Source: a virus. From it: a DNA stretch of 33,858 bases. The stretch is from positions 1-33,858 of the IMG/VR virus record IMGVR_UViG_3300029268_000489. One strand, written 5' to 3'. Below the pieces are notes generated by a model that was not told the DNA's origin, made no database searches, and saw only the letters and a list, made by a program, of their open reading frames with translations. The position numbers and the translations under genes are program-made. This document shows, in pieces, positions 1 through 33,858 of this stretch; the first letter of the stretch is position 1; every line of letters starts with the position of its first letter.

Positions 1-993
1 ATAATCATTCGCAAATGTTTCTGGGAAACTGCGATATGCCGGATACAATACATTACAACCCAATGCATCTGCTTCACTAACTGTATTACTTACCCAGTCT
101 TGTAAAGCACAGTTAAACAATACTCTAGTATCATTTAATAACTCATAGTATGCGTTTTTATCTAGGTCTTCGTGTACTTTTAACAAACCACGATTTTGCA
201 TATCTTGTGTACGCTTCATATAACTATCGTTATTGCTTTTCAATTTACTACCACTAAACACACAGAACTCTACACTACGATATACACCATGACGATCCTT
301 CATACCATAACGGTTAAAGAATTCTTCAATCACATCCATATAGAAATCAGGTTGTTTTTCTTGATCCCAACGTGCTGAGAATGCAATACGCATCTTTCGT
401 TCATCAAAAGGCTTGATGTTATTATTGATACGACCTCGTACTTCTTCTTTACCAAATGCTAAGCCTGAGATATTGTAGATCGGAGCACGCCAACCCGCAA
501 TCTTCATATGCATTACCATTTCTTCATTACTAGCAAGTACACCATCAGCGAATGAATCAACCATCTTCTCATAGTGACCCATGAATTCACTCATACCCCA
601 TACGTGTACGAAATCATCAGGATCAATACTTTGTGCTAGACAGCGAACAAAAATCTTAGGACGACTTGTGATCGGAATCTGTTTCATAATGTAAGGCAAT
701 GACTCAATTCCGGGCTGAAACATATCTTCAAAATAAACTATATCACCTGCGCCTACATCGCCTTGCTTCATCATCTTAACAAGATTCATAAGTTGACTCA
801 TACCAAAGTATGTGCGACCATGTGCATCCAACACTTGTCCCGTAACGATAGCTTGGTCATTACTTAATGTTTCGCCCGGGACAATAACATAGTTAATGCC
901 CCTACGTTTAAATACACTTTCATTCCAGTCTTGCAACTGTAATGTGTATCGTGCTTTGTAAGGCTCTAGGCCCATGTAAAATAGTTTATGCAT
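1..993 (-). CDS. Glycosyltransferase, GT-B fold, family 4-like (3' end outside window)
   Basis: Reading the minus strand from an ATG at 993 gives an open frame that runs off the left edge without a stop (331 codons seen), so the C-terminus is missing. The N-terminal half contains a possible nucleotide-sugar or acceptor Rossmann domain. The second half has the pattern of a GT-B C-terminal domain: an 'IAFSARWDQEKQPDF' segment near residue 200, followed by 'LLKVHEDLDKNAYYELLNDTRVLFNCALQDWVSNTVSEADALGC', which fits the conserved helix-loop of family 4 enzymes where a Glu binds the donor (here SEADALGC). It would transfer a sugar from an activated donor, probably in the cytoplasm. The start overlaps the 3' end of the upstream nucleotidyltransferase-cupin gene by 8 bases, so the two are cotranscribed and probably act in one sugar pathway. 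Acceptor and sugar are unknown. Confidence 0.8.
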   Translation of the reverse strand, partial: MHKLFYMGLEPYKARYTLQLQDWNESVFKRRGINYVIVPGETLSNDQAIVTGQVLDAHGRTYFGMSQLMNLVKMMKQGDVGAGDIVYFEDMFQPGIESLPYIMKQIPITSRPKIFVRCLAQSIDPDDFVHVWGMSEFMGHYEKMVDSFADGVLASNEEMVMHMKIAGWRAPIYNISGLAFGKEEVRGRINNNIKPFDERKMRIAFSARWDQEKQPDFYMDVIEEFFNRYGMKDRHGVYRSVEFCVFSGSKLKSNNDSYMKRTQDMQNRGLLKVHEDLDKNAYYELLNDTRVLFNCALQDWVSNTVSEADALGCNVLYPAYRSFPETFANDY

Positions 994-1747
994 TTTGTCG
1001 TTTGATATCTTCTTCTACACATTTCTTACCATATTGAATCTCAACGATTTTACAAGGTTTACTAAATGTGTTAGTTAACTGATGCCACTCATCAGGTTTA
1101 ATAGTAATTGTATCATGTTTAGTTAGAATTGTCTCGGTCAATTCACCCGTTTCGGCATATCTACGTATCTTACACTTACCTTCAGTAACGATCCAGTGTT
1201 CACTACGTTTGGCATGTTTTTGCATACTAAGAGATTGTTTTGGTTCTACTGTAAGTTCTTTTACTTTAGTACCATCTACCTCATGCAATACACGATAGTA
1301 TCCCCACTCACGTTCTGTTTTGGGTGCTTTCCAAGTGTCGAGAATCCAACTACTAGAATTTACCTTGTCTTCTCCGCCTACACCAAAAACGAATTCAATG
1401 TTATTATCATCGATATCCATTTCTGGAATGTTGTCACTGGTTCTATCACCACCATTAGCAAACACAATAGTTGCTTCCGGATAGTTTTCTCTGATTTGTC
1501 TAATAGCATCTTTGGCAGTGTCATCACTATCATCAAATAACAATAATGCATTAGGTGTGTCTAATGCTGAAGTTACTGCTACTCGCTCACCTAATGGCAA
1601 GAATGGTCTACCTTTTTTGCGAGATAACCAAGCATCGCTATTAAGTCCGATGACTAACATATCTCCTAATTTTTTAGCCGCATTAATGTATGCGATATGT
1701 CCGCTGTGTAGTGGATCAAATCCACCTGTAATTAATACTACTTTCAT
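986..1747 (-). CDS. Fused HIGH-type nucleotidyltransferase and phosphomannose-isomerase-type cupin
   Basis: A two-domain protein of 253 aa. Residues 1-130 form a cytidylyltransferase-like domain with the GGFDPLHSGH motif (residues 8-17), like the nucleotidyltransferase half of HldE/RfaE or glycerol-3-phosphate cytidylyltransferase. Residues about 145-250 form a cupin like the C-terminus of type II mannose-6-phosphate isomerase / mannose-1-phosphate guanylyltransferase, with a metal-site pattern H-x-x-R-x-E-x-W (KHAKRSEHW) and a DEWHQLTN segment. I infer that it makes or modifies an NDP-sugar for the glycosyltransferase that follows. An upstream in-frame ATG at 1768 was rejected: the ATG at 1747 overlaps the previous stop (ATGA), and the nucleotide-binding strand MKVVLITGGFDP begins there. 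Substrate is unknown. Confidence 0.82.
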   Translation of the reverse strand: MKVVLITGGFDPLHSGHIAYINAAKKLGDMLVIGLNSDAWLSRKKGRPFLPLGERVAVTSALDTPNALLLFDDSDDTAKDAIRQIRENYPEATIVFANGGDRTSDNIPEMDIDDNNIEFVFGVGGEDKVNSSSWILDTWKAPKTEREWGYYRVLHEVDGTKVKELTVEPKQSLSMQKHAKRSEHWIVTEGKCKIRRYAETGELTETILTKHDTITIKPDEWHQLTNTFSKPCKIVEIQYGKKCVEEDIKRQNA

Positions 1748-1947
1748 GGGCGCATATCCTCTGCCCACTGATCCTTAGCCCATTTACCTGTACAGGCTTT
1801 GCTATATTGACGATATGCAAAAACACGCATATCATATAGTGTTGCCTCATCGTATTTGTATCCATAGTCCTGACAGAAAGCTAGATAGCCTTCTAGGTCC
1901 TCAAACAGTTGTTGAACACGTGGATTAGATTGTTGTTGTTTTGCCAT
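1744..1947 (-). CDS. Small hypothetical protein, 67 aa
   Basis: A short hydrophilic protein starting MAKQQQSNPRVQQLFEDLEG, with a central Tyr-rich segment (GYKYDEATLYDMRVFAYRQYSKAC). I do not recognise a family. The ATG at 1947 is chosen over the longer frame because it has AAAGGAAT 6-7 bases upstream and because the longer version would run well into the QueD-like gene. Its stop overlaps the start of the nucleotidyltransferase-cupin gene (ATGA), so it is part of the same transcription unit and probably translationally coupled. Confidence 0.7.
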   Translation of the reverse strand: MAKQQQSNPRVQQLFEDLEGYLAFCQDYGYKYDEATLYDMRVFAYRQYSKACTGKWAKDQWAEDMRP

Positions 1948-1960
1948 TTTAATAATTCCT

Positions 1961-2416
1961 TTAAATAGCGATTGAAAGAGAGGGTTTATAAGTATTGTAA
2001 ACAATCGTAGCACCGTTTTCATTATCTTCCGATACTTGAATAACGATATTACGATCTGGATATCGAGTTGCGATAACATCATAGAGGTCATCACTAATCA
2101 TTTCACAACTTTTGTAATCCAATTGAAGAATGCCTTGAGAATATTGATTCTCTAACCATCTTTTGAATTGAATAAACTCAATATCACGGTCGTTGTGAAA
2201 TACTTCAATAGACACTTCAAAGTGAAAGATGTGTCTATGCGGAGTTGCTAGAAAGCTAACATCATACTCATCACCTGTTGCCAAGTTAGGGTCTGTTGCT
2301 GCCGCTGGGTATTTATGAATACCTTCTTTTTGAAAACGCACAAAAATTGTACGTACTGCTTTGTCTTTAATTCGCTGACGTTTTTCAGCTAGTGCTTGTA
2401 TATGTTGTTCGTTCAT
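1961..2416 (-). CDS. queD-like: QueD-like 6-carboxytetrahydropterin synthase family protein
   Basis: A 151-aa protein of the 6-pyruvoyl/6-carboxy-tetrahydropterin synthase family. Candidate zinc ligands are His34 (in GIHKYPAA) and His60/His62 in the HRHIFHFEVSIEV strand (residues 60-72), matching the family's H...HxH pattern. Cys104 (YKSCEMI) and Glu130 (VSEDNENGA) lie where the family's second half has its catalytic residues. QueD makes the pterin intermediate on the route GTP to preQ0. The gene sits two genes downstream of the DpdA-like transglycosylase, so the natural reading is that it supports supply of 7-deazaguanine for DNA modification. QueE and QueC are not in this window and may lie elsewhere or come from the host. 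Start: ATG at 2416 overlaps the previous stop, with AGGAG seven bases upstream. Confidence 0.78.
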   Translation of the reverse strand: MNEQHIQALAEKRQRIKDKAVRTIFVRFQKEGIHKYPAAATDPNLATGDEYDVSFLATPHRHIFHFEVSIEVFHNDRDIEFIQFKRWLENQYSQGILQLDYKSCEMISDDLYDVIATRYPDRNIVIQVSEDNENGATIVYNTYKPSLSIAI

Positions 2417-2625
2417 CTATCATCTCCTAAGTCTACCGTGTTATGGTCATGATCCCATTGCACTCTATTCATTAATCGCAAATCAGTAAAATATTTATCC
2501 TTAGTTTCTTTTAACTCGGATATTTTTTTAATATCTGTTGATCCGTTTTTTTCTAATTGAAAAATTTGATTGTCTAATAATCTAATTGATTCTTCTAGTG
2601 TTTTAATACGATTTTTATATGGCAT
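2413..2625 (-). CDS. Small coiled-coil protein, 70 aa
   Basis: A charged protein predicted as mostly one helix: residues 1-50 have a heptad-like pattern (TLEESIRLLDNQIFQLEKNG) followed by a Lys/Glu-rich segment and an Asp/His-rich tail. No family recognised. It has a clear AGGAGAAT ribosome site before ATG at 2625, starts immediately after the DpdA-like gene and overlaps the QueD-like start by ATGA. Its place between the two 7-deazaguanine genes suggests, but does not show, an accessory role. Confidence 0.75.
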   Translation of the reverse strand: MPYKNRIKTLEESIRLLDNQIFQLEKNGSTDIKKISELKETKDKYFTDLRLMNRVQWDHDHNTVDLGDDR

Positions 2626-2626
2626 A

Positions 2627-4177
2627 TTATTCTCCTAATATTTTAGAAATTTCATCATCGCTATCTTCAATGACTTCTTCGAACTCTGGTTCGTCTTGTA
2701 CATCAAACAATTCATCAAACATTGTTAGTGCATTCATAGTTTTCTTACCACTAATACCTTGACTACCTGATTGAAATTGCATCCACAATCTACTGTTTTG
2801 ATTAATTAAATCAATAGATTCCTGTTTTGTTTTCTTACTGAAAATTTCATCAATCACATCTTTAAACAAAACACGTTCAAATTGTTCATTCATCAACATC
2901 TTAGGTACAACGCCCCTTTCATATTGACGATTAGCTTCCTGCACAGCGTTCATATGCATCCATACATTATGACTTTGAATCAATGTATAACTCAACGTAT
3001 CCCAGCTTGTTTTAGTTTCTTTACCATGTTGACCAATGAATCCTTGACCTCTATAGCACAAGTCCTTAAGTAACAGTTTATCAGTTACTGGACTGTCTGT
3101 AAAGACTTTATGGATGCCTTCAGCTAGTACAGCATCACGATATTTACGATTATCATTAGCATAACTTTTCTTTTCAGCAGTCTTTTCCATACTGTATGAC
3201 CATTTTTTATTATGCTCAATACTTGTATTAAAATATGCTAAACCTTTAGCCGCACTAAAGAATGGGCTTGCACAGTCAAATGTAATTTGTAGTTTAGGGT
3301 TATGATACTTGCGAATAGCTTTCTGAATATCAGTAAACAATACAGCATACTCTAAGATACTTGTACCCAAACAGTGAATCAAATCGTGTTTACCTTCTAC
3401 CAGTAAACCATCATAGATAATATCAACCATTCGTGTTAGCATCAAATGAACATCAATCTTATTCTGACCACCGAATGCCCAACCATTAAAATGATTGTCT
3501 GGATACTGATTTGGATCACAATACTTTTTCATTTCAGCATACCAATCGTCACTTTGTTTATGTGTACGACCTTGTAATACATTTAAAAACTTACATTTAC
3601 CATTACGATTCTTAATGAAGTATTCGTTATTGATATGGGTAGCACTAATAGCTTCTTCAATAGTACTGATACCGTGAAGACTGACACCATTCTTATCTTT
3701 CATATGAAAGGTAGTTAATGATTGTGAAGGAATATCAAGGACCATACCATAGTCCATATATGTATCCATCCAGTTCAACACCGCTTTACGCTTTATCATA
3801 GCTTTAGGGCAGTTAGGATCTTTCCAATCAGCAGGCCATTGACCTTTAAGAATCTGAAATCCACCACTGTCACCTAACATAAACGTGCCAGATTCACGTT
3901 CTCTAATGATACTTTCACTAGGATCGTTTTTAGTAGTATCTAAGTTTGCGTGACCAGCACTGTACAAGCCCCATTTGTAATAATAGAGACCTTCACTACT
4001 ATTTAAGAAGTTTAGTTTTTCTACATCACCATTAAATTGTGCAGGGATACGTGCAGGATCAAAGTACTGTTCACCTTTACGTTGTTTACCCAAGCCAGCA
4101 ATATAAAAACTACTGACTGCAGGTAAGAACAATGCCCAATCAGGGTTTTGTTTTTGTGATAGATTGTCTTGTTCCAT
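2627..4177 (-). CDS. dpdA: DpdA-like DNA guanine transglycosylase (TGT fold)
   Basis: A 516-aa protein with the marks of the tRNA-guanine transglycosylase superfamily. GDSGGFQI is at residues 102-109 (the TGT base-binding Asp motif), an Asp at 148, LQGRTHKQ at 201-208, GWAFGG at 232-237 in place of the TGT glycine loop, and FDCASP at 300-305, where Asp301 matches the TGT nucleophile. The TGT CxCxxC zinc site is not intact: only one Cys with G/H positions is seen before the IQSHNVWMHM helix. This divergence plus the QueD-like neighbour fits DpdA, which exchanges guanine for a 7-deazaguanine in DNA, protecting phage DNA from restriction. The C-terminus is acidic. Start overlaps the clamp stop (TAATG), so it belongs to the replication operon. 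Confidence 0.85.
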   Translation of the reverse strand: MEQDNLSQKQNPDWALFLPAVSSFYIAGLGKQRKGEQYFDPARIPAQFNGDVEKLNFLNSSEGLYYYKWGLYSAGHANLDTTKNDPSESIIRERESGTFMLGDSGGFQILKGQWPADWKDPNCPKAMIKRKAVLNWMDTYMDYGMVLDIPSQSLTTFHMKDKNGVSLHGISTIEEAISATHINNEYFIKNRNGKCKFLNVLQGRTHKQSDDWYAEMKKYCDPNQYPDNHFNGWAFGGQNKIDVHLMLTRMVDIIYDGLLVEGKHDLIHCLGTSILEYAVLFTDIQKAIRKYHNPKLQITFDCASPFFSAAKGLAYFNTSIEHNKKWSYSMEKTAEKKSYANDNRKYRDAVLAEGIHKVFTDSPVTDKLLLKDLCYRGQGFIGQHGKETKTSWDTLSYTLIQSHNVWMHMNAVQEANRQYERGVVPKMLMNEQFERVLFKDVIDEIFSKKTKQESIDLINQNSRLWMQFQSGSQGISGKKTMNALTMFDELFDVQDEPEFEEVIEDSDDEISKILGE

Positions 4178-4908
4178 TATTTTGCGTTAGCTGGCAATAG
4201 ATATGTATATGTAGCCAGACCTGAATCTACTGTAATCTCAGTAGCACCTGCATCAGCAATACGAACTTTCTTGTCACCCGGCAAGTCCATAATAGCTAAG
4301 AACACTTTAACTGGCCAATTCCAAGCTTTGTTTAATGAACCAGTAACACCCGGTTGAAATACAAAGTTACCACTGTGAGTTGATGGATCACCAAAGTTAA
4401 CCTTCAAGTCACCATTAACTGTTGTGAATGTAAAATGTTCTTCTTCACTATTAGCACTTGCTTGTTTCTTTAGTCGTTGAATGCCTGCGATAGTAGGCTC
4501 AAACTCAACATTCCAAGTAGTACCCTTGAATGTAACACTTTTAACTTTTTCTTCAACGATTGATTTAGTCATCAAGCGATAGTCATTAACAAATGAACCG
4601 TCTTTTGTTTCAAAGTGAATAGTACTAGGTACATCAACACCATCACGATTAGTGCGTAATACAGAAATTTTAGCGTGTTCATCGTAGTCATCAAAACCTA
4701 GAATAGTTTTGAGTTTAGTTAAGTTAGGCATACCGAACACACCGATGAAATCAGCTATTGGGCTATTCAATACTCCTGATACAATAACAGTTTTCTTTTC
4801 TGAAATTGCGTTGATAGTTGTCTCGGTATCAGTACCTGAAACTTTAATTAAGTCTACATCACCTAGACCGTTTGTGTGTGTAATTAAATCTTGTAAATAA
4901 TCTTTCAT
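4177..4908 (-). CDS. gp45-like: DNA polymerase sliding clamp, T4 gp45-like
   Basis: A 243-aa protein, close in size to T4 gp45, directly downstream of the DNA polymerase. The pattern is of alternating beta strands and helices without catalytic motifs; the segment around residues 55-75 (FIGVFGMPNLTKLKTILG) fits a clamp helix-strand. It would form a trimeric ring that tethers the polymerase to DNA; in T4 the clamp also activates late transcription together with gp33 and gp55, relevant here because T4-like late promoter motifs occur through the window. It has its own candidate sigma70-type promoter and an AAAGGAAAAAC ribosome site. The assignment rests on position, size and general resemblance more than on a strong motif. 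Confidence 0.78.
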   Translation of the reverse strand: MKDYLQDLITHTNGLGDVDLIKVSGTDTETTINAISEKKTVIVSGVLNSPIADFIGVFGMPNLTKLKTILGFDDYDEHAKISVLRTNRDGVDVPSTIHFETKDGSFVNDYRLMTKSIVEEKVKSVTFKGTTWNVEFEPTIAGIQRLKKQASANSEEEHFTFTTVNGDLKVNFGDPSTHSGNFVFQPGVTGSLNKAWNWPVKVFLAIMDLPGDKKVRIADAGATEITVDSGLATYTYLLPANAK

Positions 4909-4949
4909 GTTTTTCCTTTGTATACCTATTTAGGCAGTTTATGTTGTAT

Positions 4950-4978
4950 ATTATATTATATTTTATTGCGTAATGCAA
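4950..4978 (-). promoter_or_regulatory. Candidate sigma70-type promoter of the clamp-dpdA-queD genes
   Basis: On the minus strand TTGCAT (4978-4973) is followed after 17 bases by TATAAT (4955-4950). A second overlapping choice is TTGCTA with 18 bases to the next TATAAT (4960-4955). The -35 region lies in a small hairpin-forming sequence (TATTGC-5-GCAATA) directly after the polymerase stop. It would give the clamp its own transcript in addition to read-through from the polymerase. Confidence 0.5.
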
Positions 4979-4985
4979 TAGCAAT

Positions 4986-7703
4986 TTACCCGAAGCTGAA
5001 TAAATCATCAAATGTACTATTCGTATCTGTACTACTACGAATATCCCAACCAAGTACTCCCAACAAGTTATCAATCTTTTCATCAACCAATGTTTGTTCC
5101 ATTGCTTGGTCATCGAATGGTAACTCTGTGAACCATTTTGGTAATCGTAATTCGTCAACAGGATATGCGATACTGGTAAAGCCTAATGGATTAGGTTTAA
5201 GTTTGCATACCACTACCTTCATACCATCAATAATCTTCTGACTATAGTTGTCGCTGTTTACTCTACGCAAGTAGTTGTAGTTTAATGCCGCTCTTACGTG
5301 ACCGGGCATATTTGCACGACCAGTACTGCTCTTAGCTTCTAAATCACCGTACATTGTAAGTTTGTTAACACCTTTAGGAGAACCTTTAGTCCAACTGTCT
5401 TGTGCAGTTAATACTCGTTTAAAGTCTTTGATAGCTTCAATGACCTCATCACGACCTTTACCTTCTTGCAGAATCATTTGCAATACATTCATTAAAAATT
5501 CTTGTATGTATTTAGGAGTATCAGCACGTTTCAAGTCAAGACCCATAGCTTTGATATCACCAAGCTTACCATCTTTATCTTTACGCTTACCTTCTTTGTC
5601 AAAGATGTTAATAGCATAACGTTTCTTAACAATAAAGATAGCACGATCACCAATTAGTTCACGACCAGCTTTAATGATTTCACCATTCTTACGAGGTGCG
5701 TGAAATGCCTTCTCCATAAATGATGGGAAACTTTCATTAGCTTGGTCTGCAATACTATCATACAATCCGATACAGAGTTCTTTGTCCCATACTAACTCAC
5801 CTTTATCAATCTGTGGCTTCAGTGTGGGATAAGCAGTGAAGTAACAACTATCAGTATCACCATATACAATTGCATTGCCTTCGTGTGAATACGTGCCCTC
5901 AACTGATTCGTTGATGGTACTCATCATATGACGAACAATTTGACGACCGCTTAGTGTAACACTTTGACCTATACGTTTATCATAGAACCTACAATGTTCA
6001 TTCAACAATGCACCATACGCTGAATTCAATAAAATCTTACGAACAAGTTGTCGCTTATCCCAGTATTCTCTATCTTCAGTCGTAGTTGCTTCTTTTAGAT
6101 TCTTCTGCATTTCTTTACGGTCTGAGTACCAACGTGTTAGTAGACCAGGAACAACACCTTCTTTCTCATAAGTAAAGATTGTACCATTAGCACTTAGCAT
6201 CCAGGGCTTATGACTATCAAATATCATCTTCCAGACTTCTGCCGCTGACATTTCTTCAGTACGACCATCTTCAAAGTCAACTGTAAGCATAGTACCACGT
6301 TCTTGGTTCATAATCGCAGTATACTCTAATGCACCGAACAGATTCTCCCATAGTATGGCACCAGTCACATCATCGTCACCTTCTTTATAGCGTTTCTTCT
6401 CACTTGCTAGTCGAAGGCCCTTGTCTTTCATATACTGGTCTGTGATTGTCTGTCTGATTTGAGCAACGATGGTCTCTCCACCCATGTTGAGGGCACGAAT
6501 AACCGAGGGATAGAGCGAGTTAATGTCAACTGCCCCGACATATTCGTGCATTCCTCTTTTCGGCGTAGCAACAAAGGCACCTGCCGCTTGCTGGATTTCT
6601 TCTTCATTTTCAACCTTTCGTTTTTTATCTGGAACAACTAACCCACGTTCGTGAGCCTCATTAAAAATAGCCATCTCAATCATTGCTACTGAACCCATTA
6701 CTGTTGGAAGCAGTACTGTGTTTTCGTGTGCAAGTTGATTAGCTAATTCTAAAAACTTAAGTTTGTTGTGAATCTTCACTAACAACATTGTATCTTGTCT
6801 ATTGTATTCAATGAACTTTTTAAAGTCTTTGTTATACAGTTGGTCAAGCGTACCTTCATATTGTGTTTTGTTTTCACCGACTTCCATCTCACCGATAGAG
6901 TCAAGTTTATAACTGTGACGAGATTCATAGTTATACTTTTTGTACAACTGTAAATAGTCCAAGTGAATACGACCTACTAAGTCATAAGTTGTTTCACTCT
7001 TACCGAATCGTTCGTATTCTCTAGCTTTAGGAAGTTGACCCATCAAGCAAAACTTGCGTGTGTCATCTTTACTCATCACTCTAGTAACACGATTGACCAT
7101 ATAGGGAATATCATAGCCCTCTGAGTTCCAGCCAGTCAATACATCTGCATCTTCAATGAGTTGAAAGAAAACATCAAACATTTCCTTCTCTGATTTGAAT
7201 AGCATTGTGTTTTCAAATTCATTAGTGATTTCTTGGGCTGTTTCACTAGACATATGTTTAGGAGCAATCACTAGTGTAATGCATTGGTCTAGCCAATCTA
7301 AGTAACAACTGATAGCAGTTACAGGATTGAATGGATCGCTAGTAGGACTGAAACCCTTCTCAGGATCAAAGTCTACCTCAATGTCAAAGAAGCAAGTATG
7401 AAGTTTAGGAGCATCAACTTTAAGATAGTTTTCACTTAGACAGCGAAAGACTACGTTAACATCACTTTCAAATAATTTCTTACCTGAATGAATGCGTCTT
7501 TCTTTTTCAAACTCTTGTCGTTTTCGAGTACTGAAACGACTGACTGGATCGCCATAGATACTACGATGTTTACCCTTAGGGTCAGGATAATACAATACAT
7601 AGTTAGTGGGATATTCTTTGTATTGACGCTTGCCGTTATTATCCCGTTCTACTACGTAGATACGATCCTCATCCCTGCTGTGAATAGCGTCAACGTAACT
7701 CAA
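4986..7703 (-). CDS. gp43-like: DNA polymerase, family B (T4 gp43-like), with 3'-5' exonuclease
   Basis: A 905-aa replicative polymerase, near the 898 aa of T4 gp43. Exonuclease motifs: Exo I FDIEVD (106-111), Exo II GWNSEGYDIPY (191-201), Exo III YNRQDTMLL (300-308). Polymerase motifs: A DINSLYPSVI (393-402), B KILLNSAYG (556-564), C YGDTDS (614-619). All catalytic Asp residues are present, so both activities should be intact. The last residues (STFDDLFSFG) resemble the T4 gp43 C-terminal clamp-binding peptide (ending SLDFLFG), and the gp45-like clamp gene follows directly. The start overlaps the stop of the DsbA-like gene (ATGA). Transcribed from the strong promoter upstream of dsbA. Confidence 0.97.
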   Translation of the reverse strand: MSYVDAIHSRDEDRIYVVERDNNGKRQYKEYPTNYVLYYPDPKGKHRSIYGDPVSRFSTRKRQEFEKERRIHSGKKLFESDVNVVFRCLSENYLKVDAPKLHTCFFDIEVDFDPEKGFSPTSDPFNPVTAISCYLDWLDQCITLVIAPKHMSSETAQEITNEFENTMLFKSEKEMFDVFFQLIEDADVLTGWNSEGYDIPYMVNRVTRVMSKDDTRKFCLMGQLPKAREYERFGKSETTYDLVGRIHLDYLQLYKKYNYESRHSYKLDSIGEMEVGENKTQYEGTLDQLYNKDFKKFIEYNRQDTMLLVKIHNKLKFLELANQLAHENTVLLPTVMGSVAMIEMAIFNEAHERGLVVPDKKRKVENEEEIQQAAGAFVATPKRGMHEYVGAVDINSLYPSVIRALNMGGETIVAQIRQTITDQYMKDKGLRLASEKKRYKEGDDDVTGAILWENLFGALEYTAIMNQERGTMLTVDFEDGRTEEMSAAEVWKMIFDSHKPWMLSANGTIFTYEKEGVVPGLLTRWYSDRKEMQKNLKEATTTEDREYWDKRQLVRKILLNSAYGALLNEHCRFYDKRIGQSVTLSGRQIVRHMMSTINESVEGTYSHEGNAIVYGDTDSCYFTAYPTLKPQIDKGELVWDKELCIGLYDSIADQANESFPSFMEKAFHAPRKNGEIIKAGRELIGDRAIFIVKKRYAINIFDKEGKRKDKDGKLGDIKAMGLDLKRADTPKYIQEFLMNVLQMILQEGKGRDEVIEAIKDFKRVLTAQDSWTKGSPKGVNKLTMYGDLEAKSSTGRANMPGHVRAALNYNYLRRVNSDNYSQKIIDGMKVVVCKLKPNPLGFTSIAYPVDELRLPKWFTELPFDDQAMEQTLVDEKIDNLLGVLGWDIRSSTDTNSTFDDLFSFG

Positions 7704-7966
7704 AGTGTTTTGCCCACAGTTTCCAAGATAGTGTTGAGTTCATCGTGGTCTTTGTTAGTCTGACCGAGACTTGCCTTGTGAGCAATCTTAATTGCTTTCT
7801 TCAATGTAGAAGCCTTGATTTCAAGTTCTTCTGCAACTGCTTTAATAGTGTCGTTTAGTCCACCATTCAATGTGTCAATTTCGTGTAGTACAGTCATACC
7901 CTCATTGACTAGTTGAGTTAGCTTAATCTTTGCTTCACCGTTAAAGGTTCTGTTATAATCTGACAT
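7700..7966 (-). CDS. dsbA-like: DsbA-like dsDNA-binding / late transcription regulator
   Basis: An 88-aa helical protein, matching the size (89 aa) and helix pattern of T4 DsbA, including a C-terminal half 'KAVAEELEIKASTLKKAIKIAHK' comparable to T4 DsbA's 'RIRAKDELGVDGKMFNRLLALYHK'. T4 DsbA is a small dsDNA-binding protein that binds near late promoters. This fits a phage with T4-like late promoter motifs. It is the first gene of the replication operon, with AAGGAGAACCT before ATG at 7966 and a strong sigma70-type promoter upstream, and overlaps the polymerase start by ATGA. A different role is possible, since the sequence is short. Confidence 0.72.
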   Translation of the reverse strand: MSDYNRTFNGEAKIKLTQLVNEGMTVLHEIDTLNGGLNDTIKAVAEELEIKASTLKKAIKIAHKASLGQTNKDHDELNTILETVGKTL

Positions 7967-7989
7967 AGGTTCTCCTTAAATAATTAGTT

Positions 7990-8018
7990 AGTATACTTGG
8001 CTTGCGTAGAGAAGTCAA
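7990..8018 (-). promoter_or_regulatory. Sigma70-type promoter of dsbA-DNA polymerase operon
   Basis: On the minus strand TTGACT (8018-8013), exactly 17 bases, then TATACT (7995-7990), followed by a leader with an AAGGAGAAC ribosome site before the DsbA-like gene. The -35 box overlaps the stop codon of the TilS-like gene. The same two hexamers with the same spacing occur before dnaJ, which suggests an early/middle class read by host RNA polymerase. Confidence 0.8.
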
Positions 8019-8611
8019 GTATTTTGCTTACCTTCGACAATCTTTTTGACCAAAGTATGTAAGCCTGGGTTGACTCGTAATGCGTGTGGCATCAATTCAT
8101 TGCGAATGTAATTACGGGTATAGCGTGAATTTTTGTTTGATTCATCTTCAATCCAAGGCACATTATGGCTTTCGCACCAATAGATAAACTCTTGTTTGCG
8201 TGTAGTTAAAAATGGTCTGATTACATTGTTGCGTGTTAATGGAATGACTTTGGGTGTGCCGTGTAATGCTGACCAAATATATGTTTCAACACAATCATCC
8301 AAATGATGACAAGTAATGACTGGACCAAGCTCACTTAAAAATTCATAGCGTTCTCTACGCCAGTATTCTTCCTGTGATTCTTTGCTACCTTTTTGACTAC
8401 GAGGTGATCCGTACAACATAGGAATATTGTTATCACCGCAATACCTAGAAACAAACTCACTGGCTTTTTCACCGTTTTGTGTTCTGTGATTAAAATGGGC
8501 AATCGTTACTTCGTGCTTGCGACTTAGAAAGTCAACTACTGCCATACTATCTACACCACCGCTACATGCGATTGTAATACTTTTGGGTAAGGGAACTGTT
8601 AGCTTAATCAT
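8015..8611 (-). CDS. tilS-like: Compact TilS-like tRNA(Ile)-lysidine synthetase (catalytic domain only)
   Basis: A 198-aa N-type PP-loop ATPase. SGGVDS at 17-22 is the P-loop; HHLDDCVET at 102-110 matches the TilS HHxDDxxET motif; IRPFLTTRK (131-139) and the EDESN...YTRNYIRNEL block (155-173) match the TilS signature after the ATPase core. TilS changes the C34 of tRNA-Ile(CAU) to lysidine, so that it reads AUA. E. coli TilS has 432 aa; this one stops after the N-terminal catalytic domain, with no C-terminal tRNA-binding domains. ThiI, TtcA and QueC fit less well because of the DESN/RN-IR block. AUA codons are present in the phage genes, so help with AUA decoding is plausible. Its ATG lies at the edge of a palindrome with a possible -10 box. 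Confidence 0.82.
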   Translation of the reverse strand: MIKLTVPLPKSITIACSGGVDSMAVVDFLSRKHEVTIAHFNHRTQNGEKASEFVSRYCGDNNIPMLYGSPRSQKGSKESQEEYWRRERYEFLSELGPVITCHHLDDCVETYIWSALHGTPKVIPLTRNNVIRPFLTTRKQEFIYWCESHNVPWIEDESNKNSRYTRNYIRNELMPHALRVNPGLHTLVKKIVEGKQNT

Positions 8612-8631
8612 CTATGCATTATAGCATAGAT
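8610..8631. promoter_or_regulatory. 8-bp inverted repeat enclosing a TATAAT box at the tilS start
   Basis: ATCTATGC and GCATAGAT (8610-8617, 8624-8631) are perfect arms around ATTATA, which reads TATAAT on the minus strand (8623-8618). A weak TTTCAA lies 17 bases upstream. The -10 box ends six bases before the tilS ATG at 8611, so initiation would give a leaderless mRNA. The palindrome could be an operator, or a hairpin hiding the start codon. There is no T-run after it, so a terminator is unlikely. Confidence 0.5.
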
Positions 8632-8636
8632 TAATC

Positions 8637-8652
8637 TTTATTGAAAGATATG
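8637..8652. repeat. 16-bp direct repeat, left copy
   Basis: Identical to 9600-9615. The copy lies just beyond the stop of the AT-rich gene 8657-9598. In the right copy the same bases encode the last residues (HIFQ) and stop of the metallopeptidase gene. Together the two copies bracket one gene, as expected if it was inserted at, and duplicated, the 3' end of its neighbour. Confidence 0.7.
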
Positions 8653-8656
8653 ACGG

Positions 8657-9598
8657 TCATTCATATTTCCATAATATAGAACCATCTAACTCTATACTTT
8701 TTAATTTAAGATTGGTTATATTATTCCAATCTATTTCATCAATATTTTCTATGTCACCTATTGGATATCGATTGAGTTTTTTATTTGAATTGATTACAAA
8801 TTGTTGAAATTCAGGATCTTCTATTGTTTTTGTAAATATTTTATTAGGGTCAAATGTAATATTGGGAGTCATTAAATTGTTACCGCCAATATCATCATTA
8901 CTAGGGTCATCTTCTTCAAACCAACATTTAAAATGATCCTTACCCAAAATATCATCAGTTATCCAAACATTATGATTATATGATTGTACGCTAAAATCAA
9001 ATTCTTCAGTTATATATTCTACTGTCTCTGTTCCCCATATTGCCTCGTTATCTTCTAAATGACTAGTAGATGCGGCATGTAACCCATAATACATTTGGTT
9101 AGGAACTAGTTTGTTTATCCTAGATAATTTTGGATATGTTAATGTTTCTAGTAGATGTGAATTATTGTTTAATTCATGTATTGCATGATGTATTTTATCT
9201 ATTGGTGTGTCGGTAAATGTAGTAGAGGATACAAAGGGATTTAATAATTTTGCCAGTGATGTAAAGTGTCTATGCCACTTGTTTAAATGATGTTGAGTAA
9301 GATTACTATAATCAATTAATAAAGATTTAAGTTCTATTATTTCTGCACTATAATCAATTTGATAGTGTTTACCTAATAATATAAATGATTTAAGGATATT
9401 AAATATAAAAAATCTATAATTTACATTAGTAACAAGCTGTTGTGTTACATGATGTGGATGAAAAGACCAATCTAAATGTGGGAGACGTTTTGAAGTACGT
9501 GTAACATAATCTTTCCAATTAGATACGAATGAATTATTCAATAATTTTATTTTTATATAAACATTTGTTTGGTCATTATTAAATTTATATATTAACAT
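8657..9598 (-). CDS. Hypothetical protein, 313 aa, AT-rich, possibly acquired
   Basis: No family recognised. The protein is rich in Asn, Ile, Leu, His and Tyr (for example HPHHVTQQL near residue 47 and LTQHHLNKWHRHF near 100), with an acidic C-terminal half containing EEDDPSNDDIGGN. It ends in LDGSILWKYE. Codons are more A/T-ended than in its neighbours. There is no capsid-targeting-like N-terminus and no convincing ribosome site before ATG at 9598 (upstream reads CTTTCAATAAA). It is enclosed by the 16-bp repeats at 8637 and 9600, supporting recent acquisition or a cargo gene. It could be a phage conflict gene, but nothing in the sequence shows a function. Confidence 0.75.
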   Translation of the reverse strand: MLIYKFNNDQTNVYIKIKLLNNSFVSNWKDYVTRTSKRLPHLDWSFHPHHVTQQLVTNVNYRFFIFNILKSFILLGKHYQIDYSAEIIELKSLLIDYSNLTQHHLNKWHRHFTSLAKLLNPFVSSTTFTDTPIDKIHHAIHELNNNSHLLETLTYPKLSRINKLVPNQMYYGLHAASTSHLEDNEAIWGTETVEYITEEFDFSVQSYNHNVWITDDILGKDHFKCWFEEDDPSNDDIGGNNLMTPNITFDPNKIFTKTIEDPEFQQFVINSNKKLNRYPIGDIENIDEIDWNNITNLKLKSIELDGSILWKYE

Positions 9599-9599
9599 T

Positions 9600-9615
9600 T
9601 TTATTGAAAGATATG
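9600..9615. repeat. 16-bp direct repeat, right copy
   Basis: Identical to 8637-8652. It covers the stop codon and last codons of the metallopeptidase gene and the base before it. The match breaks on both sides, though a weaker resemblance (GGTTAT against GGTCAT with a two-base gap) continues for a few bases. Confidence 0.7.
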
Positions 9616-10173
9616 GTTATTTTTTTCTCCATAAATTTTGATATATTTTCCTGCAAGCATATCTGCCATTGCTTCAATTGGGCTACCGGGATAACTATCC
9701 CCGGGTTCAATCATATTTAGTTCACCTTGACGGACATGTACTAATTCATGGAATACTGTACGTAGTATATCTACAAGGTTACGATTTTTAGCATAGACCC
9801 AAATATTATCAGTACCCATTTGATGACCACCGGTATGATGATTAGTTTGAGCCTCTTCGGTATCCATACTTAATTCAATAGATGGAGTAGATTTTAAATG
9901 TAATATTTTGGAGGCCCACTGAACAAACATATCAACTTCTCGTTGTAGTTCATTTTCACCAGCCTCATCTAGTTTATTTTTAATCCAACTGTCAGGGTTA
10001 CGATGATATTTTTTGACAAATAAATCATGTAATGCTTTACCAGTAATTTTATGTTTACTAGCGATTCTTCTCATTAGCCTGTCGATTGTATTATAGTCGT
10101 GCTTTTCTAAGCTAGGAAGTTTCTTTGCTAGCTCATTGGCAGGCGACTCTAATACAATCTGACTAAACCGCAT
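9601..10173 (-). CDS. Zinc metallopeptidase with packaging-like N-terminus
   Basis: A 190-aa protein. Residues 1-9 (MRFSQIVLE) match the short N-terminal peptide seen in several neighbours, with a possible prohead-protease site VLE/S. Residues 20-65 form a helical module (HDYNTIDRLMRRIASKHKITGKALHDLF) followed by KLDEAGE (LDE at 68-70). The C-terminal domain has HELVH at 142-146 with a downstream Glu167 in EAMAD, the HExxH...E pattern of gluzincin-type metallopeptidases. I infer a zinc protease carried in the head and released or injected; target unknown. A role in cleaving host cell wall crosslinks or in self-processing cannot be excluded. Its 3' end carries one copy of the 16-bp repeat. Confidence 0.75.
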   Translation of the reverse strand: MRFSQIVLESPANELAKKLPSLEKHDYNTIDRLMRRIASKHKITGKALHDLFVKKYHRNPDSWIKNKLDEAGENELQREVDMFVQWASKILHLKSTPSIELSMDTEEAQTNHHTGGHQMGTDNIWVYAKNRNLVDILRTVFHELVHVRQGELNMIEPGDSYPGSPIEAMADMLAGKYIKIYGEKNNHIFQ

Positions 10174-10181
10174 TTAATATA

Positions 10182-10457
10182 TTATAGATATTCGTGATAG
10201 TCGTTAACAATTTCAGTACCATCGGTACGTTTAATCGTATGTATTAATTTTTGAGATACTAACCATTCTGCATAATAATCAGAACCAATATCAGTGTGGT
10301 TACCAACACTGTCATTAGCAAGCCAATAATCATATTCTTCTTTAGTTTTGGTAGCTGATAACCAATCGTTTAGTGGTAAAAATTTATCAACTTCGTATAC
10401 AAATGTGTGCATTCTTCCTGCATCATCTGGAATTGGAGTAGTAAATGTTTTTGTCAT
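10182..10457 (-). CDS. Small hypothetical acidic protein, 91 aa
   Basis: An acidic soluble protein rich in Tyr, Trp and Asp (EEYDYWLAND, DYYAEWLVSQ). No family recognised. It lacks the MRxxxFI-type N-terminus of the neighbours. It has an AAAGGAAC ribosome site before ATG at 10457 and a T4-like late promoter motif (GATAAATAC) 24 bases upstream, so late expression is likely. Confidence 0.75.
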   Translation of the reverse strand: MTKTFTTPIPDDAGRMHTFVYEVDKFLPLNDWLSATKTKEEYDYWLANDSVGNHTDIGSDYYAEWLVSQKLIHTIKRTDGTEIVNDYHEYL

Positions 10458-10480
10458 ATAAAAGTTCCTTTATTATACAT

Positions 10481-10489
10481 GTATTTATC
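10481..10489 (-). promoter_or_regulatory. T4-like late promoter motif GATAAATAC
   Basis: On the minus strand TTTGATAAATAC is followed by a short leader with AAAGGAAC and the ATG at 10457. T4 late promoters consist only of a -10 element TATAAATA read by gp55-holoenzyme; this sequence has seven of its eight bases and the same core as the other motifs in this window. Confidence 0.6.
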
Positions 10490-10508
10490 AAAAATCTCTA
10501 AAAGTAGT

Positions 10509-10955
10509 TTAATTACACCAACTTTGTTTGGCTTCTCCGTAGTATTCTCTTGCAAATCCGTTTTGTATTAGCATCATTCTTAAACTTTGTCCATCAAGTA
10601 ATATATCACCTAATACACGACCACCGTATTTATCCCAATCAGCGATAGCTACTTGACGTTTTTGTGCTTTACTGATAGCATTCTTTGTAAATGCAGTAGC
10701 GGCTTGACCACGTTGGTCTTCGCTTGGGCACATTGCTCTATGACCTTTTTCAGGTGTATCAACACCAAATACACGAATACTTAGTTCTTGTTTTAAAGGT
10801 GGAGGTAAGAATGTTGCTTGAAATGCAACAGTATCCCCATCAATAATCCTAGTGATAGGAAAATCATAGATGTTCATTGGCTTTTGCTTTTGTGCAAATG
10901 CAACACTAGTTAATGTTAGAATTACTAATATTATTATTTTTTTCATTTTTATCAT
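10509..10955 (-). CDS. Exported thermonuclease (staphylococcal nuclease family)
   Basis: A 148-aa protein starting with a signal peptide (MKKIIILVILTLTSVAFAQ, with cleavage likely after AFA). The mature part has the SNase fold marks: IDGDTV (calcium-binding Asp), IRVFGVDTPEKG with the family's Arg and catalytic Glu, and KYGGRVLGDI with the second catalytic Arg. It should cut DNA and RNA in a calcium-dependent way in the periplasm or outside the cell. An exported nuclease could salvage nucleotides or destroy DNA of other phages entering later. Either Met1 (10955) or Met4 can be the start; the first overlaps the previous stop (ATGA). It is the only plainly secreted enzyme in the window. Confidence 0.85.
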   Translation of the reverse strand: MIKMKKIIILVILTLTSVAFAQKQKPMNIYDFPITRIIDGDTVAFQATFLPPPLKQELSIRVFGVDTPEKGHRAMCPSEDQRGQAATAFTKNAISKAQKRQVAIADWDKYGGRVLGDILLDGQSLRMMLIQNGFAREYYGEAKQSWCN

Positions 10956-11497
10956 ATTACCTTACGATTCTTTACTCTTTCAATATCAATACCAAACGGT
11001 GTCTTGTTTGTTATTGATTTAACTATTTTCTCAGTAGCACCTTGGCCAGGCTTTAGTTCTGCGGCAACTATTTGAAAGATATATCTGTTCTTCTTTACAC
11101 CCAAGAACTCACCTACTAACACTTGATAGTTAGGATAGTTGGGTGTTAAATCTACTTTAGGATTTTCTTGTTCTTCTAAATAAAATACATCCTCATCTGA
11201 GGATACTTGCAATGTAGGATGTGCGGTTAATACAACATATGCATTTTCACCATAATTATCTTTTTGCTTGGCTATAGCTACTCCTAAATCAGTAGTTTTA
11301 ACTACAAAAGTAATATATGGCATTTTCATTAGTTCATGTCCACGTCTAGTTTCTAACTTATGTAATACTCGAAGGACTTTTTCTATGGGAATGTTACGTT
11401 CAGAACCATCACTTCTATCATTAATAAAGTGTTTGCTCACAACTAAATACCCGTCTGCAAAAGGTATTTCCTTATTAATAAACTCTGTTGCTCTCAT
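10952..11497 (-). CDS. Hypothetical protein with packaging-like N-terminus, 181 aa
   Basis: The N-terminus MRATEFINKE matches the length and character of the other capsid-targeting-like peptides, though the last three residues (NKE) are not a good LxE site. The body (residues 15-150) looks like one compact alpha/beta domain: HFINDRSDGSERNIPIEKVLRVLHKLETRRG, then ITFVVKTTDLGVAIAKQKD, then AYVVLTAHPTL. I do not know its function; the shape is that of a small toxin- or nuclease-like domain, but no catalytic motif can be named. It overlaps the thermonuclease start and follows the amidoligase gene closely, so it is part of the packaged-protein cluster. Confidence 0.75.
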   Translation of the reverse strand: MRATEFINKEIPFADGYLVVSKHFINDRSDGSERNIPIEKVLRVLHKLETRRGHELMKMPYITFVVKTTDLGVAIAKQKDNYGENAYVVLTAHPTLQVSSDEDVFYLEEQENPKVDLTPNYPNYQVLVGEFLGVKKNRYIFQIVAAELKPGQGATEKIVKSITNKTPFGIDIERVKNRKVI

Positions 11498-11498
11498 A

Positions 11499-13841
11499 TT
11501 AGCTCATTATAGGTAATACTTCAATGTCTGTACCTTGATCGTACCCATTGTCTCTTAGCCATTGAATAGCTACACGATTAGCATCACGTTGAACGTTACC
11601 TACTCCACTAAAGCGATGTACTTCTTGTCCATCAGCTAACACTTTCCAAGCACCAGTAAAGCCACCGGCTGCACGTTGTTGTTGTATATCAGTTGTGCTA
11701 CCTGGTGCGGGTGCTGGTTGATCCATACGTGATAGACCATAACCTCTTCTATCAATACCTTGTTGTAACAACCAAGCTTGAGCTTTTTCTCTTGCTTCTT
11801 CAACTGATGTAGCTTGGAATGTATAAACTATACTTTGGTCTGCTGTTCTGTATAGTTTGTAATCTTGTGTTTCACCACCTGTAGCACGAATAGGTTGTGC
11901 TAATATAGGCTCACTATCACCAACACGTCTTATACCAAACATATCTCTTGCTTGGAATGGTTGTAGTCTATGTGGTCCGTGTTCAAGGTAATCATTTAGA
12001 CGAATCAATGCTTCTCTATCATTGGTAATGCCTTCAGCATCTTCTACCTTTCGGTTAGTATCCAAATTGAATATTTCATACTTTGGTTCACTACTGTCGT
12101 CCCTTTCATACGGACGCAATGGCTTGGCAACCAATGAACTTCGATAGTCAGCCCAATTTGGATAACCACCAATGGCTTTTTCTCTTGCTTCTTCTTTAGA
12201 TAAGGCAACAACTTCTATACTAGCAGTACCACCAGGACTACGAACACTCCACCAATATTTTTTGCCGCCGGTAGTATCTTTCTTCAACTTGCGTTCTAGT
12301 TGTGCTTGCTGAACAAAGCTACGCAATGCAGCCTTAGGTAACTCACCTGCGGCATACTTAGCAAAGTATTGAATAGTGTCGGTACTATCTTTACTTGGTG
12401 CTAATAACTTATAAAGTTTTGTTAGATATTCTTTTCTATATTTCTGTGGATCAACTGCGGCATCTAATGCTACTACAAATCGTAACAACGTGTTTTCAAT
12501 CTTAGGGATATCAGCATCTAACCAATCACCACCGGGACTACGAAACTCAATGTAGCCGTCTTTGGTATTGATACTTGTGTATTTGTGTGTTGCACCACTA
12601 TGAACTAGTTTGCTAGCGATATCACTTAGTCCTTCTTTCATTCCATCTAACAACTTTTTAGCACTATCTGGATTTTGTCTAATGTTATCTTTAACTTGTT
12701 TCAAAGCACTCTTACAAAAAGTGTTACCTTCACGGTCAAACTCTTTCAATATATATTCGTCACCTAACAATAATGCTAACTTAACATAGTCAAGTTTTTC
12801 TCTACTAAAGTCAGGTACACTTACATTAATATGTAATCCAGTGCTATCATTCGTGTAGCAACCTTTATCTTTCGCCCAAGCAACAACTTTGTTAAAGTCA
12901 CTTATCATTTCATCTATGGGCATTGGTGGAGATACGAACTCTAATCCACCATCACTGGAATCGTCAGGCTCTAAGCTACCATCAGGCTCAACAACATAGT
13001 GACCTGCTTCTCTGCGAGCACCGTGATAACGTTCGCTTGTATTGACTGGCTTACCAATCATTCTGCTAAACTCATCACCAATATCATCAACGCTTAACTC
13101 ACCACCGTTATCGGGATAATACCAATGTGGCCAACTAATATCATAGTTACTTTCAACGTCTTGCATTGTATAAAGACCTTCACTTTCTAACCAATCGCTT
13201 TCGTCTGGCCAGTCAGTTTCATCCATCCACTTTTCACGTGCATTGTCATACAATCTTTCTTGATTGTCCCATTCTTCTTCAACAAATTGGTCACGCTTTT
13301 CTTCTACCATATCAGTAGCTTCTTTCCAGTGTTTCCAATCTTCGTTATTTTCTTTGTCTTTTAGTTTAGTTGTTTTTGCGCCGGCTTTGTTTGCCGCTTC
13401 TTTTTGTTCATCTGTTAAGCCTAACTGGTCATAAGCCTCATCTAGTGCGGCATCTTCATCAAACTCGCCTTCACTTTCAATATATTCACGTAGATAATCT
13501 TTACCTTCACTATCCCATTGTTCGCTACGTCTTTCATCAGCCCATTCGAGATAAGATTGAGTTAGTTCATCAACTAAACTTTCTACTTCTCTAAGACCAT
13601 TGTAGTTACGGTCATAAAAAAAGTTGCGTATGTTTTGGATACTACCGGAACTCTCATCACTATCATAATCAGCTTCTGGATCCCCGTCACCTTCTTCTTG
13701 TTTAACGTTTGGAACAATCATCTCAAATTCCATACCAGCCTGAGCACCAGTCTTGGCAGCTTCTTGCTTTAGTCGTGTAGGATTCATCGCTACTTCGTCA
13801 AGTACTTCTGTTTCTAATATTATAAAGTCTAGTGCTCTCAT
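11499..13841 (-). CDS. Amidoligase-domain protein with tandem C-terminal repeats, probably packaged
   Basis: A 780-aa protein. Residues 1-10 (MRALDFIILE) are a capsid-targeting-like peptide ending in ILE. The core has the signature of the ATP-dependent amidoligase family (glutamine-synthetase-like COOH-NH2 ligase): GMEFE (36-40), DGSLEP (287-292), GGLEFVSPP (298-306), STGLHINV (333-340) and GYIEFRSPGG (429-438). A long acidic helical insert (about 60-260) separates the first motif from the rest. The C-terminus has four weakly similar units of about 50 residues (529-580, 587-640, 661-705, 731-778) with aromatic-x-V/L strands and EAREKA-type helices, possibly binding modules. It would join an amine to a carboxylate using ATP, on a protein or a cell-wall peptide; the substrate is unknown. 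It overlaps the 447-aa gene by ATGA. Confidence 0.8.
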   Translation of the reverse strand: MRALDFIILETEVLDEVAMNPTRLKQEAAKTGAQAGMEFEMIVPNVKQEEGDGDPEADYDSDESSGSIQNIRNFFYDRNYNGLREVESLVDELTQSYLEWADERRSEQWDSEGKDYLREYIESEGEFDEDAALDEAYDQLGLTDEQKEAANKAGAKTTKLKDKENNEDWKHWKEATDMVEEKRDQFVEEEWDNQERLYDNAREKWMDETDWPDESDWLESEGLYTMQDVESNYDISWPHWYYPDNGGELSVDDIGDEFSRMIGKPVNTSERYHGARREAGHYVVEPDGSLEPDDSSDGGLEFVSPPMPIDEMISDFNKVVAWAKDKGCYTNDSTGLHINVSVPDFSREKLDYVKLALLLGDEYILKEFDREGNTFCKSALKQVKDNIRQNPDSAKKLLDGMKEGLSDIASKLVHSGATHKYTSINTKDGYIEFRSPGGDWLDADIPKIENTLLRFVVALDAAVDPQKYRKEYLTKLYKLLAPSKDSTDTIQYFAKYAAGELPKAALRSFVQQAQLERKLKKDTTGGKKYWWSVRSPGGTASIEVVALSKEEAREKAIGGYPNWADYRSSLVAKPLRPYERDDSSEPKYEIFNLDTNRKVEDAEGITNDREALIRLNDYLEHGPHRLQPFQARDMFGIRRVGDSEPILAQPIRATGGETQDYKLYRTADQSIVYTFQATSVEEAREKAQAWLLQQGIDRRGYGLSRMDQPAPAPGSTTDIQQQRAAGGFTGAWKVLADGQEVHRFSGVGNVQRDANRVAIQWLRDNGYDQGTDIEVLPIMS

Positions 13842-15181
13842 TTTTTTAACTTATTCCATTTATCGTATATATAGTTTTTCAACTCTATTGTGTTCTTAAA
13901 ACCATTGTCGTTCATATATTTAATCAACTTCACGGCACTAGCTCTATCTCCTGCGTCTGGCTTACGTGCGTTACTTAAATCAACACCTATGTTATGATCG
14001 CCTGTTGTATCGTGATACCATAACAGGTTCTTTAGTTGTCTCTTAGCTCTATCGCTTAAGTATTCCTCTTTGTCTTTTTCAATCAACTCAATCCAAGGCT
14101 TAACAAAGTCTGTTGGCTTGCGAGTAGAACCTCTAGTTGGTTGACCCTTCAATACATCTTTAGCTTGGCTTGGCTGAACACTCTTGCGTGTATCTAACAA
14201 TCTCCAAGCTTTTTCATCTGTATAAAGATATACTGGTATATCTCTTTTTTTAGCTGTTATCATTAGCTGTCGTGTTTGTGGGCTACGATATTCATTTTGT
14301 TCTTTTAGTAAGATATGTATCTCTGTAACAGGTGTCATTGGTATACTTGGCTCTTTGCTGAATACTCTATCTTCTGATTCACGTGTTCTTGTGCCATCAC
14401 TTTTTAACCAAGCACTATTCCAATAGTCTATTGGCTTAACAATGTATCTACTGTTGAACCAATCACCGTTCATTTTAAACATTACACCACCAGTACCAAC
14501 ATATCTATGATAGTCACCGGTTGGTGTGCGTGTTAAACTTAAAAAGTATGGATAACCTTTTGGTGCATAATCTTCTTCGCTTGGATTACCTGTTACACTT
14601 GCAAGTTCAAAGTTGCCTGATTGTAGAATCTTTAATGCGGCACCGGTACTAGTGTAATGAAATACTACACTAGTTGCACGTTCATTCAGTTGTTCATTTT
14701 CACTAAGTTTATTTTCAGGCTTGTCGTATGCTCTACGGTCAGTTAGTGTAAAAATCATTCCATCGTGTGGATCTTTTTTGCTATATAAGTCCCAATCAGG
14801 TAATAAACGCTTAATCATCTTAGCATATAATCCAATGCGACTATCTTCTTTGGCATTGAATGTTATTTCTTCTACTTTATCAAGACCATATTTTTGTAAG
14901 AACTCGCGGGTAATATCAACCGCGGTAGACAATACTTCGGCTGAATTACCTGTACCTGTTGTGCCCCAAATATCCATTTCCTGTGGATCAGTATCTTTTC
15001 TACCCATCATAAACTGAACTTCCCATTTCTTAGGATTGGCATTGCGGGAAAACGCTTGCCAATGATAAGTTCTATCGCCTACTGTAAAGTTTGCTCTAGC
15101 TTCTTCACCGCCGCGAAATTTCCATTCCCAGTTCTTTTTACCTTGCTGGAATAGTTCGTTTAAAAACTCATTCGCTCGCAT
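13838..15181 (-). CDS. Modular packaged protein: GNAT-like domain plus ART-like domain
   Basis: A 447-aa protein starting MRANEFLNE (LNE at 7-9), a capsid-targeting-like peptide. Residues 20-150 form a domain shared with the 739-aa protein at 19629-21848: W-E-V-x-F, then TGTGNSAEVLSTAVDITREFLQKY, ITFNAKEDSR, LYAKMIKRLLPDW, which looks GNAT-like. A second LNE (165-167) separates it from residues 170-300, which look like an ADP-ribosyltransferase: FHYTSTGAALKILQSG (H175, Y176), PYFLSLTR (211-218) and an E-S-E-D-R motif (268-272). The C-terminus (from about 310) is a basic helical tail with a DHNIGVDLSNARK segment. T4 packages and injects the ART Alt, so an injected ART is a fair model. The ART call is tentative because these motifs are short. 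Confidence 0.72.
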   Translation of the reverse strand: MRANEFLNELFQQGKKNWEWKFRGGEEARANFTVGDRTYHWQAFSRNANPKKWEVQFMMGRKDTDPQEMDIWGTTGTGNSAEVLSTAVDITREFLQKYGLDKVEEITFNAKEDSRIGLYAKMIKRLLPDWDLYSKKDPHDGMIFTLTDRRAYDKPENKLSENEQLNERATSVVFHYTSTGAALKILQSGNFELASVTGNPSEEDYAPKGYPYFLSLTRTPTGDYHRYVGTGGVMFKMNGDWFNSRYIVKPIDYWNSAWLKSDGTRTRESEDRVFSKEPSIPMTPVTEIHILLKEQNEYRSPQTRQLMITAKKRDIPVYLYTDEKAWRLLDTRKSVQPSQAKDVLKGQPTRGSTRKPTDFVKPWIELIEKDKEEYLSDRAKRQLKNLLWYHDTTGDHNIGVDLSNARKPDAGDRASAVKLIKYMNDNGFKNTIELKNYIYDKWNKLKK

Positions 15182-15621
15182 TACTCACGTTCTCGTTTTA
15201 ATATAGAACGAATGAACCAAGCTTTCTTGCCGTACAAATCTTGTAGTTCGGCCATATAGTTTTCGATACCGTGTTGATTCTCACTAGCTGCCTCATCAAA
15301 CATTGCTGTTACTAACTTAAGCATTAATTCACAGTCTTGTAATGATTCAGCAAACATTAGTTCAGCACGTGGGATTTTAATTTGGTCTTCAATGATTGAT
15401 AGTTCTGCGTATCTTGTTAAACTTCCGGGCGTATACGAACCTAATATTCTGATATATTCAGCAATAGGGTCAATAGTAGCATTTACATCTTCGTACAATG
15501 TATTAAAGAAGTCGTGATATTGTGGAAAGTTGCTGCCTTCAACATTCCAATGAAAGTTCTGGCTTTTGATAGCAAAGCTTTGTGTACTAGCTAATAGTAC
15601 TTTTAGATTATCTGATAACAT
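15181..15621 (-). CDS. dps-like: Dps-like ferritin-family protein
   Basis: A 146-aa four-helix protein of the Dps family. The N-terminal helix has SQNFHWNVEG (His at about 24 in the family's ferroxidase site), followed by QYHDFFNTLYEDVNATIDPIAEYIRILG, with the expected His, Asp and Glu ligands in spacing typical of Dps. Dps proteins form 12-subunit shells that oxidise and store iron and often bind DNA, protecting it from peroxide. Here the gene sits between two putative packaged-protein genes and is linked to both by overlaps (TAATG on each side), with AAGGACAA before its ATG. A role in protecting phage DNA or in sequestering iron during infection is an inference. It has no capsid-targeting-like N-terminus. 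Confidence 0.85.
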   Translation of the reverse strand: MLSDNLKVLLASTQSFAIKSQNFHWNVEGSNFPQYHDFFNTLYEDVNATIDPIAEYIRILGSYTPGSLTRYAELSIIEDQIKIPRAELMFAESLQDCELMLKLVTAMFDEAASENQHGIENYMAELQDLYGKKAWFIRSILKRERE

Positions 15622-18515
15622 TATTGTCCTTGCTTTAATAGTTCTTGTGCTTTCTCAACACTAATCATAGGTCTTGGATGTGTGCCATTTACCACGCTCT
15701 GTAGATATTCTTTACTAAAGCCTTTTGGTGCTTCTGCTTTTGTAGGAGTTTGAGTTTGTACAGGTTGTGTGATATTGGGTTTGCCTGTTAAACGATTAAT
15801 ATTAGGATCATCACCGGGTGTAACTCTAGCATTAGCGCCGGCTGCTCCTAGTGCCATTGCCCCGGTTAATGCAGCCGCACCTAATTTCTGTTTCCAATTC
15901 TCGTCTACATTTTCATTAGAGTTTTTCTTTGTATTAACATTGATAGCTTTACCACTACGTTCTGGATTAGGATCTTCTCTACGCTTACGTTGAGCGGCAC
16001 TAGCACGACCTTTTTTACCTAGACTGTGAGCTTTTGCTTGTGGCAAACATTTTGGTTTACCTTCTCCGGGTTCTCTAGCACAAGGACCTTTAATATTGCC
16101 TTTAGTATCCATACGAACCCATTTTTCTTTATTGAACCAATCGTGCAAACTTTCATCCGCTTGTTCAATACCTTCTAGTATAGAACTTTCATTTTTCTTT
16201 CCACCGTTGCCCCAATTGCTTGCACCTTTTTTACGACACTTTACTAATGCACCACTGGCATAAGCACTTGGCCATACTTTATAACGGCTCTTTACTTTAT
16301 AGTAGCAAGCATCTTTCTTTTCGTTCATTATCATTTCACTGAACATTGGGCCATTACAATGTGGACATTTTTCTTCCGTTATATCTTGCTCATATACATT
16401 CTTATCATACACAATACCTTCATCGTCATCGCCAATTAAATCAATAATTTTTAAGCTGTTAGTGTCACTATTATACTCTAAGTCAGGTAATCCGCGATAT
16501 TTACTCATTGGTTTTTTAGAGTCATACCATGCTTCTCTTGCAATAGAATGTAAAAATAAAATATCCATGTCATCTTCAAATATAGAAGTTTCATAACCAA
16601 GTGCTTTAAATTGTGCTACATTTTGATTAAATATTTTAGTTTGTTCTTGTTGACTTAATTGTGCCATTTGCCCTTGTGCGGCTGTTGGTACATAAGAACC
16701 TTCCCAAAATATTTCTAATGCAGTTTCACTTAATGCTTTAAGTTGTATGATGAGGTTTTTATTCAAAGGATTACGAGGTTGCATTGGAATAACCTCCCCT
16801 TCTTCTACACTTTCTTTTGGCACACAGTTGGGAACTTGTTTACCGCCCTTACTTTTCATACCTACTTGCTTATGCGTATCCCAACATTTTTCATCTAGCT
16901 GTTCTTCATTAGTATTTTTTACACAGTTAGGATATGTTTTGCCAAACATTTTCTTGTTACCCTCTTTGTGATAACCTTTCCAACAGGCTTCATCTAAATT
17001 AGTATGGTCTACGTGTGTTTCACACATACCGCAGTCTTCACATACCATTTCCATTTCAATACTTTCATTGTGCTTTTTCTTACCAGCACAATGAGCCTTT
17101 TGACTGAAACCTTTAGGATGACTACAGTTGATACTACTCTTATACTTTTGACTCCAACCTTCATCAACACCTTTTGGTTTAGCATATGCGGCTTTGTTAG
17201 TCAATAATCTGTTCTTAACATACTCTAATGCTTTGTCTAGTTTTCTATTCAACTCAACATAGTTATCTCTTGCACCATCACGTGCTAACATACTTGTATC
17301 AACACCGGCTTCAATGTTTGGTGTCAACAGACCCTTCTTATCAAGCTTTTGAACTAAGTTATCTAATATACCTTGTTTTTCAATAGCTTTATCAAGTTGG
17401 CTTAATCTTGCTTTTAGTTCAGAATGTTTCTCACCTGGCATTGCTACCATAGGGGTAGATGTAGCTCTTTGTCTAAAATTAGGTTCTCTTGCTGTGAACT
17501 TAGAAACAGTATTTTGTTTAAAATCTTTTTCCCACTGCTCTAAATCAGCTATACGTTGTTGTTCAAGTTGTTGTTTAACTTGCTGTAATGCTTCTAATGA
17601 TTTAGATTTTAGTTCATCACCCAAACTTTCTGGCAGTGGTTTATCTAACTTCTTTACATTAGGTTTACTTGGTGGATAGTAAGCTGACTTAGCTCTATTT
17701 TTTGTTCCTAATATTTGAGGATTGTTTACTCTAGGGTAAGTAGATTTGAATGTTTTTTGTTCTTCATCATCTATATTTTTTGTTAATGCATTAATAACTC
17801 TTTGTTGTGTATTTTCATCTAATTGTGTTATTAATGATTTAGCTTTTTTATATACAACATTGATATCTTCTTTGACAGTTTTTGTATCATTGGCAAACTG
17901 TTTCTTAGTTGCTTTAACAATACCACTGAAACGTTTATCAGCTTTCTTATAGTCACCTGCTAAATCAGCTTTACCTGCATCTAATGCCGCCGCTGTTTTA
18001 TATTGACTTAATTTCTCATTAGAGATTTCATCAAGTTGTTCTTCACTAACACCTTGACCTAATTGTTGTAAGTCACTTGTTAATACATCTTGCGTAACTT
18101 CACCTATACCTTTTGAAATTGTGATGCGAGAATATTTACGATCCTTACTCATAGCAACTACTTTTGATGGTTGTCCAAAATACTTAACGGTGTCACCAGT
18201 CTGTATATTTTTAATAGAAACACCACCAAGATTAACCGGCTTATCACCTGCAAAGTTACCTTGATCTCCCCATGGATCATCTATACCTTCATTAGTACCA
18301 GTTGCTAATCTATCATGGTCTGCATCACGTTTTTGTTTTTGGCTTAGTTGATACATCTTTTTAGAGTATGCAACATCGTCATCAAATGTATCATCTTCTT
18401 GTGAACGATAGCTGGAACGACTTCTGCCACTACTAGCAACGGCATTTTGGTAATCCCAATCACTGTCGTAGTTATGTGGGTTGACTTCGTTTAGACCTTT
18501 AAGAATTTTGCTCAT
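15621..18515 (-). CDS. Large modular polyprotein-like packaged protein with repeated LxE sites
   Basis: A 964-aa, mostly low-complexity protein made of short modules. It starts MSKILKGLNE (LNE 8-10). Further LDE/VDE/VEE/ILE sites at about 161-163, 232-234, 450-452, 507-509, 540-542, 570-572, 779-781 and 870-872 lie mostly at module borders. Modules: a YKTAAALDAG... helical unit after the first LDE, shared with the 353-aa protein; an INCSHPKGFSQKAHC unit (462-476); a Cys cluster VCEDCGMC (491-498); two tandem CW...PNCV units (511-532 and 544-565); a zinc-ribbon-like KCPHCNG then DACYYKVKSRYKVWPSAYASG (717-756); a DUF5872-like unit (KEKWVRMDTKGNIKGPCAREPGEG, 797-819). A hydrophobic segment lies near 878-896. 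Such units are frequent in T4-like phages of marine bacteria. I infer processing by the prohead protease into small head-packaged products. Confidence 0.75.
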   Translation of the reverse strand: MSKILKGLNEVNPHNYDSDWDYQNAVASSGRSRSSYRSQEDDTFDDDVAYSKKMYQLSQKQKRDADHDRLATGTNEGIDDPWGDQGNFAGDKPVNLGGVSIKNIQTGDTVKYFGQPSKVVAMSKDRKYSRITISKGIGEVTQDVLTSDLQQLGQGVSEEQLDEISNEKLSQYKTAAALDAGKADLAGDYKKADKRFSGIVKATKKQFANDTKTVKEDINVVYKKAKSLITQLDENTQQRVINALTKNIDDEEQKTFKSTYPRVNNPQILGTKNRAKSAYYPPSKPNVKKLDKPLPESLGDELKSKSLEALQQVKQQLEQQRIADLEQWEKDFKQNTVSKFTAREPNFRQRATSTPMVAMPGEKHSELKARLSQLDKAIEKQGILDNLVQKLDKKGLLTPNIEAGVDTSMLARDGARDNYVELNRKLDKALEYVKNRLLTNKAAYAKPKGVDEGWSQKYKSSINCSHPKGFSQKAHCAGKKKHNESIEMEMVCEDCGMCETHVDHTNLDEACWKGYHKEGNKKMFGKTYPNCVKNTNEEQLDEKCWDTHKQVGMKSKGGKQVPNCVPKESVEEGEVIPMQPRNPLNKNLIIQLKALSETALEIFWEGSYVPTAAQGQMAQLSQQEQTKIFNQNVAQFKALGYETSIFEDDMDILFLHSIAREAWYDSKKPMSKYRGLPDLEYNSDTNSLKIIDLIGDDDEGIVYDKNVYEQDITEEKCPHCNGPMFSEMIMNEKKDACYYKVKSRYKVWPSAYASGALVKCRKKGASNWGNGGKKNESSILEGIEQADESLHDWFNKEKWVRMDTKGNIKGPCAREPGEGKPKCLPQAKAHSLGKKGRASAAQRKRREDPNPERSGKAINVNTKKNSNENVDENWKQKLGAAALTGAMALGAAGANARVTPGDDPNINRLTGKPNITQPVQTQTPTKAEAPKGFSKEYLQSVVNGTHPRPMISVEKAQELLKQGQ

Positions 18516-18516
18516 A

Positions 18517-19578
18517 TTACTTTTTACTAGTTATTTTATCTACTGCACGGTCAATACCAGCCTGACGTTTTTCAATCTTAGCATCTTTCTCAAAACGACT
18601 TGCAGGTAATTTTGAATTGAATGCAGATGTAGCTACCCTAGCACCTTTTTGAAACTGTGTATTACCTTTACGGTTTGCCATATCACCGGCTGCTGATTTT
18701 ACATAACTTCCTAATGCTTGCGGGCTTAACTCGTCAAGTTGACTTTCACCCATCTCACCATTAGTCATAGCACCAGTAGTGCCTAAACTTTCAGTAGCAC
18801 CTTGCTTACTATATGCATCAATCATTTGCCTAATATAGAAATTATAAAAACCACGACGGCTATTGTATTCTCTATCTCCTAGTACAGTCTTTAGTGCCTT
18901 TACAGCATCACCTACTTCTGCACCACGCATTATTTTTAATGCGTCAGTAACAAGTGAGTCACCTCTTTGATTGTTTTCTGTAACACTTCGTAGTTGTTTA
19001 CCTTCTAGGTATTCACGTACTGTGTTTAGATAGTCATTGGCTTTGATAATCTTTTCTTGTACCCAGCCTTCTAAGCCTTCTTCTTCACTAACACTTCTTA
19101 CGATGTTATAGATTTTCTCAGCGTTCTTACCTGCACTGAATAAATCACTCACAGCCATTTCTACTTCGTGGTCTGTTCTATCTTTATCGTGTGATATAAA
19201 ACCTGTCTTTACACTACGCCCTTGACCTGGCACAACGATTAAGTCTTGTTCGCTTAAGTCAGCTTCATTGACTGGTGGAGTTGGCTTTTGAGGTTGCTTG
19301 CTCATAGAAGCTTTCATTTCTTCTCTAGTTTTACCGTATTTCTTTTGAAATTCAGCTGGCTTCATAGTCTGTAAGTCATACGCTAAATCTTTCATTGCGG
19401 CTTCGTTTAAGCTATTAGCAAATGGCTTGCTAGTTTTCTTACCTTTAAGTAGGTTGCCTACTTTATTGCCACCGTAAACACTTGGGTTACGACTTTGCAT
19501 TTTGACGAAACCGTGTTCTGTAGGTGCTATTGAACCTGCTGTTGTACTTGTTTCTTGGATAATTTGACTGATTTTCAT
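18517..19578 (-). CDS. Modular packaged protein, 353 aa, with LxE sites
   Basis: The N-terminus MKISQIIQE ends in IQE (7-9) and is followed by a Thr/Ser-rich segment. Modules: AAMKDLAYDLQTMKPAEFQKKYGKTREEM after LNE (57-59); a helical unit about 112-195 (DLIVVPGQGRSVKTGFISHDKDRTDHEVEM and an EEGLEGWVQEKIIKANDYL segment) after VNE (103-105); a unit 207-258; and, after LDE (281-283), SPQALGSYVKSAAGDMANRKG, which is the same unit as after the first LDE of the 964-aa protein. It has no enzyme motif. It is expected to be carried in the head. A GATAAATAC late promoter lies about 20 bases upstream of the ATG (19578), with GGGATCC as a possible ribosome site. Confidence 0.75.
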   Translation of the reverse strand: MKISQIIQETSTTAGSIAPTEHGFVKMQSRNPSVYGGNKVGNLLKGKKTSKPFANSLNEAAMKDLAYDLQTMKPAEFQKKYGKTREEMKASMSKQPQKPTPPVNEADLSEQDLIVVPGQGRSVKTGFISHDKDRTDHEVEMAVSDLFSAGKNAEKIYNIVRSVSEEEGLEGWVQEKIIKANDYLNTVREYLEGKQLRSVTENNQRGDSLVTDALKIMRGAEVGDAVKALKTVLGDREYNSRRGFYNFYIRQMIDAYSKQGATESLGTTGAMTNGEMGESQLDELSPQALGSYVKSAAGDMANRKGNTQFQKGARVATSAFNSKLPASRFEKDAKIEKRQAGIDRAVDKITSKK

Positions 19579-19598
19579 ATGGGATCCCGTTTGATGTA

Positions 19599-19607
19599 GT
19601 ATTTATC
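19599..19607 (-). promoter_or_regulatory. T4-like late promoter motif GATAAATAC, inside a small inverted repeat
   Basis: On the minus strand TTTTGATAAATAC precedes the 353-aa gene. The motif is part of GTATTT-TGAT-AAATAC (19599-19614), a 6-bp inverted repeat. It would drive the block of packaged-protein genes. Confidence 0.6.
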
Positions 19608-19628
19608 AAAATACCATAATATGGAAAC

Positions 19629-21848
19629 TTAAGAGATTTTGCCTGATGGCTTTGCTGTTGGAGGAATACCAGCTCTAGTTGTGAGCCAGCCGAACGCTTT
19701 TGCATTCTTTTTGATACTATATGGATTAACATCTACTGTTAATGCTGTCTTAAAACGTGGGTCGTTTTTCTGTTTTTCGCTTGGAATGTAGCCAGACGCT
19801 TCATTAATCGGCTGTTTTAATATCTCAATGACTTTATCTGCGGCATCTTTTATTGCTTGGTCATATCCCATTTCATCTGCTTCTTCGCTAGATTTACCTA
19901 AGAACGGTTTAAGCATACTCTTAGCAACATCCAACATTACTTTTTTCTCGTCGGGATGATTGTATATTCGTTGTAATTGGCTTTCACGTTGGAAATAACT
20001 AGACCAACCAATAGCATCAGCTAATCCTTGTATATCGTATCGTCTATGTTGTAGTGTTGGATTACGATTATCAAACATCTTATGTTGTTTAATAATACGT
20101 GGATCTAACACAACTCCTTGTGTTGGTTCATTGTAAGCAATCCAACCACCACCGTCGTCATACACACTGGTAAAGCCTAAATCACGCAATACTTTATTCC
20201 AACGAACAACATTAGTTTCATCATTTTGTCCTAGTCTACTTAAGCAGTCATAGATAAACCAGTATGGTGTACCATCGTATTCATCTTCTTCACTTGCTTG
20301 TTGTATTACTTCTTCAGGGCAATATTGACTTAATACTTGTTTTAGTTTAGCAAGATCAACTTTAGTTTGTTTAGTCATTTCGCCTGAACGGTTATACTGA
20401 AACAACTGTAGATAGGGGAAGTTATCTCCCCAAGGCAATGATTCATCACGGTCAGCCATTTGCATAAAATATCTTAATGGATAAAAGTAAATGCCTTTGG
20501 GGGTGTCTTCACTAACAGCCGCACGTGGATTAATACCTAACTTGGGCTCCATAGTCATACTAACAGCCCAGTTATCTTTATCATCAATATTATCTTCGGC
20601 GTAATTAATAAGGTCATATTTTCCAGAGCCACTTTTTCTATTCTGTTCTGGGTTTCTACGTGCTTCTTCTACGTCTTTTTTTATCTTACTCAATTCGTAG
20701 ATAACTTTGTTGCCGGTGTCTGCACGGAACGCTTTAAATCCCCAAGACTTGGCATAGCGTTGAACTAATCTATCATACAAGCTGGATCTACTTTCTGCAT
20801 TCTGTCCTTGTTCAACTTCTTTACTGGCTGAAAAGATTACACGATTAGGCTTATACTTTTTAATAAATGTTTGAATAGCACTTAACACAGTGGCAAATAC
20901 ACGTTGTGCATCACCTTCGCCTGTGACTTCCTGGCTATTGTTTCTATAGAATTCAACACTCCAGGCTTCCTCTTTTGAATCTTTACTGACTCCCTTGTTG
21001 AACATAATACTTAGAAAGGTGTTGTCATCTAATCGTGCTATTGCGTCTACATCACCGTAGTCACCCTTTTCCCATCTAAGTATTTTATAAGGTTTATCAA
21101 ATGCTTCATTGACCTCATCATTGATAGGCTGATACATCGTTTCGATAGTTAACTTCTCACTATGTAATTTGTCACGCAAATCATATAACTTAGTGATGTA
21201 ACCCTGTACTCTTAATGCTTTATATGCTAGATTCTCAGGACCAAACTCACCACCTTTATCTAGTCCAGCTTGACGATAACGTTTGATAGTTTGTAATACT
21301 TGTTTTACTTTACTTAATTTCTTTGACTTTAATGCATATTCTGCTAGTTTTAATAACTTTTCATATTTCTGTTTAGTAGCAGTTTGGTCTAAATTACTTC
21401 TACGTTTAGTAGGAATTCTAAGCCACTTGTCTTTTAATATGCTGTATTCGCCTAAACTAATTACAGGTTCGTTGCTATCTTGCACATACAATTCTACTGG
21501 AATTCCGTGAACTTTAATGTTGTGTGAATCATTGTATATTGTTTTTTTAGCGTGAAATAGCTCTTGGTATATCTCATCGTCTGGATACTGACTTAAATCA
21601 ACTAATATATGTAAGTCTAAGTCGCTGTTGGGCGTATAGCTGTAAGCCGCATTAGATCCGGATATAGTTATATCTTTAACATCTAAATCTTTAATGCCTA
21701 ACTCTTGCAAAAAATCTTGTGCTATAACTTTTAATTGATCGGATACGTCAGCTTGTAGGTAAGTGCCACGAAATAACTTTGGGTTAAGTTGGTCGTGAAA
21801 TGTGATTGCATCCGACATTTTAAATGAGTCGAGTTCTTTTAAGTCCAT
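19629..21848 (-). CDS. Modular protein: pol-beta nucleotidyltransferase, GNAT-like and ART-PolyVal-like domains
   Basis: A 739-aa protein. Near residues 62-78 it has the pol-beta superfamily signature G-S-(x)n-D-L-D (GSNAAYSYTPNSDLDLH), with VELYV further on. A helical region follows (about 160-230), then VNEA at 246-249, then a GNAT-like domain (255-390) shared with the 447-aa protein (TGEGDAQRVFATVLSAIQTF, IFSASKE, SRSSLYDRL). After VEEAR (393) comes a domain with GIYFYPLRYFMQ, LPWGDNFPYLQLFQ, VLRDLGFTSVYDDGGGWIAYNEPTQGVVLD, resembling ART domains of phage polyvalent proteins. The C-terminal module starts at INEASGYIPSEKQ. ATG 21848 is chosen because a TAAATAC motif sits three bases upstream, as before the phosphoesterase; ATG 21875 or 21818 are possible. 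Multi-domain injected effector is the likely role. Confidence 0.72.
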   Translation of the reverse strand: MDLKELDSFKMSDAITFHDQLNPKLFRGTYLQADVSDQLKVIAQDFLQELGIKDLDVKDITISGSNAAYSYTPNSDLDLHILVDLSQYPDDEIYQELFHAKKTIYNDSHNIKVHGIPVELYVQDSNEPVISLGEYSILKDKWLRIPTKRRSNLDQTATKQKYEKLLKLAEYALKSKKLSKVKQVLQTIKRYRQAGLDKGGEFGPENLAYKALRVQGYITKLYDLRDKLHSEKLTIETMYQPINDEVNEAFDKPYKILRWEKGDYGDVDAIARLDDNTFLSIMFNKGVSKDSKEEAWSVEFYRNNSQEVTGEGDAQRVFATVLSAIQTFIKKYKPNRVIFSASKEVEQGQNAESRSSLYDRLVQRYAKSWGFKAFRADTGNKVIYELSKIKKDVEEARRNPEQNRKSGSGKYDLINYAEDNIDDKDNWAVSMTMEPKLGINPRAAVSEDTPKGIYFYPLRYFMQMADRDESLPWGDNFPYLQLFQYNRSGEMTKQTKVDLAKLKQVLSQYCPEEVIQQASEEDEYDGTPYWFIYDCLSRLGQNDETNVVRWNKVLRDLGFTSVYDDGGGWIAYNEPTQGVVLDPRIIKQHKMFDNRNPTLQHRRYDIQGLADAIGWSSYFQRESQLQRIYNHPDEKKVMLDVAKSMLKPFLGKSSEEADEMGYDQAIKDAADKVIEILKQPINEASGYIPSEKQKNDPRFKTALTVDVNPYSIKKNAKAFGWLTTRAGIPPTAKPSGKIS

Positions 21849-21851
21849 AGT

Positions 21852-21858
21852 GTATTTA
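21852..21858 (-). promoter_or_regulatory. Late-promoter-like TAAATAC three bases before the ATG
   Basis: The minus strand reads GCTAAATACACT then ATG (21848). Match to the window's late motif is partial (GCTAAATAC for GATAAATAC). The spacing to the start codon is the same as at 23520. Confidence 0.35.
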
Positions 21859-21896
21859 GCTGTTAACAAATACAAATGAAAAAGAGCTGAATTATG

Positions 21897-22613
21897 TTAA
21901 TTCCAGTATTTAGATGAGTCTAAACTATCCCAATATTGTTTATTATTACGATTAATGAAATTCTTTACTACATATTTACCCATACCAAAATATCCCATCT
22001 TTTTAAATCTACGACTATCTTGACCACAGTGATGTTTTATTATTCTGAACTTTTTTGGACTATATTTTCTGGACAAAAAGAAATCTTCGCTTGTTACTAA
22101 GTTTTCAGGGAAGCCACCGTATTCATCAAATTTATCTTTGCGGGTTAGCATAAACGCTCCAACTGCGAAAGGACTAAAGAATTTTAATGTGTGATTGATT
22201 AAGTTAAATGCAGTGAATCCAATCTTTGCCCTTGGATCTTTATCATAAGATTTAATATTCAATCCTACAAGATCCAAGTTTATTGATTCCATTTTATTGA
22301 CAGCATCATGAATTACCGTATCCTTAAAGAAACGAACATCGGCGTCAATAAACAATATATACGGAGTAGTGACTAATCGTGCTCCATTGTTCTTGGCAAC
22401 GGATACAGGGCCGCCTTCAATGATTTCTACATTCAATAAATAACTGTTATCTTTTATCACTTGTCTAGTATTGTCAGTACTACAATCAGCAATGATAATT
22501 CTAGTGTTACCTATGTTTTGTGAGCGTAGTGAATTGAACAAATGATGAATATAATTTTCTTCATTCTTACAAGGGACTACGATAGTTATTTTATCACTTA
22601 TTGTTTTTTGCAT
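21897..22613 (-). CDS. Glycosyltransferase family 2 (GT-A)
   Basis: A 238-aa GT-A enzyme: ITIVVPCKNEENYI near the N-terminus is the GT2 nucleotide-binding strand, IIIADCSTDNTRQ the following loop, and FIDADVRF near residue 92 the DxD motif that holds the metal and nucleotide-sugar. The C-terminal half (AVGAFMLTRKDKFDEYGGFPENLVTSEDFFLSRK) has the acceptor-side GGF...ED motif. It is complete, cytoplasmic, and without a membrane anchor. It may glycosylate virion proteins, modified DNA bases or host glycans; the sequence does not tell which. It lies behind the phosphoesterase gene, with a weak late-promoter-like ATTAAATAC (22657-22649) overlapping that gene's stop. Confidence 0.85.
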   Translation of the reverse strand: MQKTISDKITIVVPCKNEENYIHHLFNSLRSQNIGNTRIIIADCSTDNTRQVIKDNSYLLNVEIIEGGPVSVAKNNGARLVTTPYILFIDADVRFFKDTVIHDAVNKMESINLDLVGLNIKSYDKDPRAKIGFTAFNLINHTLKFFSPFAVGAFMLTRKDKFDEYGGFPENLVTSEDFFLSRKYSPKKFRIIKHHCGQDSRRFKKMGYFGMGKYVVKNFINRNNKQYWDSLDSSKYWN

Positions 22614-22652
22614 TCTGCTATAACCTTAAAATTGTCAAACTTCAGTTTGTAT

Positions 22653-23516
22653 TTAATTGTACTTAAAGCCTGTTGGCAAGAGTGCTGGTCTTGGAATGTC
22701 AGTTCTATCCGTCCCGGCACGTCTTTTGAGTCGTGCATATGAACTGCTAGTATTATCAGTATCCACATCGTCCTTCTCCTTAGTCCAAGTAACTATTTCC
22801 CAACGACCGTCGTGATGTTCTACAAGTGCTGTACAACTTTCAACCCAGTCACCGTCATTCATGTATGTGACACCATCTATAATTTTTATTTCTGCGTGGT
22901 GTATATGTCCACAAATAACTCCATCAAAACCTCGCTTCTTACAATATGCCGCTAGATTTTTTTCAAACTGAAACATAAAATCTATGGCTTTTTTTACTTT
23001 GTGTTTAAGGTATTTGCTAAGACTAAAGTACCCAAAACCAAAACGATGACGTATCCAATTGAATTTGCTATTAAGCGATAAAATGAAATCATATGCTTTG
23101 TCTCCTAAAAAACTTATCCACGGGGCTAATCTTGTTATACCATCAAACAAGTCACCGTGTGTTACTAAATAGTGCTTACCATCAGCACCTATATGTTCTA
23201 TTTGATTGTGAATTTCTACTAAGCCAAAACTGAATCCATATGGAATCATAGGTCTTAAAAATTCATCATGATTGCCTGCTACATATATTACTTTAGTTCC
23301 TCGTTTAGCATGACCCAAAACTCTACGAACAACATTGGTGTGACTTTGTTTCCACCGCCATTTGTTTTGTTGTATTCTCCAAGCATCAATAATATCACCT
23401 ACAAGATACAATGTATCACATGTATTATGTTTTAAAAAATTATTTAATTTATCTGCTTTACTATCTCTAGTACCAAGATGCACATCACTGATAAAGATAG
23501 AACGATATGTTTTCAT
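22653..23516 (-). CDS. LpxH-like calcineurin-type phosphoesterase
   Basis: A 287-aa metallophosphoesterase with all five family motifs: SDVHLG at about residue 9, GDIIDAW, GNHDE, THGDLFD and GHIHHAEI. This order and spacing fit the LpxH / UDP-2,3-diacylglucosamine pyrophosphatase branch. Family members hydrolyse the pyrophosphate of UDP-linked lipid A precursors or other nucleotide diphosphates; the phage substrate is unknown. The start at 23516 is fixed because the first motif begins nine residues in; a longer in-frame start at 23564 would run through the promoter region. There is no ribosome site: the late promoter motif lies three bases before the ATG. An isolated transcription unit preceded by a terminator. 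Confidence 0.85.
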   Translation of the reverse strand: MKTYRSIFISDVHLGTRDSKADKLNNFLKHNTCDTLYLVGDIIDAWRIQQNKWRWKQSHTNVVRRVLGHAKRGTKVIYVAGNHDEFLRPMIPYGFSFGLVEIHNQIEHIGADGKHYLVTHGDLFDGITRLAPWISFLGDKAYDFILSLNSKFNWIRHRFGFGYFSLSKYLKHKVKKAIDFMFQFEKNLAAYCKKRGFDGVICGHIHHAEIKIIDGVTYMNDGDWVESCTALVEHHDGRWEIVTWTKEKDDVDTDNTSSSYARLKRRAGTDRTDIPRPALLPTGFKYN

Positions 23517-23519
23517 CTT

Positions 23520-23528
23520 GTATTTATT
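23520..23528 (-). promoter_or_regulatory. T4-like late promoter AATAAATAC with upstream iterons
   Basis: The minus strand reads CCAAATAAATACAAG then ATG (23516). Eight bases upstream lie two TTGTCACA-type iterons. With T4 spacing, transcription would begin at or next to the start codon. Confidence 0.55.
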
Positions 23529-23536
23529 TGGAATAT

Positions 23537-23555
23537 TGTGACAAATATGTGACAA
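23537..23555. repeat. Two TGTGACAA iterons, 11-bp period
   Basis: TGTGACAA at 23537-23544 and 23548-23555, with start-to-start distance 11 bp, so both face the same side of the helix. On the minus strand they read TTGTCACA and lie immediately upstream of the late promoter of the phosphoesterase gene and just after the terminator. A second set is at 24382-24411. Confidence 0.6.
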
Positions 23556-23564
23556 TATAACCAT

Positions 23565-23589
23565 TAAAAAGAGCCCTTTTGAGGCCCTT
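23565..23589 (-). terminator. Rho-independent terminator of the coiled-coil protein gene
   Basis: On the minus strand AAGGGCC, a 7-base loop and GGCTCTT form a 7-bp stem with one G-U pair, followed by a T-run. It lies about 80 bases after the stop of the 215-aa gene and separates it from the phosphoesterase unit. Confidence 0.75.
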
Positions 23590-23671
23590 AGTACTGGTTA
23601 CGCAAATCCAGCGACACGCTATTTTGTGTCCGATTTAAAAAGGGTTGATAGCCAGCCTTTAACGCTGGTTA
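23590..23671 (-). other. Gene-free segment with two further hairpins (structured 3' UTR)
   Basis: Between the stop of the 215-aa gene and its terminator the minus strand can form CCAGC-7-GCTGG (23668-23652) and GACAC-8-GTGTC (23630-23613). Neither has a T-run. The segment could stabilise the 3' end of the mRNA or be a small RNA released from it. No tRNA cloverleaf is seen. Confidence 0.35.
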
Positions 23672-24319
23672 TTATTTTCCCAATAGACTGTCTACCTTTG
23701 CTTCAGCAACATTTAAACGAGCTTCAATAGCGTCCAATGCTGGATCTGCAGGAGTAGCAACTGCTTCAATAATTTGTTGTGTTACTTCTGGAGTAACTGC
23801 TTCAACACCTGTAGCCGCAATTATAATTTCTTCAACTGCATCAGCAACTTGTTGAGCTACTTCTGGAGTTGGGGCTGGCATATCAGCAACTGCTTGCATG
23901 ATAGCTTCTGTGATTGCGACTGGATCAATAACAACTTTCGGCTCTGCTGTAACAACTGCCATAACAGCGGCTGAAACAATATCAGCAACTTCAGTATGAA
24001 CAATTGGATCAGCTTCAGTTTGTGCTGTAACAACATCAGTAACGATGATAGCGGCTTCTTCATGGAATACGCTTGATGACAATGCAACTACTTCTGCTAC
24101 GTCAACTGGTGCGTCATTTGCTACTGCGGCAACAATAGCGTCAATGTGAGCTTCTGTTTTCTCAGCGATTAATTGGTCAACCTGAACTTCAACTACAGAA
24201 AGTCTTGCGTCTAGTTCTTCAATGCTTGTGGCACTGTCTGTATTAACTGTTGTACCAGTTAGGTTTGCTAATTTGGCTTCTACAGCTACTAATCTTGCGG
24301 CTAAATATTCTAATCTCAT
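23672..24319 (-). CDS. Ala/Val-rich coiled-coil protein, probably structural
   Basis: A 215-aa acidic protein without Cys, Trp or Tyr except near the N-terminus. It has two heptad-like segments near the N-terminus (LAARLVAVEAKLANL; IEELDARLSVVEVQVDQLIAE) and one at the C-terminus (LDAIEARLNVAEAKVDSLLG), enclosing a long Ala/Val/Glu region with a loose repeat built on 'VADIVSAAV', 'AITEAIMQAVAD', 'VTQQIIEAVA'. The matching coiled-coil ends suggest a fibrous oligomer, such as a head or tail fibre or a scaffold. It has a strong AAGGAGAAA ribosome site, its own late promoter with iterons and its own terminator, all pointing to high late expression. No family recognised. Confidence 0.75.
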   Translation of the reverse strand: MRLEYLAARLVAVEAKLANLTGTTVNTDSATSIEELDARLSVVEVQVDQLIAEKTEAHIDAIVAAVANDAPVDVAEVVALSSSVFHEEAAIIVTDVVTAQTEADPIVHTEVADIVSAAVMAVVTAEPKVVIDPVAITEAIMQAVADMPAPTPEVAQQVADAVEEIIIAATGVEAVTPEVTQQIIEAVATPADPALDAIEARLNVAEAKVDSLLGK

Positions 24320-24364
24320 GGGTTTCTCCTTGTGTGGTTAATTTTGTGCCACTATGACACACAA

Positions 24365-24372
24365 GTATTTAC
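24365..24372 (-). promoter_or_regulatory. T4-like late promoter GTAAATAC with upstream iterons
   Basis: The minus strand reads CTGAAGTAAATACTTGTG, about 45 bases before the ATG at 24319. Three phased TTGTCA iterons end nine bases upstream of it. Confidence 0.55.
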
Positions 24373-24381
24373 TTCAGGAAT

Positions 24382-24411
24382 TGTGACAGTACGATGACAA
24401 AGCTATGACAA
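24382..24411. repeat. Three TGACA iterons, 11-bp period
   Basis: TGTGACAG (24382-24389), GATGACAA (24393-24400) and TATGACAA (24404-24411) start at exact 11-bp steps. They share TGACA with the 23537-23555 pair and are in the same position, between a terminator and a late promoter on the minus strand. Confidence 0.65.
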
Positions 24412-24420
24412 TATGCCCAC

Positions 24421-24441
24421 TAAAAAGCCCCTTTCGGGGCT
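24421..24441 (-). terminator. Rho-independent terminator of the GT-A gene
   Basis: The minus strand reads AGCCCC-GAAA-GGGGCT followed by TTTTTA: a 6-bp GC stem with a GAAA tetraloop and a T-run, starting seven bases after the stop of gene 24448-25422. Confidence 0.9.
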
Positions 24442-24447
24442 ACTCAT

Positions 24448-25422
24448 TTAAGAGATTTTTAGTGTAACGTTCCCATTACTATCTGGGACAACTTGCGATG
24501 CAACCTGTTGTGCTGCCGCAGCCTTTGCTTGTTCTTCTGCAACAAACATAGGTCCAATTGTACTCATCAAATGTTGTTGATTTTCCATACAGAATACATA
24601 ACTACCTGAGTGACGTAATAGAATACGCTTGTCAACCCAAATCTTACCACCTAGGTCACGCCAGTTTTCACAGAATGTCCAGTCTTCACTGTAGTAACGA
24701 TTCTGACGAACTGCTGTGTCAAAATATGTTTTCAAGTGTTGGTCATACTTTGGATCTAATCCAATGTCGTTCTTATATTGCTTAACAGCTGGGTGAGCTT
24801 TCAGTTTGTCAAATACGTGCTTCTTCATTAATAAGAAACCAGTACCTGCTTTACTTACTTCTTGGAAGCCATCTGGTCCTTCTTCAGCACCTTCAAATCC
24901 GTTAACTACCCACTTGATTGGCATTGTCTTCATTGGATATAATCCTGCACAAACATCTACGTCACGGTTCAATAGAACTAATAGATGCCATGGCTCCCAA
25001 CCAATGTCAGCGTCAACAAAGAATAGGTGTGTTGCGTCTGGCATGTCTAAGAACTTAGCAGTTAGTGTATTTCGTGCTCGGCTAATAAGTGATTCATTAA
25101 CCATTGTTTCTAATGTCCAATCGATACCAAGTTGACGGGCTGTGTTTGCCCACTTGATAAAAGACATGAATGTTGATTCTGTCAACATACCACCATAACA
25201 TGGCATTGCAATGTGTACCTTTGTTGTACGTAGAAAGTCTACGTTAACTTGTACTTGTCCTGGAGCCGGGGCTTCAGTTGGGGTAGCAGCCGCAGATGCT
25301 TGAGCGGCTTGGTCAGCAATTTCTTGTACTTTTTCTACTGGAACTGTTTTTGGTTCCGTAGATTGTTTTACAGTTTTTACAGCTTTTGCTGGTGCTTTTG
25401 GAGTTGTTTTCTTTGTTGCCAT
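24448..25422 (-). CDS. GT-A glycosyltransferase with Lys/Ala/Pro-rich N-terminal tail
   Basis: A 324-aa protein. Residues 1-60 are a disordered Lys/Ala/Pro/Thr tail. The enzyme domain starts at VHIAMPCYGG (about 73), with NTLTAKFL then THLFFVDADIGW (about 140), where the DxD motif binds metal and nucleotide-sugar, then DVCAGLYPMK and GTGFLLMKK, and near the C-terminus YSEDWTFCENWRDLGGKIWVD with an acceptor/catalytic ED. This group is common in phages and is often annotated as a GT2-like enzyme. The tail could attach it to a nucleic acid or to a capsid. It has AAGAGGACC as ribosome site, which lies in one arm of an inverted repeat. It is followed by a strong terminator. Confidence 0.82.
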   Translation of the reverse strand: MATKKTTPKAPAKAVKTVKQSTEPKTVPVEKVQEIADQAAQASAAATPTEAPAPGQVQVNVDFLRTTKVHIAMPCYGGMLTESTFMSFIKWANTARQLGIDWTLETMVNESLISRARNTLTAKFLDMPDATHLFFVDADIGWEPWHLLVLLNRDVDVCAGLYPMKTMPIKWVVNGFEGAEEGPDGFQEVSKAGTGFLLMKKHVFDKLKAHPAVKQYKNDIGLDPKYDQHLKTYFDTAVRQNRYYSEDWTFCENWRDLGGKIWVDKRILLRHSGSYVFCMENQQHLMSTIGPMFVAEEQAKAAAAQQVASQVVPDSNGNVTLKIS

Positions 25423-25427
25423 TTGGT

Positions 25428-25465
25428 CCTCTTAAATGATGTAAATATTTACACTAGTTAAGAGG
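25428..25465 (-). promoter_or_regulatory. Nested inverted repeats over the ribosome site of the GT-A gene
   Basis: CCTCTTAA (25428-25435) and TTAAGAGG (25458-25465) are perfect 8-bp arms. Between them is the 12-bp palindrome GTAAATATTTAC (25441-25452), which contains a late-promoter-like TAAATAT. In the mRNA the downstream arm contains the ribosome site, so pairing would block translation if the transcript starts upstream. Confidence 0.45.
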
Positions 25466-25478
25466 GGTCGAAATATTT

Positions 25479-27044
25479 TTATTCTTCGTTTAGGTAATCC
25501 TCATTTAAACCTAATTCACTATGGGGGAAAGCAATATAGCTATCACCGTTCTCATCACCTATTCGTATAACAAATACACCGGCATCGTCATCATCGGATT
25601 CATCTTGACCAATCTCCCAACCCATTGCTTGTAATGTTTGTTGGGCTTTCTTCATTTGTTGTATTGAACCATTCCACCATTGTGCGGCTAATTGACGCAA
25701 TATTTCTTCCTCGTCCGGTTCTCTATCATCACTACCAGGTGTAGCAAACTCAGTCATAGCAGTTATACGCATTGGACCTCTACGTTTGAACTTGTTGTTC
25801 TCTTGTTCATAGGTAGTAGGATAAGGTATACCCAAATTTTCAGTTACTTTGTCAGATGATTTGAATGAGAAATCAGTAGGTTTAAACTGTGGATATTTCT
25901 GAATAACTTTCTTTACATAGCTATCTAATATTTCATAAGGTATATCAGTTGCAACTAACTTGGAACCTTTACCTAATCTTAAATAGATACTAACTTTCTT
26001 AGGATGCATAATACGTTGTACAAAAGGACCTTCAGTCATATTATGATTGATGCTTTCTCCTCCTCCACCGTCGCCTCCACCCTCACCTGATTCACTACCA
26101 CCACCGTAGTAACTATATCCCGGAAAGAAGTATCTTCCAAGACTACGATTTTTACTTTTCTTTTTTCTTTTTTTCTTTGCTTCTGCCAAACCTTGCTTTA
26201 CTGTTTTATAAGCACTTTGTAGCACAAACATATATTCTTTATCTGTTATGTCCGATAATATACCTTCAACTGTTGTATTGAAAAATTCATCACCTGCTAT
26301 CATATTCATACCATGAATCATACCTAATTCATCAACATTTTTTTGCTTTGCTACTTGTATAGCAATTTCTAATAATTTTCTTATTCTACGACTTCTACTA
26401 TCTCCGCCGCCATCGTCACTACTGGGTGGGACAAATTCGTTTAATGATCCTTCTGCTAATTCGTTACCCATGCCCATATCTAACATCTTAACAACATTAG
26501 CGGCAAGCTTAGGATTCTTTTGTGTTACAGGATATAAACTCATAACCATTGCGGTCTTGCGTTTATCATTCAATGTGGGCCATGCCGCACGAATTTCACT
26601 TGCACTTGTAATGCCAGGACCAAACTCTACTGTTGGTAAGTAAGCAATATATGCGTGTTTATTAAATGGCTGTAAGTTCTTACCAGTCCAAGGTTGAAAG
26701 TAAGCTGGACTACCATCTTTCTTTGTACCACCTGGCTTGGGTTGTTCGTTCTTATCTTTTTCACTACGAACAAAGATTAATACATCTTCATCTGGGTTAT
26801 AATGTTGTGTGATTTCTTCTGCCTTGAATGGACTCTTAACTTGCACAAAGTGCTTATCAGCTACACCGGCTAATTTTGCTAACTTCTCTTTAATAGCAAA
26901 AGGGAATGGTCTTGTTTTTGTGTCATTAGTAGCGGCTACATACACATCAGCATTATTAAATGCTTTTACTGCACTCTTATATAATGCGGCGTGTCCTGCG
27001 TGAAACGGATGAAAGCCTCCCGGCATAATGACAATAGTTCTCAT
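25479..27044 (-). CDS. Modular protein with N-terminal HIGH nucleotidyltransferase
   Basis: A 521-aa protein. Residues 1-165 form a nucleotidyltransferase of the NMN-adenylyltransferase/pantetheine class: GGFHPFHAGH (9-18), an FVRSEKDK segment (91-98) and GITSASEIR (144-152) in place of the ISSTxIR motif. A helical segment leads to NELAEGSLNEFVPPSSDDGGGD, with an LNE site at 201-203, then a helical unit (219-290), a Lys-rich linker, a Gly/Tyr-rich low-complexity stretch (305-330), a small alpha/beta unit (345-390) and an acidic C-terminal unit (DEEEILRQLAAQWWNG to the end). Substrate unknown; NAD synthesis or sugar activation are options. It lacks the MRxxxFI-type N-terminus, so if it is packaged another signal is used. 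Starts directly after the previous stop. Confidence 0.78.
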   Translation of the reverse strand: MRTIVIMPGGFHPFHAGHAALYKSAVKAFNNADVYVAATNDTKTRPFPFAIKEKLAKLAGVADKHFVQVKSPFKAEEITQHYNPDEDVLIFVRSEKDKNEQPKPGGTKKDGSPAYFQPWTGKNLQPFNKHAYIAYLPTVEFGPGITSASEIRAAWPTLNDKRKTAMVMSLYPVTQKNPKLAANVVKMLDMGMGNELAEGSLNEFVPPSSDDGGGDSRSRRIRKLLEIAIQVAKQKNVDELGMIHGMNMIAGDEFFNTTVEGILSDITDKEYMFVLQSAYKTVKQGLAEAKKKRKKKSKNRSLGRYFFPGYSYYGGGSESGEGGGDGGGGESINHNMTEGPFVQRIMHPKKVSIYLRLGKGSKLVATDIPYEILDSYVKKVIQKYPQFKPTDFSFKSSDKVTENLGIPYPTTYEQENNKFKRRGPMRITAMTEFATPGSDDREPDEEEILRQLAAQWWNGSIQQMKKAQQTLQAMGWEIGQDESDDDDAGVFVIRIGDENGDSYIAFPHSELGLNEDYLNEE

Positions 27045-27410
27045 TTAATAACTTAACTTTACAAAATTAACAACACCCTGAGAGAAATCCTCAACCTTTG
27101 CTCTCATATACACATAGCTACCTTCAATGTTGGTGTACATACTTGAATTTGCATTAGCGTTACTGTCAGCTACTAACTCATACACTTTAAACCAATCATT
27201 TTCAAGCGGACTGGTTGCTAACGTAGCTTGAATAATTATATTACCATTTACGTCTGATAAGTTAATATTAACCGTTTGTAGTGCTCTGGGAGTTATAACA
27301 TATGATGCAGCCGGTTGGCTATTACCGGTAACCGTATAGGAATTACCATTCGCAACCTGTGAACTCCAAGTAGTTTGTGGTAATAATATGAGTGTGGTTG
27401 TTTGGCTCAT
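27045..27410 (-). CDS. Hypothetical beta-rich protein, 121 aa, probably structural
   Basis: A Thr/Ser/Asn-rich protein with alternating hydrophobic patterns, typical of an all-beta virion protein: NGNSYTVTGNSQ, VNINLSDVNGNIIIQATL and a C-terminal YVYMRAKVEDFSQGVVNFVKLSY. No Cys, no catalytic motif. It may decorate the head or belong to tail or fibre. Its start overlaps the stop of the 54-aa gene (TAATG). Confidence 0.7.
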   Translation of the reverse strand: MSQTTTLILLPQTTWSSQVANGNSYTVTGNSQPAASYVITPRALQTVNINLSDVNGNIIIQATLATSPLENDWFKVYELVADSNANANSSMYTNIEGSYVYMRAKVEDFSQGVVNFVKLSY

Positions 27411-27574
27411 TATGCTTTTACAACCTCAACAACTACACTATCACCAATTAATTCTTGGGCAACTTGTTCTAAAGCCGCTTGGATATCAGGACTAGTGATA
27501 CTAGTTCCTTCATCATTGTCTTTTACTATCTTACTAAACGTGATTACAATTGATTCCGTTACAATCTTTGCCAT
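27410..27574 (-). CDS. Small hypothetical protein, 54 aa
   Basis: MAKIVTESIVITFSKIVKDN at the start, then a helical part with PDIQAALEQVAQELIGDS and a final strand VVVEVVKA. No family recognised; the beta-helix-beta pattern suggests a small folded domain. Support comes from a ribosome site (TGGAG) nine bases before ATG 27574, a late promoter motif just upstream and TAATG coupling to the next gene. Confidence 0.75.
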   Translation of the reverse strand: MAKIVTESIVITFSKIVKDNDEGTSITSPDIQAALEQVAQELIGDSVVVEVVKA

Positions 27575-27576
27575 GG

Positions 27577-27606
27577 TAAATACTCCATTTTATTAGAGTA
27601 TTTATC
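27577..27606 (-). promoter_or_regulatory. Late promoter GATAAATAC overlapped by a 9-bp inverted repeat
   Basis: GATAAATAC is at 27606-27598 on the minus strand. TAAATACTC (27604-27596) and GAGTATTTA (27585-27577) are perfect arms with a 10-base loop; the second arm includes the ribosome site of the 54-aa gene. Either an operator overlapping the promoter or chance in AT-rich DNA. Confidence 0.55.
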
Positions 27607-27609
27607 ATT

Positions 27610-28341
27610 TTAAACAGGATCAGGTCGTTTTTCTAATTTGTAACGTTTTCCAAGCATATCTCCATAAATTAATGCCAGATAACTCAATACGCTCTCGTCA
27701 TCATAATCAATAAAATGACTAGCATTACTATATCGATATCTCCAACTATGCTGATTGTTGTGAATCGAGCCTTTAGCCCAATGTTTTAGTGCAGGACTAG
27801 GGTATATTGACTTGTTTTTCTTAAACATATCGTTCAGGTCTACTGCAAAAGTTCCCTCAACTCGTCTAGATTTTAGATAAACTCTAAATTTATGATTAGG
27901 CTTACGCACAAAATGCTTAATTCCTATAAAATCAGATTTTTGAACCTGTGTATAATCTATCTCAATATCTGGAATGTGATTTATAATGTCTCTTAATTCT
28001 TGCAAGTCATTACTAAACACCGCTACAGTATTATGTTCGATTCTAATACTAGATGTTTTATTCTTTTTAATAAGATTTCGCCAATGTATGAACTTTTCTA
28101 ATTTAGAAAGATTGGCCCTCACGTCATCTCGTTCATATGCAATACGATGATAACTTAAGCCTACTGCAGGAGCATCCAATCTATCAACTAGTTCTTGGAT
28201 ATTGTGTTTGATATACCATGTATAACGAACACCTACAAGTTGAAATCTTGCTCGGTATTCGTATTTGTTATAGTAATCACTATCCCGATATTCATAAAAA
28301 TCAACACCGGGTACGTCTTTAACTAATTTCAATAATCCCAT
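27610..28341 (-). CDS. Hypothetical protein, 243 aa
   Basis: A basic, Tyr-rich protein (YEYRDSDYYNKYEYRARF near the N-terminus). The sequence alternates strands and helices: VGVRYTWYIKHNIQELVDRL, SIRIEHNTVAVFSNDLQELRDIINHIPDIEI, HKFRVYLKSRRVEGTFAVDLNDMF. No family recognised, and no obvious catalytic residues. It is full length and overlaps the 3' end of clpA by 23 bases in a different frame, with no clear ribosome site, so translation may be coupled to clpA. It could act on nucleic acid, given the basic surface, but this is a guess. Confidence 0.7.
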   Translation of the reverse strand: MGLLKLVKDVPGVDFYEYRDSDYYNKYEYRARFQLVGVRYTWYIKHNIQELVDRLDAPAVGLSYHRIAYERDDVRANLSKLEKFIHWRNLIKKNKTSSIRIEHNTVAVFSNDLQELRDIINHIPDIEIDYTQVQKSDFIGIKHFVRKPNHKFRVYLKSRRVEGTFAVDLNDMFKKNKSIYPSPALKHWAKGSIHNNQHSWRYRYSNASHFIDYDDESVLSYLALIYGDMLGKRYKLEKRPDPV

Positions 28342-30595
28342 CTTCGCCCACTCTTGCTATTGATTTTTGTGTCACGCTATATTCAATAACGTCATCAGTC
28401 ATAACCGCTGTGATAACACTATTTTTAATGCGTTCAAATAAAATCTTCTTACTTAACGGTACACGAATCAACTCATCAATCTTACGTGCTAACGGTCTTG
28501 CGCCCATCTTCTTATCATAACCCTGTTCAGCCAAATACTCAACTACAGGTTCTGATAAGTTCAATGTAATATTGTGCTTGTCTAACAATGAATCTTTTAA
28601 TTGTTCTGCAAACTTAACAACAATCTTCTTAATCGCAAGCATATCCAATTTGTTAAACTTACATACCAAATCTAAACGATTTCTGAATTCTGGTTTAAAG
28701 AATTCTTTTAGTGCTTTGTCATCCTCACCCGATTTTTCTTGATTACCAAAACCAATGTTATTACGTTCACTATCACTACTACCCAAGTTACTAGTCATAA
28801 TAATGATAGTATTCTTACAGTTAACTTCTTTACCGTTACTACCAGTTACACGCCCTTCATCTAGCATCTGCAAGAAGATGTTAAAGATATCCGGGTGTGC
28901 TTTTTCAACTTCGTCAAACAACAAGATACTATGTGGGTTCTTACTTAGGTCGTTGATTAATCTACCACCACTTACTTGACTGTCACCAAAGCCAACATAA
29001 CCAGGAGGAGGTCCAATCAAACTAGATACTGAATGTCTTTCACCGTATTCACTCATGTCATATTTGAGCAATGGCATCTCTAAGTTTTTACTTAACAACT
29101 TAGCTAATTCTGTTTTACCTGTACCAGTTGGGCCTAAGAACAAGAAACTTGCTGTAGGTTTAGTCTCACTACCAATACCTGCAAAACTAACATATACTCG
29201 TTCAAGTACCTTATCAACTGTTTCATCCTGTCCATACAGTTTACCCTTGACATTAACTTCAAGTGTTTGAATACGATCCATGTTATCACCACTAAGTTTA
29301 TCAGCAGGGACACCTGTAAAGCGTTCAACTTGCTGAAAAATCATATCTTTAGTAATCTGAATTCCCCTATTGCCATCAACTTTCTGTCTAGCACAAGCCG
29401 CATCAAGCAAGTCGATAGATTTGTCTGGATTTTTTCTATCGTGAATATAACGTTCAGCACTTTCTACTGCGGCAGTAACTGATTCAGGAGTAATTTCAAC
29501 ACCATGGAAGTCATTCAATCTTTCACTTAATCCAGTGAGAATCCTGATAGTTGTATCTTTATTTGGTTCGTCAATACTTACACGATAGAATCTACGCATT
29601 AACGCACGATCCTTTTCAAATGATTCATAGTACTCTTCCCAAGTAGTACTAGCGATAACTTTCAATGTACCTTTAGTAATTGCAGGCTTAATCATATTAG
29701 CAAAGTCAACACTTCCTCCACCAGATCCTCCACCACTACCTTTCATTGTGTGTGCTTCGTCAATGAATAATATGGCTTTCTTTTTTGTGTTCAATGCGTC
29801 TAATACGTGCTTAACTTTTTCTTCAAAGTCACCGCGATACTTGCTACCAGCAAGTAGTGAACCTACTTCAAGACTATATACATCGTGATTAAGAATAAAT
29901 TCAGGGCAGTCACCCATAACAATAGTTTGTGCAAGACCTTCTGCGATGGCAGTTTTACCTACTCCCGGATCACCTACCATTAATACATTTGACTTGAATC
30001 GTTTAGCCAATACATTAACAATCTCATCAAGTTCTTTTGCACGACCAATTAGTGGTTCAAGTTTACCTTGTCTAGCCAATTCACTTAGATTGATAGTATA
30101 TTCTTCTAAAATTTCATCTGCTTGACCATCACTTAGTTTAGTAGTGAATTCAGCTCCCTTGTATGTTTTTTGCCAATGAGTTACAAACTCTTGTTTGTTA
30201 ATCCCATACTTCAATAAGAAGTAATGTGCGTGACTATTGCCTTCACTTGCCATACTTAGATACAAATCAATCGTTGTAACTTGTCTACGACCAGTGAACA
30301 ATACTTGTGTTACACTACGGTTCATAACACGTTCTAAACTGTTTGTTTTACGTGGTTGAACTTCTTCCATTGCAATATGTTTTAATTCAATAGCATGTAA
30401 TCCATCTAGATAGCTACCTACTTCCTGAGTCATTAATTCAGTATCAGCACCAAAACTATCTAAGCATTTTTTAAATGGTGTGTGATTAATTAATGATAGT
30501 AGCAAATGCTCAACGGTACAATATTGATGTTTACGTTCTTTTGCAAAAGCAATAGCTTGTTCAATAATGTTTTCAATTTCGGGTGAGTTGGTCAA
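28319..30595 (-). CDS. clpA: ClpA-type AAA+ unfoldase
   Basis: 758 aa, the same length as E. coli ClpA. N-domain 1-140; first AAA+ module with Walker A GDPGVGKT (208-215) and Walker B ILFIDEAH; second with GPTGTGKT (488-495), LLFDEVEKAH and the sensor 2 segment GARPLARKI. The pore-loop 'KYRGDFEEK' and 'GPPPGYVG' segments are present. IGF at 614-616, in the loop where E. coli ClpA has IGL, is the tripeptide that docks onto ClpP, so it probably feeds the host ClpP. It would unfold and degrade host or phage proteins. Start is TTG at 30595 with AAAGGAAAT before it. It follows dnaJ closely, a chaperone-protease pair in one unit. Confidence 0.95.
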   Translation of the reverse strand: MTNSPEIENIIEQAIAFAKERKHQYCTVEHLLLSLINHTPFKKCLDSFGADTELMTQEVGSYLDGLHAIELKHIAMEEVQPRKTNSLERVMNRSVTQVLFTGRRQVTTIDLYLSMASEGNSHAHYFLLKYGINKQEFVTHWQKTYKGAEFTTKLSDGQADEILEEYTINLSELARQGKLEPLIGRAKELDEIVNVLAKRFKSNVLMVGDPGVGKTAIAEGLAQTIVMGDCPEFILNHDVYSLEVGSLLAGSKYRGDFEEKVKHVLDALNTKKKAILFIDEAHTMKGSGGGSGGGSVDFANMIKPAITKGTLKVIASTTWEEYYESFEKDRALMRRFYRVSIDEPNKDTTIRILTGLSERLNDFHGVEITPESVTAAVESAERYIHDRKNPDKSIDLLDAACARQKVDGNRGIQITKDMIFQQVERFTGVPADKLSGDNMDRIQTLEVNVKGKLYGQDETVDKVLERVYVSFAGIGSETKPTASFLFLGPTGTGKTELAKLLSKNLEMPLLKYDMSEYGERHSVSSLIGPPPGYVGFGDSQVSGGRLINDLSKNPHSILLFDEVEKAHPDIFNIFLQMLDEGRVTGSNGKEVNCKNTIIIMTSNLGSSDSERNNIGFGNQEKSGEDDKALKEFFKPEFRNRLDLVCKFNKLDMLAIKKIVVKFAEQLKDSLLDKHNITLNLSEPVVEYLAEQGYDKKMGARPLARKIDELIRVPLSKKILFERIKNSVITAVMTDDVIEYSVTQKSIARVGEDGIIEIS

Positions 30596-30618
30596 AGTAT
30601 TATTTCCTTTATATTTAT

Positions 30619-31413
30619 TTACTTAGCTTTAAAACGCATAATGCTATCAGTTATTTCAGAGTCAATTATATCAGGTATAATTGGTTTAATCAATATGATT
30701 TGGTCGCCAAAAAGATTACTATTGACAATGGGCATGCCTTCTCCTGCTATTTTTAAATGCATATGCGGTTGTGTTTTTGGTGGTATTTTTACTAATAATG
30801 TTTTACCTGCGAGGGTATTGAATTCAAATTCAGTACCAACTATTAAGTCTAAAACTGATATAGTATGATTACAGTATAAATCATTATTTCTTCTTTCATA
30901 CTTTAAATGATTTTGAACGTGGAATTCAACAAGTAATATAGAGTGTGGTATAACGTTTTCATAACGCATTTGTGCTCCGTGAGTTACACCTCTAGGTATT
31001 TGTATGTTGATAGCATGAGTGCCATTAGGTGTTTGTAGTTTTAAATTTTGCGTGTCTCCGTAATATGCTTGTTCAAGTGTGACACTAACTGTTGTTCTAA
31101 ATGTATGGGGTATGTTTGGATTTCTACGATTATGTTGTTGAAACATTTGTCCAAACAAATCATTTAAATCACCGTTAAAATTAAATCCTCCACCCTGAAA
31201 TCCTCCAAAAGGATTACCTTGAGGCATTGGATTATCATATTGCTGTCGTTGATTCGGGTCACTAAGAATACGATATGCTTCTTCTATCTTTTGGAACGTA
31301 GCAGTATCTCCTCCCTTATCAGGATGATGTTTACTTGCTAGTTTACGATATGATTTTTTTATGTCGTCAGGGGTAGCATTTTTAGCTACACCCAACGTTT
31401 GATAATGATCCAT
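30619..31413 (-). CDS. dnaJ-like: DnaJ/CbpA-like J-domain co-chaperone (no zinc finger)
   Basis: 264 aa. The J-domain at 1-65 has the HPDKGGD motif that stimulates Hsp70. A Gly/Phe region follows ([26 protein letters not shown]). Then come the two beta-rich client-binding domains, with [30 protein letters not shown] and the usual [30 protein letters not shown]. The CxxCxGxG zinc repeats of DnaJ are absent, so it is of the CbpA (type II) kind. It would work with host DnaK to fold phage proteins or deliver clients to ClpA, whose gene follows. It has no ribosome site: the -10 box of a strong promoter ends six bases before the ATG. Confidence 0.93.
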
Positions 31414-31419
31414 CTGAAT

Positions 31420-31448
31420 AGTATAACACCTTATGTGTTAATAGTCAA
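31420..31448 (-). promoter_or_regulatory. Sigma70-type promoter of dnaJ-clpA, with inverted repeat in the spacer
   Basis: The minus strand reads TTGACT (31448-31443), 17 bases, TATACT (31425-31420), then six bases to the dnaJ ATG. The hexamers and spacing are identical to those before dsbA. The spacer holds TAACAC-5-GTGTTA (31440-31424), a candidate operator. Confidence 0.8.
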
Positions 31449-31449
31449 A

Positions 31450-32061
31450 TTAAGATTTACCCTCAATCTTTTCTTTTGTACGGCCATATGCGGCAATACC
31501 AAGAACAGCACCCATAGCGATGTGGTAAAGACCAGCACCTTGTAATGTCAATGGTTGCCATTGCATTGTAACACTACCTTTGCTCATTGCTTGCAATAAG
31601 CTCCATAATATTGGGAATATAACAAAGTCCATTGTACAAGTTAGCATATAGATCCAACCCATAACTGGACGCCATTTTTTGTTGATCCAATCAGTTGAAT
31701 CTTTATCATGTGCGACTAATACATCTGCTCCACTGGCGGCATTTGTTGGTGCGGCTCCTGTGAGTACTGGTTGATTGCTGTTTGATTGATTAATGTTCTG
31801 TGTGCTTCCGAAGCCTGATGTTGATTGTTGATTGAAGCCAGGATTTGAGAACGATCCTGATGAACCAAACGAACCGCCACCGAAGCCTCCTGACGAAGGT
31901 GAGCCAAATGCTGAAGGCCCGCCAAATGATGTGTTTGAACCATAACTGCTACCTTGTGGAAATTGTTGAATTGACGGGTCAGACGCTAGTGCATCATAGT
32001 GGTCGTCATCTAATGCTGTTGGTACTTCATATCCTGCTTTTTTAGGTAATATAGTTGGCAT
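31450..32061 (-). CDS. Putative three-TM holin with disordered Gly/Ser/Phe-rich N-terminus
   Basis: A 203-aa protein. Residues 1-110 are low-complexity Gly/Ser/Phe/Asn/Gln, without hydrophobic stretches. The C-terminal part has WINKKWRPVMGWIYMLTCTMDFVIFPILWSLLQAM and LTLQGAGLYHIAMGAVLGIAAYGRTKEKIEG: two or three membrane segments, with the WRP start and LG-AAYG-R-EK end of the three-TM holin family (Holin_3TM). It would permeabilise the inner membrane for lysis. The long tail is unusual for a holin and could localise or time it. Ribosome site AGGAT before ATG 32061. No endolysin is seen in the window. Confidence 0.75.
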   Translation of the reverse strand: MPTILPKKAGYEVPTALDDDHYDALASDPSIQQFPQGSSYGSNTSFGGPSAFGSPSSGGFGGGSFGSSGSFSNPGFNQQSTSGFGSTQNINQSNSNQPVLTGAAPTNAASGADVLVAHDKDSTDWINKKWRPVMGWIYMLTCTMDFVIFPILWSLLQAMSKGSVTMQWQPLTLQGAGLYHIAMGAVLGIAAYGRTKEKIEGKS

Positions 32062-32063
32062 AT

Positions 32064-32615
32064 TTATAATCCTGCTATTGACTTGAATGCTTTAAGTTCA
32101 GCATCCTGTTTATCTGTGTATATAGGTTTAACATCTAATCCTGCACGATGTCTCATTTCATTTAAATCTTCTTCACGTTCTTCTTCAACACGATAGTTAT
32201 GCGGTGATAAAACTAATACTTGTTTTAGTACTTCTTCTGTTGGTTCATATTCTTCACTATCAATCATAACAGTCCAATCACTTAATTTCATATCAGTTAG
32301 TGTTTTTAAATCTTCTAATAACTCAATGATACGTGATGGAACACTACTTCTACGATTCATTTCTACAAACACCAGATATCGCCCGGGACTTATTTCACCA
32401 TCACTAACCTGTGCGTCTAGTACAAAATCATACCCACGCTCAAACCAATCACATAGATCGTCACCGGCTTGTTTGTTTTTAATAGTAAATGCTAGTGTAA
32501 CAATTTCACTGTCTTTACCCATATGCGCGGCATATTCATCTACTGTGACTTGTGGTAGTAATTGACCCTCTAAGTCGTGATAGTCTAAACCTTCGTTAAT
32601 TATAATTTTACTCAT
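32064..32615 (-). CDS. Hypothetical acidic protein, 183 aa
   Basis: Starts MSKIIINEGLDYHDLEGQLL; a middle alpha/beta region reads EIVTLAFTIKNKQAGDDLCDWFERGYDFVLDAQVSDG with PGRYLVFVEMNRRSSVPSRIIELLEDL, then an acidic helix EEEREEDLNEMRHRAGLD. No family recognised. An upstream ATG at 32651 was rejected, because ATG 32615 comes just after the previous stop and has GGGAG before it. Its proximity to the 208-aa protein and to the holin gene suggests a virion or assembly role. Confidence 0.7.
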   Translation of the reverse strand: MSKIIINEGLDYHDLEGQLLPQVTVDEYAAHMGKDSEIVTLAFTIKNKQAGDDLCDWFERGYDFVLDAQVSDGEISPGRYLVFVEMNRRSSVPSRIIELLEDLKTLTDMKLSDWTVMIDSEEYEPTEEVLKQVLVLSPHNYRVEEEREEDLNEMRHRAGLDVKPIYTDKQDAELKAFKSIAGL

Positions 32616-32616
32616 A

Positions 32617-33243
32617 TTACATTGCTCCCATTGGGGGAGGTGCATTAGCATCTAATGGCATATTACCCGTCATACCCGGTTCTTGCTGTTGATTTAAACC
32701 ACCATCTTCACTACCATCACTATCTTCTGACTCTAAATCATCTATATATGAATCGTCAAGTTCATTCAAGTCAATATTCTGTCCAGCTAAGTCAATACTA
32801 CCTTCACGTATGTCATCCATAATTTCTTTAGGCATTTCAATGTTGACCAGCCAGACTGCTTTTTTATTCATCTTTGGATAGCGTGTCCCTGGTACATAAT
32901 CGTCATAATCATCTACTTCAACTGGAACTTGAATTGAAGTTTTTTTCCATTGTATTTTACAACCCAATTTAACTAAACGTTTGGCCCCGGTTGGGTCAGG
33001 CATTAGTTTGTATGGCCACATAAACATACAGGCTACACTATATCGTTTTACAACAGGTCCTTGAACTAATTCTCCAAGTTGCCAGTTTCTAAAAGCATAT
33101 AAATCGGCTTCATCCAAAACACGTTCAAAGTCTAATAATACGGACATAGAACCGTTGCTGGTGTATATCCCTTTAATGGTGCTGATAATGCTGACATAAT
33201 CAACATCATCAAAAAAATCGTCGGCTGTAGGTAAGGTACTCAT
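32617..33243 (-). CDS. Hypothetical acidic protein, 208 aa, possibly virion or assembly protein
   Basis: Residues 1-140 seem folded (VDYVSIISTIKGIYTSNGSMSVLLDFERVLDEADLYAFRNWQLGELVQGP), followed by an Asp/Glu-rich tail (YIDDLESEDSDGSEDGGLNQQQEPGM) and a Pro/Met/Ala-rich end. No family recognised. It is the first gene of the leftward unit, with GATAAATAT four bases before the ATG and a second copy 55 bases further upstream. The first leaves no room for a ribosome site; the second would give a leader. Confidence 0.7.
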   Translation of the reverse strand: MSTLPTADDFFDDVDYVSIISTIKGIYTSNGSMSVLLDFERVLDEADLYAFRNWQLGELVQGPVVKRYSVACMFMWPYKLMPDPTGAKRLVKLGCKIQWKKTSIQVPVEVDDYDDYVPGTRYPKMNKKAVWLVNIEMPKEIMDDIREGSIDLAGQNIDLNELDDSYIDDLESEDSDGSEDGGLNQQQEPGMTGNMPLDANAPPPMGAM

Positions 33244-33247
33244 GCAT

Positions 33248-33256
33248 ATATTTATC
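33248..33256 (-). promoter_or_regulatory. T4-like late promoter motif GATAAATAT, proximal
   Basis: The minus strand reads AAGATAAATATATGC then ATG (33243). The start codon is so close that transcription from here would give a leaderless mRNA. Confidence 0.5.
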
Positions 33257-33303
33257 TTAATCTGATTTTATATATAGATTTGAATAAGGCCCAAATTAGC
33301 CTA

Positions 33304-33312
33304 ATATTTATC
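33304..33312 (-). promoter_or_regulatory. T4-like late promoter motif GATAAATAT, distal
   Basis: A second identical nonamer in the divergent region between the 208-aa gene and phoH. It would give a leader of about 55 bases before the ATG at 33243. Confidence 0.5.
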
Positions 33313-33379
33313 ATTTATATGTGTGCTAAAAGTATGCTACTATGTTGATATATATTAACCTTAAATAATATTGAGTATT

Positions 33380-33415
33380 ATGAGTACTCACGCTCTACAA
33401 AGGAGAACAACTTGA
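33380..33415 (+). CDS. 11-codon leader peptide upstream of phoH
   Basis: ATG at 33380 opens MSTHALQRRTT and stops at TGA 33413-33415, overlapping the TTG start of phoH (TTGA). Its last codons include the phoH ribosome site (AAGGAG). Its ATG lies in the loop of a TGAGTA-7-TACTCA inverted repeat (33372-33390), which also contains the palindrome TGAGTACTCA (33381-33390). It has no strong ribosome site of its own, so it may or may not be translated; if it is, it would couple to phoH. Confidence 0.35.
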   Translation: MSTHALQRRTT

Positions 33416-33858
33416 GCAAAAGAAAAACTAGCGCATTAAGAACACAGGACACACGCTTCTCACACAGTAAAAAAGAAGGAAATACATTTTATACGAAAGA
33501 ATCAAAAACAATTGACTTTTCACAAGCACAAGTAACGCAAAAACCAAGGGTACGTAAATCCGTAGAACTCATCCCAAAATCCATTAATCAAGAAAAATAC
33601 ATATTAGCACTACTTGATGACAAGACAGATATAGTCGTGGTTTCGGGACCTGCAGGGACAGGAAAAACATATCTTGCAATGCAAGCCGCTATCAAAGCAA
33701 TGCGAAACGGAGACTGTGATAGGATTATTCTATCCAGACCCGCAGTAGGTGTTGATGATGAAAAACATGGTTTTTTACCAGGGGATATCAATCAAAAGAT
33801 GGAACCTTGGACAAGACCTTTATTAGATGTATTACGTGAGTATTATTCAACTAAAGAA
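33412..33858 (+). CDS. phoH: PhoH-like ATPase (5' part; runs off right edge)
   Basis: The only plus-strand gene, with 149 codons seen. The start is TTG at 33412, with AAGGAG six bases upstream. Residues 1-50 are a basic tail; the ATPase begins with SINQEKYILALLDDK and has the Walker A GPAGTGKT (about 79-86), LAMQAAIKAMRNG, IILSRPAVGVD and GFLPGDINQKMEPWTRPLLDVL, all typical of PhoH. PhoH is an ATPase linked with RNA metabolism or helicase activity, and is common in phages of marine bacteria; its function in phages is not settled. Divergent from the leftward unit. No convincing sigma70 promoter was found in the 168 bases upstream, although AT-rich -10-like sequences exist. Confidence 0.92.
   Translation, partial: MSKRKTSALRTQDTRFSHSKKEGNTFYTKESKTIDFSQAQVTQKPRVRKSVELIPKSINQEKYILALLDDKTDIVVVSGPAGTGKTYLAMQAAIKAMRNGDCDRIILSRPAVGVDDEKHGFLPGDINQKMEPWTRPLLDVLREYYSTKE

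Follow-up and report, generated by a model that had tools for sequence, protein, structure and literature searches.

Two adjacent minus-strand promoters of a T4-like phage appear to consist of host Pho boxes fused, in the register used by the host, to a T4-type late −10 element, a reading drawn from sequence comparison to which we assign a probability of about 0.75. The window takes up the full length of its IMG/VR record (33,858 bp) and is judged by its sequence, which includes a DNA polymerase matching phrog_262 (2.8e-201), to be a fragment of a T4-like phage. Run A reads TTGTCATagctTTGTCATcgtaCTGTCAC-N11-TAAATAC (24411-24365, with TAAATAC itself at 24371-24365) and run B reads TTGTCACatatTTGTCAC-N11-TAAATAC (23555-23520, with TAAATAC at 23526-23520). 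In both runs the repeat period is exactly 11 bp and the last unit begins exactly 18 bp ahead of TAAATAC. Run A contains three predicted PhoB half-sites on the minus strand: A1 (TTGTCAT, 24405-24411, a sequence match), A2 (TTGTCAT, 24394-24400) and A3 (CTGTCAC, 24383-24389, predicted from both the sequence and a matrix of host boxes). Pho box A is defined as A2 plus A3 (24383-24400). The half-sites of run B, also predicted and on the same strand, are B1 (TTGTCAC, 23549-23555, a sequence match) and B2 (TTGTCAC, 23538-23544, sequence and host matrix), which together form Pho box B (23538-23555). The TAAATA core of promoter A lies at 24366-24371 (context AGTAAATAC), 11 nt past the box, and that of promoter B at 23521-23526 (context AATAAATAC), with an ATG 4 nt further on, both on the minus strand. 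The two promoters differ at octamer positions −13 and −12, AGTAAATA in A and AATAAATA in B, the TAAATA core being invariant.

A first-pass annotation had noticed phased TTGTCA repeats beside two late-type promoters, and the 11-bp period and the common distance in A and B bear this out. Two of the three TTGTCA units that it counted in run A are indeed present, but the third reads CTGTCA, and its gap of 8-9 bases is the same fixed distance counted to longer promoter strings. It also placed a terminator upstream of both runs. This is correct for run A, where a Rho-independent terminator of the preceding gene lies immediately upstream of the box (24441-24426, minus strand), but upstream of run B there is only an imperfect hairpin plus a T run, which the terminator scan did not flag.

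The repeats are confirmed: their phasing is exact and their occurrence far exceeds chance expectation. From the composition of the window, about 1.5e-4 occurrences of the pattern TGTMAY-N5-TGTMAY-N11-TAAATA are expected; two are present, whereas the reversed control pattern has no match there. Since the tandem alone is not significant (four found versus 2.1 expected with two mismatches allowed), the statistical weight rests on the fixed distance to TAAATA. TAAATAC per se shows no enrichment, with 14 sites in the window versus 10.8 expected, and its other occurrences there lack the repeats, in agreement with the first-pass annotation. The possibility that the repeats are iterons of a replication origin was rejected, given that there are only two to three units, always oriented toward a promoter and a gene.

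Relatives were collected by the phosphoesterase protein alone, which added 79 new loci totalling 820 kb. In this set, tandem TGT(A/C)A(C/T) pairs number 63 distinct cases at period 11 and 0-5 at every other period from 7 to 18; the combination of period 11 with a gap of 11 to TAAATA accounts for 49 distinct sequences and all remaining period/gap cells for 12 in total, counts that do not represent independent trials, as relatives share ancestry. In ten of these 12 off-cell cases the tandem is displaced outward by 10-11 bp and stays on the same face of the helix. When no −10 element was required in the search, TAAATA was found at exactly +11 behind 48 of 61 distinct tandem boxes. A set of 34 records, some of 250-525 kb, gave 27 matches versus none for the reversed pattern, with 0-2 sites per record, and a scan of the viral collection found the N11 motif in 50 stretches, an N14 control in none and the host-type N10-TANAGT in two. 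Chance origin is thus rejected by the window, 34-record, locus-set and collection-scan controls. A search of related phages for the tandem with TAAATA had been proposed from the window alone; the motif recurs in them at period 11 and gap 11, and the conservation of number, phase and distance is that of activator-type sites held at a constant distance from the promoter, as had been suggested. In many phages the half-sites are TGTAAY instead of TGTCAY; TGTAAY is rarer in promoters of the host and also present in pstS promoters of other Burkholderiales. Three IMG/VR contigs (L064, L065 and L066, of 171, 91 and 525 kb) have a common upstream stretch around the phosphoesterase at very different contig positions, which suggests redundancy or a chimeric assembly of the 525-kb record.

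The nearest cellular PstS sequences (77%) come from Limnohabitans and other Comamonadaceae, which, judging from the PstS gene alone, are the likely hosts. A Pho box with at least 11 of 14 matches is found in all 77 usable upstream regions of host pstS, followed in nearly all 77 by N10 and TAnA(G/T)T, also given as TA(A/G/C)A(G/T)T. A scoring matrix built solely from these chromosomal pstS boxes of the likely hosts gives box B the highest score in the window (23.6) and box A the next highest (21.1); the maximum over 60 shuffles of the window is 20.3. The OmpR/PhoB-type DNA-binding domain (PF00486) was found in none of 12 large phage records, compared with 10 of 14 control genomes. Because of the match to the host matrix and the lack of this domain in the phage records, the reader is most likely host PhoB. 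By their sequence, the repeats are almost certainly Pho boxes for this regulator, and we consider its binding to them highly probable, even if in a cyanophage predicted Pho boxes are reported to have been an unreliable guide to PhoB binding (PMC10976474). The two promoters share with Pho-box promoters the 7-bp CTGTCAT-like direct repeats with period 11, the position of the box in place of a −35 element at a fixed distance from the predicted start and, via pstS in relatives, control of phosphate-acquisition genes; they lack a sigma-70 type −10 element, having TAAATA instead.

The first gene behind these promoters, that of promoter A, encodes an Ala/Val-rich protein of 215 aa (23672-24319, minus strand), which has no match in Pfam, PHROGs or NCBIfam and is not known to be connected with phosphate; the gene occupies the slot where relatives have pstS. 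Promoter A itself is near-identical, letter by letter, to phage pstS promoters such as those of L265 and L255. Between a shared Pho/late promoter and a shared 3′ RNA element, some phages have a gene of the 215-aa type and others pstS. The relative L155 encodes a longer form of the protein, 315 aa, with an inserted domain. Promoter B precedes a calcineurin-like phosphoesterase of 287 aa (22653-23516, minus strand, ATG at 23516; PF00149, 7.4e-12), which is conserved in relatives and distantly LpxH-like. LpxH (UDP-2,3-diacylglucosamine diphosphatase) was rejected as an annotation, the scores of 45.6 and 34.1 bits falling below the curated cut-offs of 134 and 190, respectively; sequence similarity supports assignment to the calcineurin-like superfamily only. 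Genes behind the motif in viral contigs are mostly pstS, the phosphoesterase or the 215-aa gene, and PstS of relative phages exceeds the NCBIfam PstS cut-off. Phage pstS genes fetched by protein alone provided 57 distinct upstream regions, of which 54 have the tandem box (13-14 of 14 matches) and 52 have TAAATA at +11; the host-type −10 occurs in none of the 57. In seven cases a phosphoesterase gene that has no box of its own follows a boxed pstS, and other such genes retain a degenerate box. The arrangement of boxed pstS and phosphoesterase points to a small phosphate-response island, with the 215-aa gene in the pstS slot here.

The promoter-A gene is followed by a 49-nt structured RNA in its 3′ UTR (23590-23639, minus strand), recognized by covariation. 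It comprises two hairpins with compensatory changes and a covarying loop-loop contact; 45 double-changed cells were counted versus 12.4 in shuffles, and seven of 12 pairs have double changes. Neither the RNA nor the intergenic region has a match in Rfam. A search of 27 records found the element in 16, as a single copy in 15 of them and as two copies in the other; three likely-host genomes have none. Its distance from the pstS stop codon is 3 nt in 18 of 20 cases; behind a gene of the 215-aa type the distance is 19-40 nt, and a terminator often follows. Further copies are at L255:1254, in L336, L150 and others. The element is possibly a 3′-UTR-derived small RNA that would be expressed under phosphate stress.

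The T4 late octamer TATAAATA begins at −13 (PMC2988020), which places TAAATA at −11 to −6 and, through N11, the end of the box at −23. In the host, N10 ahead of a hexamer at −12 to −7 likewise puts the box end at −23. The phages thus appear to retain the PhoB register and swap the −10 element. In the host register the phage promoters have T at −11, a position that is A in 77/77 host promoters, and −12 is variable; with a 1-bp shift they have A at −7, a position that is T in 77/77. Neither register therefore makes TAAATA more than a poor −10 for sigma-70.

In a 349-kb relative, TAAATA occurs 97 times in forward and 33 times in reverse orientation in intergenic DNA upstream of genes. It precedes 88 genes, including tail sheath-like and tube-like ones (judged from their N-termini), and only two of these 88 have a Pho box. 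With this count and 0-2 sites per record, the boxes were rejected as a general late-promoter element. Reading frames for a gp55-like late sigma factor are present in eight of 12 large relative records; gp55 was not found in the window, itself a fragment. In the gp55-like translations no added C-terminal region 4 is apparent. The homologues in L160-L167 are about 290-320 aa long, with some 100 extra residues before the core relative to T4 gp55 (185 aa). The enrichment of TAAATA and the gp55 homologues together make it probable that a gp55-type late polymerase uses this core. The gene for gp23, without TAAATA directly upstream, probably because it lies inside an operon, is uninformative as a late-promoter landmark.

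Of the 88 genes in the same 349-kb relative, 23 have TAAATA 10-13 nt ahead of the start codon and none has it at 14-16 nt; in nearly all the others the distance is at least 17 nt. In a wider set, 63 TAAATA sites are located 10-14 nt before a start codon versus four in reverse. Given a late start, genes with TAAATA 10-13 nt before the ATG would form a separate class, with predicted leaderless late mRNAs, including that of the phosphoesterase. The cultured Pelagibacter phage Mosig has TAAATA-N5-ATG before a phosphoesterase homologue, adjoining a divergent phosphate transporter gene.

We propose that under phosphate limitation host PhoB~P would occupy the stretch from about −40 to −23 as a tandem dimer, with one extra unit beyond the tandem at promoter A, and would activate transcription from TAAATA. 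The targets would be pstS and the phosphoesterase in relatives, and the 215-aa gene and the phosphoesterase here, suggesting that part of phage late expression may be tuned to phosphate starvation of the cell. PhoB contacts region 4 of sigma-70, which is missing from gp55. In T4, gp33 and the gp45 sliding clamp occupy the beta flap and the upstream DNA (PMC7892883). A direct partnership of PhoB and gp55 is therefore mechanistically awkward, and possible routes would be contact of PhoB with other parts of the polymerase or with a gp33 homologue, or time-sharing with sigma-70. Direct positive cooperation of PhoB with the gp55-type polymerase, as opposed to separate use of overlapping promoters, might be expected with slightly less than even odds. 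Of similar probability is the proposal that host PhoB~P serves as a site-specific activator of the gp55-type late polymerase, so that a host nutrient signal would gate individual late genes. PhoB would then be the first activator of T4-type late promoters that acts while bound to DNA. The same overlap with DNA contacted by gp33 and the sliding clamp in T4 (PMC7892883) might also mean that PhoB at −40 to −23 blocks the late complex, the box then repressing or timing late expression; this is very unlikely, since the register is that of activating host promoters and the gene content is that of an uptake response.

The promoters could instead be ordinary PhoB/sigma-70 promoters, presumably as at cyanophage pstS, in which TAAATA is a weak −10 and the likeness to T4 late promoters is incidental. 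PhoB does activate sigma-70 promoters without a good −35 element, and the distance between box and core is at most 1 bp off the host arrangement. We nevertheless consider this unlikely, because T at −11 or A at −7 departs from the base invariant in the host, TAAATA is strictly the core of the many unboxed promoters of the phage, and the boxed host-type −10 is almost missing from viral contigs (two versus 50). Similarly unlikely, in our estimate, are two independent readers of one start, with sigma-70 and PhoB acting early under phosphate stress and gp55 later without PhoB, the elements overlapping as both place the same start. The identical box-to-start register in host and phage is what such an arrangement would predict, but the −10 element makes no compromise toward sigma-70, having no A at −11 in the host register. 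The idea of the first-pass annotation that the elements are the motif of a new, phage-encoded activator of late promoters is consistent with the conserved phasing and distance. However, half-site, period and distance equal those of chromosomal pstS promoters of the likely hosts, the sites number just 0-2 per record even at 250-525 kb, the genes under control are those for PstS and the phosphoesterase, and no OmpR/PhoB-type DNA-binding domain was found in the 12 large relatives searched. A phage-encoded reader is accordingly barely credible, and novelty would lie in the coupling to a T4-type late −10, not in the activator.

A conserved class of promoters with a host starvation-regulator site locked onto the late core in the register of the host would show how phages build the host's sensing of its environment into their own expression programme. 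For experiments this would provide a compact system with a single PhoB, gp55 and promoter, and for freshwater metagenomes a sequence signature by which phage genes that respond to phosphate could be recognized. With pstS promoters of the Comamonadaceae hosts, the phage promoters share the YTGTCAY direct repeats, the period of 11 and the box end at −23, but the host has TAnA(G/T)T at N10 and the phage TAAATA at N11. T4 middle promoters likewise have an activator box in place of the −35 element, that of MotA, but MotA is phage-encoded and works at a single box with sigma-70 and a TATAAT −10. T4 late promoters have in common with those described here the TAAATA core of the octamer and a gp55-like factor (PMC2988020); they contain no conserved upstream element, whereas here a Pho box occupies −40 to −23, conserved at the boxed promoters only. 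T4 late transcription is a textbook case without upstream elements, in which the sliding clamp is the sole activator. In cyanophages, control of pstS and other genes by host PhoB is established (PMC10976474), and their Pho-box genes, often pstS (P-SSM2 pstS; S-PM2d, PMC10976474), likewise depend on host PhoB/PhoR through boxes in phage promoters. Those boxes differ in being of the cyanobacterial PyTTAAPyPy type and serving other hosts, with no fixed-register fusion to a T4 late −10 described, and in the regions read, cyanophage pstS promoters have no TGTMAY tandem and were rejected as further examples of the fusion. In a survey of marine T4-like phages, the vicinity of pstS was examined for Pho boxes and, as a separate question, for late promoters, and no single regulatory solution emerged (PMC3037559). 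In the literature searched, we found no T4-type late promoter described as having a Pho box. That phage genes can have Pho boxes is known from cyanophages, and it is the fusion of such a box to a late −10 in a fixed register that appears to be new.
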